Positions 1 through 64,000 of a stretch of DNA of 64,000 nt are shown in pieces. Source of the stretch: Burkholderia cepacia ATCC 25416 (GTDB taxonomy: Bacteria; Pseudomonadota; Gammaproteobacteria; Burkholderiales; Burkholderiaceae); the NCBI RefSeq assembly GCF_001411495.1, contig NZ_CP012981.1, forward strand, positions 868,001 through 932,000, in the 5' to 3' direction. A program made the translations under genes and the position numbers. The notes under the pieces are model-generated. The model saw only the letters and a program-made list of their open reading frames with translations. It searched no databases and had not been told where the DNA came from. Every line of letters starts with the position of its first letter. Positions within the stretch are counted from its first letter, which is position 1.

Positions 1-167
1 CGCTGTGTGCCGACCTCGATATTCCGACGGGCCTGATTCCTCAACTGCTAGCCACTGGTGTGCTGCAGGCAGACCTGGCGCATCACCACATCTGCGCCAC
101 GCTGGAACTGTCGGCCGCATATGGCGACCTGGGCCACCTCTGTTTGATTGAGGAGCTGCGGCCATGA
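1..167 (+). CDS. tnsA: TnsA-like transposase endonuclease subunit, C-terminal end (partial)
   Basis: An open frame enters from the left edge (first full codon at position 3) and stops with TGA at 165-167. The visible 54 residues are an alpha-helical, leucine-rich segment ending in LCLIEELRP, consistent with the C-terminal winged-helix part of TnsA-type endonucleases that nick the 5' ends of a Tn7-like element. The assignment rests mainly on position: it directly precedes tnsB and shares the 4-bp ATGA stop/start overlap used throughout this operon. The catalytic N-terminal part lies outside the window, so nuclease residues cannot be checked. Confidence 0.6.
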   Translation, partial: LCADLDIPTGLIPQLLATGVLQADLAHHHICATLELSAAYGDLGHLCLIEELRP

Positions 168-2197
168 TGTCCGACCTGCGCGCTGGAGACAAGTTGGCGC
201 TGCCCGGGAAAGCGGACAGCTGCTTCGAGGTGATAGACGCTCGCCTGCATGCCGGCTCCATCCAGCTCTTCGATGCCGAGAAATGCGAGGCCCGCTATGT
301 CAAATACGACGACATCCGCGCCCAGATTTCGGAAGGCGGTCTGGTCCTGCATCGAAAGGGAATGCCGCGCGTCAGCATTGCCGCCCAATACGACAATCCG
401 GAATTGCACAGTAAGGTCCGCCTGCTGAACGACACACTGAGGCGTATTGATGCCATCCGGAAGCAGCGAGGTTTGTCGTTTAACGCAGCGATACCTCTGG
501 CCCGTGAAGCCTATCAGATGGAAAACGGGGATAAACCGCTTGTCTGCCCGTTTCCGTCGCGAGCAACCCTGTACCGGGCTCACATGAATCAACTGCTAGG
601 CCTACCAGTTCTCAAGGGTGACAAAAATAAGGGCAATGCGACGGCCAGATATTCAAAAGACCTCGTCGAATTTGTCGAAGAGGTCATCCAGGACCGATTT
701 CTGGTCACGGAATCCGGGTGGACTGTCCTCGACCTGACTAGATACATCAACCGTGAAGCTCGTCGTCGTGGCCTGCATGTTGCCAGGCACGCTATCAGCC
801 GGAAGTTCGTGTGCGCCAGGATTCATGACCTGACCGTCGATGCCGAATACGACCGGATGGACCCGCTAAGCCGGGTCGCCGGCAAGTCGTTCGCGAAGCA
901 ACGTATACGGGCAGCGTTCCCGTTCGCACGGATTGAGCAGGATGCTCTCCACCTGCCATTCGTCGTTCGTACGCCCCATGGCATCGCCCGGACCATCTAT
1001 CTGGTGCTCGCAATTGATGTCTGCACCGGATATCCAGTGGGATGGCACCTCGTCATCGGTTCGCCGCGCGAGATGGATTCGCTGGTGTGCCTTGAGATGT
1101 ATCTGACGCCTGCCAAGGCAGCCCGCTTCAAGGAGCTTGGTATCGCTCATGCGCTGAACATTTATGGCACGCCCGTACTGGTCATTTTTGATAATGGTCC
1201 GGAGACCAAGGGCGGACGAATCGTCCGCCTTGAGCGGCTTGGAATGGATGTCAAGCACTGCAAAGCAAAGGAAGCTCAAGGCAAACCATTCATCGAGCGC
1301 CTGAACAGAGCGCTCAAGGAGGCATTGCAGCTTCTCTCGGGCTGCACGCGCTTTGAAGGAAAGGATGGCGTGCGCGACCCGGAGGCGCTAGGCGACGACT
1401 TGATGACCCTCGACGCGTTCGAGAAATGGATTGTCAGGTGGCTATATGAGGTCTGGGTCAACACCCCGCTCGACCGGCTGCGTTGGGATGAACTGCTGGT
1501 CGATTCGGTCAAGGGAAAGACGCCGCTTGAGCGCCTGACCTACCAGACCGAAGAAATGGGACAACCCATCACCATGCCGCCGGCGCGTCATGAATGGATG
1601 GCTGCACTCTTTGAAAACAAGATGTGCGTGTTGAGCGCCAAGACTGGCATCACGCTTGAGCATGGATTCAGGTACCGCGGCAAAGCCATGTCGTATCTGC
1701 TGGCCAAGTACGGCGACCACTCGCAGCTGCACGTAGTCTACAACCCCGACGACTTCCGCCAGGCATACGTGTACGAGGGAGATGACCTTCCGCTCGTCAC
1801 GCTGACGCACGAACACGTTCGTGAGGACACGCCGGCGTGGACCTTTGCTGAAGCCAAAGCGCGATTCGATTCGGGCATGGCTAACTGGACGGTCCCGGAC
1901 GAAAAGGTCCAATTCGAGCGTGACATGGACGAGGCGGTCACCGGAAACCGGAAAGCCGATAAGCGCAGAACCCGCGGTAAGCGCGAGGAAAACAAGGAAA
2001 CCGTGCGCCGCGCCAAAGACGACTCGGCTGTCCAGAGGGCCATCGACCGGCCGCTTTCAGCGACAGCGCCGTTCGGGCCTGCACCTTCGACCAATCAGTC
2101 GTTGCCGGCGGAAGACCTTCAGCCCGACGCCGTCTCGTACGACAACGCGCCTTTAATGCACATCGTAAACAGAAACACCGGAGAGAAACTGCTGTGA
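164..2197 (+). CDS. tnsB: TnsB-like DDE transposase (rve/Mu-type), Tn7-like element
   Basis: A 677-aa protein, the usual size for TnsB/TniA transposases, which cut and join the 3' transposon ends. The integrase-core acidic triad is visible: D285 (LAIDVCTGYP), D343 (VIFDNGPETKG) and E378 (KPFIERLNRALK), the last two 35 residues apart as in rve-fold enzymes. An N-terminal DNA-binding region (about 1-250) precedes the core, a Mu-type C-terminal beta-barrel region follows (about 480-560), and the last 70 residues are basic and charged, a likely contact for the TnsC-like ATPase. The ATG at 164 overlaps the tnsA stop; the frame ends by overlapping tnsC. The catalytic core looks intact, so the element may be active. 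Confidence 0.9.
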   Translation: MMSDLRAGDKLALPGKADSCFEVIDARLHAGSIQLFDAEKCEARYVKYDDIRAQISEGGLVLHRKGMPRVSIAAQYDNPELHSKVRLLNDTLRRIDAIRKQRGLSFNAAIPLAREAYQMENGDKPLVCPFPSRATLYRAHMNQLLGLPVLKGDKNKGNATARYSKDLVEFVEEVIQDRFLVTESGWTVLDLTRYINREARRRGLHVARHAISRKFVCARIHDLTVDAEYDRMDPLSRVAGKSFAKQRIRAAFPFARIEQDALHLPFVVRTPHGIARTIYLVLAIDVCTGYPVGWHLVIGSPREMDSLVCLEMYLTPAKAARFKELGIAHALNIYGTPVLVIFDNGPETKGGRIVRLERLGMDVKHCKAKEAQGKPFIERLNRALKEALQLLSGCTRFEGKDGVRDPEALGDDLMTLDAFEKWIVRWLYEVWVNTPLDRLRWDELLVDSVKGKTPLERLTYQTEEMGQPITMPPARHEWMAALFENKMCVLSAKTGITLEHGFRYRGKAMSYLLAKYGDHSQLHVVYNPDDFRQAYVYEGDDLPLVTLTHEHVREDTPAWTFAEAKARFDSGMANWTVPDEKVQFERDMDEAVTGNRKADKRRTRGKREENKETVRRAKDDSAVQRAIDRPLSATAPFGPAPSTNQSLPAEDLQPDAVSYDNAPLMHIVNRNTGEKLL

Positions 2198-3180
2198 CGC
2201 CAGCTCAACAACTGCGCAGAGACATTGAGGCCTGCGAACTTCCGCATCCCATGTTTGTGGAGCACCTCACTGCGCTCAAACGGCGCATCGATGACGCCCT
2301 TACTGGCTTTGCGCCCAAAGTCGTTCGGGTTCCTGGTCCGAGCGGTGTGGGCAAATCCTCGCTCATCGCCAACCTGTCTCGCGACTACCCTGAAAACCGC
2401 ATCGATGGACGGCGCCATGTGCCCGTCCTAGTTGTTGAGGTGCCCCAATCCGCAACGGCCAAACTGCTTCCTAAAAGTGTGCTGCGTGCTTTGGGCATCC
2501 AGGTTCCAGGCAGCATGACGGCGGGCGCGATGTTCGACTTGATGGTGACGCAGCTTCGTCTGGCTGGCACACGTGTCGTGATTTTTGACGAGATATCGCA
2601 CCTCGTAGATGAAGGGTCACGGGTGCCTCCGCGCGCAGCCAGCGACTGGCTCAAGACCCTGGCGGACACGCTCGACATGACGCTGATTCTCTTCGGCATT
2701 CCGCGACTCGAACGACTTTTTTCAGCAAATGAACAGCTGCGTCGTCGTGCTTGCCCTGCTCGCAATTTCCTTCCGTACGACGCAAGCATCGCTGACCAGA
2801 TGGCAGCCTACATCTCGTGCGTTGTGAATTATGCGCGCCTGTTCTCGGCGGCGGGCTATCCGATTGACGTGCCCCCACGCGTGCTGACGCAGCAGAGCTA
2901 TCTGCTCACCGGGGGTCTGATTGGGGTACTCGCTGACTTCATGCGCGAGCTGGCCAGTCTGAAGGCGAACGAAGCACCGCGCGCCATTACATACGCAGAC
3001 TGCCAGAGGGCAACTGAATACGTTAGCCACGCTGGGTCACCGCACAGACCGGCTTTCCAGGATTCGGGAATCGATGGCCCGGGCGTGGACCCGGCGGCCC
3101 TGAAACAGGCATACGTTCACGTTCTGATGAGCAACGCGACGTCCGTACCGGTTCGAAAAAAGTCAGGAGATAAGCAATGA
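2194..3180 (+). CDS. tnsC: TnsC/TniB-like AAA+ transposition regulator ATPase
   Basis: A 328-aa AAA+ ATPase starting with GTG, with a 4-bp GTGA overlap with the tnsB stop. Walker A is GPSGVGKSS at residues 48-56 and Walker B is VVIFDE at 128-133; a LRRRACPARNF segment near residue 185 fits the sensor/arginine region. Proteins of this family polymerise on DNA, receive the target signal from a TniQ/TnsD protein and activate the DDE transposase. The next gene starts inside its stop codon (ATGA at 3177), so the four genes are translationally coupled. TnsC and TniB families cannot be separated by eye, but the tnsA remnant upstream favours the Tn7-like assignment. Confidence 0.85.
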   Translation: MTPAQQLRRDIEACELPHPMFVEHLTALKRRIDDALTGFAPKVVRVPGPSGVGKSSLIANLSRDYPENRIDGRRHVPVLVVEVPQSATAKLLPKSVLRALGIQVPGSMTAGAMFDLMVTQLRLAGTRVVIFDEISHLVDEGSRVPPRAASDWLKTLADTLDMTLILFGIPRLERLFSANEQLRRRACPARNFLPYDASIADQMAAYISCVVNYARLFSAAGYPIDVPPRVLTQQSYLLTGGLIGVLADFMRELASLKANEAPRAITYADCQRATEYVSHAGSPHRPAFQDSGIDGPGVDPAALKQAYVHVLMSNATSVPVRKKSGDKQ

Positions 3181-5024
3181 GCCTAGTTCTCACCTATGCC
3201 CCCCGGGACGACGAATCCGGGATGGGGTATTACCGGCGTCTCTCCGCCGACAATGCCCTTTTCAACTGGCGCGACCTGGCAAGTACGGCGGGTATCGAGC
3301 GCAATCGCCGCGCCTTGCTCACTCGCACGGATGACGTAGCGCGTAACCTCGGCCTGGAGCCGGCATGGACCGAATTCACCAAGCAGCAGGAAAACCTCAC
3401 CCGGGATTGGGGACGTCTGCACCGTGCTCAGTCTGACGCCGTGTGTCCGGGGTGTCTGGCTGAATCGCCTTACCTGCGACATCACTGGGAACACGCTTAT
3501 GTCACCGCATGTCCGCACCATAGAATCCTGCTGGTCGACCAGTGCAACGCGTGCGGGAAGCACCTTTCGCCGGAGCGGCTCTACATTGGATTGTGCTCGT
3601 GCGGCCATGACCTGAGCAGCCTGCCGCGTGTGCCGGCGACCCGGGCGCAGCAGTGGCTGTCGACGCTGATTGCGAGCAACGGGCAGCAGGCTGGCAGCGT
3701 GAAGCCGCCCCTGCACGGCGTGGACATCAATGTGTTGGTGAAGGTCATTCGTACTCTCTGCCAATATACGGACCCGACGCGCCCCGGGTTGCCGCGCGGC
3801 GCGGCATTGCCGAAATTCGTCACCGACGCGGTCGAATTCCTCTCGCCGCTCGAACCCTTGTTGACCGACTGGCCAACCGGTTTTCGGAATCACGTCGAGC
3901 AGCGCATTGCCGCCGGTCGCAAGGATGCCCGCACACTGAACACCTTGCTCGGCGACTGGTACATCAGTCTGCGCAAGGTGTGCCAGGGCACGACGCTCGA
4001 GCCCCTGCTGCAAATCATCATCGATGTCGCTGCCCAGAAGTCCGATTGCGTCCTGGGCCTGGATTCGGCCAAAGCAATGGCCGAGGATGCGACTGGATAC
4101 ATGCGCGCACCAGATGCCGCGAAGGCCATTGGCGTCAGCGTTTCACGTTTGCATGAATCCATTCTCGATGGCGAGTGCGAGCACCGTGCACGGCGCACTG
4201 GCACGCGTGGCCAGCTGTTCGAAATTCCATGCGCTGAAGTTGAGCGTATCCAGCGACAACGCGCCGGTTGGATTTCCGATGTCGACGCCTGTGAACTGGC
4301 GGCCGTTCCACCCATCGTCCTCGAACGCATGAAAGCTGCCGGCGTAATCCGTTCGGACGTCCGCTGGCGCGAAGACCTGATGAAGGGCGGTCCGGTCGAG
4401 CGTCAGTCCATCGCGGATTTATATGAGCGTGCGGAGCGGTGGGCTGAACCAGATGCACTGGCTGAAGATTCGACGCTCACATGGGCGGAGCTGACCAGTC
4501 GGCGTATGGGTGACCGACGAGCAATTGAATCGCTGATGCAGGCCATCGCAAACGGCGACGTGAAAGCCGTCGCGCATGGTCGGACACTGGGCGAAATGTC
4601 CTTCCTGAGGGGGGACGTGTCGCAGTATTTCGGCACGCCGCTGCTCGAGGCCGGCATGTCGATTCAGCAGCTCGCGAAAGCGACCGGTTGGAAATGGGAG
4701 TCCATTCAGCACTGGGTAGACGAAGGGTTACTGGCGTCCGTTTCGATTCAACGACGCGGCCAACCTTGCCACGTCGTGCTACCGCACCAGTTGCTGGCGT
4801 TCAGGCAGGCCTATGTCCCGCTGGCAGACCTGGCGCGTGCCATGGGCACGACGTCGTCAGCGTTGTCGCGCCTGCTGCCCCGCGTCGAACTGGTCGGCGC
4901 GAAACGGCTTCCTGATGGCGCAATGCGGGGCGCGCTGATTCGTATCGCCGACCTCGGCCGGTTGGCCGTTATCGGCGCAAGAGCCGGGCACGACCTGTTT
5001 GTTCCTGCATCGTTGGCGCTATGA
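3177..5024 (+). CDS. TniQ/TnsD-family target-selection protein
   Basis: A 615-aa protein with the TniQ N-terminal signature: zinc ligands C90-x2-C93, an HHW segment, C112/H114, C123-x2-C126 and C140-x-C142, matching the paired zinc fingers that open TniQ proteins. The long C-terminal half (about 270-615) contains repeated helix-turn-helix-like segments, expected in full-length TnsD-type proteins that read a fixed attachment sequence rather than in short TniQ proteins coupled to CRISPR effectors. No cas genes or repeats are present nearby, so targeting is inferred to be sequence-specific. The target site itself is not visible here. Confidence 0.82.
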   Translation: MSLVLTYAPRDDESGMGYYRRLSADNALFNWRDLASTAGIERNRRALLTRTDDVARNLGLEPAWTEFTKQQENLTRDWGRLHRAQSDAVCPGCLAESPYLRHHWEHAYVTACPHHRILLVDQCNACGKHLSPERLYIGLCSCGHDLSSLPRVPATRAQQWLSTLIASNGQQAGSVKPPLHGVDINVLVKVIRTLCQYTDPTRPGLPRGAALPKFVTDAVEFLSPLEPLLTDWPTGFRNHVEQRIAAGRKDARTLNTLLGDWYISLRKVCQGTTLEPLLQIIIDVAAQKSDCVLGLDSAKAMAEDATGYMRAPDAAKAIGVSVSRLHESILDGECEHRARRTGTRGQLFEIPCAEVERIQRQRAGWISDVDACELAAVPPIVLERMKAAGVIRSDVRWREDLMKGGPVERQSIADLYERAERWAEPDALAEDSTLTWAELTSRRMGDRRAIESLMQAIANGDVKAVAHGRTLGEMSFLRGDVSQYFGTPLLEAGMSIQQLAKATGWKWESIQHWVDEGLLASVSIQRRGQPCHVVLPHQLLAFRQAYVPLADLARAMGTTSSALSRLLPRVELVGAKRLPDGAMRGALIRIADLGRLAVIGARAGHDLFVPASLAL

Positions 5025-5164
5025 GAAAGCGATACGTCGAACCGACAGTGCGCATCAATCGGCGACGTACGCGCCGTTCGGGACGTCGGTCGACTCTCAC
5101 GTAGTGCCGCCCGGACCAAGTAACTGAGCAGAAGGATGTGATTTCCCACCACCAGGAGACTGCG

Positions 5165-5500
5165 ATGCCCATCTGGAAACCACGGCCAACGTCCGAATTG
5201 CCCACGATTCTGTTATCTCGATGGCGCATATTCGAAACGCAGAACGCAAGCCGACATTTTGTTGGCGTAGACATGCTGGACTCGTCGGGACGAGTCAGCT
5301 CTCAGATTGTGACGTTCGACCGGGTCACCTTGCAGGGGGTGACTCAATCGGGACGCATTTACGAACTGGTCGGCAAGAAAGGCTGGTCACTCGACGGCGA
5401 GTACATCTGGAAAAGATGGTGCGAACTGAACGAGGTGACGTCATACACCGACGTCACTGAACGCCTTCTTGATGGAGCTGATGATGACGACCCCATATGA
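5165..5500 (+). CDS. Hypothetical 111-aa protein in the Tn7-like cargo
   Basis: The ATG at 5165 is chosen over an upstream in-frame start because an AGGAGA ribosome-binding site lies 5 bases before it. The product is small and mostly beta-strand in character, begins MPIWKPRP, and has an acidic tail (DGADDDDPI). There is no signal peptide or membrane segment. It ends 17 bp inside the next small gene, suggesting co-expression. I do not recognise the family. It follows the transposition operon by 140 bp and may be an accessory gene of the element. Confidence 0.6.
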   Translation: MPIWKPRPTSELPTILLSRWRIFETQNASRHFVGVDMLDSSGRVSSQIVTFDRVTLQGVTQSGRIYELVGKKGWSLDGEYIWKRWCELNEVTSYTDVTERLLDGADDDDPI

Positions 5501-5684
5501 ACGTACGAAAACCGTCATTGAGACGCGCGAGTTCCTGAAGTTGCTCGCCTCTTCCGACCACGTCGCTAACCGTAGTGAAATCGAAGCATTCGCTGTACGG
5601 TTGCTTCGGCACTACCCGCTCGACATCGACCTCGACGTTTCCGCTACAGCGCTTCCAGGAGTCTGGGCTGCACCGGAACACTAG
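5484..5684 (+). CDS. BPSL0761-like small protein
   Basis: A 66-aa protein starting MTTPYERTKTVIETREFL. The pattern ERT..VI.TREFL followed by a LLRHYP motif is what I associate with the BPSL0761 family of short Burkholderia proteins of unknown function. Start ATG 5484 has a GGAG at 5474-5477; an ATG three bases upstream and a TTG at 5469 are alternatives. It overlaps the preceding gene by 17 bp. Members are often found in accessory regions; no activity is known to me. Confidence 0.6.
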   Translation: MTTPYERTKTVIETREFLKLLASSDHVANRSEIEAFAVRLLRHYPLDIDLDVSATALPGVWAAPEH

Positions 5685-5935
5685 CGAGCTGGCTCAGCAG
5701 CAGTTCCGGAATATCCGGCGCGCATCCAAAGGCTCAGCCCTAAGCATATCCCTGGGTTTGAGTCGCTGGGTGGTGAGGCTGAGCCCAGCCCTCCCTGCGG
5801 CATATGCCCGGGAAAGCCTTCCACTCAGCATCGCCACCCGTATGTCACCGGTATGGAGCCGCCTCGCCCGCCAGCCTGTATGCGCCCTCCGGGACGCTAG
5901 CTTCGCCATCCCGTTGCCGATGTCTCAGACGCTAA
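5685..5935. other. Gene-poor scarred segment with long inverted repeat
   Basis: No frame here looks convincingly coding on either strand, although a plus-strand frame running through from 5575 stays open. A perfect 9-bp inverted repeat, GGCTCAGCC near 5731 and GGCTGAGCC near 5778, brackets about 38 bases and could form a hairpin. The segment may be the degenerate N-terminal part of the fragment that follows, or an unrecognised RNA. Confidence 0.3.
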
Positions 5936-6172
5936 TCCCCGCAGTCTCGGCTATCCCCTGCGCGCTGCCGGTGGATTCAGCCCCCGTTCACGCAAGCGGC
6001 ATTGCGTCGTGTCACCGAAGCCAACCAGATGGGTTGGGCGGCCCTCCTGCCCGGCGGCTCGATGACTCGGCGGGCATGCACGAATGCGCTGCAGAACGGT
6101 ATATGGATTCCGACAGCTGAACAGAGAGCGATGACGCATAAAATTTTCTTATCGAAACACATTTCCTTATGA
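5936..6172 (+). pseudogene. C-terminal fragment of an unknown protein
   Basis: The frame is open from just after a TAA at 5933 to TGA at 6170-6172, and its translation has protein-like composition with segments such as VTEANQMGWAALLPGGS and NALQNGIWIPTAEQRAM. There is no good start codon or ribosome-binding site at the beginning, so it looks like the tail of a longer gene whose front is lost or frameshifted. I do not recognise the family. It converges end-to-end with the Mrr-like fragment on the other strand. Confidence 0.4.
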
Positions 6173-6173
6173 G

Positions 6174-6397
6174 CTGACGTCGGGACTCACCGAGATGCTT
6201 CTGGTCAACCAACTCGACAGAGTTCAAATGCGCGTTTTCCTTCGCCTGCGCATTGAAGAACTGATTTGTGACGCAGACTTTTTCGAACGAGACATTGGGG
6301 TGCCTACGTCGGTAGAACGCTTCGCCAGCCACCACCTCCTTCACTGCGTCCCATCCGAGTTTTGTTCCCTAAATCTAAGCCGCGATTCGCGGCCAAT
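6174..6397 (-). pseudogene. Mrr-like restriction endonuclease, C-terminal fragment
   Basis: Read on the minus strand, the segment encodes GWDAVKEVVAGEAFY, then KVCVTNQFFNAQAKENA, then VELVDQKHL. This is the characteristic end of Mrr/DUF2034-type restriction nucleases: an A.QEVVAGKAYY-like helix, a VVTN..FT..A strand-helix, and a VEL.D...L ending. Only about 65 residues remain. An in-frame stop near 6400 precedes it and the catalytic D..E.K strands are missing, so it is a dead remnant of a defence gene. Confidence 0.5.
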
Positions 6398-6419
6398 CGC
6401 GATTTCTTCTACGCGCTAC

Positions 6420-7166
6420 TCACTCGCATACTGGACTTTTGCGCAGCGACACATTTTCCGAACACGCATGTGCTAATGCGGCCTTGATGCCACTCGAATT
6501 TGTGGGCGTCCAATAGTCGTCGATAACGATATATGTGTTCGCGAAACGAAGCCTCATGAGCGTTAATCCTTCCGCCACCTTTGCAGTCCATCCGAGCAAA
6601 ACGTTTGTCGGCTGGGTTTGATATCTGACGTCGACGAGGCTAGCTTCTGGTTTGAGCTTATTCCAATCGACAAGCGGCGGGACACGAAATGTAATGCGTT
6701 GCTTGGGGCGTAGAATCTGCCCGTCCATATCGTGAAAGTCCGCCGCGGGAACCATCGACGTGTTGCCGTACGGCAGCTCAGCACCATGGCTTGTTTCGTG
6801 AAGGTACGTTTCGGAGGTCGTGACGAAGAGCGCTTGCGAGCCGAGCTTCGGCATAATGCGCAAGGTCTCTATTCTTTGAGAAATTGAGCTGTCGTTCTCG
6901 GCCGTAAACTCGTAGCCGGACGGAAGTGATTTCGAGAAGGAAACTATTACTTGACCTTGCAGAAAGTGTACCGCTGCCATCGCTGCGGCGGTCAATACAC
7001 TCATGCTGACAATTGCTTTCGCTCGCTTGTAGAGAAATCTTATTACGGAGGTCGCACGGTCCATGCCAGTCGACGGAACCGTATTTGGGGCGGCCGCCGG
7101 TTGGGATGATGCGTCTCCTCGACGGCGTCGGCCGGCGCCGGAGCGCATCTTTCGAGATTTTTTCAT
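6420..7166 (-). CDS. Hypothetical membrane-anchored protein
   Basis: A 248-aa protein. The ATG at 7166 is preferred because a GAAGGG box precedes it; an ATG 12 bases upstream is also in frame. The N-terminus is very basic (RRRR near residue 16), followed by one hydrophobic segment (about 52-72), then a mainly beta-strand extracytoplasmic domain; topology suggests an inner-membrane anchor with a periplasmic body. There is one pair of cysteines near the C-terminus (C-SENVSLRKSPVC). Base composition is more AT-rich than the flanking core genome. No family recognised. Confidence 0.55.
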   Translation of the reverse strand: MKKSRKMRSGAGRRRRGDASSQPAAAPNTVPSTGMDRATSVIRFLYKRAKAIVSMSVLTAAAMAAVHFLQGQVIVSFSKSLPSGYEFTAENDSSISQRIETLRIMPKLGSQALFVTTSETYLHETSHGAELPYGNTSMVPAADFHDMDGQILRPKQRITFRVPPLVDWNKLKPEASLVDVRYQTQPTNVLLGWTAKVAEGLTLMRLRFANTYIVIDDYWTPTNSSGIKAALAHACSENVSLRKSPVCE

Positions 7167-7376
7167 GCAGCCCTTCATTGAAGTGTCGGTCCGCGCAGAT
7201 ATGCGCTAGGTTCCCCGGCGTTCCCTAACGGATGAACGATTTGCTCTTCTACCCGCCCGAATACAAGCAAACTATCGCACTGACCTGAACAGTTCTGTAC
7301 TCACACAAGTATTGAACACTCAGTCCCGCACACGCTAGGCACCGAGGCACTTAGGCACCGGACAAGCTCCGCAGCA
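7167..7376. other. Intergenic region with short direct repeats
   Basis: About 200 bases between two minus-strand genes. It contains three tandem-like AGGCAC(C/T) copies near 7337-7360. It presumably also holds the promoter of the 248-aa gene. No RNA gene or terminator was identified with confidence. Confidence 0.3.
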
Positions 7377-7970
7377 TCACTTGTTTTCGGGCTCAGCGTT
7401 CCAATAGAGTATGTCCAGATGCACTCGGTACAGGTTCTTGGTGGTAGCAGTCTGCTTCGCGAATGATTGGAACAAGTCGCTCTGGGCAGGCGTGAGATGA
7501 ATCACGCCTGCCCAGTAGGGCAGTTTCGACCTAATGTTTGGCGCCCTCTCCTTTTCAGCCGCCTTCAGCCCTTTGGCTGCATCTCTGTCAAGGGGCAGCT
7601 CTAACCACTGCAGAAGACGGTCGAGTCCATACTCAGCGCAGATGTACCGATTGTAGGCGCAATGGCGTAGAAAGATGTTGAGGAACTTGCGCGCGGCGCC
7701 CCAATACTGGCCGTGCCCGTCGACTTTAGGCAGAGCGGCCTGCAATTTAAGTGTGTGCTTGTCGAGCTGGCAGCGGAACGCATGCTCGGAATCGACGACG
7801 AACGTTTCCAGATTCAGGCCGGCGAGAAATGCTTGCGCCGCAGCGACTGTGCCAGTTGGCCCCATCCTACGCGCGGTTCCGCCATTCACCGCGCCCCGGG
7901 CGAGCATCCGTCGCAGCCGGCCCGCAGTGGCCTTGTCCAGTGTCAGTTCGTTCATCTGCGCGGTTTCCAT
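7377..7970 (-). CDS. Hypothetical 197-aa protein, divergent from HNH nuclease gene
   Basis: The start ATG at 7970 (METAQMNELTL) has a GGGAG nine bases upstream and is preferred over an in-frame start at 8006. The protein looks all-helical and soluble, with aromatic-rich segments YWGAARKFLNIFLRH and YNRYICAEYGLDRLLQWLELP and no catalytic motif I recognise. It is transcribed away from the HNH nuclease gene across a shared ~200-bp promoter region, which raises the possibility of a regulator, immunity or partner role, but that is inference only. Confidence 0.6.
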   Translation of the reverse strand: METAQMNELTLDKATAGRLRRMLARGAVNGGTARRMGPTGTVAAAQAFLAGLNLETFVVDSEHAFRCQLDKHTLKLQAALPKVDGHGQYWGAARKFLNIFLRHCAYNRYICAEYGLDRLLQWLELPLDRDAAKGLKAAEKERAPNIRSKLPYWAGVIHLTPAQSDLFQSFAKQTATTKNLYRVHLDILYWNAEPENK

Positions 7971-8170
7971 GGTGCTTGCTCCCGTAATGAACTGGAATTC
8001 TCGCATGGATTTCCCGTAGATTTTTGATGCATAGGTCTCGATAAAGCGACCGTCTTACCGCGCCTTATTTAGAAATTTATGTGAAAATCAGACAATATTT
8101 CGAGATTCGCCACAACCTCGCTTGCGCCAATTCGATACTTAATGTCGCATATATAAACATATCAAGCCAT

Positions 8171-9328
8171 ATGAAAATCACTTCTGCCTTGCAAACCTCC
8201 GCCGCGACATTTCACTATCTCGTTGGCATCGGATGTGACACACGAGTCGCTGCAAACCTATCTGCTCGCTACTCGGTGGAAGAATTACGTAATCTGGCCC
8301 CACTGAAGCTGAAGCAGTTTGGCATGCCCGAATCGGTAGTCTCGTCATTGAAGAAGCGACGCCTACCTGTACCGGAGAAAACGCTGCGGCAGGTGCTCGC
8401 GAGCAATCTTGAGCTATGCTGCGTTTGCAGAAAACGGGGGCTTGGAGTTGTGGTTCATCATATCGAAAAATATAGCATTTCGAAAAATCACGATGCCTCA
8501 AATCTTGCCGTACTGTGTATAGCACACCACTCAAAAGCTCATGCCAATTTCGAACTTGAGCAAAATTTGACGTCCGAGCGCATAATAAATTACAAAAGGA
8601 AATGGGAGGAGGCTTGTGTATCCATTGAGCGATGGATTCTCGAGTCCGCGGAAAGGCGAATTTACGAGGTCCGCTGGGATTGGGTGAACTTTCGCCGCGT
8701 TCTTCAGAGTACGCTTGAGCTTCCCGATTTTCCAACTAGCTTGGCACGCGAGAAATTGACCGAATTTGGAATTTTGAACGCGCAAGGACATTTCATCGAC
8801 GAGAGCTGGCAAGCACCTCGTCAAAATGGAGGATACTTTGTAAGCGGCAGCAAGCAAATTTATCTCGCCGCCTACATCACTCAGGTAATTGAACTGTTGG
8901 CAAGAAATAGAGCCGTTCTCGACATTACACCTTATCTGGACGAACCGGAGCTTCTGACAGAATTGGTTATGAACGGAGATTTTATATCCGTAAAGGCAGA
9001 CTTCTACTATAGCCCAGTCGACCAGTTCGAGGGAAATGGTGATTCAGCGATGATTGCGAGGGCACTGACGCGAGATGTATTAGTAGAGTTTCCATATGAC
9101 CCATGGTTTTGCCTGAGCAGCACGAGTCGATTTGTCCACTACGAGCGCGGCACATCTACAAGGCAGGTCTTGTTCGGAATGGTCAGGTCAATAACAAGAG
9201 AACCATTCAGAACACGCGTTCTCATCTCCCCGATTGGTACGAGTCCGACATTCGACCCGCGAGACCGGCTGCTGGGAGGATACTTTCCCGTGACTACCAC
9301 CGACCGCAGGTTTCATCTGAAGTCATGA
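8171..9328 (+). CDS. HNH endonuclease with a large unknown C-terminal domain
   Basis: Start is uncertain: ATG 8171 gives 385 aa; an in-frame GTG at 8081 would add 30 residues; neither has a clear ribosome-binding site. A zinc-supported HNH domain is visible: C83-x2-C86, H96-H97 (VVHHIEKYS), N106-H107, N111, then C116-x2-HH and SKAH. Residues 20-75 look like a small helical DNA-binding module. The C-terminal 240 residues do not match a family I know and contain many aromatic and acidic residues. Codon use is AT-rich compared with the core genome, indicating recent transfer. A defence-type nuclease is plausible. Confidence 0.75.
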   Translation: MKITSALQTSAATFHYLVGIGCDTRVAANLSARYSVEELRNLAPLKLKQFGMPESVVSSLKKRRLPVPEKTLRQVLASNLELCCVCRKRGLGVVVHHIEKYSISKNHDASNLAVLCIAHHSKAHANFELEQNLTSERIINYKRKWEEACVSIERWILESAERRIYEVRWDWVNFRRVLQSTLELPDFPTSLAREKLTEFGILNAQGHFIDESWQAPRQNGGYFVSGSKQIYLAAYITQVIELLARNRAVLDITPYLDEPELLTELVMNGDFISVKADFYYSPVDQFEGNGDSAMIARALTRDVLVEFPYDPWFCLSSTSRFVHYERGTSTRQVLFGMVRSITREPFRTRVLISPIGTSPTFDPRDRLLGGYFPVTTTDRRFHLKS

Positions 9329-9425
9329 CGCGAAAGCTATCGTCACAAACTTGGCGGCATGTCCCGGCACCAAAGCATTAGCATCGCCATTGTGGAGCGA
9401 ACATGCCAAAGCAATGGCGTGCATC

Positions 9426-10376
9426 TCACAGTGCTTCGCCCGCGATGTGACTGACACCGATAACAGGGTTGGGCTGGAGGGCTGTGCTGAGTTGCTGCTG
9501 GTCGAGAGAAATGGTTGCAATGATGGACTCGAATTCCACCATCAAGTCCGGATGGTGCCGGGCAACGTATTGCCGGGCAGACTCATTTTCGAGGAGCTTG
9601 GCCAGATATCCCTTTGCGAGCACCAAATTCAACACGTCCTGGCCGTATGTCTGTTCCACGAGCTTGTACTGTGTCTGCAGATTGCTCATCTCCCGCTCCA
9701 TTCTGGCCATCTGCTCCGGGCTAACGCCGTTGAGTTTACGTGGCTTCTTTTCACCCACAAGACGCGCTGCAGGCGTTGCCACCAACAATGCCTCTGCGTA
9801 GGCGACTGACACGTTGTTCGCAGCCACCATCAGTTCAACACATTCGACCTGCCGCGTCGGTTTCATTTTGCGAAGCGCACGGACAAGCTCTGGTGAGAAT
9901 TGCCGGTCTCCCAGGAGCTCAGCCGCTTCCGGACAAATGCCGTCGAGCAATGACATCTTCTTCACTATCTGCGACACATTGACGGAAAGAGCTTTCGCCA
10001 ATCGTTCGGGTGATACGCCTCGGTCAATCACACGCCGAATCATGTGGTGCTCCTGCACGGTGGAGAGGCGATTAACACGATTGTTATAGGTGTAGCTCTC
10101 GTCGTCGGTCGCGACAAGACAAGCAACCTGCTCGTGGCCCAACTCCTGGATAGCAAGCAGACGTAGATGCCCGTCCAGCAGGACGTGCTGCCCGGATGAC
10201 TGGTTCACCGGCGTTACCGAGAGCGGTTCGATAAGACCCACCTCTTCAATGGAGGCCTTTATCTGCTTGAATTTTCGCGATTCAACCACGGGTGTCGGTA
10301 CTCTGCGCGAAGGCAAGATGCCGGTGACCGGCAGCGACAATGGCTCGGGGATGAACCCAAGAATTACGCCTGTCAT
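9426..10376 (-). CDS. ParB-like protein with RepB C-terminal domain (second of pair)
   Basis: A 316-aa protein. Residues about 15-95 form a ParB-type N-terminal domain: IKASIEEVGLIEPLSVTP, then LDGHLRLLAIQELGH in place of the canonical GERRxRA box, and a degenerate third box (YNNRVNRLSTVQEHHMI). A helix-turn-helix follows (SPERLAKALSVNVSQIVKKM). The C-terminal half fits the plasmid-partition RepB C-terminal family. Its ATG overlaps the stop of the preceding parB-like gene by 4 bp. The weakened nucleotide box suggests it may not work as a classical CTP switch. In this chromosomal recombinase cassette, a role in recombination control rather than partition is inferred. Confidence 0.75.
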   Translation of the reverse strand: MTGVILGFIPEPLSLPVTGILPSRRVPTPVVESRKFKQIKASIEEVGLIEPLSVTPVNQSSGQHVLLDGHLRLLAIQELGHEQVACLVATDDESYTYNNRVNRLSTVQEHHMIRRVIDRGVSPERLAKALSVNVSQIVKKMSLLDGICPEAAELLGDRQFSPELVRALRKMKPTRQVECVELMVAANNVSVAYAEALLVATPAARLVGEKKPRKLNGVSPEQMARMEREMSNLQTQYKLVEQTYGQDVLNLVLAKGYLAKLLENESARQYVARHHPDLMVEFESIIATISLDQQQLSTALQPNPVIGVSHIAGEAL

Positions 10377-11275
10377 GTGGCACTCCGGCTTGGCCAGACG
10401 CGTTCGGCAAGATACTTCGGCAGACTTGCCAGTCCCTCCGCGCGCAACAGGTTAACGAAGTTCTCGTCGGCAAACAGTTGCCGCAATGCGCCGACCACAA
10501 ATAGCAACCGCTGCTGCGCGAACTCCGCTTTTCTCACCATCGACTTCTGACGCTCGACCTCGCGTTCATACGTCCGCACGAGGCTCGACGTCGTGACGGC
10601 GGCGGACTTGCTCGACATATTGTGCGCGGTGCTCTTCCCGAGTGCCTTTCTGCGCTCGATGACGCGGCGAGCACTCATCAGTTGCTTGCCCCGCAATTTT
10701 CCCGACTCATAGGCCTCTTGGAGCGCTGCCTGTATTTCAGCGTCATCGTCGCCGGCACCAACAATCATGAGAGCCGCATTGAGGGGAACGAGGCCTTTCT
10801 CCACTGCAACGACAAGTCGCTCTTCTCCTTGGCGCAGTAGCGTGAGAATGCCGTGAACGTAGGTCGATGTAAGACCCGTTTTTTCGGCAATGACTTTCGG
10901 CGCATAACCCTGCTCCTGCAGTAGCCGAATGCCGGCAAGCCGCTCGATGGGCCGACATTGTCTGCGCGCGATGTTTTCCGTCAGACTCATTACGTACGCA
11001 TCCTCATCGCTCACATGCACCACGAGTGCGGGAATAGTCGCTTCCCCAAGCGTGCGAAATGCCTTCAATCGCCCCTCGCCACATACAAGCAGGTATTTTT
11101 CTATACCCGCAGCCGTCACTCGCGGAGTGACCAGGATAGGTTTCTTCAGGCCGATGGTCTTGATATTGTCGACGATTTCGTTGAAGACTCGACCGTTGCG
11201 CTCTCTCGGATTAATGACTTCAATCTGAGAGACCGGAATCATCCGAATTTCTCCAGGCTGCTGTCGCGGGTTCAC
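10373..11275 (-). CDS. ParB-like protein with RepB C-terminal domain (first of pair)
   Basis: A 300-aa protein. ParB boxes are clear: VINPRERNGRVFNEIV (box I region), LVCGEGRLKAFRTLGE (box II), and SLTENIARRQCRPIERL (box III), followed by a helix-turn-helix (APKVIAEKTGLTSTYVHGIL) and a C-terminal RepB-like region. The GTG start at 11275 overlaps the recombinase stop and has an AGGAGA box; an ATG at 11242 with GGAG upstream is an alternative. It lies between the recombinase and a second ParB-like gene, all with 4-bp overlaps, so the three products are made together. No ParA partner is present in the window. Confidence 0.8.
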   Translation of the reverse strand: MNPRQQPGEIRMIPVSQIEVINPRERNGRVFNEIVDNIKTIGLKKPILVTPRVTAAGIEKYLLVCGEGRLKAFRTLGEATIPALVVHVSDEDAYVMSLTENIARRQCRPIERLAGIRLLQEQGYAPKVIAEKTGLTSTYVHGILTLLRQGEERLVVAVEKGLVPLNAALMIVGAGDDDAEIQAALQEAYESGKLRGKQLMSARRVIERRKALGKSTAHNMSSKSAAVTTSSLVRTYEREVERQKSMVRKAEFAQQRLLFVVGALRQLFADENFVNLLRAEGLASLPKYLAERVWPSRSAT

Positions 11276-12837
11276 GCTACTCTCCTGAGACGAGCACGCT
11301 CGGCCATTCCATACAAGTAATCCAGCGTGTCAAAGCGATAGCTCTCGAACTCGATTGAATTTTGGTCGGCGAGATGAATACGCGGTTGCCCAAAATCGAG
11401 ACGCGGCAAAAGGTAGTAGTCGAGCGTCGATGCGTTCGCATGGTCGAGCCGAACCGCAACAGTGATGTCCGGCAGAAGACTCGTATCGAAGCGCACCTTC
11501 CAATGATTTCGGCCATTGCCATGCGCCTGGCACCGTGCGAGCACAATACAGGCCGTGAACTCGTCGTTTACTGTCAGTAGGTCGGTTGCGGCGTCGCGTA
11601 TCATCGTGCCGCCCAAATCGGCTATTTTCTTCTCCGTCTGCGCGACAATTTCTGGATGTAATTGTCGCAAGAAGCGATTGGTCTCAATGTAACGATAGTC
11701 TCGACCAGGAGTGAAGCCGACAGTCTGATAGGCTCGGATTAAACTGCCAAATCGATAAACATAGACGGACGTAGAGGGCATGCCATCTGTTTCGTCAATC
11801 ACCACGCCAGACAGAAATCCGCGAGCGCGGTACAGATTACGCAATCGCTCAATTAACTCTTCGTTCGAGTAGTGCCGCGCTCTCGCTCTCATAATGCCCT
11901 GAGCGGTGTAGAACGTCTCACTCGGGACAATTGCCTGAAATGCTCCCTCTTTTCGAATCCACATATCGGGGGTGTTCATCACCCGCATCTTTTTCAGCTT
12001 GAATGACACCCGATTGTATACGTTATTGCCAATGTATTTTTCGTTGGTCAATACCTCCCGTACCGTCGCCCGCGTCCACTCACGGCCAAGGTCAGTGCGC
12101 ACATTCATGCCGTTAAGGCGAGCTGCAATATCGTATTCGTCGAGCGATTCGTCGATAAACCAGTTATAGATTAAATTGACGATTCGCACCTCGCTTTCCG
12201 GCCCCGGCATCAGGACAACCCTGTCCGTCTGTAGGCTTTTATGTTCGCCTCGATGCAGCTCCGCTTTCATGAGACCGTGCTCATCGACCAATACTCGGCG
12301 CAACCCATAGCCTGCTGGGCCTCCTTGTCGGAAACCCATTTCAATCAAACGACATTGGCCGGCAAACACCTTCGCAGACAGTTCTCGGCTGTACTCGCCG
12401 GCCATTGCGCGCTTCACCCCCTTCACAATGGTCGAGACTGGCGACCCGTCGTTCTCGAACTGCTCGGCGCAGTACGCAACCTGAATTCCTGCACGGCGGC
12501 AAATGTATTCGTAGTACGCGCTCTCGTCGGCATCCTGGAATCTGCCCCAACGACTCACGTCATAGACGAGGATGATGCAGAAATCAGCCTTTCCATTCGT
12601 CACATCGGAAATGAGATTCTGAAGTGCTTGGCGACCGTCGATTCGAAGACCGCTTTTCCCTTCATCGGCATATGTGCGCACGATGTCGAATCCGCGACGG
12701 GTTGCGTAGTCTCGAATCCGGTCGCGCTGATTCTCAGTCGAATACTGCTGGTGTTCCGTGGACATGCGGACGTACTCAGCTGCCCGTCCTGCCAGGGAGC
12801 TGGCTACGCTTGGTGCACCTGCGCTGTTGAATGACAT
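11272..12837 (-). CDS. Large serine recombinase/integrase
   Basis: A 521-aa protein. The resolvase-type catalytic domain is N-terminal: AAEYVRMSTEHQQYSTENQ with nucleophile Ser26, and the conserved arginine motif YDVSRWGR. A recombinase domain follows (MGFRQGGPAGYGLRR, and LTNEKYIGNNVYN around the middle), then a long C-terminal part ending near a DTLDYLYG motif. No zinc-ribbon cysteine cluster is obvious. ATG 12837 is chosen because a GGAGCGGAGA sequence sits immediately upstream; an in-frame GTG lies 12 bases earlier. It overlaps the parB-like gene by 4 bp and is probably the integrase of this cassette. Confidence 0.88.
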   Translation of the reverse strand: MSFNSAGAPSVASSLAGRAAEYVRMSTEHQQYSTENQRDRIRDYATRRGFDIVRTYADEGKSGLRIDGRQALQNLISDVTNGKADFCIILVYDVSRWGRFQDADESAYYEYICRRAGIQVAYCAEQFENDGSPVSTIVKGVKRAMAGEYSRELSAKVFAGQCRLIEMGFRQGGPAGYGLRRVLVDEHGLMKAELHRGEHKSLQTDRVVLMPGPESEVRIVNLIYNWFIDESLDEYDIAARLNGMNVRTDLGREWTRATVREVLTNEKYIGNNVYNRVSFKLKKMRVMNTPDMWIRKEGAFQAIVPSETFYTAQGIMRARARHYSNEELIERLRNLYRARGFLSGVVIDETDGMPSTSVYVYRFGSLIRAYQTVGFTPGRDYRYIETNRFLRQLHPEIVAQTEKKIADLGGTMIRDAATDLLTVNDEFTACIVLARCQAHGNGRNHWKVRFDTSLLPDITVAVRLDHANASTLDYYLLPRLDFGQPRIHLADQNSIEFESYRFDTLDYLYGMAERARLRRVA

Positions 12838-13005
12838 TCTCCGCTCCACAACTCAGACACAGACACGCAGCAGGCACCATGCGCAGGGAGAAGCCCGAAT
12901 GCGAACGCCGCGTCCTGAAATCGGGGCGGGGCGCTCTAAAGCGAACGGTGACAAGGCAAAGGTAGCAGGCCGGACGCCTACGCGTGACACGTCATCTCTT
13001 TGCAA

Positions 13006-13449
13006 TCAGACCGGCGGCGCCGTCGGCGCAGACAGCACGGTTATATGGACGGTCCACGCGTCCATCTTTGCAACGTTGGCGTCATCCGCATGGCACAGGA
13101 CGTAGAAGCCCGAGCCTAGGGACTGCGGACGCCCTGACACGTCCATCTTTGCAATCGCCCTGAAATTCCGCCGTTCGTTGCGCGTCTGCTGCATGCTGCT
13201 ATTACGCTCGCGATACGCCGGATGCGAGGCTCGATATTCGCGCCAGTACCCCGAGTGGCCCGCGAGCCATCTCGCCTGCGCCCGGGCCTGGTTGTCGCGG
13301 TAATCGCTATCGATACAGAGCCGGTGGCTCTGCCAGTCGCGTCGACGAGCTCGCTGGCAAGATTCCGATGAGCAATAGCGCTGACGGGGAACATGCGGCA
13401 GCGGCACGAACGCGTTGCCACAGGCGAGACAGAGGCGGCGGGATTTCAT
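13006..13449 (-). CDS. Cys-rich zinc-finger-like small protein upstream of recombinase
   Basis: A 147-aa protein with GGAGGG five bases before the ATG at 13449. Residues 5-31 hold four cysteines, C7-x2-C10 and C26-x4-C31, in the context CLACGNAFVPLPHVPRQRYC, a zinc-ribbon-like arrangement. A basic helix rich in RRRDWQ, YRDNQARAQARWLA and YWREYRASHPAYRERN follows. The C-terminus carries two copies of an AKMD motif (IAKMD, VAKMD). I associate this type of protein with mobile regions of beta- and gammaproteobacteria but know no function. It is transcribed towards the recombinase 170 bp downstream and may belong to the same element. Confidence 0.65.
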   Translation of the reverse strand: MKSRRLCLACGNAFVPLPHVPRQRYCSSESCQRARRRDWQSHRLCIDSDYRDNQARAQARWLAGHSGYWREYRASHPAYRERNSSMQQTRNERRNFRAIAKMDVSGRPQSLGSGFYVLCHADDANVAKMDAWTVHITVLSAPTAPPV

Positions 13450-13744
13450 GAGTGCCCTCCAGGCGAGGTTGCGACGAGCGGACGCCGGCACCTCGACCAG
13501 CCGCCGACGGCACTGGCGCGGGACGAGATAGAGAGGGGCTTATTCAGTAGCTGCTTCGTTAATCGGCCAGCGCGATTTGCTTGGCGTGTTTGTAGGCCGG
13601 TCTCCGAAACTTGGACATTTCTTGACTGCCGACGTGCAAGGAGAGGCTTCGTCCGCCAGCACAAATCGCTTAAATTGCCTTGCCGGACGCGCAGTTTTTT
13701 GCGGTAGCTTGTACAAAGCCGAGAGAGCGATGCTGGTGCCGTAT

Positions 13745-13940
13745 AAGTAGTCCAGCGTGTCAAAGCGATAGCTCTCGAACTCGATCGGATTCCAGTCCGC
13801 CAGGCTGATACGAGGCTGCCAAAAGTCGATGTGCGGCAGCAGGTAGTAGTCGAGCGCAGTCGCGTTGCTCTGGTCCAGCCTGACTGCCACGGTGATATCC
13901 GGCAGCAGGCTCGTGTCGAACCGTACCTTCCAGCGGTTAG
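13745..13940 (-). pseudogene. Remnant of a second large serine recombinase (C-terminus only)
   Basis: The minus strand encodes about 65 residues closely matching the last 65 of the intact recombinase at 11272-12837: WKVRFDTSLLPDITVAVRLD, then LDYYLLPHIDF, then FESYRFDTLDYLYG. Even the DNA of the final FESYRFDTLDYLYG stretch is nearly identical between copies. After YLYG the sequences diverge, and the frame runs on to 13540 with unrelated residues. There is no catalytic domain. This is the tail of an earlier or tandem element. Confidence 0.75.
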
Positions 13941-14360
13941 CCGAGCGAAGGCCTCGAGTTCGATCACCAACAAGCTCGGCGCCGGTGCGGAGATGGTCAA
14001 GCGTCTATCTTCGGTTGAATTTTGATTCCCGAAGGGTCATCATCACGCCCGACTACAACGCGCTGAACTGGCGGGAGCAGCCCTATGGGGCAGCTGCCCA
14101 AGAAGAGGAAGAGGAGCTGGAACACGCAGCGCTGGCCCCTTTGCGCCGCTCTGTTGTCTGGTGATGGCTCGGCGTGAAGCACTTCGGCACGCGCCGTGAT
14201 GCAAATGGTCCGCAGCGGCGCTGCAAGTAACTTCAACAACCGTCACAACAGACGAAAAGTTGCGCTCCGCTCTCTCGCATTCGACGGCATTGCAAGCATC
14301 AGTGCATACAGCACGACAAGCATCCATGCCGAGTGCTCCGCACGCATTTCCGCCGCTAAA
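13941..14360. other. Island/rRNA junction region with a short coding-like fragment
   Basis: No complete gene. A short plus-strand frame near 14034-14163 reads VIITPDYNALNWREQPYG followed by an acidic EEEEELE run and stops at TGG-TGA; it looks like the tail of a protein, but I cannot name it. The remaining bases up to the rRNA terminator show nothing recognisable. This is where the accessory island meets the end of the rRNA operon. Confidence 0.35.
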
Positions 14361-14363
14361 ATG

Positions 14364-14398
14364 CAAAAACCCCCGCCTTTCGGGCGGGGGTTCTTGGC
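14364..14398 (-). terminator. Rho-independent terminator of the rRNA operon
   Basis: On the minus strand a perfect GC stem (CCCCCGCC / GGCGGGGG with a GAAA-type loop) is followed by a run of five T residues. It lies just beyond the 3' end of the 5S gene. Confidence 0.85.
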
Positions 14399-14406
14399 TT
14401 GAGGGA

Positions 14407-14520
14407 GCCTGACGATTACCTACTTTCACACGGGAATCCGCACTATCATCGGCGTAGAGTCGTTTCACGGTCCTGTTCGGGATGGGAAGGGGTGGGACCG
14501 ACTCGCTATGGTCATCAGGC
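14407..14520 (-). rRNA. rrf: 5S ribosomal RNA
   Basis: About 114 bases with complementary ends (GCCTGA at the plus-strand start and TCAGGC at its end) and the conserved internal CCGAAC segment (plus-strand GTTCGGG near 14478). It is the last gene of the minus-strand rRNA operon, directly before the terminator. Confidence 0.92.
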
Positions 14521-14676
14521 AAAGAGGGTTGTCCTGCTGGCGTGGCCAACAGAACCAATCTGGGAAGAAGCAGTAATTTTGAGTTGTGTGTATCACACAC
14601 GAGAATCCAACCTGTCGCTCTGGATCGTGCGGCCAGTGCTGTCGCACGGCGCCGATCTACAAGGCAGACTTGTTAT

Positions 14677-19484
<4,808 letters not shown>

Positions 19485-19653
19485 ACCTGTTACTGTTTTC
19501 GGTTCGGTTAAGAACCGGTCGCTCACTCAAAGCTGACAGGAATATGAATCACTTCATAAACCTGACTTACTTTAGTGTGAGACTCTTGATACTTTTGCTA
19601 TCTGATCCGAGGATCAGCTCGCTTCCATCAAGCGCCCACACTTATCGGCTGTT

Positions 19654-19672
19654 AATTTTTAAAGAGCAATCT
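19654..19672 (-). promoter_or_regulatory. rRNA leader boxA-like antitermination element
   Basis: The minus strand reads TTGCTCTTTAAAAATTAAC, matching the TGCTCTTTA boxA core. It is located between the promoters and the 16S gene, the expected place for the leader Nus-factor site. Confidence 0.65.
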
Positions 19673-19728
19673 GCGAGGAACTTCGTGTTTCCCGGCAGCG
19701 CTGCGTTTTCAGCAGCAGAGAAGCGAGA

Positions 19729-19756
19729 TTATTAACCGTTTTTTAAAACTCGTCAA
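19729..19756 (-). promoter_or_regulatory. rRNA operon promoter P2
   Basis: On the minus strand the -35 is TTGACG (plus 19751-19756) and the -10 is TAATAA (plus 19729-19734), with a 16-base spacer that is AT-rich. It lies about 245 bases upstream of mature 16S. Confidence 0.65.
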
Positions 19757-19889
19757 CAACTTTTTTAACTACTTCGTTGCGACGACTGCGGTTTAATTTC
19801 GTATGTACTGGAGTTGCTAAAACCAACTTCAACAGCACCGCTTCCCTTCTTCCCCCGCGCTGCGTTTCCGTTAGCGCGAAAGAGGCGTG

Positions 19890-19918
19890 ATTCTAAGCAC
19901 CTGCCCCCATCCACGCAA
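19890..19918 (-). promoter_or_regulatory. rRNA operon promoter P1
   Basis: The minus strand has -35 TTGCGT (plus 19913-19918) and -10 TAGAAT (plus 19890-19895), 17 bases apart, followed by a GC-rich discriminator (CACGCC), typical of stringently controlled rRNA promoters. The rest of 19485-20057 is leader and upstream sequence with no gene. Confidence 0.55.
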
Positions 19919-20057
19919 GCCCTTTCGTGAAATATTTTTGACATGCTATGCCGGGAGCAGCCAAGCCTGCCCAGTGGTCATATATAAGCGGCACGGCAAG
20001 AGCTGCCCCGGTCGCCCGTGTACAGCCCCGCCGCTGCGAACTCGACCTTCCCGTCGG

Positions 20058-20588
20058 TTACCGCCCCACCATCGCCCTCACCACACCGTCCCGCCGAATC
20101 AGTCCGTGATACAGCGCCGCCGCAAAGTGCGCGAGGAACGTCAAGAAGAACAGATAGGCCAGCACACGATGCGCGACCCTCAGCCAGGCGAACGTCACCG
20201 GATCAGCCGACACCAGCGCCGGCAGCTGCACGCCGCCGCCCAACGTCACCGGATACCCGCCCGCCGACAGCATCGCCCACCCGATCAGCGGCATCGCGAC
20301 CATCAGCGCATACAGCACGAGATGCGATCCGCGCGCGGCCACCTTCTGCCACCACGGCAGATCCTCGGGCAACGCCGGCGGCTTCGACAACACCCGCACC
20401 ACGATCCGCACGCACACCAGCACCAGCACGGCCACACCCAGCGGCTTGTGAATCGCCACCAGAACCTCATGCCGCCCGGAAACGGACGCCACCATCCCCA
20501 CCCCGATGAACAGCATCGCGATGATCATCGCGGCCATCACCCAGTGCAGCACCCTCGCGGGCAAACCAAACGTCGCAGAAGTCTTCAT
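20058..20588 (-). CDS. Cytochrome b561
   Basis: A 176-aa integral membrane protein with four hydrophobic segments and histidines placed as in b561/CybB haem proteins: RVLHWVMA in helix 1, VAIHKPLG before helix 2, RGSHLVLY in helix 3, and RVAHRVLAY with FLAHFAAAL in helix 4. It would carry electrons between the quinone pool and a periplasmic partner. Its ATG overlaps the stop of the catalase-like gene by one base (TGATG), so the two are coupled. This pairing suggests it supplies electrons to, or is co-regulated with, the peroxide-detoxifying partner. Confidence 0.88.
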   Translation of the reverse strand: MKTSATFGLPARVLHWVMAAMIIAMLFIGVGMVASVSGRHEVLVAIHKPLGVAVLVLVCVRIVVRVLSKPPALPEDLPWWQKVAARGSHLVLYALMVAMPLIGWAMLSAGGYPVTLGGGVQLPALVSADPVTFAWLRVAHRVLAYLFFLTFLAHFAAALYHGLIRRDGVVRAMVGR

Positions 20589-21694
20589 CACCGTCCCTCC
20601 GAACTCAACCTGGCCACGCCCGCCACACCGGCCTCTTCACTCGTCCTGCGCAGATACGAATCCGCATAAGCAGCCGAGCGCGCGGCCAGCAACGGATCCC
20701 CCGACACCTGAATCCCCTGCGGCAGCACCGTCGGGTCGTAATTCACATCCCGGCACGGCCCGCTGTCCTGCGCCTCCACGCGGTCGAGCACGAGCGTGCC
20801 CGCGTCGATCGTCGTGCGCTGCGCGGGCCAGACCTTCGTGGCGTCGTCCACCGGATCGCCGGGCTCCGCCAACGTGACCAGCAGCTTCCATTTCTGCGCA
20901 CCCGCCGCGATGCGCTGCGTCACGTCCTGCTGCAACACGTTCGGGTCCGCCGCCGTCGCGACGTCGCCGGCGCCGGCCGTCTGCTCCGGCACGACGCGCC
21001 ACCGCACCGCCTGGCGCTTGCCGGCCGCGTCGACGAAGTAAAACGCGTTCAATCCGTAATAGCTTTCGGTGACGTAGCTCGCGCTCGGCTTCGCACCCTT
21101 CACCCATTGCAGGAACGCGCCCGCCTCCGGGTGCACGCCGAAAAACGCCTTTACCTTCGCCGGGTCGGGCTTGCCCGTCTTCGGATCGGGCCGGGTCGCC
21201 ATCAATTGCGCGTAGAACGCCTGCGGCGTCGCCACCGGAAACACGGGCATCGCGTTCATCCCGGTTCGCCATTGCTCGCCATCGGGCGCGGTGAGCTTCA
21301 GCGCGAGGCTGCGGATCGGCACGCTGCTGTCGGGCGCGTACGGGTTCCCGCCCGGCAACGCGAAGCGCCCGACCACCGGCGTGCGCACCGCCTTGAAGAA
21401 CGGCGCAACCGAATACGCGCTCGCGGCGCCGTTGCCTTCGAAGTAACCGGTCACGCACACGCCCTTCGCGTGATTGCGCCGGAAGCCCGGGTGAATGCCG
21501 CCGCCGGCCGTCTGCAATGCGTCGACGATCCGGTGCGGGGTCAGACGCGCCGGCGCGAGCCATCCGCCGACATACCCGAACGCCACGGCCACGCCGGCCA
21601 CCGCACCGCCGATCGCGGCCCAGCGCCACCACCCGCGCCCGGGCTCGCGCTGCGGCGAAGAAGAGGAAGAGGAAGAGGAAGAAGATCGCTCCAT
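20588..21694 (-). CDS. Catalase-related peroxidase (SrpA-like), membrane-anchored or exported
   Basis: A 368-aa protein. ATG 21694 is chosen because GGGAG lies seven bases upstream; a second ATG 18 bases earlier is in frame. After MERS comes a run of about ten serines, then a hydrophobic segment (WWRWAAIGGAVAGVAVAFGYV), a signal-anchor. The body has catalase-family elements: GIHPGFRRNHAKGVCVTG near the distal haem side, and NAFYFVDAAGKRQAVRWR. It matches the short catalase-like peroxidases that occur with cytochrome b561. The proximal haem tyrosine was not located with certainty. It is divergent from an ECF sigma operon that probably controls it. Confidence 0.8.
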   Translation of the reverse strand: MERSSSSSSSSSSPQREPGRGWWRWAAIGGAVAGVAVAFGYVGGWLAPARLTPHRIVDALQTAGGGIHPGFRRNHAKGVCVTGYFEGNGAASAYSVAPFFKAVRTPVVGRFALPGGNPYAPDSSVPIRSLALKLTAPDGEQWRTGMNAMPVFPVATPQAFYAQLMATRPDPKTGKPDPAKVKAFFGVHPEAGAFLQWVKGAKPSASYVTESYYGLNAFYFVDAAGKRQAVRWRVVPEQTAGAGDVATAADPNVLQQDVTQRIAAGAQKWKLLVTLAEPGDPVDDATKVWPAQRTTIDAGTLVLDRVEAQDSGPCRDVNYDPTVLPQGIQVSGDPLLAARSAAYADSYLRRTSEEAGVAGVARLSSEGR

Positions 21695-21787
21695 GAATGT
21701 GCTCCCGACCATCAGGTCATTGTCGAACCCGCGTAGGACGCCACCCGCGCCGCTTTATTCCACGAAAATTTTTTTTCCTATGCTGGT

Positions 21788-21815
21788 GGAATACGCGGCG
21801 CCCACCGGCGTCCTA
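21788..21815 (+). promoter_or_regulatory. Possible ECF-type autoregulated promoter
   Basis: GGAATA (21788-21793) and GTCCTA (21810-21815) are separated by 16 bases, resembling the GGAA...GTC pattern of ECF sigma promoters. It lies 37 bases upstream of the ECF sigma gene start. Confidence 0.35.
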
Positions 21816-21851
21816 CGCTGCATCCCGACCCATTCGGCAACCGGCCCGGCC

Positions 21852-22373
21852 ATGCCCTCTACCGCCCTCGACGACGACGTACTGCGCGAACTCATCCCCA
21901 GGCTGCGACGCTTCGCGCTCTGGCTCGCGCGCGACGTCCACGCCGCCGACGATCTCGTCCAGTCGACGCTCGAGCGCGCACTGTCGCGCTGGACGAGCCG
22001 TCGCGACGACGCGTCGCTGCGCAGCTGGCTCTTCACGATCCTGTACCGGCAGTTTCTCGACGGCAAACGCAGCGCGAAGCGCTACGCGTGGCTGCTCGGG
22101 CGCATCCGCGACGACGACGAAGCGCACTGGCCGTCCGCCGAACGCGAATTCGCGGCGCGCGCGACGCTCGAAGCGTTCGGCCGGCTCTCCGACGAACAGC
22201 GCAGCCTGCTGCTGCTCGTCGCGGTCGAGGGCTTCACCTATCAGGAGGTCGCCGACCTGCTCGAGGTGCCGATCGGCACCGTGATGTCGCGGCTCTCCCG
22301 CGCGCGCCAGGCGCTGCGCCAGCTCAGCGACGGCGAGCTTCCTGCTCCTTCTTTGCGACTGATGAAGAAATGA
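21852..22373 (+). CDS. ECF-family RNA polymerase sigma factor
   Basis: A 173-aa protein with sigma region 2 (LIPRLRRFALWLARDVHAADD, then LVQSTLERALSRW) and region 4 (LSDEQRSLLLLVAVEGFTYQEVADLLEVPIGTVMSRLSRARQAL), the usual ECF size. ATG 21852 (MPSTALDDD) is chosen as the first start that fits the family; longer frames extend upstream without support. Its stop overlaps the start of the anti-sigma gene (ATGA). With the divergent catalase/cytochrome genes, it probably responds to oxidative or redox stress; this is inferred from context. Confidence 0.9.
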   Translation: MPSTALDDDVLRELIPRLRRFALWLARDVHAADDLVQSTLERALSRWTSRRDDASLRSWLFTILYRQFLDGKRSAKRYAWLLGRIRDDDEAHWPSAEREFAARATLEAFGRLSDEQRSLLLLVAVEGFTYQEVADLLEVPIGTVMSRLSRARQALRQLSDGELPAPSLRLMKK

Positions 22374-23128
22374 ACACGCCTCCGAACGAACACGACCTCC
22401 AGTCCTACGTCGACGGCCAGCTCGACGACGATGCGCGCGCTGCGGTCGAACGCTATCTCGCGCTGCATCCGGCGCGCGCGGAACAGGTGAAGCAATGGCA
22501 GCAGGATGCGCAGCGGTTGCGGGCCGCGCTGGAAAGCGTGCGGATGCCGGCGGATAACCTTGCGCTGGATCCTGCCGCCATTCGCGGCAGGCAGGCGGAG
22601 CGCACACGGATGCGGTTCGCGATCGCGGCTTCGTTCGTGTTCTGCGTCGGGCTGGGGACATTCGGCGGATGGCAGGCGCGTGGATGGAACGCGGCGCCGC
22701 CCATCGCTCCGATGAGCGATGCAGTCGAGGCTTACCGGATGATGGTGGTCGATCAGACGGCCAAGGTGGATTACCGGCCGACCGGTGCGGGCGATTTGCA
22801 GGGGTGGCTCACCCGGCGCGTCGGGGCATCGGCGCGGCTGCCGGATTTGAGCGCGGCGGGGTTCAGGCCGGTCGGTGGGCGGTTGTTCACGACGGACAGC
22901 GGGGCCACAGCTGCGATGGTGCTCTATGAAGACGAGGCCGGGCGGACGCTCAGCTTCTATCTCCGGCCGGCAGAATCGAAACATCGCCTGCTGCCGGCCG
23001 GGCAACGTGTGGATGGCGCGTTGCTCGCACGGTACGGGTCGGTGAACGGGCTCAACTATGCGGTGGTCGGGCCGGCCGGGAGCCTCGCGGAGAAAGCGGT
23101 CGTGCAGGCGCTCGATCGGCAGACTTGA
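22370..23128 (+). CDS. Transmembrane anti-sigma factor
   Basis: A 252-aa protein overlapping the sigma gene by 4 bp. The N-terminal cytoplasmic helical domain (DLQSYVDGQLDDDARAAVERYL, residues about 9-30) is typical of sigma-binding anti-sigma domains but lacks the HxxxCxxC zinc motif. One transmembrane helix follows (FAIAASFVFCVGLGTFGGW, about 87-105). The C-terminal periplasmic domain resembles other anti-sigma sensors (VDYRPTGAGDLQGWL...). It is expected to hold the sigma factor at the membrane until a signal releases it. Confidence 0.82.
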   Translation: MNTPPNEHDLQSYVDGQLDDDARAAVERYLALHPARAEQVKQWQQDAQRLRAALESVRMPADNLALDPAAIRGRQAERTRMRFAIAASFVFCVGLGTFGGWQARGWNAAPPIAPMSDAVEAYRMMVVDQTAKVDYRPTGAGDLQGWLTRRVGASARLPDLSAAGFRPVGGRLFTTDSGATAAMVLYEDEAGRTLSFYLRPAESKHRLLPAGQRVDGALLARYGSVNGLNYAVVGPAGSLAEKAVVQALDRQT

Positions 23129-23377
23129 AGTAGCAGGATGCGCGCCCGGTCGGCGGTTGGGGGTGGCCGCCAGTGCCTTTTGTGGCGCGGCCCGGCGGGC
23201 TTGAACGGGCGCACGCTCACCACTCGCTTGCACAGTGTTTCGACTGACTTTCCTTGGCTGTTATGCACATCGAAGCCGCTCCGGTGCCCTCACCTTTGGG
23301 AATCACAGGGTTTCGAGTCGCTGCGGAACAGGATGTCCACATCGATCACGGGTAAGCGATCCGGCTTCCAAGGATGG
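23129..23377. repeat. Degenerate repeat units A and B
   Basis: No gene is convincing here. Unit A spans 23216-23272 and unit B 23289-23344. Both begin CTCACC, contain CACAG followed by TTTCGA, and end in a DnaA-box-like 9-mer (TTATGCACA at 23261-23269; ATGTCCACA at 23333-23341) then TCG. Four more units follow beyond the next gene. Confidence 0.6.
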
Positions 23378-23938
23378 CTACGATCCTGTCCGTCCAGGTA
23401 GAGTCGCCACCGAGACCTGGCTGCCGGCAAGCATCTTGTTCGCTCGACGCACGAACACCCAGTGCCAAACCCAGAGGAAAACTGCTACGCCACCGGCGAT
23501 GGAGCCAAGGGTATCGGGTATCAACGAAACAACCTGCGCAAGACACCACCCGATGCCACTGATCCGGCCGAACGAGCGCAGACCCGACAGCGCCGGATTG
23601 ATACGGGACTCCGCTTCCAGGGACTTCGCAACGTTGGAAATAATGAAGAAATCCTCGATGAAGTTGTACGGCAAGAGGAACATGAGCCAGACGCTGTTGG
23701 GTTCGGCCGCACGCGATCCTTGGTTGACCGATTTCAGGGTAGTCCTCAGGTCGCTCGCGTAGGCATAGACCAGAGCCAGGAAAACCATGATGACGACGAT
23801 GCCGCCGATTGTCCCAAGCCTCTCCATTTCGCCGAGAACGCCACCGTCTTCTGAAGGATAGACAAGGGGATAGGCGAGCCCAAAGGCAATGGGGAGGCTC
23901 AGCATGGCTTTGAGAATGATCCGCGCAGTTGCGCTCAT
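23378..23938 (-). CDS. Hypothetical multi-pass membrane protein
   Basis: A 186-aa product if started at ATG 23938 (MSATARIILKAML); the frame extends 126 bases upstream but that part is arginine-rich and unlike a protein start. Four hydrophobic segments are seen: about 8-26, 41-62, 86-105 and 135-165. The loop FLLPYNFIEDFFIISNVAKSLEAES and the layout resemble DUF4328-like membrane proteins, but I am not sure. It sits inside the repeat zone, between units B and C, transcribed against the direction in which the repeats read. Confidence 0.65.
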   Translation of the reverse strand: MSATARIILKAMLSLPIAFGLAYPLVYPSEDGGVLGEMERLGTIGGIVVIMVFLALVYAYASDLRTTLKSVNQGSRAAEPNSVWLMFLLPYNFIEDFFIISNVAKSLEAESRINPALSGLRSFGRISGIGWCLAQVVSLIPDTLGSIAGGVAVFLWVWHWVFVRRANKMLAGSQVSVATLPGRTGS

Positions 23939-24689
23939 GTGTATCCGATGGATAGGTGCGTTGTCACCGGCAGCATAGCGAACGATCATCCTCGCCGTGC
24001 GACTTTGTCCTGGTATATGCCGCCTTCTCTCGCGACGCCAGTCGAGTCGGTGTCTGAACCGCACCGGGAATCGTGGAGGCCGGTCAACTTGATCGTGGTG
24101 AAGCTACATGCTGATATCGTTCGGTTCGCTCACCTTGGGTCTGCACAGCGTTTCGAGTTGCGTGGAAGCGTGATATCCACAACCCGGGAGGTGACGCAAA
24201 CATCCTCACCACATTCGCGTACCCTCACCCGTTGAATGCACAGGATTTCGAGTGTCTTGGCTGCTCGATATCCACATGGCACTCGATCACGGCGAATCGC
24301 GCGAACATTCTTCCCATCACCTGCTCCATTCCGGAAAATCCCTGCCCAACAAGGCATTCGGGCTGATTCGCATGGTCGAGTGCATGGCGCTCACCTGTCC
24401 GAAGCACAGCGATTCGACTGGTTGGGCGTACAGGTTGTCCACATGCGGCACGTCGGCAAGCGCACGAACGTGATGCATTTTCCCCCGCGCTCGCATCGTG
24501 GAGCCGGCATTTCTGCACTCAGTCGCGGGCTCACGTATCCGGATCGGCTCGTCACGGTCAGAATTCGCCGGGATCCGCCCCCCGCTTGCGATCCGAGCGC
24601 ATGCTCACCTGTTGCTCGCACAGCATTTCACGTCATTTGCGCCGCGGTTACCCACATACGAAGGCTGACCACCTTCACCGCCGCCCAGG
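23939..24689. repeat. Degenerate repeat units C to F
   Basis: No convincing gene in 750 bases. Four repeat units lie here in the same orientation as A and B: C 24129-24182, D 24224-24278, E 24390-24446, F 24604-24660. The consensus is CTCACC, about 8 bases, GCACAG, TTTCGAGT, about 17 bases, then TATCCACAT. The terminal 9-mers are ATATCCACA (24173), ATATCCACA (24268), TTGTCCACA (24435) and TTACCCACA (24648), each one mismatch from TTATCCACA. Confidence 0.65.
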
Positions 24690-25007
24690 TCACTTGGTCA
24701 GATGAACCTTGAGAATCTCGCCGGTTTCCGGGGAGATGACGTATCCCATCGACGTTCCAAGCGGACTCGCATTGCCGAGCCCGCGCATGCCGGGAGGCAT
24801 CTTCGCCAGAAACGTCACGCCGATGACGCGGTCGCCCGGTTTCGGATCGACCCTCGCGGCACTTTCGTCCGTGATCCAGATCTCGAAGTTGTGCAAATCC
24901 TGCCCGGTCTTCGCGAAGTCGTCATAGGCGGCTTTCAGGCCGAGCAGCATCGCGGTATTGAGCCGGACGGAACATCGATCGACCTCGCCGAAATTCAGCT
25001 TGCTCAT
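24690..25007 (-). CDS. Hypothetical 105-aa protein, last gene of orphan immunity-like cluster
   Basis: The start MSKLNFGEVDRCS has a GGAGAA box. The C-terminal half reads like a small beta domain (GDRVIGVTFLAKMPPG, YVISPETGEILKVHLTK). Two cysteines at most; no signal peptide. It begins 15 bp after the preceding gene, so it belongs to the same transcript. No family recognised. Its context among immunity-like genes suggests a toxin-neutralising role, which is inference. Confidence 0.55.
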   Translation of the reverse strand: MSKLNFGEVDRCSVRLNTAMLLGLKAAYDDFAKTGQDLHNFEIWITDESAARVDPKPGDRVIGVTFLAKMPPGMRGLGNASPLGTSMGYVISPETGEILKVHLTK

Positions 25008-25022
25008 GGCGTTCTCCGGATA

Positions 25023-25940
25023 TCACGGGTTCGGGTTCGTCTGCGGCGCTTGCCGCGGCTCGAGGAAATACTGCGATTCGTCGGAAATGACGCCGTTCAC
25101 GTAACGCCGGTCTTCCCATAACAATCGCCAGCACGTCGGGATGAACAATCCCGGCAAATCGTCCGTCAGGTGCGGCGCACGCGTGCCCCGAGTGAAGTAA
25201 TTGAAGCAACCTCCATTACGCAAGCCGGGCATGACGATCGGCACGAGGCCCGGCCGCCTCGACCACTTGACGACGACAGGCTCCCAGATGCCGTCGCAAG
25301 GCACTTTCCGGCCGGTCCAGATGATCGGGCCCACAGCTTCTGGAACCGCAGGCAGCTCCTCCGGAAACACCGGATACGAAAGCGTGTGGAAGTTGCGCTC
25401 ATGGGCATCCGGGGACAACAGCTGTCTTGCCGAGCGCAGACGTGCGAGGTTGCCGATTCGATCGTCCGAATCGAACGGCGCAGACTCCATCTGGTATTCC
25501 GATGCGTGCAGCAGCCGGGCCAGCGCGTCGATCTTCGGCGGGTATGGGGCAACCTGCCCACCGCGATCCCAGTAATCGGGATTCGGGTAGAAATACGCGT
25601 CCAGAAGGTGGTATTGCCGGTACACGTGCTTGAACGGCCCACCGCTCCGCCAGCCAATCCGGTTCCCTCCGGCCAGCTCGGTCAGCCCTCGATCGTAAGC
25701 CGCGAGAATGTCGGCGATGATCGGAAAGTGGGTGCGCTGGATGGCCTCCGGATCACCATCGGGCCACGTGTTCACTGCATGCTCGTACGCGTTCGCGAAG
25801 CGCTCGAATGCCTCGCGCTTGCGCGTCCAGAGCGACAGGCTCGTCAGGCGTTGCAGCAGCCAGAAAATCTTGCGCCGGGTAGCGTCGTCCGTCATGTCGT
25901 CCTGCTCGATCGCAAACGGCGCCGGTTGCCTGCCCGTCAT
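25023..25940 (-). CDS. Probable immunity protein (Imm71/Imm72-like)
   Basis: A 305-aa protein. ATG 25940 (MTGRQPAPF) has AGGAGA four bases upstream; an in-frame start 36 bases earlier is less likely. The N-terminal helical part (RRKIFWLLQRLTSLSLWTRK, FANAYEHAVNTWPDGDPEAIQ, then DILAAYDRGLTELAGGN) resembles the immunity-71/72 proteins I recall from Burkholderia and Ralstonia polymorphic-toxin loci. The C-terminal half carries W-rich segments (CDGIWEPVVVKW, FIPTCWRLLWEDRRYVNG). It follows a Cys-rich gene by 16 bp. Family naming is from memory of the pattern. Confidence 0.5.
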   Translation of the reverse strand: MTGRQPAPFAIEQDDMTDDATRRKIFWLLQRLTSLSLWTRKREAFERFANAYEHAVNTWPDGDPEAIQRTHFPIIADILAAYDRGLTELAGGNRIGWRSGGPFKHVYRQYHLLDAYFYPNPDYWDRGGQVAPYPPKIDALARLLHASEYQMESAPFDSDDRIGNLARLRSARQLLSPDAHERNFHTLSYPVFPEELPAVPEAVGPIIWTGRKVPCDGIWEPVVVKWSRRPGLVPIVMPGLRNGGCFNYFTRGTRAPHLTDDLPGLFIPTCWRLLWEDRRYVNGVISDESQYFLEPRQAPQTNPNP

Positions 25941-25956
25941 GCCCTCTCCTTTGCGT

Positions 25957-26673
25957 TCACGCCGGCGCAGCGTCATCGCCCAGGCCGCTGCGTTTCAACA
26001 CCTCCCGCAGGCACACCGGACACACATACTCACCGGCGTCCCGCAGCCGCACGAACATGGCCGGGTCGTCGATCCGGAACGTCGAATCGACGATGTCGAT
26101 ATCCGGCCCGAGCACCTTGCGCAAAAAGGCTTCGTCGAACCAATACTTGGGCTCGTGCTTCACACGGGCATCGATCACCCGCACGACGTGACAATCACGG
26201 ATTACATCGATCGTGAGAATCGCCGTTTCGATATCCGGCGACGACCGCGTCGGCCGGATCAGCCCGTGAAGTTCGCATCGCGCGAAATCGCTCGGCCACT
26301 TTGCATTCGCCGCGACGACGGACGTATCGAACGCCTGCTCTTTCGTCGTCGGTTGATGGGGCACCTCGCCGGAACGCACGAGCAGTTCGTCCAGACACGC
26401 CAGACAGACATAGGCGCGCAAGCGCTCCAATGCCGCGATCTTCGGAAATGCCTCCACGTGCGCGACCTGGTCGACGAAGATCGCATCGACCTCGTGCTCG
26501 TCGAGCTCGGCGCGCAACATCCACATCTCCCGGCTGTATCTCGGCCGGTCGAGCGAGACCTTCACGAGTTCACCGGGCACACACTGCCCGCGCAACCTGA
26601 TGCGTGCGTCCACACCCTTCGATGTTGTCGCCGTGGAAGCGCGTCCGTGTCGATGGCAAACGATCGGTCCCAT
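25957..26673 (-). CDS. Hypothetical Cys-rich protein in orphan immunity-like cluster
   Basis: A 238-aa protein starting MGPIVCHRHG. Two separated CxxC pairs are visible, VCLACLDELL in the middle and VCPVCLREVL near the end, each followed by a similar L-x-R-S-G helix. With the N-terminal C-H-x-H this suggests an internal duplication with metal sites. The ATG overlaps the stop of the upstream small gene by one base (TAATG). Function unknown; an immunity role is suggested only by the neighbouring Imm53-like gene. Confidence 0.6.
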   Translation of the reverse strand: MGPIVCHRHGRASTATTSKGVDARIRLRGQCVPGELVKVSLDRPRYSREMWMLRAELDEHEVDAIFVDQVAHVEAFPKIAALERLRAYVCLACLDELLVRSGEVPHQPTTKEQAFDTSVVAANAKWPSDFARCELHGLIRPTRSSPDIETAILTIDVIRDCHVVRVIDARVKHEPKYWFDEAFLRKVLGPDIDIVDSTFRIDDPAMFVRLRDAGEYVCPVCLREVLKRSGLGDDAAPA

Positions 26674-26891
26674 TACTCACTCCAGTTGCGAGCGCCGCTT
26701 GCGTCGCCCTGCTCTTTCTTCGGTTTCGTCGCGCCGTGGAAGACATCGAGCGATCGCACATTCCCGCGACCGGATTGCCGAGCGAAGCCCAATCGTGCCA
26801 GCCCATCGGCGACGGCGACCACCTCGGTCACGACAACCGCAACACGGCCGGCAATCTCCGTCACCAGCATTTCGTCGACAGGTGCCTTCAT
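26673..26891 (-). CDS. Hypothetical 72-aa protein coupled to Imm53-like gene
   Basis: The start ATG at 26891 overlaps the stop of the Imm53-like gene (ATGA), and its own stop overlaps the next start (TAATG), so translation coupling supports it as real. It has a valine-rich N-terminal part (MLVTEIAGRVAVVVTEVV) and a basic middle. No family recognised. It could also be the remnant of a longer gene. Confidence 0.45.
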   Translation of the reverse strand: MKAPVDEMLVTEIAGRVAVVVTEVVAVADGLARLGFARQSGRGNVRSLDVFHGATKPKKEQGDASGARNWSE

Positions 26892-27199
26892 CGATCGCTT
26901 TGTCCTTCGTCGTTCGTCGCGCGCCAGTCGATCCACTCGACCGCGAGCGCGAGGAGCTCCGGCAAATTGCCCGGTCCGCCGTAGCCGGCGAATTCAGCGC
27001 TGGTCGCACGCACGGATATCCAGTCCGACTCGTTGCGCTCGATCGACAGATCGATCACCTTGCCAGACGTCGCGCCGTCGAGCTTCACCTTCCACCCCGG
27101 ATTGTCCAGCGTGACGACCTCGATGCCGTGCGCGTGTTCCCAGACGCCATCGCAACGCGATTCGTACCAGCGCTGCAGCGCAGTCAAAGAATCGATCAT
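26888..27199 (-). CDS. Imm53-family immunity protein
   Basis: A 103-aa protein with the family pattern clearly visible: LTALQRWYESRCDGVWEH at the start, VVTLDNPGWKVKLDG, then ERNESDWISVRAT and FAGYGGPGNLPELLALAVEW. These match the conserved W..QCDG.WEH, TLDNPGW, DW and GGPGNL elements of immunity protein 53. Such proteins neutralise effectors from contact-dependent or type VI secretion systems. No cognate toxin gene lies next to it, and it heads a run of tightly packed small genes. Confidence 0.75.
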   Translation of the reverse strand: MIDSLTALQRWYESRCDGVWEHAHGIEVVTLDNPGWKVKLDGATSGKVIDLSIERNESDWISVRATSAEFAGYGGPGNLPELLALAVEWIDWRATNDEGQSDR

Positions 27200-27232
27200 G
27201 TGCCTGTGCCTCCCGTCATCCGGTTCACACCG

Positions 27233-27478
27233 TTACGAGCCATCTGACGATGTCTTCGATGTCTTGGCGAGACAGCTTTCCGACGCGATCGACAAATACC
27301 CCGTAGCCGAATCGAACTTCACGTTGAATCGCTCACCTTTGTAGCGGCAGCACAGGACATCGGCTTCCGGGATCGACACGCGTTGCTCGAACACGATGTC
27401 GCACGGATGTTGCTGCATTCGATGCACGACTGTGTCGATATCGAGCGTGTCGAGCCTAGGCAACGAAGAGTCGGTCAT
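27233..27478 (-). CDS. Hypothetical 81-aa protein, first gene of immunity-like cluster
   Basis: Starts MTDSSLPRLDTLDID; contains a cysteine-rich core (VLCCRYKGERFNVKFDSATGY). Small and soluble, probably mostly beta. It is 33 bp upstream of the Imm53-like gene on the same strand. No family recognised. Confidence 0.5.
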   Translation of the reverse strand: MTDSSLPRLDTLDIDTVVHRMQQHPCDIVFEQRVSIPEADVLCCRYKGERFNVKFDSATGYLSIASESCLAKTSKTSSDGS

Positions 27479-28024
27479 GTGTCGTGAGCCTGTTCGACGG
27501 GCCTTTGCATCCTGGATGCCGGCGATTCTACAGACATAAGGGTCCGCCTATCACCCACGCGCTTCACAGCTTCCCGATTCGTTCTTCTGTTCGCCGCACG
27601 CAGTGCATATCGCGGGCGGATCACAGTCGACGGACTGTGCTTATCCAAAGGTGTTAACAGGGTTCGTATATATACGTAGTGATAGTTAACAAGCGCTGTG
27701 CCTCACAGTGGATAACCTCCGTAACGCACTGAATTTTCAGCACGAAGCGGGATGCATAACCATGGGTGTCGTACGTGAACAGCTCCGCGCAGCACAGAAC
27801 AACTTTTCGTCGATTCACAGGCTCGCCGACATATCCTCAATCGTTCCACTGTGAATCCAGAGGCTTGCCGGACGGTTATCCAGAGGGCAATGTGGATAAC
27901 ATCACCGCGCATCGACGCGTTTTGCTGTGATGCGAAACGGTGAAGGCGACGTGCCCGGCATCGCCAGGCGCCATCGATCGTTTGCCCCCGCACGCGCCGA
28001 TTCAAAAAATTTTCACGAAAGGGC
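27479..28024. promoter_or_regulatory. Intergenic region with DnaA-box-like cluster and palindrome
   Basis: No gene in about 550 bases. Four DnaA-box-like 9-mers occur: TTATCCAAA (27641-27649), AGTGGATAA (27707-27715, reverse), TTATCCAGA (27876-27884) and a perfect reverse box TGTGGATAA (27891-27899). Between the first two are two GTTAAC sites flanking an AT-rich stretch that contains the perfect palindrome CGTATATATACG near 27665-27676. The region probably also carries the promoter of the immunity-like cluster. Confidence 0.45.
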
Positions 28025-28053
28025 TTGTGCTCCTCAAAAACCCTCTCTATAAT
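28025..28053 (+). promoter_or_regulatory. Promoter of tRNA-Val
   Basis: -35 TTGTGC (28025-28030) and a consensus -10 TATAAT (28048-28053), 17 bases apart, 13 bases upstream of the tRNA. Confidence 0.8.
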
Positions 28054-28065
28054 TTGCGGCTTCTT

Positions 28066-28142
28066 AGGCTCGTAGCTCAGTTGGTTAGAGCACCACCTTG
28101 ACATGGTGGGGGTCGTTGGTTCGAATCCAATCGAGCCTACCA
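28066..28142 (+). tRNA. tRNA-Val (anticodon GAC)
   Basis: Full cloverleaf of 77 bases with encoded CCA. The acceptor stem AGGCTCG pairs with CGAGCCT. The D-arm is AGCTCAGTTGGTTAGAGC. The anticodon stem CCACC/GGTGG encloses TTGACAT, giving anticodon GAC (valine). The T-arm GTTGGTTCGAATCCAAT is present. Confidence 0.95.
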
Positions 28143-28208
28143 ACGAACAAAATGAAGGGGTCCGGCAGCGCAAATTGCCTACAGGCAACGCGGCTCGCCA
28201 AACATACA

Positions 28209-28243
28209 AACGCCACGCGGCAACCTCGCGTGGCGTTTTTCTT
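28209..28243 (+). terminator. Rho-independent terminator after tRNA-Val
   Basis: Stem AACGCCACGCG / CGCGTGGCGTT with a seven-base loop, followed by TTTCTTTTT. The rest of 28143-28463 shows no gene. Confidence 0.85.
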
Positions 28244-28463
28244 TTTCCGGCCGGAACAACGCGAAACGACGCATATCGCCCCGATGCGTTGCGCGATCCA
28301 CGGCATCGCATCTCCACCGACATCCTGGCCCGTGACGTTACGACCTGCGCTGCACGGCGGGTAGAATCGTGTACGACCGAAGCGGCTGCGCCGTTCGATT
28401 TTCACCGCACCCGACCACATCAAAACAACAACGCGCGACCCGCGCGACTGAGAGCACCCGACC

Positions 28464-28979
28464 ATGTCCGACGTCACGACCGCCGCATCGCTCGCGAGCA
28501 ACGACGAAATCGCCGCTTATGTCGGCAAGAAGGCTGCCTGGTTCGAACGGAAATGGACGATCGCCGCGTCACGCAAGAACCGGCAGTCGTGGAACTGGGC
28601 AGCCTGTTTCCTGGGCCCGGTCTGGATGGCGTATCGATGCATGTACTGGCAGGCCGCGGCCGTCCTCGGCGCGTCGCTCGCGATCACGCTGGTCGAGCTG
28701 CTGTTCTTCCCGACATACTTCGAATCGAGCACGCTCGACCCGGTCACGATCGGGATCGCGGTGTCGCTCGGCTGGTACGGGAACGGCCTCTACAAGGCGC
28801 ACGTCGAGCGCCGGGTCGACAAGCTGCGCCCGAACGCGACGTCGCGCGAATCGTTTCTCGCGTTGCTGGAAGCGCAGGGCGGCACGAACTGGCTCGCGGC
28901 GACCGGTTTCGCGATCGCGACGCCGTTGCTCGGCTTCCTGATGATCGTGATCCGCAACGTCGTGGTCGGCACGTATTGA
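28464..28979 (+). CDS. DUF2628 membrane protein
   Basis: A 171-aa protein. After a charged N-terminus (DEIAAYVGKKAAWFERKW) come RQSWNWAACFLGPVWMAYR and WQAAAVLGASLAITLVELLFF, the usual DUF2628 pattern of a N-W-A-A-F-L-G-P-W-x-x-Y-R motif before two hydrophobic helices, then IGIAVSLGWYGNGLYKAHVERR and a C-terminal helix. An inner-membrane protein of unknown function. The start is supported by the family pattern and the spacing after the tRNA transcript ends. Confidence 0.75.
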   Translation: MSDVTTAASLASNDEIAAYVGKKAAWFERKWTIAASRKNRQSWNWAACFLGPVWMAYRCMYWQAAAVLGASLAITLVELLFFPTYFESSTLDPVTIGIAVSLGWYGNGLYKAHVERRVDKLRPNATSRESFLALLEAQGGTNWLAATGFAIATPLLGFLMIVIRNVVVGTY

Positions 28980-29098
28980 TCGCACGAGTACGAGCGCGAG
29001 TACGAACCGGCGGCCGGTAAAGCAGGGCGGCAGGACGGTGAACAGCGCGCATCGCGGACGTGCCTGCGCATGGCACCCGGCGCGCAATCCCGCCGCCC

Positions 29099-29980
29099 TC
29101 AATGCAGATGCTTCAACTTGTCAGGATTGCGCACGACATAGATCGCGACGATCTTTCCGTCCTCGATCTCGAGCGCCGTGGTCTGCAGCTCGCCATCGGA
29201 TTCCAGCGTGACGAAACCCGGCAGCCCGTTGACGAACCCGGCACGCACAAGCTTCGATGCATGTGTCGCAAACAGCTCGGCCAGATACTCGTGCACCTTC
29301 ATCACGCGTTCGAAGCCGAACACCGGCTTGCCTGCCGCCGAGCGCTTGCCGCCACCGTCCGAATGCAGGCTCACGTCCTCGGCGAGCATCGCGCCGAGCG
29401 TGCGCATGTCGCCGCTGCGTGACGCGGCAAAAAACGCTTCCGCCAATTCGATTCCGCGCTGTTTCTCGACATGAAAGCGCGGCCGCGCCTCGCGCACATG
29501 CGTGCGGGCCCGCGCGGCGAGCTGCCGGCACGCGGCCGGGTCGCGCTGGATCGTCGTGGCCACTTCGTCGAACTCGAGGCCGAACACGTCGTGCAGGAGG
29601 AACGCCGCGCGTTCGAGCGGCGAGAGCCGTTCGAGCGCGAGCAGCAGCGGCAGCGTGACGTCTTCCTGTTCGTCTTCCTCGACGACCGGCTCGGGCAGCC
29701 ACGGGCCGATATAGGTCTCGCGCTGGTGCCGTGCGGACTTCAGCTGGTCGAGGCACATGCGCATCACCATGCGGCGCAGGAACGCCTCGGGCACGCGCAC
29801 CTCGGTACGGTCGACGTCCATCCAGCGGATGAACGCTTCCTGCACCATGTCCTCGGCATCCGCGACGGAACCGAGCATCCGGTACGCAACGCGGATCAGC
29901 GTGCGACGCAGCGGGTCGAAGCTCGCCGCCGCGTCGGCCTGTGCTTCGGCGCTGCCCCTGGCCGGGTCGAGGGTCGCCAT
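29099..29980 (-). CDS. ECF41-type RNA polymerase sigma factor with SnoaL-like C-terminal domain
   Basis: A 293-aa protein. Sigma region 2 (TLIRVAYRMLGSVADAEDMVQEAFIRW) and region 4 (LSPLERAAFLLHDVFGLEFDEVATTI) are followed by a C-terminal extension of about 120 residues. Three ECF41 hallmark motifs can be read: WLPEPV between regions 2 and 4, DGGGKRSAA in the extension, and NPDKLKHLH at the end. The extension controls sigma activity in place of a separate anti-sigma factor. Its ATG overlaps the stop of the AhpD-like gene by one base, matching the known linkage of ECF41 factors to carboxymuconolactone-decarboxylase-like partners. Confidence 0.88.
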   Translation of the reverse strand: MATLDPARGSAEAQADAAASFDPLRRTLIRVAYRMLGSVADAEDMVQEAFIRWMDVDRTEVRVPEAFLRRMVMRMCLDQLKSARHQRETYIGPWLPEPVVEEDEQEDVTLPLLLALERLSPLERAAFLLHDVFGLEFDEVATTIQRDPAACRQLAARARTHVREARPRFHVEKQRGIELAEAFFAASRSGDMRTLGAMLAEDVSLHSDGGGKRSAAGKPVFGFERVMKVHEYLAELFATHASKLVRAGFVNGLPGFVTLESDGELQTTALEIEDGKIVAIYVVRNPDKLKHLH

Positions 29981-30456
29981 CAGGCCACCATCTTCGCGGC
30001 GGCGGCCTTCGCGTCGGCCGGGTCGATCCACAGCCCGAAGCCGACGGCGAGCCGGTTCCAGCCGTTGATCACGTTGATCATCAGCGTGAGCTTCACCTGT
30101 TCCTCCTGGCTGAAGTGGTCGTTCAGCGCCGCGTAGGCTGCTTCGTGTGCGGCGTGGCCCTCCGACAGCCGCGTGAGCGCTTCGGTCCAGCCGAGCGCCG
30201 CGCGTTCGCGGTCGGTGTAGCAGGGCGCTTCGCGCCACGCGGCAAGCAGATAGATGCGCTGCTCGGTCTCGCCTTGCTCGCGCGCCTCGGCCGTGTGCAT
30301 GTTAATGCAGTTCGCGCACGCGTTGACCTGCGATGCGCGGATCTTGACGAGCTCGATCAGCGTCGGCTCGAGGCTCCCGGCAGCGGCGACCGATACGGTC
30401 ATCCAGCTCTTCATCAGTGCGGGGGCGGCGGCAAACGGATTGAGTTTCGCAGTCAT
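29980..30456 (-). CDS. Carboxymuconolactone decarboxylase/AhpD-like protein
   Basis: A 158-aa protein with the AhpD-core motif E-x-V-K-I-R-x-S-Q-x-N-x-C-x-x-C-x-x-x-H visible as ELVKIRASQVNACANCINMH. The redox CxxC and nearby histidine suggest peroxidase/disulfide activity of the alkylhydroperoxidase type. ATG 30456 has AGGAGAAGG upstream. It is the first gene of a two-gene unit with an ECF41 sigma factor and is probably its direct target. Confidence 0.85.
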   Translation of the reverse strand: MTAKLNPFAAAPALMKSWMTVSVAAAGSLEPTLIELVKIRASQVNACANCINMHTAEAREQGETEQRIYLLAAWREAPCYTDRERAALGWTEALTRLSEGHAAHEAAYAALNDHFSQEEQVKLTLMINVINGWNRLAVGFGLWIDPADAKAAAAKMVA

Positions 30457-31013
30457 GGTCCTTCTCCTTTCGTGTGGGTTCCGGTGACATGACGAGCGAG
30501 CCCCCCGCGTGTGTGACATCGGCGAAAATTTTTTCGAAGCGCGTTTGGCCGCGGACCCGGACGAAGGGCGGGGCGGTTCACCGTCGTGCCGGTCGCGGCG
30601 CACGCACACGTTCGTCAGACAAATCCGGGCATCTCGGGGCATTCACTCACGATCGCTGCGCGGATGTCATGGGGCGTCAGCAGCCCGCCAGCGCGGACCA
30701 GCGCGTCGTGCACGGCGTTCACGCCCGAACCGGCAGGCCTGCCCGGCGTGTCACGCGTGCGACACGCGCGCAGCCAACACTTTCATTTCTCTTTCGTTCG
30801 CGTTTCACCGGCATCCCGATTCGCAGCATTCACATTTCTGGACCATACTGTTCTGCACGGGCAGATGAAGTGACGCCGCATTCGCGGCCCGGCGCGCGCG
30901 CCGGCTGCCCGTCGACGCAGCAGCAGGTTGCACGTCAGCCGCGCGCATCATGCGCAAGGCTTTCCCTTTTCCGGCAACGCAACGCAGCGAATCGCGACGT
31001 GGACGGTAAACCG
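30457..31013. other. Intergenic region between divergent genes
   Basis: About 550 bases separating the AhpD/ECF41 unit from egtB. I found no gene with good codon character; short frames here have biased composition. It should carry both divergent promoters. A CGTGTCACGCGTGCGACACGC stretch near 30750 contains an imperfect inverted repeat. Confidence 0.3.
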
Positions 31014-32237
31014 ATGAGCCTCCTTGCATCACAGCTTCAGCGCCGTTACCAGGACGTGCGCACCCATAGCGTCGCGTTGACCGCGACGCTGTCCGCCGAA
31101 GACCAGGCCGTGCAGTCGATGCCCGACGCGAGTCCGACGAAATGGCATCTCGCGCATACGACCTGGTTCTTCGAAACCGTCGTGCTGATGCGCCGCGTGC
31201 CCGGCTACGCGCCGTTCGACGACGCATTCCAGTTCCTCTTCAATTCCTATTACGAAGCGCTCGGCCCGCGCCATCCGCGGCCGCAGCGCGGGCTGCTCAC
31301 GCGCCCGTCGCTCGACGAGGTGCATGCGTACCGGCAATACGTCGACGACGCGATGCTGCGCGCGCTGGCCGGCGCCGATGCGGCGCTGCTCGATACGATC
31401 GCGCCCGAGATCGTACTCGGCCTGCATCACGAGCAGCAGCACCAGGAACTGATCGTCACCGACATGCTGCACGCGTTCTCGTGCAACCCGCTGAAGCCGG
31501 CGTTCCGGCCGCGCAACGGGACGGACGCGGACGCAATGGCCGCGGGCGATGCGGGCGCGCTGCACTGGCTTCACCAGCCGGGCGGGCTCGTCGAGATCGG
31601 CCACGACGGCGATGCATTCTCGTTCGACAACGAACGGCCGCGTCATACGGCGCTCGTGCGGCCGTACGAGATCGCGAACCGCCTCGTGACGAACGCGGAG
31701 TTCGCGGCGTTCGTCGCCGACGGCGGCTACACCCGCCCCGAGTTCTGGCTGTCCGACGGCTGGGCCACGGTGCAGCGGGAAGGGTGGCAAGGGCCCGCGT
31801 ACTGGCTGCCCGACGACGACGATGCGGCCGCCACGCGCGTCCGTCGCACGTTCGGCCTGCACGGCATCGAACCGCTCGCGCCCGACGCACCGGTGTGCCA
31901 CGTGAGCTTCTACGAAGCGGCCGCATACGCGGAATGGGCCGGCGCCCGCCTGCCGACCGAATTCGAATGGGAAGCCGCGTTCCCCGCCGAAGGCATCCGG
32001 CAGATGCTCGGGCACGTGTGGCAATGGACGCGCTCGTCCTACGAGCCGTACCCGGGCTTTCGGCCGCTCGCGGGCGTCGCCGCCGAATACAACGGCAAGT
32101 TCATGGTCGGCCAGCAGGTCCTGCGCGGCAGCAGCATCGCGACGCCGCCCGGGCACGAACGGCCGACGTACCGCAATTTCTTTCCGCCGGCCGCGCGCTG
32201 GCAATTCACGGGGGTGCGACTTGCGCGAGACGTCTGA
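31014..32237 (+). CDS. egtB: Ergothioneine biosynthesis protein EgtB (sulfoxide synthase)
   Basis: A 407-aa protein, normal for EgtB. The N-terminal DinB-like domain holds the iron-binding histidines: H48 in PTKWHLAHTTWF and the HHEQQH motif at 138-143. The C-terminal FGE-sulfatase-like domain carries GGLVEIGHDGDAFSFDNERPRH, the LPTEFEWEAA motif and GHVWQWTRSSYEPYPGF. It uses O2 to join a cysteine-type thiol to trimethylhistidine. ATG 31014 is taken as start; much longer upstream frames lack support. It overlaps egtD. Confidence 0.92.
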   Translation: MSLLASQLQRRYQDVRTHSVALTATLSAEDQAVQSMPDASPTKWHLAHTTWFFETVVLMRRVPGYAPFDDAFQFLFNSYYEALGPRHPRPQRGLLTRPSLDEVHAYRQYVDDAMLRALAGADAALLDTIAPEIVLGLHHEQQHQELIVTDMLHAFSCNPLKPAFRPRNGTDADAMAAGDAGALHWLHQPGGLVEIGHDGDAFSFDNERPRHTALVRPYEIANRLVTNAEFAAFVADGGYTRPEFWLSDGWATVQREGWQGPAYWLPDDDDAAATRVRRTFGLHGIEPLAPDAPVCHVSFYEAAAYAEWAGARLPTEFEWEAAFPAEGIRQMLGHVWQWTRSSYEPYPGFRPLAGVAAEYNGKFMVGQQVLRGSSIATPPGHERPTYRNFFPPAARWQFTGVRLARDV

Positions 32238-33234
32238 CCAGACGGCCACGAGCGGTGGCCAGCAACCCGCCCGCGATTCGCGGCCGAGCGCGTTCGAGCG
32301 CGACCTGATCGACGGACTGTCGCGCACGCCGCGCAGCATTCCGCCGAAATACTTCTACGATGCGGCCGGCTCCGCGCTGTTCGATCGCATCTGCGAACTG
32401 CCCGAGTATTACCCGACCCGTACCGAGCTCGGCATCCTGCGCGATCGCGCGGCCGAGATCGTGCGGCGCGTCGGCCCGCATGCGGAACTCGTCGAATTCG
32501 GCGCCGGCTCGCTCGAGAAGATCCGCGTGCTGCTCGACGCGTTCGCCGGCAACTATGCGAACGCGCCGGCGCGCTACGTGCCGGTCGACATCTCGGCGGA
32601 CTACCTGCATGGCGCGGCCGCGCGGCTGCGGTCGGCCTATCCGTGGCTCGACGTCGCGCCGATCGCCGCCGACTACACGAAGGCCGAGCAACTGGCCGCG
32701 CTGACCGCGACACCGGCGCGGCGCATCGGTTTCTTTCCGGGCTCGACGATCGGCAATTTCTCGCGGGACGAAGCCGACGCATTCCTGCGCGATGCCGCAC
32801 GGCTGCTGCGCGGCGGCGGCCTGCTGGTCGGCGCCGATCTCGTGAAGGACGCGCGCACGCTGCACGACGCGTACAACGATGCGCAGGGCGTCACCGCGCA
32901 GTTCAACCTGAACCTGCTGGTGCGCGCGAACGCGGAGCTCGGCGCGGATTTCGACGTCGACGCGTTCTCGCATTGCGCGTTCTACGACAGCGAGCGGCAG
33001 CGCATCGAGATGCATCTCGTCAGCGATGTCGCGCAGACGGTGCACGTGCGCGGCCACGCGTTCCGCTTCGACGCCGGCGAGCGCATCCACACGGAGAATT
33101 CGCACAAGTTCACGATCGACGGCTTCCATGCGATCGCGCGCCGCGCGGGATTCGCGCCCGATACCGTGTGGACCGACGCGGACAACCTGTTCAGCGTGCA
33201 CTGGCTGCGCAGCGTCGACGATATCCGCGCGTAA
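32221..33234 (+). CDS. egtD: L-histidine N-alpha-methyltransferase EgtD
   Basis: A 337-aa protein with EgtD signatures: KYFYDAAGSALFDRI, LPEYYPTRTE, the SAM-binding FGAGSLEKIRVLL, FFPGSTIGNF, and HTENSHKFTIDGF near the end. It methylates histidine three times to hercynine, the EgtB substrate. No ATG or GTG lies at the expected place; the TTG at 32221, 17 bp inside egtB, is the best start. egtA, egtC and egtE are not in the window, consistent with the shorter EgtB route that uses free cysteine or with genes elsewhere. Confidence 0.92.
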   Translation: MRETSDQTATSGGQQPARDSRPSAFERDLIDGLSRTPRSIPPKYFYDAAGSALFDRICELPEYYPTRTELGILRDRAAEIVRRVGPHAELVEFGAGSLEKIRVLLDAFAGNYANAPARYVPVDISADYLHGAAARLRSAYPWLDVAPIAADYTKAEQLAALTATPARRIGFFPGSTIGNFSRDEADAFLRDAARLLRGGGLLVGADLVKDARTLHDAYNDAQGVTAQFNLNLLVRANAELGADFDVDAFSHCAFYDSERQRIEMHLVSDVAQTVHVRGHAFRFDAGERIHTENSHKFTIDGFHAIARRAGFAPDTVWTDADNLFSVHWLRSVDDIRA

Positions 33235-33526
33235 CGCCCGCTGTTGCGAACCGCTCGCGCCGCGCGGTGCGGGCGGTTCGCGTCCCGCGCACGCCGGCGA
33301 GCTCGATCGAATCGCCCGGTTTCGTGCCGAAACGCCCTTTTTACCGGCCCGATGCATTGCCGCAACGGTGTTTCGAGTACGGCCTCTCCCTTGTCCCGCA
33401 AGGCTTTGCAGGCATCCGTAAACGTCCGTTACCTGTCTCGCATACCCGTTTCACCTGTGTCTGTGTCCGGTGCCTAGACTCCGAACCGTATTCACATGAC
33501 GCACGACACGTGCAGGGAGTCGCGAG
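33235..33526. other. Intergenic region after egtD
   Basis: A GC-rich inverted repeat GCGAACCGC / GCGGTTCGC lies near 33246-33282 and could act as a terminator, though no T run follows. The rest would hold the promoter of the next small gene. Nothing else seen. Confidence 0.3.
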
Positions 33527-33832
33527 ATGAGCAAGAAACTTATTCTCGGTGCAGTTCTCGGTGTAGCGGCGCTGGCAGCTTCGGGCGTCGCGTCGGCCCA
33601 CGTCGACCTGTCGGTCGGCATCGGCGTGCCGGGCGTCTACGCGGCGCCGGCACCGGTCTACGTCGCGCCGCCGCCGCCTGTCATGTACGCGCCGGTCGGC
33701 TACCGCGATGACGGCTGGCGTGACGATGGCTGGCGTCGGCGCGAATGGCGCGAACACGAATGGCGCCGCCGTGAATGGCGCGAGCACGAGTGGCGCGACC
33801 GCGGCGGCTGGCGCGGCGGCCGCTGGGACTAA
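33527..33832 (+). CDS. Exported Trp/Arg-rich repeat protein
   Basis: A 101-aa protein with a clear signal peptide (KKLILGAVLGVAALAASGVASA, cleavage after residue 24). A Pro/Tyr-rich segment (VYVAPPPPVMYAPVGY) follows, then tandem units based on W-R-x-x-(E/G)-W-R built from DGWRDDGWRRREW and REHEWRRREW, ending in RGGWRGGRWD. This looks like the YXWGXW/PXPV-type small exported proteins common in Burkholderia. A role in the envelope is likely, but the function is unknown. Confidence 0.7.
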   Translation: MSKKLILGAVLGVAALAASGVASAHVDLSVGIGVPGVYAAPAPVYVAPPPPVMYAPVGYRDDGWRDDGWRRREWREHEWRRREWREHEWRDRGGWRGGRWD

Positions 33833-33869
33833 GCGGCCCGGCTGATCACCACGAGAGGAGAGTGACAAC

Positions 33870-34124
33870 ATGATGCCCATTCGTCACATCAGGCTGTGTG
33901 CCGCCGCCGCTGTCGTGGCGCTCGCAACGATCGGCAGCGCGCATGCGGCGGGCTGCATGAAGGGTGCGGTGGTCGGCGGGGTCGCCGGCCACTACGCGGG
34001 GCACCACGCGGTCGTCGGTGCGGTCGGCGGCTGTATCGTCGGCCACCACATGGCGAAGAAGCAGGCGCAGGAGCAGGCCGCGCAGCACAAGGCCGCCGCG
34101 CAGGGCGTGCAGCCCACGCAGTAA
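33870..34124 (+). CDS. Exported glycine-zipper-like small protein
   Basis: An 84-aa protein: signal peptide (about 1-26, ending SAHA), then CMKGAVVGGVAGHYAGHHAV with G-x3-G spacing typical of glycine-zipper membrane-associated proteins, then a charged KKQAQEQAAQHKAAAQ tail. GAGGAGAG precedes the ATG. It is 37 bp downstream of the Trp/Arg-rich gene on the same strand and may be co-transcribed. Confidence 0.65.
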   Translation: MMPIRHIRLCAAAAVVALATIGSAHAAGCMKGAVVGGVAGHYAGHHAVVGAVGGCIVGHHMAKKQAQEQAAQHKAAAQGVQPTQ

Positions 34125-34311
34125 GCACTTCACCACCGGGGCGGCGCCAACGCGCCGCCACCGCCTGCTTCGTTCCCCGTTCATGCAACACCCGGATTGA
34201 TCCGACGAATGTGCGCCGCGCGCATCGTTACGATCATTTACAACGTCGTGTGGCGCGAATTTGGCGCGTTCATAGAATGCAGTCACACGAACGCGCTCCA
34301 GGGAGCACAAG

Positions 34312-34686
34312 ATGAAACAGCAACGATATCTGTCCGTATTGACGGCCGCGCTGCTCGCGCTCGGCTCGGCGTCCGCCTACGCGGCGGCCGGCGGCAATGG
34401 CGGTGGCAACGGTGGCGGTCATGGCGCAGGCGGCTCGGGCGGCAACGCGGGCGGCATGTCCGGCGGCCACATGAGCGGCCAGGCGCTGAGCAACTCGAAC
34501 GGCATGCACGCGGGGGACCGCGACAAGGGCCTGTCGCGCGCAGCCGACCGCTCGGATACGATCGCCGATCGCGCCGGCGTGCAGCCGGGTCATGGTCACA
34601 CGCATGGGCATGCGCATGGCCATGCCGCGCATGCGTCGACGTCCACGCATCGTTCGCATCACAACGCATTCGGCCGCACGCTGTAA
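34312..34686 (+). CDS. Exported Gly/His-rich protein
   Basis: A 124-aa protein with a signal peptide (ending SASAYA, about residue 24), a glycine-rich stretch (NGGGNGGGHGAGGSGG), and a C-terminal histidine-rich stretch (GHGHTHGHAHGHAAHAS). The His repeats could bind metal ions; that is inference. A strong terminator follows 23 bases after the stop. Confidence 0.6.
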   Translation: MKQQRYLSVLTAALLALGSASAYAAAGGNGGGNGGGHGAGGSGGNAGGMSGGHMSGQALSNSNGMHAGDRDKGLSRAADRSDTIADRAGVQPGHGHTHGHAHGHAAHASTSTHRSHHNAFGRTL

Positions 34687-34708
34687 GCGCGGCACACGCA
34701 TGCGGGAG

Positions 34709-34733
34709 AAGGGCGCTTCGGCGCCCTTTTTTC
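34709..34733 (+). terminator. Rho-independent terminator
   Basis: GGGCGC-TTCG-GCGCCC with a TTTTTT run, just after the Gly/His-rich gene. Confidence 0.85.
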
Positions 34734-34909
34734 ATCGAGGCAACGCATCGCCGCCGTCGCGCGGAAACGTCGTGCCGACCCGATTTGCAACCAGCCGTAA
34801 CCGCGTCGTACTCATGCAGGAATGCGGATCGCCCTCACGCGGATGACGGAAGAGAAACCGGCGCGTGAAGAGGGCGCGGCGAGGGTGTCCGGCACGTTCA
34901 CCAAGGCAG

Positions 34910-34936
34910 AAAAAAGGGCGGCTCATCGCCGCCCTT
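34910..34936 (-). terminator. Rho-independent terminator of the type III R-M operon
   Basis: On the minus strand GGGCGGC-GATGA-GCCGCCC is followed by TTTTTT, four bases after the res stop codon. Confidence 0.85.
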
Positions 34937-34940
34937 CGTA

Positions 34941-37900
34941 TCACCGCCCGGCGCCTGCCAGCGGCACCGCAGGTTCGAACAACGCATCGGCCTGCCTGAC
35001 GCGCACGAAGCGCGCCGCGCCGTCACCGTCCACCAGTGCACGGAAATGCGCTTCGCCGCACGCGAGCTTCGCACGCTCGTGCTCGCTCGGCACATGGCCG
35101 TCCGTATTCGGCGTATCGACGACGAAGTACAGCCGCTCGCCGCCGTCCTGCTCCGCGAGCACGGCCCAGTCCGGGTGATAGCTGCCGAGCGGTGTCTGCA
35201 CGCGGAACCACGCGGGCAGCTTCGCGTACAGCTTCACGCCGTCGTGCGCCTCGAGCGCATCGGCGAACGCGCGCTCCGCGTCCGTCTCGCACACGACCGC
35301 TTCGTGGATCGACTTCCGCGCGTCGGGCCGCAGGTTGCGCAGGTAACCCGTCAGCGCCTCGCTTTCGAACGATTCGAGCGCATGCACGTGGCGCTCGCCG
35401 AGCTTGCGATACGCGATGCCCGCGACGAGCGCGAGCCGCTTGCAGCGGTTGATCGCATCGGCTGCGACCGCGATGAACTGCTGCGGATTCACGCGAAAAT
35501 CGTCGAGCCGGCCGCTGTCGGCCAGGATCGTTGCAAGCGAACGGCGCGTGAGTTGCGTGCGGTCCTGCAACTCGGTGAGCAGGTCGGGCAGCGGCAGCTC
35601 GCCTTCGTCGAGCAGCACCGTACCGGCGCCGGCCACCTCGATCGCCTCGATGCCGGCCTTGCCGATATCGATCTCGGCCTTGCGCCACTGCAGCCGGGCG
35701 CGCGCGATGTCCGGCGCGTCGTGCAGCGCGGCCGCGCAGTCGCGCACGAGCTTCGCGTTGTCGAACTCGACGCGGTACACGGTGCGATGACGGATGCGGT
35801 CCCACAACGCGCGGAAATCCTCGCCGAACACGACGGCCTTGCCCGACGCATCGCGCCGCAGCGCGATCGCACGGCGCTCGTCCGCGTTGCGCACGGCAAA
35901 ACGGCCCGACAGCTTGCGCAGCGTCGCGACGATCGGCGCGCGCAGCATCTCGAACGCCTCGGGCAGCACCAGCGCGCTCTGGCGCAGCGCATCCTTCAGC
36001 CGGTCGAGCACCTTGCCCTGCGCATCGACGTAACCCTGCTCGTGCAGATGATTCCACAGCACGCGCGACAGCTCGATGCCGAGCGCATGCGCGGGCGCGT
36101 CGCCCTCCTGGACGGGCAGCGCCGCGAACTGGTGTTCCTCGACGATCCCGAAACGGATGCCCGTATCGGCCTCGATTTCCTTCTGCAGGTTCTCCGCGAA
36201 CGACTCGTAGCGCTCGGTCGCGATCACGGTGAGCGTGTTCACGCCCGGGTCGCGCACGCGTTCGCCGTCCTGGTCGACGGCGAGGCGCAACCCGCGGCCG
36301 AGCGTCTGGCGGCGCTCGCGCTCGGTCTGGATGTCGCGCAGCGTGCAGATCTGGAACACGTTCGGGTTGTCCCAGCCTTCCTTCAGCGCCGAGTGCGAGA
36401 AGATGAACTTCAGCGGCGTGTCGAACGACAGCAGCGCTTCCTTCTCGCGCATGATCAGGCCGTACGCGCGTTCCGCGTTCTCGCGGGCCGCCGCGCTGCT
36501 TTCGCTCGTATCGGTCCAGCCGCCCTTGCGGTCGATCGAGAAGTAGCCGTTGTGCGCACGCTCGACTTCGAGTGCGACGTCGACGCCGTCGAACAGCGCA
36601 CGGTAGGCCGGCACGCGCGCCGCGCGCGCATATTCCTCTTCGAAGATCAGCGCGTAGTCGCCCTTCACGGGCACACCGTTCTCGTCGTAGCGGCGATAAC
36701 GCTCGACCGAATCGACGAAGAACAGCGACAGCACCTTCACGCCGCGCTCCGCGAGGCGCAACTCCTTGTCGAGATGCTCGCGGATCGTGCGGCGGATCAT
36801 CTCGCGCTGCACGGCGAGCGTATCGATGTCGCCGAACGCCTCGCCGAGCGACAGGAACGCCTCGCCTTCCGGATGGCGCAGCTCGACGTACTCGGCGCCC
36901 TTCACCGCATGCACCTCGCCGATCCGCAGCCCCGCATACAGCGCGCGCCGGGTCAGGCGTTCGAGATCGTCGCCGTCGGTGGCCGTCACGATCTGGCGCT
37001 TCACGCCGGCCGCCGTCGCGACGTCGAGCTCGACGCGCGCGCTGATCGCGCCGCGCCGGTTCGACACGCCGACGAGCCGCACATACGGCTTGTTGTGCGC
37101 ATCCTCGACGATCGCCGACGCGATCTCGATCTGCTTCACGAGCTTGCGTTCGTAAGCGTCGACCGCGTCGAGCCGGTACACCATGTGGTGACGGTCGACG
37201 TGCGTGGCCGAATAGCGCAGCGTGCAGAGCGGCGCCATCGCGGCGAGCGCTTCGCGCCCGCGCCCCTCGAGCCCGCCGTCGACGCTTTGCGGCTCGTCGA
37301 CGATCACGATCGGCCGCGTCGCGCGGATCAGGTCGATCGGCTTCTCGCCGCCGGTCTTCTCGCTGTCCTTGTAGAGGTTGTTGATTTCCTTCTTGTTGAT
37401 CGCGGCAACCGTCATCACCATGATCTGGATCGCCGCGCTCGCCGCGAAGTGGCGCACCTGGCCGAGCTTCGCGGAGTCGTACAGGAAGTAGTCGTACGGC
37501 ACGCCCGCGTACAGCGCGCGGAAGTGATCCTCGGTGATGGAAAGCGTCTTGTGCACGCCTTCCTTGATCGCGATCGACGGCACGACGATCACGAACTTCG
37601 TGAAGCCGTAGCGGCGGTTGAGCTCGAAGATCGTGCGCAGGTACACGTAGGTCTTGCCGGTGCCGGTCTCCATCTCGACGGTGAAGTCGCGCGAGCCGGG
37701 CAGGCCGGACGGCGGCAGCCCGCCGCGCAGCTGCACGTCGGCGAGATTGCGCGCGAGCGCGTCGTCGGTCAGCGACAGCCGGTTGCCGACGCCCTGTTCC
37801 GACACCGCGAAGCCGAGCGAGCCTTGCGCGGCGGCCGTCGTGCCGGGCGCGGCGTTCGCGAGCACGCTGAAGTCGCCGCGATACGATTCCTGGCCGCGAA

Positions 37901-37967
37901 ACAGGTCGCAGACGGCGTCGATCGCCTCGCGCTGGTAGTCGAGATCCGCTTCGAAATGCAGCCGCAT
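34941..37967 (-). CDS. res: Type III restriction enzyme Res subunit (nuclease site altered)
   Basis: A 1,008-aa SF2 helicase-nuclease. Walker A is METGTGKT at 99-106, the DEAD-type motif is DEPQ at 224-227, motif VI is QTLGRGLRL, and SHSALKEGWDNPNVF is the type III Res motif. The C-terminal nuclease region has HPDWAV followed by LYFVVDTPN where active Res proteins carry (V)VETKG, so the second acid is Asp and the catalytic Lys is absent. ATG 37967 overlaps the mod stop (TGATG). The frame continues upstream out of register with mod and is ignored. It should translocate DNA, but cleavage is doubtful. Confidence 0.88.
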   Translation of the reverse strand: MRLHFEADLDYQREAIDAVCDLFRGQESYRGDFSVLANAAPGTTAAAQGSLGFAVSEQGVGNRLSLTDDALARNLADVQLRGGLPPSGLPGSRDFTVEMETGTGKTYVYLRTIFELNRRYGFTKFVIVVPSIAIKEGVHKTLSITEDHFRALYAGVPYDYFLYDSAKLGQVRHFAASAAIQIMVMTVAAINKKEINNLYKDSEKTGGEKPIDLIRATRPIVIVDEPQSVDGGLEGRGREALAAMAPLCTLRYSATHVDRHHMVYRLDAVDAYERKLVKQIEIASAIVEDAHNKPYVRLVGVSNRRGAISARVELDVATAAGVKRQIVTATDGDDLERLTRRALYAGLRIGEVHAVKGAEYVELRHPEGEAFLSLGEAFGDIDTLAVQREMIRRTIREHLDKELRLAERGVKVLSLFFVDSVERYRRYDENGVPVKGDYALIFEEEYARAARVPAYRALFDGVDVALEVERAHNGYFSIDRKGGWTDTSESSAAARENAERAYGLIMREKEALLSFDTPLKFIFSHSALKEGWDNPNVFQICTLRDIQTERERRQTLGRGLRLAVDQDGERVRDPGVNTLTVIATERYESFAENLQKEIEADTGIRFGIVEEHQFAALPVQEGDAPAHALGIELSRVLWNHLHEQGYVDAQGKVLDRLKDALRQSALVLPEAFEMLRAPIVATLRKLSGRFAVRNADERRAIALRRDASGKAVVFGEDFRALWDRIRHRTVYRVEFDNAKLVRDCAAALHDAPDIARARLQWRKAEIDIGKAGIEAIEVAGAGTVLLDEGELPLPDLLTELQDRTQLTRRSLATILADSGRLDDFRVNPQQFIAVAADAINRCKRLALVAGIAYRKLGERHVHALESFESEALTGYLRNLRPDARKSIHEAVVCETDAERAFADALEAHDGVKLYAKLPAWFRVQTPLGSYHPDWAVLAEQDGGERLYFVVDTPNTDGHVPSEHERAKLACGEAHFRALVDGDGAARFVRVRQADALFEPAVPLAGAGR

Positions 37968-39985
37968 CACAGGCTCCGCACGCGCTTCACGCCGTGCTGT
38001 TCGAGCAGCGCGGCGAGATTGAGCTTCGCGACGTCGTCGACGAAGCCGCTGTCGCGGAACAGGCACGTGACGTCGTGCGTCGTGCCGGTCGCGTCGAGCA
38101 GGTCGACGATGCCGTCGGCGAGCGGGCCCGCGTCGTCGCGCGTGATGCGCGCATCGAAGCACGCGACGATCGCGCGGCCGATCAGGTGCACGGTCTTGCC
38201 CGCCACCTGGTGATGCTCGACCGGCGTGCACAGGTCGAGGCCGAGCTTCAGCGTCAGTTCGGCGAGCAGGTCGTCTTCGGTGCGGCCGGTCTTCACGTGC
38301 TCGACGGATGCGAACAGCGCATGGTCGAAGTCGTCGCGGCGCGGGTCCCACTCGATCACGTTGGTCGTGTCGAGCCGGTACACGCGGAAACCGAGATCGC
38401 CATAGCTTTCCGGGTAATCGCGCGCGACCTGCTGCGCGGCGCGGCGCAGGCGTTCCTTGGTGATTTCGGCGAGCGTCAGCGGCTTTTTCAGCTTCGCGCA
38501 GAAATCGGCGGCCGCCAGCTGCGTCTTGTCGCGGCGGTCGAGCGCCTCGGGCAATTGCACGAGCACGTAGCGGCGCGCGCCGCCGTCGGTCGCGTTCACC
38601 TGCATCACCGCGTGGCCGGTCGAGCCGGAGCCCGCGAAGCAGTCGAGCACGATGTCGTCGCCGCGCGTGCACCAGCCGATCACGGCCGCCGCGAAATCGA
38701 CCGGCTTCGGCAGGTCGAACGGGATGCCGAGCGTCTTCAGGAGCGCGTCGTCGGAGCCGGCGAACGGCAGCACCGACGGCACGTTCTCGTACATGTTCTC
38801 GTCGAGGTAGTAGATCCGCTGCGGCTGCGTGGTTTCATCCGCGCCGAACTCGATCTGGCCGCGCTCGATCAGCGCCTGCATCGTCGCGGGCGGGTTGCGC
38901 CAGCCGCGCGCCGGCATCGCGCACGGCTTGCCGGTGACCGGGTGGATCAGCGGCGTGAAATACTCTTCCGGCGCCTTCTTCTTGTTCGGCCAGGCCATCG
39001 ACACGAGACGGTACACGCGCCCGTCGGCCGACAGCCGGTCGTACATCACCTCGCCGCCCGACAGGTTGGTCTGCGCCTTCATCCACGCGCGGTACGCCTT
39101 CTGCGCGTCCTTCGCGTTGCCGCTGCGGTACACGGCGTCGTGCGCGGCGTCGAGCATGCGCTGCGCATTGCGCTTCGGGCGCTTGAGCGGCGCCCGTTCG
39201 AGCAGCGTCTCGGCGTTGCGCGCGAACAGCACCAGCGATTCGTGCTGGTACGCGACGCCGCGTGCGTCGCCCTTCGGGTTGCGCTTGTCCCACACGGCGA
39301 CGCCCAGTTCGTTCTCCTCGCCGAAGATCTCGCGCAGCATCAGCACCAGCGCGTGCACTTCGTGCTCGTCGATGTGCACCGCGATCAGCCCTTCGTCGGA
39401 CAGCAGCGCGTGCGCGAGCTTCAGGCGCGGATACATCATGTTCAGCCAGTCGGTGTGGAACCGGCCGTTCGCCTCGGTGTTGGTGCTGCGCTTCACGCCG
39501 CCCTGGGTCTGCCCGGTCATCGCCAGGTAGTGGCGGATGCTGTCGCTGAAGTCGTCCGGATAGACGAAATCGCTGCCGGTGTTGTACGGCGGGTCGATGT
39601 AGACGAGCTTCACCTTGCCGGCGTAACTCTTGTGCAGCAGCTTCATCACGTCGAGGTTGTCGCCCTCGATCACGAGATGGCGCGTGTCGTCCCACGCGAC
39701 GCTGTCGTCGGGGCAAGGGCGCAGCGTACCCGTCGACGGCGTCAGCGCGGCCTGGCGCGCGCTGCGCTTGCCGTGCCAGTGGAAGCCATAGCGCTCGTCG
39801 GCGTCGCCGACCGTGCGTTCGCCGATCAGCGCCTTCAGCACGTCGACGTCGACCGACGCGCCGTCGGGGCCTTCGGTCACGAGTTCGGGGAACAGCGCCT
39901 TCAGGCGCGCGACGTTGTCAGCGGTGAAATCCGTCGACATCGCCTGCGGGCTGGCCGCATCGAGTTTCTGCATCGTCTTTTCCAT
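37967..39985 (-). CDS. mod: Type III restriction-modification methyltransferase Mod subunit
   Basis: A 672-aa beta-class N6-adenine methyltransferase: catalytic DPPYNTGSDF at 131-140 comes before the SAM-binding FAGSGSTGHAV, the order expected for Mod proteins. The central part (about 200-400) is the likely target-recognition domain. No simple-sequence repeat that would give phase variation was seen in the coding region. It is coupled to res. The start ATG at 39985 has no strong ribosome-binding site; an ATG 12 bases downstream is possible. Confidence 0.9.
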   Translation of the reverse strand: MEKTMQKLDAASPQAMSTDFTADNVARLKALFPELVTEGPDGASVDVDVLKALIGERTVGDADERYGFHWHGKRSARQAALTPSTGTLRPCPDDSVAWDDTRHLVIEGDNLDVMKLLHKSYAGKVKLVYIDPPYNTGSDFVYPDDFSDSIRHYLAMTGQTQGGVKRSTNTEANGRFHTDWLNMMYPRLKLAHALLSDEGLIAVHIDEHEVHALVLMLREIFGEENELGVAVWDKRNPKGDARGVAYQHESLVLFARNAETLLERAPLKRPKRNAQRMLDAAHDAVYRSGNAKDAQKAYRAWMKAQTNLSGGEVMYDRLSADGRVYRLVSMAWPNKKKAPEEYFTPLIHPVTGKPCAMPARGWRNPPATMQALIERGQIEFGADETTQPQRIYYLDENMYENVPSVLPFAGSDDALLKTLGIPFDLPKPVDFAAAVIGWCTRGDDIVLDCFAGSGSTGHAVMQVNATDGGARRYVLVQLPEALDRRDKTQLAAADFCAKLKKPLTLAEITKERLRRAAQQVARDYPESYGDLGFRVYRLDTTNVIEWDPRRDDFDHALFASVEHVKTGRTEDDLLAELTLKLGLDLCTPVEHHQVAGKTVHLIGRAIVACFDARITRDDAGPLADGIVDLLDATGTTHDVTCLFRDSGFVDDVAKLNLAALLEQHGVKRVRSL

Positions 39986-40227
39986 CGGAGCCCGGCCGTG
40001 CGCGCCAGGACGTCGGGCGCGCTCACGGCACCGGCGGCAATGGCCGCCCGGGCAAACCCGAAACGCTAGCGAGTCGGTCGGCGCAGGTCAAGCGCCGATG
40101 TGGGCCGAACGTACGTGCATCGGCCGCGATCGCCCGCCGGACGGGCCGCAAGCGGATTCGGGCCCGTTGTCGCCCGGACCGGCCGTCGGCCGCTGCGCGG
40201 GCGTCCGGCGGCAGTCCGGAAAGGACG
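39986..40227. other. Intergenic region upstream of mod
   Basis: No gene seen. It contains the mod promoter region and lies beyond the porin terminator. Confidence 0.3.
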
Positions 40228-40265
40228 AAAAAAGGGCACGGTCGGCGCAAAGCGCCGGCGTGCCC
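40228..40265 (-). terminator. Rho-independent terminator downstream of porin
   Basis: The minus strand forms a long stem GGGCACG..CGGCGC / GCGCCG..CGTGCCC followed by TTTTTT, about 70 bases after the porin stop. Confidence 0.85.
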
Positions 40266-40335
40266 GCATGGAGAATCCCGGACGGAAGGTACGGCGGGGC
40301 CCGATGGGCCCCGCACCGGATGGCCGGCCCCGAGA

Positions 40336-41466
40336 TCAGAAACGCGTACGGATGCCCGAAGTCAGTTCGAGCTGGTTCTTCGCGCCGAACGTCGACGCCG
40401 CCGTGTAGCCGCCATGCAGCTTCATGTAGTCGCCGGCCAGGTACACCTCGGTGCGCTTGCTCAGGTGGTAGAACACCGACCCGTAGATCGTCTCCTTGAA
40501 GCCGTTGGCGACGCCGTTGGTCAGGCTGAACGCGCCGAGGTTCGCGTTCGGCGTGAAGCCGTCCGCGTTGTTCGCGGCGTTCTTGACGCGCATCTGCTGG
40601 TAGCCGAGCTCGTAGTCGAGCGCGCCCTTCGGCGCGATCTTCATCGACACCGTCCACGAATCGTCGTGGCGCTGGCCGAGCGAGCCCTGGTCGCCGTTGT
40701 AGCGGAAGTAGCCGGCATTCAGGCGCACGATGTCGAACGTGTAGTTGCCGCCGACCGAGAACGTCTGGTTCCTGAAGCCGCCGTGGTTCACGTGGTTGTA
40801 GAAGCCCGACACGTTGAACGGGCCGCCGTTGTAGCCGAGCGCGACCTGGTACGCGGAGCCGGTCGCGAACTGCGTCGAGTTGCTGAACTGGTAGCCGGCG
40901 CTCGCGAAGATGCCGTTGCCGAACAGCTTCTTCCACGCGATGCCGTTGTTGTAGCGCGTGCCGGTCGGGCCGGCCGCGTAGAAGATCATCTGCTTGAAGT
41001 TGTTCGAGTTGGTCCAGCCGCCTTCCTCGGTCGACAGCCTCGCGGAACCGTACGCATCGCCGTAGATCGCCGCCGAGTCGCGCGCGATCGTGTTCTGGAA
41101 GCCGGCCGTCAGCTTGCCGAAGCGCTCGTCCTCGACGCCCACCCATGCGTCGCGGTCGAAGATCTGGCCTTCGTCTTCCATCTGGCCGTTCGCGACCACG
41201 AATTCGCTTTCGAGGCGGAAGATGATCTTCGTGCCGCCGCCGATGTCTTCGGCGCCTCGCAGGCCCCAGCGGCTGCCGCTGAACCACGGCTCGCCTTCGT
41301 TGCCCATCCCGATCACATGCTTGCCGTTCGCGTCGGCGTGGGTCCGGTAGGTCGGAAAGCTCAGGTCCATCAGGCCGTAGAGCTGCACGCTCGACTGCGC
41401 TTGCGCGTGGGTGCCGGCGCACAGGCCTGCCGCCGCGATGGAAAGGGCAAGGGTTTTTCGTTTCAA
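40336..41466 (-). CDS. Gram-negative trimeric porin (OmpC-like)
   Basis: A 376-aa outer-membrane protein. TTG at 41466 is the start: GGAGGAGACG lies just upstream and it gives a perfect signal peptide (KRKTLALSIAAAGLCAGTHAQA). The mature part opens SSVQLYGLMDLSF and shows the betaproteobacterial porin pattern: SRWGLRGAEDIGGGTKIIFRLE, FDRDAWVGVE, the eyelet loop region and a C-terminal strand ending GIRTRF with the terminal Phe. It forms a diffusion channel. It is monocistronic with its own terminator. Confidence 0.92.
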   Translation of the reverse strand: MKRKTLALSIAAAGLCAGTHAQAQSSVQLYGLMDLSFPTYRTHADANGKHVIGMGNEGEPWFSGSRWGLRGAEDIGGGTKIIFRLESEFVVANGQMEDEGQIFDRDAWVGVEDERFGKLTAGFQNTIARDSAAIYGDAYGSARLSTEEGGWTNSNNFKQMIFYAAGPTGTRYNNGIAWKKLFGNGIFASAGYQFSNSTQFATGSAYQVALGYNGGPFNVSGFYNHVNHGGFRNQTFSVGGNYTFDIVRLNAGYFRYNGDQGSLGQRHDDSWTVSMKIAPKGALDYELGYQQMRVKNAANNADGFTPNANLGAFSLTNGVANGFKETIYGSVFYHLSKRTEVYLAGDYMKLHGGYTAASTFGAKNQLELTSGIRTRF

Positions 41467-41747
41467 GATCGTCTCCTCCGAGCTGCCGCATTGAAATCTG
41501 TTCGTTGGCAGTACGAAATGTATGCCGGATGTTGACGGCCACAGCGAGGGGGCCGACATCTCGCATCGTAGAGGGGGCAATCCTTCACGCCGCTTTCCCG
41601 GACTCGGGAATCGGATCGGTGAAAACACCGAACGCGCAACGATCACGGCGCGGGCGCGCGTGCACAAGCGGGCCTGCTGGGCATCCGGCTGGCCTGGTCA
41701 ACCTTTCGTGCTACGAATCGACGTCCGGTGCGGCGGGTGCGTGCCCG

Positions 41748-42425
41748 TCAGTCGTGCGCGCTCTTCATGCGCAGGATGTAACCCAGCCCGCGCAGCGTGA
41801 TGATCTCGGCCGTGCTGCCCGCGAGATGCTTGCGCAGCCTGTGAATATAGATGTCGATCGCGTCGGCGCTCGGCTCGTCGTCGAGCGCGAACACGCTGTC
41901 CATCAGCCGCGCCTTCGATACCGTCTTGTTCTGCTGCAGCATCAGCGTCTCGAGGATCGCGTGCTCGCGGCGGCGCAGCGCGAGCACCGTTTCGCCGCAG
42001 CGGAATTCGCGCGTGCCGAACGCATAGACGAGATCGCCGCACACGAGCTGCGTCGTGCCGACGCCGGCCTGCCGGCGGATCAGCGCGCGAATCCGCGCAA
42101 CCAGCTCGCGCGACTCGAATGGCTTCACGACGTAATCGTCGGCGCCCGCGCCGAAGCAGTCGACCTTGTCGTCGACCGAGCCGTGCGCGGTCAGCATCAG
42201 AACCGGCACGTTGTCGTTGCGCCGCCGCAGCCGCGCGAGCACTTCCTTGCCGCTGATGCCGGGCAGCCGCATGTCGAGCAGCACCGCGTCGTAGCGTTCG
42301 GTCTTCAGCACCGTGTCCGCGCGTTCGCCGTCGCCGACGCTGTCGACCGCGAAATCCTCGCCGCGCAGCAGGTTCACGATCCAGTGCGCGAGTTCGGCGT
42401 TGTCTTCGACCAGCAGGAGTTTCAT
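41748..42425 (-). CDS. OmpR-family response regulator (TctD/QseB-like)
   Basis: A 225-aa regulator with receiver residues E7-D8, phospho-acceptor D51 (VLLDMRLPG), T79 and K101 (VVKPFE), and a C-terminal winged helix (ALRRREHAILETL, DAIDIYIHRLRKHL, ITLRGLGYIL). It begins 12 bp after its sensor kinase and is the last gene of an ABC-transporter/two-component operon, suggesting that it regulates that uptake system or the porin next door. Confidence 0.92.
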   Translation of the reverse strand: MKLLLVEDNAELAHWIVNLLRGEDFAVDSVGDGERADTVLKTERYDAVLLDMRLPGISGKEVLARLRRRNDNVPVLMLTAHGSVDDKVDCFGAGADDYVVKPFESRELVARIRALIRRQAGVGTTQLVCGDLVYAFGTREFRCGETVLALRRREHAILETLMLQQNKTVSKARLMDSVFALDDEPSADAIDIYIHRLRKHLAGSTAEIITLRGLGYILRMKSAHD

Positions 42426-42437
42426 GACGACATCTCT

Positions 42438-43805
42438 TCAATCGTAGGCGGGCAGCCGTACGGTTACGACAATACCGCGATTGCCGGGCCCCGGCGCAAG
42501 CGACACGCTGCCGCCGTGCGCCTGCGCGATCTCGCGGACGATCGCGAGCCCGAGGCCCGAGCCCTCGGTGTCGGCCGACACGCGGTAGAAGCGCTTGAAC
42601 ACGTGCGGCCGCGCCTCGGCTGGAATGCCGGGGCCGTTGTCGATCACGTCGAGCACGATCGCGTCGCCGTCGCGCCGCGCGGCGACCGTCACGCAGCCGC
42701 CCGGCTGCGTGTAGCGCACCGCGTTGTCGACGAGGTTCATCACCAGCGCGGTCAGCAGGCTGTCGCTGCCCGCGACGTCGAGCCGCTCGCCGAGATCGGC
42801 GCCGAGGTCGATGTCGCGCCGCTGCGCGAGCACGATCGTTTCCTCCAGCACGCTCGACACCACGGCCGCGAGATCGACGCGATGGGTCAAGAGCGTCGAC
42901 GGCGTCGCTTCCGCATGCGCGAGCAGCAGCAGCTTGTCGGTCACGTCGGCCATCTTGCGGCTGCTGCGCTGCATGCTGTCGAGCACCGACGCGAGTTCCG
43001 CATCGTCGTGGCCGCGCCGCTGCGCGTACTGGATCTGCGTGTCGAGTACCGCGATCGGCGTGCGCAGCTGGTGCGCGGCGTCCGCGATGAAGCGGCGCTG
43101 CGTGGCCGTATGCGTATTGAGCCGCGCGATGCACTGGTTGATCGCGTCGACGATCGGCCGCAGCTCGTGCTGCAGCCGCTCGGGGCGGATCGGCTCCAGC
43201 TCCATCGGCCCGCGGTCGGCGACATCGTCCTTCAGCTTCATCAACGGGCGCAGCTCGAAGGTGAGGCCGAGGTAGACGAGCACCACCGCGAGCATCAGCA
43301 TCAGCGACAGGCGCACGAGCTGCGGCCGCCAGATCGTGGCGACCATTGCGTTGCGCGAGCGGGTCGTTTTCGCTACGACGACCGTGACCGTCTCGATCTG
43401 CCCCTCGTCGTAAAGCTGGCGATCGTAGGCCGCCGCGCGCAGCGGCACGCCGTCGAGCGACGTGTCGTACAGCGTCGGCTCGATGCCGTGCCGTGCGGGC
43501 ACGTCGAGTGCCGGCGTGCCGGCCAGCAGGCGGTCGTGGCCGTCGATCACCTTGTAGAACACCGAATCCTGCGACGGCGATTCGAAGATCTCCAGCGCGG
43601 CCGGCGGCACGTCGGCGACCGGCAGCCCGTTGCGCCATTCGACGTCCTCGCCGATCGTGCGCGCGGATGCGACGAGCGCGCTGTCCTGCACGAGCGCGGC
43701 CGTGGTCCGCGCGGTGTCGTACGACATCGCGCCCGCGATCAGCACGAACACCGCGAGCGGCAGCAGCAGCCACCACAGCAATCGCCCGCGCAGGCTGTGC
43801 GCCAT
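42438..43805 (-). CDS. Sensor histidine kinase (TctE-like, 2CSK_N domain)
   Basis: A 455-aa kinase from ATG 43805 (MAHSLRGRLLWW, GGAG upstream); an ATG at 43871 is also in frame. There are two transmembrane helices (about 9-28 and 160-182). Between them is a periplasmic domain like the two-component-sensor N-terminal family (YDTARTTAALVQDSALV). The H-box is DAAHQLRTPIAVLDTQ, the N-box LVDNAVRYTQPGG, the G-boxes DNGPGIP and GSGLGLAIVREI. Such kinases typically sense carboxylates. Confidence 0.9.
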   Translation of the reverse strand: MAHSLRGRLLWWLLLPLAVFVLIAGAMSYDTARTTAALVQDSALVASARTIGEDVEWRNGLPVADVPPAALEIFESPSQDSVFYKVIDGHDRLLAGTPALDVPARHGIEPTLYDTSLDGVPLRAAAYDRQLYDEGQIETVTVVVAKTTRSRNAMVATIWRPQLVRLSLMLMLAVVLVYLGLTFELRPLMKLKDDVADRGPMELEPIRPERLQHELRPIVDAINQCIARLNTHTATQRRFIADAAHQLRTPIAVLDTQIQYAQRRGHDDAELASVLDSMQRSSRKMADVTDKLLLLAHAEATPSTLLTHRVDLAAVVSSVLEETIVLAQRRDIDLGADLGERLDVAGSDSLLTALVMNLVDNAVRYTQPGGCVTVAARRDGDAIVLDVIDNGPGIPAEARPHVFKRFYRVSADTEGSGLGLAIVREIAQAHGGSVSLAPGPGNRGIVVTVRLPAYD

Positions 43806-43893
43806 CCTGTTGCGCTCCTTCTCCGGAATGCCGAACCGCGCCGGGAGCGCCGGCGCGGTCGGAAGTGTCATGTCAGGCGTGCGCCGGCGGCGT

Positions 43894-44751
43894 TCAGAAC
43901 GCCGCGGGCCGCCACTTCAGCAGCCGCTTCTCGAGCCAGGTCAGCAGGTAGTCGGCGGCCAGCGCGACCACGGCCAGCACGATCATCGCCGCGAACACGC
44001 CGCTCGCGTTGAACGCGCCCTGGGCGGTGGAGATTAGCAAACCGATGCCCTGCTTGGAACCCAGGAATTCGCCGACGACCGCGCCGACCAGCGCGAAACC
44101 GAAGCTCACGTGCAGGCTCGCGAGAATCCACGAGAGCGCGGACGGGATCACGACCGACGTCGTGATCTGCCGGCGCGACGCGCCGAGGATCTGCGCGTTC
44201 GCGATCAGGTAGCGGTCGGCTTCGCGCACGCCCTGGAACGCGTTGCCGAACACGACGAAGAACACCATCACGACGGCCAGCGCGATCTTCGACGCCATCC
44301 CGAGGCCGAGCGCGATCACGAAGATCGAGCCGAGCACGACGCGCGGAATCGAGTTCGCGATCTGGATGTACAGGCCGAACACGTCGGCCATCAGCTTGTT
44401 GCGGCCGAGCACGATCCCGCAGATCACGCCGGCCACCGAGCCGATCAGGAAGCCGATCGTGGTTTCCTCGAGCGTCACCCACACCTGCGTGAGCAGCGGC
44501 CCTTGCGACGTGCCGTTGACGAACCAGTCCTGGATCTGCGCGAAGATCAGCGTCGGCTGCGAGAAGAAGAACGGGTCGATCCACTTGAGCCGCGCGGCGA
44601 GTTCCCAGCCGCCGAGCACGACGACGAGCACCGCGATCCGCAGGCCGATGATCAGTTGCCGGCGGCGGCGCAGCCGGGTTTGCGCGGCGCGCGACTCGTC
44701 GTCGAGCGACTTCGCCGGGATGGCGGTGGGGGGAAGCGTCATGTCGGTCAT
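43894..44751 (-). CDS. ABC transporter permease (SsuC/TauC-type)
   Basis: A 285-aa permease with six hydrophobic segments and the EAA loop GVREADRYLIANAQILGASRRQITTSVVIP. ATG 44751 has GGACAGGAG upstream; another ATG nine bases later is in frame. It belongs to the nitrate/sulfonate/taurine permease family and is encoded between the ATPase and the sensor kinase. Confidence 0.9.
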   Translation of the reverse strand: MTDMTLPPTAIPAKSLDDESRAAQTRLRRRRQLIIGLRIAVLVVVLGGWELAARLKWIDPFFFSQPTLIFAQIQDWFVNGTSQGPLLTQVWVTLEETTIGFLIGSVAGVICGIVLGRNKLMADVFGLYIQIANSIPRVVLGSIFVIALGLGMASKIALAVVMVFFVVFGNAFQGVREADRYLIANAQILGASRRQITTSVVIPSALSWILASLHVSFGFALVGAVVGEFLGSKQGIGLLISTAQGAFNASGVFAAMIVLAVVALAADYLLTWLEKRLLKWRPAAF

Positions 44752-44789
44752 GCTCCTGTCCTTGCTGTCCTTGCCGTGCGGCGTATGCG

Positions 44790-45587
44790 TCAGCCGATCT
44801 GCACTTCTTCGCGCAGGTCGTGCCAGATGTCCTTGGAAATTTCGATGAAGCGCGTGTCGTAGCGGATCTCCGACGTGACGCGCGGGCGCGGCAGGTCGAT
44901 CTCGTACACACGCTTGAGCGTCGCGGGGCGCGCGGTCAGCACGAACACGCGGTCGGCGAGCGCGATCGCCTCCTCGAGATCGTGCGTGACGAACACGACC
45001 GAACCCTTGTTCGCGGACCAGAGCTGCAGCAGCTCGTCCTGCATCAGCGTGCGCGTCTGCATGTCGAGCGCGGAGAACGGCTCGTCCATCAGCAGGATTT
45101 CCGGCTGGTTGATGAAGGTCTGCGCGAGCGCGACGCGCTTTCTCATCCCGCCGGAGAGCTGGTGCGGGTAGTGCTTCGTGAACTTGTCGAGGCCGACCTT
45201 GCGGATCCATTCCTCGGCCTGCGCATACGCGACGTCCTTCGAGCGGCCGCGAAACAGCGGGCCCGCCGCGACGTTGTCGATCACGTTGCGCCACGGGAAC
45301 ACCGCGTCGGCCTGGAACACGAAGCCGATGCGCGGGTCGATCCCGTCGACCGGGCGGCCCATCACGCGCACTTCGCCCGACGCGGGCTTGAGCAGCCCGG
45401 TGATCAGGTTCAGCGTCGTCGACTTGCCGCACCCGGTCGGCCCGACGATCGCGATGAACTCGCCGCGCGCGACGCTCATGCTGAAGTCGCGCAGCGCGAC
45501 GGTGGCCTTGCCTTCCGGCGAAATGAAGCGGCACGACACGTTGCGAAACTCGATCGCCGGTGTGCTCGGGGAGACTGCCTGGTTCAT
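44790..45587 (-). CDS. ABC transporter ATP-binding protein (SsuB/TauB-type)
   Basis: A 265-aa ATPase: Walker A GPTGCGKST at 49-57, Q-loop FVFQADAVFPW, signature LSGGMRKRV, Walker B ILLMDEPFSALD and switch H in FVTHDLEEA. ATG 45587 (MNQAVSPSTP) fits the family. It is the second gene of the operon. Confidence 0.93.
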   Translation of the reverse strand: MNQAVSPSTPAIEFRNVSCRFISPEGKATVALRDFSMSVARGEFIAIVGPTGCGKSTTLNLITGLLKPASGEVRVMGRPVDGIDPRIGFVFQADAVFPWRNVIDNVAAGPLFRGRSKDVAYAQAEEWIRKVGLDKFTKHYPHQLSGGMRKRVALAQTFINQPEILLMDEPFSALDMQTRTLMQDELLQLWSANKGSVVFVTHDLEEAIALADRVFVLTARPATLKRVYEIDLPRPRVTSEIRYDTRFIEISKDIWHDLREEVQIG

Positions 45588-45708
45588 CGCATTCGTCCTG
45601 CGGGTGAGGAGGGCGCCGCACCGTGGCGACGCCGGGCCGGTCAACCGGGCCGGAACGGGGCACGCAAGGCGGCGGGATCGCCGCCGCCCGCGCCGCTATC
45701 GGGATCGA

Positions 45709-46713
45709 TCACTTCGCGTTCACGAAATCGTTCGTGTAGGTGCGCGCCAGGTCGATATGCTTGCCCTTCACCGACGGGTTGAACGCCGACAACACTTTCA
45801 GCACGGTGGCCGGGCCGTCGGCCGGCATCCTGCCGTCGGCGGTGTACATCGGCAGCGACGCCTTCAGCGCGCTCACGTACAGCCCCTTGTCCTTCTGATA
45901 GTCGGCCGGCATCTTCGCGGCGATTTCCTCGGCGCTGTGCGTGTGGATGAACTGCATCGTCTTCGCGAACGCATGCGCCAGCCTGGTCGCCTGCGCCTTG
46001 TGCGAATCGGCCCAGGCCGACTGCACGTACAGGCTCGCGGCCGGGTAGGTGCCGCCGAGCGCCGCGCGCGTGCCTTCCAGCGTGCGCAGGTCGACCAGCA
46101 CCTTCGCGTCGCCCATCTTCTCGAGCGCGGATACCGTCGGCTCGGTCGTCATGCCGGCGTCGATGCGGCCCTGCTTGATCGCGGCGATGAAGCTCGCGTC
46201 GGCGCCGACCGGCAGCATCGTGTACTGCGTCGACGGCACGCCGTGCTGCAGCGCGAGATATTGCGTGAGGAAGCTGGTCGACGAGCCGAGGCCCGTCACG
46301 CCGAGCGTCTTGCCCTTCGAATCGGCCATCGACTTGAAGGTCGGCGCGGCCTTGGTCGACACCATCTCGACTTCGCCCGGCACCTGGCCGAACACGGCGA
46401 TCGCCTTCACGTCCTTGCCCTTGCTCTGCAGGTCGATCGTGTGGTCGTAGAAGCCGACGACGCCCTGCACGGCGCCCGCGAGCAGCTCGTTTTCCGCGTC
46501 GACGCCGGCCGGCTGCGACAGCAGCTCGACGTCGAGCCCTTCGTCCTTGAAGTAGCCGAGTTCCTGCGTGAGCCGCGCGGGCAGGTAGATGAGCTTCGCG
46601 ATCCCGCCGACCATGATCGTGATCTTGCCGCCGTCGTCGGCGAGGGCGGGGTGGGCGGCAAGCGCGCAGCTCAGGCTGGCTGCCACGGCGAGGGTGCGCA
46701 GGATGGGTCGCAT
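45709..46713 (-). CDS. ABC transporter substrate-binding protein (NMT1/SsuA-like)
   Basis: A 334-aa periplasmic protein with a signal peptide (residues 1-25, ending HPALA). The fold signature GGIAKLIYLPARLTQELGYF, with FKDEGLDVEL after it, is the NMT1/THI5-like pattern (nitrate, sulfonate, taurine, pyrimidine precursors). The substrate cannot be told from sequence. It is the first gene of a five-gene unit with the ATPase, permease, kinase and regulator. Confidence 0.85.
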   Translation of the reverse strand: MRPILRTLAVAASLSCALAAHPALADDGGKITIMVGGIAKLIYLPARLTQELGYFKDEGLDVELLSQPAGVDAENELLAGAVQGVVGFYDHTIDLQSKGKDVKAIAVFGQVPGEVEMVSTKAAPTFKSMADSKGKTLGVTGLGSSTSFLTQYLALQHGVPSTQYTMLPVGADASFIAAIKQGRIDAGMTTEPTVSALEKMGDAKVLVDLRTLEGTRAALGGTYPAASLYVQSAWADSHKAQATRLAHAFAKTMQFIHTHSAEEIAAKMPADYQKDKGLYVSALKASLPMYTADGRMPADGPATVLKVLSAFNPSVKGKHIDLARTYTNDFVNAK

Positions 46714-46879
46714 CGGGTTGTCTCCGTTCGTTGTATTCGTCAGGCGCGATGCTTGCTGCATCGTTGCGACGAGTATAGGGACGTGAAACCTTCCGCAACC
46801 TTTCGCGGGACAGTGGAACCTTTAGGGGTTTTCCAGCAACGGGGGGCCGGAACAGGCGGCCGACGGGGGCGGGATGCGC

Positions 46880-47662
46880 TCAGCGCCAGCCGGTCAACAC
46901 CCTTCCCATCGCATCGAGCCCCATGTCGAACAGGTGCGACACGAACGGCACGAGGTTCGGCACCATCAGCTGCACGAGCAACAGCCCGACGAGCATCGTG
47001 ACGGGAAAGCCGATCTGGAACACGCCGATCTGCGGTGCCGCGCGGTTCAGGATGCCGAGCGCGAGGTTCGTGATCAGGAGCGCCGCGACCACCGGCAGCG
47101 AGAGCAGCAGCCCCATCTCGAATACCGTCGTGCCGAACGCGGCGAGCGTGCGCCAGCCGGGCGCGTGCAGCAGGTCGGCCGACACCGGCAGCGACTGGAA
47201 CGACGCGGTGAGCGCGGCGAACACCTGCAGGTGGCCGTCCACCGCGAGGAACGCGAGCATCGCGACCGCGTTCAGGAAGCGGCCCATCACGGGCGTCGCG
47301 CCGCTCGTGTGCGGATCGAAGAAGGTGGCGAAGCCGAGCCCCATCGACAACCCGATGAAGTCGCCGGCCGCCTCGACGGCCGCGAACACGATCTGCATCG
47401 TGAAGCCCATCGCGGCGCCGATCAGGAACTGCGTGACGAGGATCCAGATGCCCTGCGCGGAAAACACGGTGACGTCCGGCATCGCGCCGAGCGTCGGCGC
47501 GACGACCAGCGCCATGAACGCGGCCAGGCCGATCTTCACGCGCGCGGGCACCGATGCGTGGCCCACGACGGGCGCGGTCGCGACGAGCGCAAGCATCCGC
47601 ACGAACGGCCACAGGAACGCCGTGAGCCAGCCGTTGAGCTGCGCGTAGGTAACCGAGAACAT
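46880..47662 (-). CDS. fliR: Flagellar export protein FliR
   Basis: A 260-aa protein with multiple membrane helices. Family elements include FLWPFVRMLALVATAPVVG, QFLIGAAMGFTMQIVFAAVEAAGDFIGLSMGLGFA and VGLLLVQLMVPNLVPF. ATG 47662 (MFSVTYAQLNGWL) is the family start. It forms the export gate with FliP and FliQ. Last gene of the fliLMNOPQR run. Confidence 0.93.
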   Translation of the reverse strand: MFSVTYAQLNGWLTAFLWPFVRMLALVATAPVVGHASVPARVKIGLAAFMALVVAPTLGAMPDVTVFSAQGIWILVTQFLIGAAMGFTMQIVFAAVEAAGDFIGLSMGLGFATFFDPHTSGATPVMGRFLNAVAMLAFLAVDGHLQVFAALTASFQSLPVSADLLHAPGWRTLAAFGTTVFEMGLLLSLPVVAALLITNLALGILNRAAPQIGVFQIGFPVTMLVGLLLVQLMVPNLVPFVSHLFDMGLDAMGRVLTGWR

Positions 47663-47687
47663 CGCCGCCGGATCGTGCGCGCGCGGC

Positions 47688-47960
47688 TCAGCCGACGCCA
47701 AGCGTCGCGACGTGCAGCAGCGTCTGCCGCAGGTAGTCGAGCATCGTCGTCATCATCCACGGACCGGCGATCACGAGCGTCGCGGCGACCGCGAGCAGCT
47801 TCGGGATGAACGACAGCGTCGCTTCGTTGATCTGCGTCGCGGCCTGGAACAGGCTCACGACGAGGCCGACCGCGAGCGCGACCAGCAGCAGCGGGGCGGA
47901 GAGCAGCAGGCCGACCATCATGGCCTGGTGCGCGAGGGTCATCACCTGTTCGGGCGTCAT
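47688..47960 (-). CDS. fliQ: Flagellar export protein FliQ
   Basis: A 90-aa protein with two membrane helices; MTPEQVMTLAHQAMMVGLLL and QAATQINEATLSFIPKL are family signatures. 25 bp from fliR and 19 bp from fliP. Confidence 0.95.
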   Translation of the reverse strand: MTPEQVMTLAHQAMMVGLLLSAPLLLVALAVGLVVSLFQAATQINEATLSFIPKLLAVAATLVIAGPWMMTTMLDYLRQTLLHVATLGVG

Positions 47961-47979
47961 CGTGCGTTTCCTCCGCGGC

Positions 47980-48741
47980 TTACGTGAAGCTCTGCGCGAG
48001 CGAGCCGATCAGCAGCTGCCAGCCGTCGACCAGCACGAACAGCATCAGCTTGAACGGCAGCGACACGGTGGACGGCGACACCATCATCATCCCCATCGAC
48101 ATCAGCACGCTCGCGACGACCATATCGATGATCAGGAACGGGATGAAGACCGTGAAGCCGATCTGGAAGCCGGTCTTCAGCTCGCTCGTGACGAACGCGG
48201 GCACCAGCAGCGACAGCGGCACGTCTTCCGGGCCCTGCATCGGCGCGGCCTTCGAGATCTTCGCGAACAGCGCGAGATCGGTCTCGCGGGTCTGCTTCAG
48301 CATGAAGGTCTTGAACGGCGCGACGCCGCGCTGCACGGCCTGCTCCATCGGCATCGAGCCGTCGGAAAACGGCTTGTAGCCGTCGTTGTAGGCCCGGTCG
48401 AGCACCGGCGACATCACGAAGAAGGTGAGGAACATCGCGAGGCCGACGAGCACCTGGTTCGGCGGCGTCGTCGCGGTGCCGAGCGCCTGGCGCAGCAGCG
48501 ACAGCACGATGATGATGCGCGTGAAGCTCGTCATCATCAGCAGCATCGCCGGCAGGAACGACAGCATCGTGAGCAGCAGCATCGTCTGCACGCTCAGCGA
48601 ATAGGTGGTGCCGCCGTGCGGGCCCGGGCTCGCGTTGAACGCGGGCAGGCCGTTCGCCTGCGCGCACGCGAGCGCGGGGGCGAGGCAGAGGATCAGCACG
48701 GGCGCGAAGCGCGCCGCGCGATGCAGGAATGCGTGTTTCAT
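47980..48741 (-). CDS. fliP: Flagellar export protein FliP
   Basis: A 253-aa protein with a cleavable signal peptide and four membrane helices. Conserved [32 protein letters not shown] and [19 protein letters not shown] are visible. Core of the export gate. Confidence 0.95.
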
Positions 48742-48777
48742 CGAAATGCGGGGTCGGAAAGAGGGCGCGGCGCCATG

Positions 48778-49350
48778 TCAGCGGTCCTTGCCGCGACCGA
48801 GGCGCTTCGCGGCTTCGCCCGCGAGCGCGTCGCGAAACCGCGAGCCGAACGTGCCGGGCAGGCCGCCTTCGGACGGCGCGGCGCCGGAAGGTGCGCCGGT
48901 CGAGGCGGTCGTCGCGCCGGCCGCCGCCGAACCGGCCGGCAGCGCATGCAGCAGTCGCACGTTGCCCGGCGCGACGCCGAGCACGAGCCAGGTGTCGCCG
49001 ATCTCGACGATCGTCGCGCTTTCCTTGGCGCCCACCGCGACGCTCGACACGACCTTCAGCGGGCCGCCGCGGCGCACGTGCTGGAAGCCGAAGCGGCGCG
49101 CGAGCCACGCGCACGCGAACACGAGACCGATCACGACCGCGAGCCCGACGAGGGTCTGCAGCACCGCGCCGATGCCCAGCGACGGCGCGGCCGAACCGAC
49201 GGTCACGCTCGACGCGATCGCCCCGGCGTTGTTCACCGCGTTCATGTCGGCGGCACCGGCCGGTGCGCACGCGAGCGACGCCGCGATGGCCGCGACAGCC
49301 GCCACCGCGCTCGCGACGCGCGCACGGCGGCCGGGCTTCGCCACGTTCAT
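48778..49350 (-). CDS. fliO: Flagellar export protein FliO
   Basis: A 190-aa protein: N-terminal signal-like helix, a transmembrane helix (LQTLVGLAVVIGLVFACAWL), then the FliO cytoplasmic domain (VVSSVAVGAKESATIVEIG, WLVLGVAPGNVRLLH). The start overlaps the fliN stop (ATGA). Confidence 0.9.
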   Translation of the reverse strand: MNVAKPGRRARVASAVAAVAAIAASLACAPAGAADMNAVNNAGAIASSVTVGSAAPSLGIGAVLQTLVGLAVVIGLVFACAWLARRFGFQHVRRGGPLKVVSSVAVGAKESATIVEIGDTWLVLGVAPGNVRLLHALPAGSAAAGATTASTGAPSGAAPSEGGLPGTFGSRFRDALAGEAAKRLGRGKDR

Positions 49351-49844
49351 CGATTCAGCTTCCGGATGCGTTCGGCCGGCGTGATGATGTCGGTCAGGCG
49401 GATGCCGAACTTGTCGTTGACGACCACCACCTCGCCCTGCGCGATCAGGCAGCCGTTCACGAGCACGTCCATCGGCTCGCCGGCCATGCCGTCCAGCTCG
49501 ACGACCGAACCCTGCGCGAGCTGCAGCAGGTTGCGGATCGCGATCTTCGTGCGGCCGAGCTCCACGGTCATCTTGACCGGGATGTCGAGGATCATCTCGA
49601 TGTCGTTGTGCGTCGAGCTGGCCGCGGCCTTCGACAGCGGCTGGAACACGCCGGCGCCCGTCGCGCCCGGCTGCACCGGCTGCTGGTTCTGCTCGGCGAG
49701 CGCGGCGGCCCAGTCGTCCATGCCCGGATCTTCCTCCGCTGCGGCCGGCGCCGCCTGCGCGGCGGCGGCCGAGGCCGCGAGGGCCGCGTCGGCCATCGCT
49801 TGCGCGTCGTCCTCGGGCGTCTGGTTCAGCTCACTCATATCCAC
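49347..49844 (-). CDS. fliN: Flagellar motor switch protein FliN
   Basis: A 165-aa protein with a long Ala-rich N-terminal part and a C-terminal SpoA domain (MILDIPVKMTVELGRTKIAI, LVNGCLIAQGEVVVVNDKFG, RLTDIITPAERIRKL). It overlaps fliM by 14 bp. C-ring component. Confidence 0.95.
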   Translation of the reverse strand: MDMSELNQTPEDDAQAMADAALAASAAAAQAAPAAAEEDPGMDDWAAALAEQNQQPVQPGATGAGVFQPLSKAAASSTHNDIEMILDIPVKMTVELGRTKIAIRNLLQLAQGSVVELDGMAGEPMDVLVNGCLIAQGEVVVVNDKFGIRLTDIITPAERIRKLNR

Positions 49845-50829
49845 CTTCCTTCATCGAGTCGCCCGCGCTGATCATCTTCTGCACGCGCAACGCATATTGA
49901 CCATTGAAAATTCCGTAGCCGCATTCCATCACCGGCACGCCGTCGACCTTCGCGGTGATCGTGTCCTCGATCTCCAGCGGCAGCACGTCGCCCGCGCGCA
50001 GGTTCAGGATCTTCTCGAAGGTCGACGAGATCTCGGCGAGATTCGCGGTCAGCTCGACCTCGGCGGCCTGCACCTGCTGCGACAGCACGCGCACCCAGCG
50101 GCGGTCGACTTCGAGCGCCTCGCCCTGGATCGGCGATGCGAGCACGTCGCGGATCGGCTCGACCATCGAGTACGGCATGCAGATGTGCAGCGTGCCGCCC
50201 GTCGGCCCGAACTCGATCGAGAACTGCGTGACGATCACGATCTCGTTCGGCGTCGCGACGTTCGCGAACTGCGTGTGCATCTCCGAGCGCACGAATTCGA
50301 ACTGCAGCGGCCGCACGCTCTTCCACGCGGTCGTGTAGTGCTCGAACACGAGGTTCAGCAGCTTGCCGATGATCCGCTGCTCGGTGGCCGTGAAATCGCG
50401 GCCCTCGACGCGCGTGTGGAAGCGCCCGTCGCCGCCGAACAGGTTGTCGACGACGAAGAACACGAGGTTCGGGTCGAACACGAACAGCGACGTGCCGCGC
50501 AGCGGCTTCACGTGCACGAGGTTCAGGTTCGTCGGGATCGGCAGGTTGCGGGTGAACTCGCTGTACTTCTGCACCTTCACCTGGCTGACGGAGATTTCCG
50601 CCGTGCGCCGCATGAAGTTGAAGATGCCGATCCGCAACAGGCGCGCGAAGCGGTCGTTGATGATCTCGAGGCCGGGCATCCGGCCGCGGACGATCCGCTC
50701 CTGCGTCGCGATGTTGTAGGGGCGGACGCCCGACGTGTCGCGCTGCTCGTCGACTGCATCGGTTTCGCCCGTGACGCCCTTGAGGAGGGCATCGACCTCC
50801 TCCTGGGACATGAACTCCTGGTGGCCCAT
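49831..50829 (-). CDS. fliM: Flagellar motor switch protein FliM
   Basis: A 332-aa protein. The N-terminal CheY-binding peptide is MSQEEVDALLKGV, preceded by MGHQEF. The middle domain contains GRMPGLEIINDRFARLLR, and a C-terminal SpoA domain is present. Normal length. Confidence 0.96.
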   Translation of the reverse strand: MGHQEFMSQEEVDALLKGVTGETDAVDEQRDTSGVRPYNIATQERIVRGRMPGLEIINDRFARLLRIGIFNFMRRTAEISVSQVKVQKYSEFTRNLPIPTNLNLVHVKPLRGTSLFVFDPNLVFFVVDNLFGGDGRFHTRVEGRDFTATEQRIIGKLLNLVFEHYTTAWKSVRPLQFEFVRSEMHTQFANVATPNEIVIVTQFSIEFGPTGGTLHICMPYSMVEPIRDVLASPIQGEALEVDRRWVRVLSQQVQAAEVELTANLAEISSTFEKILNLRAGDVLPLEIEDTITAKVDGVPVMECGYGIFNGQYALRVQKMISAGDSMKEGGYE

Positions 50830-50851
50830 ACGCGCTCCTTTCGCGGCCGCG

Positions 50852-51355
50852 TTACTGGACGACGAATTCGGTGAACAGCACGTCGTCGACCTTCGCGCGC
50901 TGGTTGCCCGGCTGCGTCGGCTGCTCGATCAGTTCCCGCAGTTCCTTCGCGAGCGAACGTTTGCCGTCCGGCGTCGCCAGATCCTCGGGATGCTTGTTCG
51001 ACAGCGCGAGCAGGATCCGGCTGCGGATCTCGGGCATCCGCGCGGTCAGCTGCTCCTGCGCCTTCGGGTCGGTGAGCTTCAGCGACAGGCCGACGCGCAG
51101 GTAGTGCTGCGCGCCGTCGTCGGACTGCAGGTTCACGGTCAGCGGGTCGAGCGGGAAGAACACCGGCGCGGCCAGCGGCGCCGGCTCGGCGGGCGCGCTC
51201 GCATGGCCGACGCCTTCCTTGCTCAGGAACACGTACATGCCGCCGGCTGCGGCGGCCGCCGCGCCCAGCGCGATGACGGCGATGAGCGCGATGCGCTTGA
51301 ACTTGCCGGACGAAGCCGGCTTGTCGGCGGTCGGGTTTGCGGTCGTGGAGGCCAT
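50852..51355 (-). CDS. fliL: Flagellar basal-body protein FliL
   Basis: A 167-aa single-pass protein: TM helix IALIAVIALGAAAAAAGGMY, periplasmic stomatin-like domain (FFPLDPLTVNL, YLRVGLSLKL, ending DDVLFTEFVVQ). ATG 51355 (MASTTANPT) is preferred to an upstream start at 51388. First gene of the fli run. Confidence 0.93.
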   Translation of the reverse strand: MASTTANPTADKPASSGKFKRIALIAVIALGAAAAAAGGMYVFLSKEGVGHASAPAEPAPLAAPVFFPLDPLTVNLQSDDGAQHYLRVGLSLKLTDPKAQEQLTARMPEIRSRILLALSNKHPEDLATPDGKRSLAKELRELIEQPTQPGNQRAKVDDVLFTEFVVQ

Positions 51356-51554
51356 GTGGATGCGTGCGTGATGTCTCGTAGCATGCATTGTTCGGCATCC
51401 GGGCCGAGCCTGATGGGCGGAAAAGAGGGGGGATTTGCGGCTATCTCAGCCGATTGTCGGCCGGCGCGGCTCGGTGCAGGGCAGGAACGGCGGGGGAAAC
51501 CGGCCGGGGGCGGCGGGCCGGCGCTCCGTCGGGCGGGAAAGGCGAGGAGCGGTG

Positions 51555-51580
51555 GGGCGGGCGAGCCGTGGCGCCCGCCC
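51555..51580 (-). terminator. GC-rich hairpin downstream of lrgB
   Basis: GGGCGGGC and GCCCGCCC form a near-perfect stem just after the lrgB stop; no T run, so termination is uncertain. Confidence 0.3.
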
Positions 51581-51588
51581 GGACAACG

Positions 51589-52311
51589 TCAGATCGGCAA
51601 CAGCGACAGCAGCGGCGCGATCAGCACCATCGCGACGCCCGCGATCATCATCGTGAGACTCGACACGACGCCTTCCTCGCTGCCGATCTCGCGCGCCTTC
51701 GCGGTGCCCACGCCGTGGGCGGCCGCGCCGAACAGCGCACCGCGCGCGAGCCGCGTGCGCATCGGCACCAGCGCGAGCACGATCTCGCCGAGCAGCATCC
51801 CGCAGATGCCGGTCGCGATCACGAAGAGGGCGGTGAGGTCCTTCGGCGCATGGATCTTGTCGGAGACGGCGAGCGCGAACGGGGTCGAGACCGAGCGCGT
51901 CATCAGCGAGCGCTGCAGCTCGGGCGACAGGTGCAGCAGCTTCGCGAGCAGCAGCGAGCCGCACACGCCCGCGCCGATCCCGACCGCGACGCCGACCGAC
52001 AGCGACAGCCAGTGGCGGCGGATCAGGTCGCGATAGTCGTAGATCGGCACCGCGAACGCGATCGTCGCCGGGCCGAGCAGCCACATCAGCCAGCGCGTGT
52101 CGCGGAAGTAGACCGAATACGGGATGCCGGTCAGCAGCACGAGCAGCACCAGCACGCCCGGCACGAACACGAGCGGCGAGAACAGCAGCGTCTTCCTGTA
52201 CGCGTAGAGCCGCTTCGACGCGAAATACAGCGCGACCGTCAGCACGAAGCAGCCGACGGAAATCGCGGTATTCACCTGGTCGACGGACAGGCTCGACAGC
52301 AGCGGCAACAT
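51589..52311 (-). CDS. lrgB: LrgB/CidB-family membrane protein
   Basis: A 240-aa protein with seven or so hydrophobic helices and the family motifs RSVSTPFALAVSDKI and GAAAHGVGTAKAREIGSEEG. Together with LrgA it modulates murein hydrolase export or small-acid transport. Encoded 13 bp after lrgA. Confidence 0.88.
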   Translation of the reverse strand: MLPLLSSLSVDQVNTAISVGCFVLTVALYFASKRLYAYRKTLLFSPLVFVPGVLVLLVLLTGIPYSVYFRDTRWLMWLLGPATIAFAVPIYDYRDLIRRHWLSLSVGVAVGIGAGVCGSLLLAKLLHLSPELQRSLMTRSVSTPFALAVSDKIHAPKDLTALFVIATGICGMLLGEIVLALVPMRTRLARGALFGAAAHGVGTAKAREIGSEEGVVSSLTMMIAGVAMVLIAPLLSLLPI

Positions 52312-52324
52312 GGCAGGCTCCGGC

Positions 52325-52801
52325 TCAGTGGGCGGACACGGTGGCGAGGCGCGCGCGGCGGCGTTCGGCGAACACGCGCTGCGCGGCGAGCCGGCGCTCG
52401 AGCTTCGCGGCGAGGTCGACCGCGACGGCCACCGCGACCATCACGAAAGCGGTGCCGGCGAGCATCACCAGCGCGATGCGCCAGCCGTCCTCGCGGAACA
52501 ACCCGCCGTACTGCACGGCCGCGACGGCGGCCGGCACGAAGAACAGCAGCATGTCGGACAGCAGCCAGTTCGCGCCGTCCTTGACCCACGCGGGCGCGAC
52601 GCGGCCCGAGAACAGCAGCACGAGGAGCACCGCGAGGCCGATCACGCCGGACGGAATCGGCAGCCCGATCCTGCGCACGGCCCAGTCGACCGCCATCCAC
52701 AGCACGCCGAGCGCGGCGGCCTGCAGCACGATCCGGCCCGTGTGCGCGATGCTGCCCGAAGCGGCGGGGCGGGCGGCGGCGGTAGCGGTCGTCTTGGTCA
52801 T
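52325..52801 (-). CDS. lrgA: LrgA/CidA-family holin-like protein
   Basis: A 158-aa protein with four helices and the CidA/LrgA motif GLPIPSGVIGLAVLLVLL and WLLSDMLLFFVPAAVAAV. ATG 52801 is chosen for GGAG six bases upstream; an ATG 12 bases earlier is in frame. Divergent from a LysR regulator gene 140 bp away. Confidence 0.85.
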   Translation of the reverse strand: MTKTTATAAARPAASGSIAHTGRIVLQAAALGVLWMAVDWAVRRIGLPIPSGVIGLAVLLVLLFSGRVAPAWVKDGANWLLSDMLLFFVPAAVAAVQYGGLFREDGWRIALVMLAGTAFVMVAVAVAVDLAAKLERRLAAQRVFAERRRARLATVSAH

Positions 52802-52941
52802 GGCAGGCTCCATACAGATATTGCGTCGATGGGAGGAGTATAGGGTTTCCCCTAACCATAAATAAAATGACTTGTCTCTATCCTTATCATTCCAATTCGG
52901 AATTCTGATTGAGTTTGTTGCACCAATCTGGGGAGTGATCG

Positions 52942-53868
52942 ATGGAATTGCGCGCACTGCGGTACTTCGTCGAGGTGGTTCGCCAGCAGAGCTTCACGGC
53001 GGCCGCCGACAGGCTGTTCGTGACCCAGCCGACCATCAGCAAGATGGTGAAGGCGCTGGAGGACGAGATCGGTTCGCCGCTGCTGCTGCGGGACGGTCGA
53101 CAGATGGTGCTGACCGACGCGGGGCGGATCGTGTTCCAGCGCGGCCAGGACGTGCTCGCCGCGCAGGCGCAGCTGCAGTCGGAGCTGAACGATCTCGGCA
53201 CGCTCGGGCGCGGCGAGCTGACGATCGGCATCCCGCCGCTCGGCGGCTCGCTGTTCACGCCGATCATCGCCGCGTACAAGCAGCGCTACCCGAACATCGA
53301 GCTGAAGCTGTTCGAGCAGGGCGCGCGGATGATCGAGGCCGCGCTGACGTCGGGTGAACTGGAACTCGGCGGGCTGCTGGAGCCGGTGGATCCCGGCACC
53401 TTCGAACGGCTGCCGATGGTGCGTGCGCCGTTGTGGCTCGTCGCACCGCGCGAGTCGCGCTGGGAGGATCACGCGGCCGTGCCGCTCGCGGATCTCGCGC
53501 GCGAGTCGTTCGTGTTCTACGCGGAAAGCCTCGCGCTGCACGACGCGGTGCTGGACGCGTGCCGGCAGGCCGGCTTCACGCCGTCGATCGTGAGCCGCAG
53601 CGGCCACTGGGATTTCATGGCCGCGCTCGTGCATGCGGGGGTCGGCATCGCGCTGCTGCCCGAGCCGTATTGCCGGCGGCTCGACGCGGGCCAGTTCACG
53701 TGCCGGCCGATCGTCGAGCCGGAAATCACGTGGGCGATCGCGCTCGGCTGGCTGAAGAAGGGGTATCTGTCGCACGCGGCGCGCGCGTGGCTCGACGTCG
53801 CGCGGGCGACGCTGCCCATCGCGCCCGGCGACGATCTGGCGTTCGGCGGGTTGCGGGCGAGGGCGTGA
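52942..53868 (+). CDS. LysR-family transcriptional regulator (CidR-like)
   Basis: A 308-aa LysR protein with N-terminal winged HTH (LRALRYFVEVVRQQSFTAAA, VTQPTISKMVKALEDEIG) and a substrate-binding domain starting LTIGIPPLGGSLF. The ATG has GGGGAG upstream. Divergent transcription from lrgAB strongly suggests it controls that pair, as CidR does. Confidence 0.92.
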   Translation: MELRALRYFVEVVRQQSFTAAADRLFVTQPTISKMVKALEDEIGSPLLLRDGRQMVLTDAGRIVFQRGQDVLAAQAQLQSELNDLGTLGRGELTIGIPPLGGSLFTPIIAAYKQRYPNIELKLFEQGARMIEAALTSGELELGGLLEPVDPGTFERLPMVRAPLWLVAPRESRWEDHAAVPLADLARESFVFYAESLALHDAVLDACRQAGFTPSIVSRSGHWDFMAALVHAGVGIALLPEPYCRRLDAGQFTCRPIVEPEITWAIALGWLKKGYLSHAARAWLDVARATLPIAPGDDLAFGGLRARA

Positions 53869-53870
53869 CG

Positions 53871-53887
53871 GCCGGGCGATGCCCGGC
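53871..53887. terminator. Short hairpin between convergent genes
   Basis: GCCGGGC-GAT-GCCCGGC sits between the LysR gene stop and the vapC stop; a plausible bidirectional terminator without T runs. Confidence 0.35.
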
Positions 53888-53891
53888 GCAC

Positions 53892-54278
53892 TCAGACGTG
53901 CCTGATCGGGCCCGGATAGCGGGCGACAGTATGGTCGTGCGTAAGCAGCGTAATGCCTTCCGAGATCGCCTGCGCGACCAGGAGACGGTCAAACGGATCT
54001 CGATGGATCGACGGCAGTTGTTCGACTGCAAGTGCGTGTGCGCTCGTGATCGGCAATTCCACGTAGCCGACATCGAGGAGATTGCGACGGAGCACGTTTG
54101 GGTCCACCTGGAAATCGTCGCGATCCAGGCCACGCTTGATGACGATCTCCCAGAGGCTCGCGACGCTGAAAAGCGGTGTACAGGCGGGATCCTCGATGAG
54201 CGCACCGGCGCGGGCGGGCAGTTCGGCCGCACCGGCTGCCGCCCAAAGAAGCAGGTGTGTATCGAGCAGCAACTTCAT
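53892..54278 (-). CDS. vapC: VapC-family PIN-domain toxin
   Basis: A 128-aa PIN ribonuclease. Acidic residues D6 (LLLDTHLLLW), E44 (SLWEIVIK), D94 and D97 (RDPFDRLLVAQA) are present, so it looks active. The start overlaps the antitoxin stop by 4 bp. It belongs to the subgroup paired with Phd/YefM antitoxins. Confidence 0.9.
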   Translation of the reverse strand: MKLLLDTHLLLWAAAGAAELPARAGALIEDPACTPLFSVASLWEIVIKRGLDRDDFQVDPNVLRRNLLDVGYVELPITSAHALAVEQLPSIHRDPFDRLLVAQAISEGITLLTHDHTVARYPGPIRHV

Positions 54279-54523
54279 GCGTCACCCTCGAACAGCTTGC
54301 CGATTTCGTCGCTCCCCATCGTGTCGAAATCGTCCGGAACACGGATCTGCCCCTTCATGAAGCCGATCCGGCTCGGCCGGACGGGATCCGGCGTATCGAT
54401 CGGGACCACCTTGACGAGCGGCTTGCCCGCTTTCGCGATCACGAACGGTTCGCCGGCATGAACGGCTTCGTCGATCAAACGCGACAGGTTCGTCTTCGCG
54501 TCATGCATGTTGTAGGTGTGCAT
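54275..54523 (-). CDS. Phd/YefM-family antitoxin
   Basis: An 82-aa antitoxin. The N-terminal DNA-binding part is MHDAKTNLSRLIDEAVHAGE and VIAKAGKPLVKVVPI, typical of Phd/YefM. The acidic C-terminus (DDFDTMGSDEIGKLFEGDA) should bind the toxin. ATG 54523 has GGGGA upstream; an earlier start would run through the operator. Confidence 0.88.
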   Translation of the reverse strand: MHTYNMHDAKTNLSRLIDEAVHAGEPFVIAKAGKPLVKVVPIDTPDPVRPSRIGFMKGQIRVPDDFDTMGSDEIGKLFEGDA

Positions 54524-54535
54524 CGCATTCCCCAA

Positions 54536-54572
54536 TTGAACTAAGTTCAAATATTTCGTTAGCTTAGTTCAA
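54536..54572 (-). promoter_or_regulatory. Inverted-repeat operator of the toxin-antitoxin pair
   Basis: Perfect 10-bp arms TTGAACTAAG (54536-54545) and CTTAGTTCAA (54563-54572) separated by 17 AT-rich bases, just upstream of the antitoxin start. A third partial arm (GTTCAA at 54545) overlaps. Consistent with autoregulation by the Phd-type antitoxin. Confidence 0.65.
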
Positions 54573-54621
54573 TCAAGCAAATCAAGCAAGGCCAGCCCCT
54601 CCGCCGACAGCCCCACCGATT

Positions 54622-56184
54622 TCAATGCCCCATCGCCGGCCCCGCCCCCTTCCTCGGCTTCGTGATCCACACGAGCGCCGCGAGCGCGCCGAACATGAAG
54701 GCCGACAGCAGGAAGAAGTCGTTGGTCGCCATCATGAAGCCCTGCTGCGTGACGAGCTGGTTGAGCTGCGCGTTGGCCGTCTGGCCGACGATGCCGAGCT
54801 GCGACAGCGCGCCCTGGTAGTCGGTCGTGCTCTGCGCATACACGCTCACCGATTCCGACAGCCGCGCGTGGTGGTAGATCGCGTCGTTCTCCCAGAACGT
54901 CGAGCTGGCCGCGGTGCCGATCGCGCCCGACAGCGTGCGCAGGAAGTTCGACAGCCCCGACGCGCTCGCGAGCCGCTCGTCGGAGATGCTCGACAGCGTG
55001 ATCGTCGTCATCGGCACGAAGAAGCACGCGACGCCGATCCCCTGCACGAGACGCGGCAGGATCACATGGTTGAACGGCACGTCGAGCGTAAACGTCGAGT
55101 TCCAGATCGACACGCCGGCGAACACGATGAACGCGAAGCTCGCGACCATCCGCAGGTCGAGCCGGTGCATGTTGCGGCCGATCAGCGGCGACAGCACGAG
55201 CGCGAGCAGCCCGACCGGCGCGGTCGCGAGGCCGGCCTTGCCCGCCGTGTAGCCCATCACCGTCTGCAGCCAAAGCGGGAAGATCACGACCGAGCCGAAG
55301 AACGCCATGAAGCCGAACGAGATGATCAGCGCGCCGAGCGCGAAGTTGCGGTCCTTGAAGAGCGACAGGTCGACCACCGGCTCCTTCTCGGTCGCCTCCC
55401 ACACGAGCATGAACGCGAGCGACACGACCGCGATCAGCGCGAGTGCGACGATGAACGTCGAGTTGAACCAGTCGCGGTCCTTGCCGAGGTCGAGCATCAT
55501 CTGCAGGCACGACACGCCGATCACGAGCAGCGCGAGGCCGATCGCGTCGATCCGCTGCTTCGTCGTCTTCGTCTCGCGGCCGCGCAGCAGGAAATACGCG
55601 CAGGTCGCCGAGAAGATGCCGATCGGCAGGTTGATGTAGAAGATCCACGGCCACGTGTAGTTGTCGCTGATCCAGCCGCCCAGCAGCGGGCCGAAGATCG
55701 GCGCGACGATCACCGTCATCGCCCATAACCCGAGTGCGAGCCCGCGCTTCGCGGGCGGGTAGCTGCGCATCAGGATCGTCTGCGACAGCGGCACCATCGG
55801 CCCCGACACGAGGCCCTGCAGCAGCCGGAACGCGATCAGCGTCTCGAAGTTGGTCGCGAGGCCGCACAGCGCCGACGCGATCGTGAACGCGAGCACCGAC
55901 AGCGTGAACAGCCGCACCTCGCCGACGCGCCGCGCGAGCCAGCCGGTAAGCGGCACCGCGATCGCGGACGCGACCGAGTACGACGAGATCACCCAGGTGC
56001 CTTCGCTCGTCGCGACGCCGAGGCTGCCCGAGATGGTCGGCACCGCGACGTTCGCGATCGACGTGTCGAGCACTTCCATGAAGGTGCCGAGCGCCAGCCC
56101 GACGGTGAGTAGCGCGAGTGCGCCGCCGGACAGCGGCGCGGGTTCGGCGGCGGGGGAGGCGGCGGATGCCGTGGTGGCGGACAT
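54622..56184 (-). CDS. DHA2-family multidrug MFS transporter (EmrB/QacA-type)
   Basis: A 520-aa protein with 14 predicted helices. Motifs: LDTSIANVAVPTISGSLG (motif D1 of DHA2), WLARRVGEVRLF (motif A), GLVSGPMVPLSQTILM (motif C region). TAGGAG lies before the ATG at 56184. EmrB proteins normally work with an HlyD-type adaptor and an outer-membrane channel; no adaptor is encoded here. It is downstream of a marR gene on the same strand. Confidence 0.92.
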   Translation of the reverse strand: MSATTASAASPAAEPAPLSGGALALLTVGLALGTFMEVLDTSIANVAVPTISGSLGVATSEGTWVISSYSVASAIAVPLTGWLARRVGEVRLFTLSVLAFTIASALCGLATNFETLIAFRLLQGLVSGPMVPLSQTILMRSYPPAKRGLALGLWAMTVIVAPIFGPLLGGWISDNYTWPWIFYINLPIGIFSATCAYFLLRGRETKTTKQRIDAIGLALLVIGVSCLQMMLDLGKDRDWFNSTFIVALALIAVVSLAFMLVWEATEKEPVVDLSLFKDRNFALGALIISFGFMAFFGSVVIFPLWLQTVMGYTAGKAGLATAPVGLLALVLSPLIGRNMHRLDLRMVASFAFIVFAGVSIWNSTFTLDVPFNHVILPRLVQGIGVACFFVPMTTITLSSISDERLASASGLSNFLRTLSGAIGTAASSTFWENDAIYHHARLSESVSVYAQSTTDYQGALSQLGIVGQTANAQLNQLVTQQGFMMATNDFFLLSAFMFGALAALVWITKPRKGAGPAMGH

Positions 56185-56320
56185 CGAAATCTCCTAGACG
56201 CGGCGCGCGCGACGCGCCGGCACAACGCACGGGTGTGCGCCGCAGCGCAGCCCGGCCGGGTGGAACGGATAAAGGGAAAAGGGGAGCGCGTGCCCTGTCA
56301 TCTTCTGCCCAGACAGATAA

Positions 56321-56334
56321 ATAAGCGAACGCTT
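56321..56334. promoter_or_regulatory. Inverted repeat upstream of the MFS gene
   Basis: TAAGCG-AA-CGCTTA, a 6-bp arm palindrome about 137 bases before the MFS start, between marR and the transporter gene. Possible regulator-binding site. Confidence 0.35.
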
Positions 56335-56362
56335 AACCTAGACATGGAGGCCTCCGCGCACA

Positions 56363-56854
56363 TCAGCAGTCCGCTTCGTCGTCGGGTTTCGGGCAGCCGG
56401 CCGTGCCGGGACCGTTGGCGATGAAGCGTTGCAGCAGGCCGGTGAGCGTCGCAAGCTCGTCGGCCGAGAAACCGTCGAGCTGCGCGTTGAGCGCGGTCGC
56501 GATCAGCGACGGCAGCGCACGGGCGGCTTCGGCGCCGCGTTCGGTCAGCGTCAGCTCGATCATCCGGCGGTCCTGCTCGCTGCGCGAACGGGCAATCAGC
56601 CCCTTGCGTTCCAGCCGGTCGAGCATTCGGGTCATCGAGCCGCTGTCGTACGACATCTTGCGGGACAGCTCGAACGGTGTACGCGCATAACCGCGCGCCA
56701 GCAGCAGGATCACGCCGATTTGCTGCGCGGTGAGGTCGAGCGGCTCGAGCGCGCGATCCATCCGCTCGACGAGCGCCTGCTTCGCCTTCGACAGGTAATA
56801 GCCGAGGCTCGTTTCCAGCGTGATGTTCTCGGGATCGTAGAGGCCGCCGGTCAT
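56363..56854 (-). CDS. MarR-family transcriptional regulator
   Basis: A 163-aa winged-HTH protein: TAQQIGVILLLARGYA, PFELSRKMSYDSGSMTRMLD (recognition helix) and LERKGLIARSRSEQDRRMIE (wing) are diagnostic. ATG 56854 (MTGGLYDPEN) is preferred because the longer frame begins with a TTG that lies inside a good -35 box. Probably represses itself and the adjacent drug transporter. Confidence 0.88.
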   Translation of the reverse strand: MTGGLYDPENITLETSLGYYLSKAKQALVERMDRALEPLDLTAQQIGVILLLARGYARTPFELSRKMSYDSGSMTRMLDRLERKGLIARSRSEQDRRMIELTLTERGAEAARALPSLIATALNAQLDGFSADELATLTGLLQRFIANGPGTAGCPKPDDEADC

Positions 56855-56900
56855 GCGATTGCGCGCGCAGCAATAGTGCGTTTCGGATTTGGACGCGCCC

Positions 56901-56929
56901 AGTATCTTGAAAATTGATTGCTTAGTCAA
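56901..56929 (-). promoter_or_regulatory. marR promoter with overlapping inverted repeat
   Basis: Minus-strand -35 TTGACT (plus 56924-56929) and -10 GATACT (plus 56901-56906), spacer 17. The sequence TTGACTAAGCAATCAA overlapping the -35 is an imperfect palindrome, suitable as a MarR operator. Confidence 0.5.
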
Positions 56930-57028
56930 TATTATTCGAGACTACCAGTTACGACGTGCATGTTGCACTGCCGGAGACTATGTTCTGACCGATTCGCCCG
57001 CGCTGCCGGGCACCCGAGGATGTTCGCG

Positions 57029-57313
57029 ATGCTGTTCCTGAAAAATGCCGCCGGCGCGCTGCGCCGCAACCTGACCGATACCGCTCACCATGTGTTTTCC
57101 GGGCCGCACCGCGGCTGGAAGATCGCGCTGTACGTGACGATGCTGGTGGTGCCGGGCGGCTCGCTCGCGGCGCTCGGGGTGGCATGGTTCGATCATCGCC
57201 GGCAGCGCAACGCGAAAGACGGTGCGCGCCGCACGGGCCAGCCGGCCGCGACGGAGCCGTCGACATGGCGGCCCGCCGCCGAACCGCTCCCGCTGCCCGC
57301 GCGCTGCCACTGA
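57029..57313 (+). CDS. Small hypothetical membrane protein
   Basis: A 94-aa protein (ATG 57029, GAGG upstream; ATG 57020 also possible). A soluble N-terminus (NAAGALRRNLTDTAHHVFSG) is followed by one helix (WKIALYVTMLVVPGGSLAALGVAWF) and a basic, Pro-rich tail. Divergent from marR. No family recognised. Confidence 0.5.
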   Translation: MLFLKNAAGALRRNLTDTAHHVFSGPHRGWKIALYVTMLVVPGGSLAALGVAWFDHRRQRNAKDGARRTGQPAATEPSTWRPAAEPLPLPARCH

Positions 57314-57586
57314 CGGCGCGCGCCTTCCGCCTGCCTTCCTGACTGTTTCGTCCGAACCCCGGCCGCGCTCCGCACGGCCGGCATCGCCCGCCCGTCTTCC
57401 GGCCAGCGAGCCGTAATGGCCGGTAAACCGGCCGCTCGCGCCGGTAACACATTCCTGTCGCCGCGCACCGTACCCTTTGGGCTGCGCAGCTATCCCGCCG
57501 TCAGTTACCATTTGTCCGCCAGCGGCACGACGACCGCATCGCGCGACGCCGCTCGCCGGACGTCGCGCCCAGACAGGAATATCACC
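57314..57586. other. Intergenic region upstream of the outer-membrane factor gene
   Basis: About 270 GC-rich bases with no convincing gene; presumably the promoter region of the following gene. Nothing else recognised. Confidence 0.3.
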
Positions 57587-59158
57587 ATGCCGTACGCCTC
57601 CCTCCCGCGCGCCCTTCGCCCGCTGAGCGCCGCCGTCGCCGTCGCGACGGCCGTGCTGCTCGCCGGCTGCGCCGTCGGGCCCGACTATCACCGGCCCGAC
57701 ACGTCGATCCCCGCCGCATACAAGGAAGCGCCGGCCGGCTGGAAGGTCGCGCAACCCGCCGACCGCACCGATCGCGGCCCGTGGTGGACGGTCTACAACG
57801 ATCCGCAGCTCGATGCGCTGATCGGCAAGCTCAACGCCTCGAACCAGACCATCGCGCAATCGGCGGCCGCTTACCGGCAGGCGCGCGCGCTCGTCACCGA
57901 GGCGCGTGCCGCGTATTTCCCGACCGTCGGGCTGACCGCGTCGGGCTCGCGCGCCCGCACGCCGCGCACGTCGATATCGTCGGGTTCGTCGTCGGGTTTC
58001 GGCAGCGGTTCGTCCGGTTCGATCAACAACAGCTACAGCGTCGGCCTCGACGCGAGCTGGGAACCCGACCTGTGGGGCAAGGTGAGCCGTACCGTCAGCG
58101 CGCAGCGCGCCGGCGAAGCGGCCGCCGCGGCCGATCTCGCGAACGCGCGGCTGTCGCAGCAGGCGCTGCTCGCGCAAACCTATTACCAGCTGCGCACGTC
58201 CGATGCGCTGCAGAAGCTGCTCGACGACACCGTGAAGTCGTACCAGCGGTCGCTGACGCTCACGCAGAACCAGTACGCGCAGGGCGTCGCCGCGCGCGCG
58301 GACGTGATCCAGGCGCAGACGCAACTGCAGAGCGCGCAGGCGGCGTCGATCGACAATGGCGTCGCACGCGCGCAGTACGAGCATGCGATCGCGACGCTGA
58401 TCGGCGAACCGGCGTCGACCTTCTCGCTGCCGCCGAATCCGCTCGCGGCCGAGCCGCCGATCACGCCGGTCGACGTGCCGTCCGCGATCCTCGAGCGCCG
58501 GCCCGACATCGCGGCGGCCGAGCGCCGTGCGGCGGCCGCGAACGAGCAGATCGGCGTCGCGATCTCGGCGTTCTTCCCGACCCTCACGCTGTCGGCCACC
58601 GGCGGCGTCCAGAGCTCGGTGTGGTCGCAGCTGTTCACGCTGCCGGCCCGCTTCTGGACGGTCGGCCCGCAGCTCGCGGCCACGCTGTTCGACGCAGGGC
58701 TGCGCGCCGCGCAGACCGACGCCGCGCGTGCGACCTACGACCAGGACGTCGCCGCATACCGCCTCGCGGTGCTCACCGCATTCCAGGACGTCGAGGACAA
58801 CCTCGCGTCGCAACGCATCCTCGCGCAGGAAATCGACGTGCAGCGGCAGGCCGTCGACAGCGCCGAGCACGCGCTCGCGATCGTCACGAACCAGTACAAG
58901 GCCGGCACGGTCGCCTACCTGAACGTGCTGACCGCGCAGACCACCGCGTTCACCGCGCAGCAGAAGCTCGCGACGATCGCCGGGCAGCGGATGGTGTCGT
59001 CGGTCGGGCTCGTGAAGGCGCTCGGCGGCGGGTGGAACGTCGCGGAGATGGCGCGCGAGAACGGCGACATGGCCGCGCCCGCACCCGTGCCGGCGTCCGG
59101 TGCGGCCGCGCCGGCGGCCACCGCACCGTCGGTCGCCGCGCCGCTCGCGCAGAAGTAG
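57587..59158 (+). CDS. RND-type outer-membrane factor lipoprotein (OprM/NodT family)
   Basis: A 523-aa protein. The lipoprotein signal ends in LLAGC (Cys about residue 28), then AVGPDYHRPDTSIPAAY and WWTVYNDPQLDALIGKL are NodT-family hallmarks. The two TolC-like repeats are visible, with SVGLDASWEPDLWGKVSR, ARADVIQAQTQLQSAQA and IAISAFFPTLTLSAT-like segments. It has a Ser/Gly insertion (SISSGSSSGFGSGSSGS) in the first beta region. It forms an efflux exit duct. No RND pump or adaptor lies beside it; the MFS gene nearby is a possible partner. Confidence 0.9.
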   Translation: MPYASLPRALRPLSAAVAVATAVLLAGCAVGPDYHRPDTSIPAAYKEAPAGWKVAQPADRTDRGPWWTVYNDPQLDALIGKLNASNQTIAQSAAAYRQARALVTEARAAYFPTVGLTASGSRARTPRTSISSGSSSGFGSGSSGSINNSYSVGLDASWEPDLWGKVSRTVSAQRAGEAAAAADLANARLSQQALLAQTYYQLRTSDALQKLLDDTVKSYQRSLTLTQNQYAQGVAARADVIQAQTQLQSAQAASIDNGVARAQYEHAIATLIGEPASTFSLPPNPLAAEPPITPVDVPSAILERRPDIAAAERRAAAANEQIGVAISAFFPTLTLSATGGVQSSVWSQLFTLPARFWTVGPQLAATLFDAGLRAAQTDAARATYDQDVAAYRLAVLTAFQDVEDNLASQRILAQEIDVQRQAVDSAEHALAIVTNQYKAGTVAYLNVLTAQTTAFTAQQKLATIAGQRMVSSVGLVKALGGGWNVAEMARENGDMAAPAPVPASGAAAPAATAPSVAAPLAQK

Positions 59159-59167
59159 GAAGGAAAG

Positions 59168-59198
59168 GGCGACGCGCGCGTCAGCGCTGCGCGTCGCC
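59168..59198. terminator. Hairpin between convergent genes
   Basis: GGCGACGCGC and GCGCGTCGCC form a stem that overlaps the end of gspN; possible bidirectional terminator without T run. Confidence 0.35.
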
Positions 59199-59957
59199 GA
59201 AGATCAGCGAAACCTCGTTGTTCCCGATCGGGTGGCCGAGCAGGTTCAGGAGCCCGGCGAGGTTCGCCTGCTGCTCGGGCGCCGAATGCGCGGTGCCGCG
59301 GAACGATCCCTGGCCGGGGCCGAAGTTGCCGTGGCCGTCGAGAAACAGCGGGCCCTGCGTCGTCGACAGGTCGAGATCGGCGCCGGCCCCCTTCGCCTGC
59401 AGCACCGCGCGGTACGAACCGAGCGGCTTCACGCGCGAGATGCGCGAACTCATCGAGTCGATCGTCACCGTCAGCTGGCCGAACGCGTTGTTGCCGATCA
59501 GGCGCCAGTCGCTCCAGCCGAGCCGCACGTCGCCTTGCAGGTCGAGCGTGTTGAACGGCGTGCCGAGCCCCGCGAGCAGCGACGCCGGCACGGCCATCGT
59601 GCCCGCCGACAACACCGCGCCGCGCCACGTCGCATCGAGCGTAACCGCATCCGGCATCGCCTCGGTCTGCCGCATGCGCATCTGCACGCGCCCGGTCAGG
59701 AGCGGCCAGAAGCCCGTGGTCCACTCGACCCGGCCCGGCAGCAGCGTCGCCGCGCTCTGGTCGGCCCCCGGCGCGAGCATCAGCGTGCCCGAACCGTGCC
59801 ACAGCGACCCGTCCGGATCGACGAGATTCACGTGCCCGCCGGTCGCGCGCGCGAACTGCGGCGCGATCCACGCGGCCGGCGCGAGCGCGACGAGCGTCAC
59901 CGCTGTCGCCAGTCCGCCCGCCAGTACCCACGGCAATGCGGTGGCGAGCCGCTTCAT
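59181..59957 (-). CDS. gspN: Type II secretion system protein GspN
   Basis: A 258-aa protein from MKRLATALPW (AGGCCGGGG upstream); one N-terminal transmembrane helix, then a periplasmic domain with ATGGHVNLVDPDGSLWHGSG and GRVEWTTGFWPLLTGRVQ typical of GspN. Last gene of the gsp run; 43 bp after gspM. Confidence 0.88.
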   Translation of the reverse strand: MKRLATALPWVLAGGLATAVTLVALAPAAWIAPQFARATGGHVNLVDPDGSLWHGSGTLMLAPGADQSAATLLPGRVEWTTGFWPLLTGRVQMRMRQTEAMPDAVTLDATWRGAVLSAGTMAVPASLLAGLGTPFNTLDLQGDVRLGWSDWRLIGNNAFGQLTVTIDSMSSRISRVKPLGSYRAVLQAKGAGADLDLSTTQGPLFLDGHGNFGPGQGSFRGTAHSAPEQQANLAGLLNLLGHPIGNNEVSLIFGDAQR

Positions 59958-60000
59958 CCCCGGCCTCATCGGCCGACCGCCACTTGCGTCATCCACTGCG

Positions 60001-60507
60001 TCATTTCTGCGTAGACGGTTGCATCACGGCCGTCAGGTCGACCTGGCCGTCGTCCTTCAGTGCAGTGGCATGCGCCTCGCCGACCTGCACCTTGAACTGC
60101 CGGCGCGCATCGTCGAGCCACTGCGTCCACGCCGGGAACGACACGTTCTTCATCTGGATCTGCACGCCGTTGCCGACGATCTGCACCTGCGCACCCTGCA
60201 TCCCGTGATCGGACAGCGACGCGGTCAGCGCATCCTTCAGCGCGAGGCCGGTCGGTGCCACGCCTTGCGCGGCGGCCGCCAGCGACTTCGCCTCGTTCGC
60301 CTGCGCGGTCATCTGCGCGAGCTCGCGGCGCATCGTCGGCAGCTCGCGCTGGATCCGCGCGCGGCCTTCCTGCGCGGGCGACCACAGCACCGAATACGCG
60401 ATCGCGACCGCCAGCACGGCGCCGCCCCAGCCGAGCAGCATTTTTTCGCGCGGCGAGCGCTCGCCCCAGAACTGGGCCAGCGTCTGGTTCAGTTGTTCCG
60501 TCTTCAT
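60001..60507 (-). CDS. gspM: Type II secretion system protein GspM
   Basis: A 168-aa inner-membrane protein: FWGERSPREKMLLGWGGAVLA leads into the single TM helix, followed by a coiled-coil (IQRELPTMRRELAQMTAQANEA) and a ferredoxin-like domain. The start overlaps gspL (ATGA). Confidence 0.92.
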   Translation of the reverse strand: MKTEQLNQTLAQFWGERSPREKMLLGWGGAVLAVAIAYSVLWSPAQEGRARIQRELPTMRRELAQMTAQANEAKSLAAAAQGVAPTGLALKDALTASLSDHGMQGAQVQIVGNGVQIQMKNVSFPAWTQWLDDARRQFKVQVGEAHATALKDDGQVDLTAVMQPSTQK

Positions 60508-61862
60508 GAGCGGCTCCGGATCGTCCATTTGCCCGTGTTGCTGTCGACTTCGCCGGACAGTCCGTTACGCGCGAGGCGCTGCGTGAAATCGGGATCGACC
60601 TTGATCTCCGGCTTGAAGCCGACGTCGAGCCGCCGGTCGTGATAGTCGAGCGACGCGATGCCGTTCAGCGGCAGCGCACCCATCGATCGCGACAGCCCGC
60701 TCGACAGCGCGAGGAAATCGTTCGGCGACAGCTCGCCGGCCGCCACGCGCAACTGGTCGAGCTGGCGCTGCATCTGCGCGGGCGGATCGAGCACCGTCGT
60801 CGTCTTCGGGAATGCGGACAGCAGCGTTTCGGTGATCTGTGCCGACAGCGCATCGCGCTCGCGCGACAGCTTCCACCAGTGCAGATTCATCCCGATCACC
60901 GCCACGCCGAGCGTCGCCGCGGCGAGTGCGAGCGGCACGCGCAGGCGCTTCACCGTCGCGCGGTCGAAGCGCCACGGCTGCGATTCGAATTCGAACTGGC
61001 ACAGGTCGAACTTCTCGGTCAGCGCGCGCCGCGCGAACGCGTCGAACGACAGCGGCGCGGCACCCGGCAGCAGCGGGCCGTCGGCGCGGCCGACCGACGC
61101 GAGCCGCGGCTCCGCGCCCGGCTCGCCGAGTTCGTACAGTTCGACGTCGCCGCCGCCCGCGAGCGCGGCCAGCGTGCCGGCCGCGCGCGACGCGGGCGCC
61201 GCGAAGCCTTCGCCGAGCGCACCGCGCGCGACCGCGAGTTCGAGGCGCGGCGCACCGGCCGCGGCCGGCAGCGCGCCGGCCTCGACGAGCACCGGTTCGA
61301 CCGGCGCCGCGAGGCCGAGCACCGCGGCCACCGTCGCCGGGCGGGCCGGCGGCGTGTCGACGGCGTCCGCGGCAACCGCCGCAACGTCGACCTCGCCGTC
61401 GGCCGGCGCGGCCGGTGCGTGCGGCGCCGGCAGGCAGCGTGTCGCGGGCACCGCGCTCAGGTGCCGGTGGCCGGCCGCCGTGAACGCTTCGCAGATCGTG
61501 CGGAACCACGCGCGATCGACGACGGCCAGCACGCGGCGCCCGTCGGGCAGCGCATCCGGATCGAGCGCGATGTGACAGCCGAGCGGATCCTGGATCAGCT
61601 GATCCTCGACGATGTTGGGCAGCGCCTGGCGCAGCTTCGGACCCTTGAGCGGCGGCACGGTCGCGGCCAGCAGCAGCACGTCGCGCGCGGCGACGATCAG
61701 CACCGTCGCATTCGCGCGCGGCAGCAGCGCCAGCGCGGCGCGGCCGGCGCGCTGCACGTGGCCGGCCTTGTCGACGAGCGTGAACGGCAGCTCGGGCCAC
61801 TGCCATTCCTGCAACGGCACGGCAGGCTCGCGCGGCGGCAAAGAAACAATCAACGTGCTCAC
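60504..61862 (-). CDS. gspL: Type II secretion system protein GspL
   Basis: A 452-aa protein with an N-terminal actin-like cytoplasmic domain (ATVPPLKGPKLRQALPNIVEDQLIQDP is the conserved GspL segment), one TM helix (VPLALAAATLGVAVIGMNLHWW, about 335-355) and a periplasmic ferredoxin-like domain. It links the ATPase GspE to GspM. Confidence 0.92.
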   Translation of the reverse strand: MSTLIVSLPPREPAVPLQEWQWPELPFTLVDKAGHVQRAGRAALALLPRANATVLIVAARDVLLLAATVPPLKGPKLRQALPNIVEDQLIQDPLGCHIALDPDALPDGRRVLAVVDRAWFRTICEAFTAAGHRHLSAVPATRCLPAPHAPAAPADGEVDVAAVAADAVDTPPARPATVAAVLGLAAPVEPVLVEAGALPAAAGAPRLELAVARGALGEGFAAPASRAAGTLAALAGGGDVELYELGEPGAEPRLASVGRADGPLLPGAAPLSFDAFARRALTEKFDLCQFEFESQPWRFDRATVKRLRVPLALAAATLGVAVIGMNLHWWKLSRERDALSAQITETLLSAFPKTTTVLDPPAQMQRQLDQLRVAAGELSPNDFLALSSGLSRSMGALPLNGIASLDYHDRRLDVGFKPEIKVDPDFTQRLARNGLSGEVDSNTGKWTIRSRS

Positions 61863-61888
61863 AAGAGCTCCTCTCCCGAATGGCGTCG

Positions 61889-63028
61889 TTATAGCTGGTC
61901 GCGAATGCGCACGACCCGTGTCGAATGCGTGGTCGGATCACGATACACGAGCGAGGTGCGATCGACCTCCGCGCGTTCGTGCTGGATCCGGCCATGCACG
62001 ATGAAATAGCTCGAATTGACGTCGACGAGACTCGAGTCGAGCGTCACGTTCGGCGGCGCACCGGCGCCGCGCAGCGCGAGCTGCACATCGGCGACGTTGC
62101 GGAAAAACACGGTCTCGCGGCGCGACACGAGCGCCTGCGCGGACGACACGCTCATCCCCGGGATCAGCGCCGCGATCACCTCGGCCGGCGCGGTGTTCAT
62201 GTTCACGGGCGTCGTGGTCGGCAGCACGGTGACGAACGGGCGCAGCCGCGCGACCATCTCGGGCGTCACGCCGTCGACGTCGAGCAGGCTGTCGACCCCC
62301 GTCATCATCAGCGGCGCGGGCCCGCGATCGCCGCCCGTCATGCCGGGATCGTCGGTGAAGCCGCCGCCGCCCTGCTGATCGGTCGCCACCGGCGCGGTGA
62401 CCGGCGGCGCCGTGCCGCCGCCCGGCAGCGTGGGCATCTGAAAACGCGTCGCCGAATTCAGCAGGCCCGCGCGCACTTGCAGCGCGACGCGTTTCGCGAA
62501 CGCGCCGTCGTAGCCGAGCGTCGTCAGCAGGCGCTGGAACGCCTGGACCTGCGTGACGTTCAACTGCAGCACGCCGGGCGCCGGCGACGCCACGAGGTTG
62601 CGCAGGTTGAACTTCGCCTGGGCGTCCTCGATCGAGCCGGAGATATAGGTGTCTTCGCCGCCGGCGTCGTTGGGCGCGCCGATCCGCCCGAGGAAGTCCG
62701 ACAGTTTCGTCTTCGCGATCGGCACGCCCCAGATGCCGCCGAGGTACGTGATGCCGGGCGCCGTATCGCCTTCGGAGCGCAGGATCATCCGCGTCCAGTC
62801 GAGCGCGCCGCGCGCGACCCACTGCGCCTGCGCGATCTCGCGCTGGTTCTCGATGCGGCGGATCTGCACCTGCTGGCGCCACAGCATCCCCGAGACGAGG
62901 ATCGCCGACAGCGCGACGACGAGCAGCGCGGTGATGATCGCCGCGCCGCGCTGGCGGCCGCGTGCCCGTGCGTGACCGGCAGCACGGGCGGCAGGCAATG
63001 AACGGGGAGGGCGCGCGCGCATCGTCAT
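61889..63028 (-). CDS. gspK: Type II secretion minor pseudopilin GspK
   Basis: A 379-aa protein. The N-terminal prepilin-like segment is RQRGAAIITALLVVALSAILVSGM, and GGEDTYISGSIEDAQAKFNLRNLV plus VNMNTAPAEVIAALIPGMS are GspK signatures. A Gly/Pro-rich insertion (TDQQGGGGFTDDPG) sits before the SAM-like domain. It caps the pseudopilus. The ATG overlaps the gspJ stop. Confidence 0.93.
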   Translation of the reverse strand: MTMRARPPRSLPAARAAGHARARGRQRGAAIITALLVVALSAILVSGMLWRQQVQIRRIENQREIAQAQWVARGALDWTRMILRSEGDTAPGITYLGGIWGVPIAKTKLSDFLGRIGAPNDAGGEDTYISGSIEDAQAKFNLRNLVASPAPGVLQLNVTQVQAFQRLLTTLGYDGAFAKRVALQVRAGLLNSATRFQMPTLPGGGTAPPVTAPVATDQQGGGGFTDDPGMTGGDRGPAPLMMTGVDSLLDVDGVTPEMVARLRPFVTVLPTTTPVNMNTAPAEVIAALIPGMSVSSAQALVSRRETVFFRNVADVQLALRGAGAPPNVTLDSSLVDVNSSYFIVHGRIQHERAEVDRTSLVYRDPTTHSTRVVRIRDQL

Positions 63029-63684
63029 TCCCCGACGAGGAAGATGCGCGTGACCGGCACGCGCAGCGACGTCGCACCGATGCTGACCTGCAGCCCCGTC
63101 ACCGCGCGCGTCGGCGGCGCGTTGCCGAGCTGCGGCACCTTGAGCGCATCGTTGTTCTGCGCGAGCGCGTCGTCGGCCGTCTGCAGGTTGGTGGTCCAGC
63201 CCACGCGCGGCACGTACAGCTTCGCGTCGATCGCGCCGACGCCGCCCATCAGCGCGACCCAGCTCCAGCCTTCGACGCTGCTGTCCTTCAGCATGCCGCG
63301 CAGCCGGTTCGCGTCGTCGATCGGCGGCGACGCGTAGCGCACGACCCGCCCGCCGGCGATCCGGTAGCGGACCACCTGCAGCCGCGGCGCGACGCCCGGC
63401 ACCTCGAGTTCGCGGACGATCTGCAGCGTGTTGCCGGCGACGCCGATCGCCGGCTGGCCGGCTTCGTCGTCGGTCGCGGCGAGCCGCGCGTCGATGCGCA
63501 TCTGGTCGAACATCTGCGCGAACACGCGTTCGTCTTCCATCGCGGCCGCGACCTTGTCGCGACCGCGCATGATCTGGTCGAGCCCGCGCCACGCGAGGAT
63601 CGCGACCACCGCGAGGATCGCGATCGCGATCATCAGCTCGATCAGCGTGAAGCCGCGGGCGGGGCGGGCGAACGGGCGTCGCAT
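63025..63684 (-). CDS. gspJ: Type II secretion minor pseudopilin GspJ
   Basis: A prepilin with cleavage site RG-FTLIELMIAIAILAV. ATG 63684 (MRRPFARPARGFTLIE) gives a normal short leader (219 aa); an ATG at 63714 overlapping gspI would lengthen it by ten residues. Body elements include RSRKFAQ-like GRDKVAAAMEDERVFAQMF and the C-terminal VTGLQVSIGATSLRVPVTRI. Confidence 0.9.
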   Translation of the reverse strand: MRRPFARPARGFTLIELMIAIAILAVVAILAWRGLDQIMRGRDKVAAAMEDERVFAQMFDQMRIDARLAATDDEAGQPAIGVAGNTLQIVRELEVPGVAPRLQVVRYRIAGGRVVRYASPPIDDANRLRGMLKDSSVEGWSWVALMGGVGAIDAKLYVPRVGWTTNLQTADDALAQNNDALKVPQLGNAPPTRAVTGLQVSIGATSLRVPVTRIFLVGE

Positions 63685-63691
63685 CGGCGCG

Positions 63692-64000
63692 TCAGAGCGG
63701 ACGGCTGGTTTCATTCGCGACCACCGTCACCATCTGCGCGAGCACGCCGGCCTGCCCGGGCGTGCTCACCGAAATCCGGACGCGCCGGAACACCGGGTTG
63801 GGCGTGGTGCTCACGCGCTGCGTGCAGACGAGCTGCACGTTGCCTTGCGAGCAGTCGAAACTCTGCTCGCCGATCTCCGGCCACGCATGCGTGAGCCGCA
63901 TCTGCGCGAGCGCGTTGTCGGCGCTCCAGCCGGCGAGCAGCCGGCGATGAAGATCGGAGGCGTTGGTCGCCATCGTCCCGACCGCGCGGATCGACGCGGC
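63692..64000 (-). CDS. gspI: Type II secretion minor pseudopilin GspI (partial)
   Basis: The frame is open to the right edge. The visible C-terminal 102 residues include AASIRAVGTMATNASDLHRR, then ADNALAQMRLTHAWPEIGE and VRISVSTPGQAGVLAQMVTVV, fitting GspI. The prepilin cleavage region lies outside the window. Confidence 0.85.
   Translation of the reverse strand, partial: AASIRAVGTMATNASDLHRRLLAGWSADNALAQMRLTHAWPEIGEQSFDCSQGNVQLVCTQRVSTTPNPVFRRVRISVSTPGQAGVLAQMVTVVANETSRPL

Follow-up and report, generated by a model that had tools for sequence, protein, structure and literature searches.

Why should a large serine recombinase be coupled to two ParB-like proteins? The question is raised by a four-gene cluster in the window, the whole stretch of 64,000 nucleotides analysed here (C1:868001-932000 of an 8.6-Mb genome). 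On balance, we favor the answer that the cluster is a site-specific recombination module in which the recombinase (REC) acts at a repeat array under the control of the ParB-like proteins, and which rides on transposons, plasmids and islands.

The four-gene module and its surroundings

The preliminary description had placed a small Cys-rich protein, a serine recombinase and two ParB-like proteins in this cluster, and all four open reading frames (ORFs) were confirmed at those positions on the minus strand. The neighborhood holds the following features.

9426 to 10376, minus strand: ParB2, RepB family (Pfam), 316 aa, with ENxxR replaced
10373 to 11275, minus strand: ParB1, ParB/RepB family (Pfam), 300 aa, with CGxG and ENxAR present
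11272 to 12849, minus strand: REC, serine recombinase, 525 aa, with catalytic and PF07508 domains (Pfam)
13006 to 13449, minus strand: small zinc-ribbon-like ORF, 147 aa from ATG, with repeats 1 and 2 (see below) in its 3′ part
13739 to 13939, minus strand: remnant of the recombinase of a second module, mostly lost, 98.5% identical to module 1 of genome G009
164 to 5024, plus strand: TnsB-like, TniB and TniQ genes of a Tn7-like transposon, convergent with the module

The zinc-ribbon-like ORF would comprise 161 aa if started at an upstream GTG. The REC/ParB1 and ParB1/ParB2 pairs each overlap by 4 bp, in agreement with the translational coupling claimed earlier. A family search matched at least 595 genome stretches, at least 590 of which encode a relative of REC, so that the recombinase family is widespread, and the ParB pair is nearly always present in the 80 closest loci. 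In these 80 loci, the best of the at least 590 and the set analysed here, the order zinc-ribbon/REC/ParB1/ParB2 proposed for a genome search is complete in 75; three of the five incomplete loci are cut by a contig end (L011, L062 and L068) and two are disrupted (L034 and L079). The zinc-ribbon gene adjoins REC in 78 of the 80. Extra recombinases, some on the opposite strand, lie beside the module in L048, L074, L075 and L087, and those of the first three are 37-50% identical. A DNA search of E. coli for the module gave no match. No description of the module was found in a search of mostly open-access literature, with bioRxiv outside its scope, including the available parts of PMC9203015, PMC10853773, PMC10250203 and PMC5704250.

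Regarding the replicon, the cluster had been called chromosomal, and C1 is indeed a 3.79-Mb contig with an rrn operon; dnaA-dnaN-gyrB was recognized by reading ORFs in L084/L083. Among plasmid records, REC matches occur in 205, of which 60 cover at least 80% of the protein and the remainder include distant ones. As the module is found both in plasmid records and on chromosomes, it is neither exclusively chromosomal nor exclusively plasmid-borne, and the idea that it might occur only on plasmids with parA and rep genes does not hold.

The module of the window lies directly 3′ of an rrn operon in a 33.6-kb interval, the other side of which was read as gyrB, and it is part of a variable island beside the Tn7-like transposon genes. 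The TnsB-like ORF (677 aa) has no Pfam match and was named by its position and homologues; a TnsA-like ORF, recognized by ORF reading, precedes the TnsB-like, TniB and TniQ genes, and DUF499, Schlafen-AlbA, DUF1156 and PLD-helicase genes lie beyond them. Genome G087 has the module (96%), the HNH ORF (81%) and the TniQ-TniB stretch (88%) in common with the window. This HNH ORF (window 8081-9328; 415 aa) adjoins the module, has a weak HNH match and shows 81% DNA identity in G087. The recombinase was found in four of the 31 genomes searched; 19 of the 31 belong to the window's genus, and all four carriers are among them. In G000, G004 and G008 it occupies the gyrB-rrn interval, and in G009, where the module is present twice in tandem, it neighbors a 5S gene at the end of a contig. 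The window has one module plus 201 bp of the other. In L058 (11296-12672) and 15 further loci, a family of about 457-aa proteins is encoded 3′ of ParB2; the example scanned had no Pfam match, and DUF3987 matches three of 140 neighbors.

Direct repeats and natural junctions upstream of REC

Direct repeats with the consensus gATTGCAAAGATGGACGYGT stand upstream of REC and constitute a DNA site that is absent from the preliminary description. Three are present in the window, two of them within the zinc-ribbon ORF.

13138 to 13154, minus strand: repeat 1, the probable crossover site TTGCAAAGA[TG]GACGTG, with the TG at 13144-13145
13057 to 13073, minus strand: repeat 2, a putative accessory site, 81 bp from repeat 1
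12988 to 13005, minus strand: repeat 3, a putative accessory site, noncoding, with one extra base, 68 bp beyond repeat 2

Two of the repeats in the window are exact 15-mers, and read by eye the repeats are direct and non-palindromic. In the window alone, the number of matches is not unusual: at up to three mismatches, 3 matches are found where 1.55 are expected, and 20 of 100 shuffles reach 3. Across the 80 loci, a relaxed pattern gives 124 matches in the 36 kb directly upstream of REC and 40 in the remaining 1184 kb, a density about 100-fold higher upstream of REC than elsewhere. At least one match is present in 67 of the 80 loci (three or more in 16, two in 24 and one in 27), and 13 have none. 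Where all the repeats are present, repeats 1 and 2 are spaced by 81 bp, and repeat 3 follows about 68-72 bp on in noncoding DNA. Six alpha modules (L085, L103, L146, L149, L150 and L151) have no match upstream of REC at up to four mismatches, and L144, L145 and L154 carry a version of the beta-type repeat with 3-4 mismatches. The coding repeats are also constrained at the DNA level, as indicated by codon usage: the alanine of the AKMD peptide that they encode is specified by GCA in 58 of 58 occurrences, as against 229 of 1111 Ala codons elsewhere in the zinc-ribbon genes, a bias that is inflated by kinship of the sequences, yet complete.

Natural junctions that break repeat 1 at one and the same TG occur in two genomes of different genera, G008 and L079. 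In G008, the zinc-ribbon gene is split inside repeat 1 (TTGCAAACATG|GACGTG) and its 5′ part is inverted relative to the 3′ part; alignments with the relatives G004, G009, G104 and G331 begin at the core. Its left half runs into a gene identified by ORF reading as hsdR-like, the homologues of which in G343 (90%) and G313 (77%) match up to the break and then continue together, while the right half is fused to CACGGGGCTG, the second partner. In L079, the right half is preceded by part of a gene that is intact in G043; the G043 homologue (74%) agrees as far as CTGGTG and then runs on. A search of the genome of L079 did not find the missing part of the interrupted gene. Two of the three junction partners are thus genes whose intact homologues diverge at the break. 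A simple inversion in G008 was rejected, because the sequence across the break does not match the continuation of the hsdR-like homologues, and its history must be more complex.

Exchange at the TG fits all three junctions, and REC would be their probable maker. Against this reading, the junctions come from two genomes only, their partners share little beyond the TG with repeat 1, the shared TG is a weak microhomology, and direct, non-palindromic repeats are unlike the known dimer sites of recombinases. The loci with few or no repeat matches, the six alpha modules and the unremarkable count in the window weigh against it as well. In a set of 96 modules, in 57 of which repeat 1 was located, alignment starts or ends piled up at repeat 1 in G008 alone, and no mosaicism was seen at this repeat. 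Other interruptions were discarded as junctions: G296 is split in repeat 2 by an insertion of about 1.2 kb that reads as an IS3-type element, which shows that each interruption near the repeats has to be examined individually, and L013, L169 and L170 are partial copies whose break is not at the TG.

The conserved gene order, the repeats upstream of REC and the natural junctions at repeat 1 support the view of a recombination module of its own. In the mechanism that we propose, REC would act on the repeat array upstream of its own gene, with strand exchange at the TG of repeat 1; action at repeat 1, the probable crossover site, is the strongest point of the proposal. Repeats 2 and 3 would serve as accessory sites, in a layout as in resolvase res sites. 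The usual substrate is most likely two copies of the site, and occasional recombination of repeat 1 with unlike sequences would fuse the two halves of the zinc-ribbon gene with host genes. The module would ride on Tn7-like transposons, plasmids and islands with defense genes. A site and its core can now be named, and they offer a possible way in which adjoining islands and transposons rearrange.

REC, the ParB pair and known recombination systems

REC belongs to the serine recombinase superfamily, with a Resolvase domain (Pfam, 6.7e-24) and the catalytic Ser and Arg motifs; Y26, R28, S30, T31, Q34 and S99-R103 are invariant in 28 aligned sequences. It also carries the Recombinase domain of large serine integrases (PF07508, 6.8e-21). 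The catalytic and PF07508 domains align with those of large serine recombinases (SPbeta YokA, TnpX, TP901-1 and Ccr), YokA with residues 210-316, TnpX with 17-95 and TP901-1 with 13-95. In contrast to these enzymes, REC has no recognized zinc ribbon (no family match in Pfam/NCBIfam), it has two ParB-like partners, and its probable site sits within the neighboring gene and is accompanied by further repeats. A structure model of REC (pLDDT 56) is too weak to be used for a C-terminal zinc ribbon or coiled coil. The best NCBIfam match of REC is CcrB, far below the cut-off of that family. In SCC elements, the ccr genes encode large serine recombinases beside variable cargo, an arrangement shared by the module; unlike SCC elements, no fixed integration gene was found for it and its fixed gene set includes no helicase.

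The ParB-like proteins had been described as one with canonical boxes and one with a degenerate nucleotide box, and the alignments bear this out. ParB1 matches RepB (6e-17) and ParB_N (6e-11) in Pfam, and its residues C65, G66, G68, E100, N101, A103 and R104 are invariant in 28 of 28 aligned sequences. ParB2 matches RepB (1e-47), with ParB_N below its own cut-off; it retains LLDGHxR, and ENxxR, which serves CTP/Mg binding, is replaced by DDExYTYNxRxNR...QEH. Ten residues of this signature (D91, D92, T96, Y97, N98, R100, R103, Q108, E109 and H110) are invariant in 26 of 26 sequences, and ParB2 is therefore conserved for something other than the canonical box. The relatives of solved structure found for ParB2 are Noc and Spo0J. 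The pair has the ParB_N and RepB domains in common with the CTPase clamps ParB, RepB and Noc, and differs from them in that no ParA was found, ParB2 lacks ENxxR and the genes form an operon with a recombinase gene. The zinc-ribbon-like protein has four invariant Cys (25 aligned sequences) and no Pfam or NCBIfam match at an E value of 0.1; a structure model search returned YacG alone (E 1.3).

In the proposed mechanism, ParB1, with motifs intact, and ParB2, with its motif replaced, would bind DNA at or near the array and govern synapsis or direction; like the function of repeats 2 and 3, every role of the pair in recombination is here presumed. A more specific version, which we put forward tentatively and with considerable doubt, is that ParB1 is an active CTP switch and ParB2 its inactive partner, and that the two, loaded at the coding array, gate synapsis of repeat 1. 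Gating of recombination by the ParB proteins, if real, would connect CTP switches with serine recombinases, and we know of no earlier CTP-controlled system of site-specific recombination.

The ParB pair could instead take no part in recombination and serve partition or maintenance of an excised or plasmid element, its genes being kept beside REC for stability. The membership of both proteins in a RepB-type family is in keeping with this, and so is PMC5704250, which lists an element of Streptococcus that combines a serine recombinase with RepA and ParB and suggests that the excised form is maintained. However, the two paralogues stand in fixed order and the modules occur on chromosomes, and a ParA gene adjacent to the pair, as in ParABS systems, was not found. 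The earlier statement that the cluster lacks ParA and replication genes stands, with none among the 9 + 8 window proteins scanned by family; in the other loci, no ParA- or Rep-type family matches two or more of 140 neighboring ORFs (25 of 89 families listed). We consider a pure maintenance role improbable.

Neighboring genes bear on another reading, in which the ParB-like proteins are defense effectors and the recombinase only moves the defense system. Among the 140 immediate neighbors, raw counts in the 25 families listed include AbiEii (7), Fic (3) and RloB (2), PADLOC recognizes AbiEi in four, and single Wadjet- and DISARM-type proteins are present; BREX- and Hma-type proteins are also seen. 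Nevertheless, the neighbors vary while the four genes stay, and raw counts do not amount to enrichment. This reading is very unlikely in our estimation.

The weightiest alternative, quite possible although we rate it below the proposed mechanism, is a system for the resolution of dimers or cointegrates, in which recombination by REC between two arrays in direct repeat removes the intervening DNA. Such a system would act on plasmids, tandem modules or replicative TniABQ transposons, and the two ParB-like proteins would have an architectural part. A res site is an array of three sites followed by the recombinase gene, and the window shows the like order repeat 1-2-3-recombinase, with three or more matches in 16 of the 80 loci. 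As in Tn3/gamma-delta res and Tn5053 tniR, the repeat array ends at the recombinase gene, the probable crossover lies in the distal repeat, and some loci have TniQ neighbors. Elements of the Tn5053 type carry a resolvase, and convergent TniQ genes lie downstream of the module in eight of the 80 loci (flanks up to 8 kb) and in the Agrobacterium records L144, L145 and L154. The intact zinc-ribbon gene beside REC in nearly all loci and the tandem modules in G009 and G376 also fit resolution. On the other hand, the TnsA-like ORF implies that the transposon of the window should move by cut and paste, REC is of the large type, and the observed junctions join unlike sequences. The module further differs from the Tn3/gamma-delta and Tn5053 systems in its large enzyme, its ParB-like partners and its repeats: the sites bound by the recombinase in res are inverted repeats, and because the direct, non-palindromic repeats of the module fail this defining feature, the module was not filed as a resolvase module. 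It may nonetheless function like one.

Mobility and the ends of the module

The preliminary description had suggested a self-contained mobile element, and this part is supported for an Agrobacterium relative only, with other boundaries. The REC of this relative is 54-56% identical, and the unit of 3904 bp comprises REC, ParB1, ParB2 and a small gene on the opposite strand. Two plasmids carry it at 96.9% identity, with flanks that are unrelated to each other, and in both it lies between two copies of a CTTGAnnGGAATCGAACC-like motif; in other plasmids, the left flank is common up to the CTTGAnnGGAATCGAACC-like motif and the unit is then absent. The CTTGAnnGGAATCGAACC motif has 43 matches (at most one mismatch) in eight Rhizobiales plasmids, as against none for the reversed control, and three of the 43 flank the two Agrobacterium modules. 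Since the motif is common in these plasmids, it may be a target rather than a part of the unit, and we retain it solely as the apparent boundary of the Agrobacterium unit.

For the clade of the window, the suggestion was not supported: neither flanking direct repeats nor an empty site was found. Repeats were sought in 73 of the 80 loci, over positions -1300 to -560 relative to REC and as far as 500 bp beyond ParB2, and were not beyond chance, with two of the 73 reaching the 95% point of the null. An empty site was not found among the eight relatives of the window's genus with both ends of the interval on one contig (G001, G004, G008, G011, G012, G013, G016 and G017); their gyrB-rrn interval ranges from 5.6 to about 40 kb, and hence offers no clean empty site.

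These data bear on the reading that the module is a small autonomous mobile element, a unit of about 4 kb that excises and inserts by means of REC. The Agrobacterium unit, with its motif at both ends and two unrelated contexts, speaks for it, as does a 4.0-kb unit common to G004 and G009 at 94% with different flanks. The small share of motif matches that flank modules and the result of the repeat search in the 73 loci speak against it. Integration through repeat 1 should moreover split the zinc-ribbon gene, and its regular place next to REC means that such integration is not the usual state. An autonomous element is therefore unlikely in our view, and we prefer a module that is carried by other elements. 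An integron-like cassette array run by REC was rejected on the same motif counts, on the lack of direct repeats beyond chance around the module in those loci, and because about 420 bp beyond the right end of the neighboring Fic unit showed no CTTGAnnGGAATCGAACC copy.

Several minor observations were made in the same records. The Fic gene of about 1.33 kb (L085 18348-19682 and H158-H177) is 88-96% identical in many plasmid contexts. A motif of about 28 bp, [CG]G[CT]CTTGAnnGGAATCGAACCgnCgnCC, resembles a tRNA T-arm (e.g., L085 14454 and 18336; L105 17474 and 18363); its 43 sites in eight Rhizobiales plasmids are dispersed, several of these plasmids having it on a single strand, and at three places copies bracket a VapBC-type unit of about 889 bp. 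In G294 (L174 and L175), matches to the N-terminal part of the zinc-ribbon protein lie at six dispersed places, of which five are alike; they are possibly another mobile element. CATAAnnnGAGA-like repeats with TGTAG ends were found upstream of the module in L003, L006, L007, L009 and L180; as candidates for parS the CATAAnnnGAGA repeats were rejected, because they adjoin the TGTAG ends and look like transposon ends. In L003, L006, L007 and L009, an AraC/GyrI-like regulator gene lies near the TGTAG ends, which suggests a fixed transposon target.
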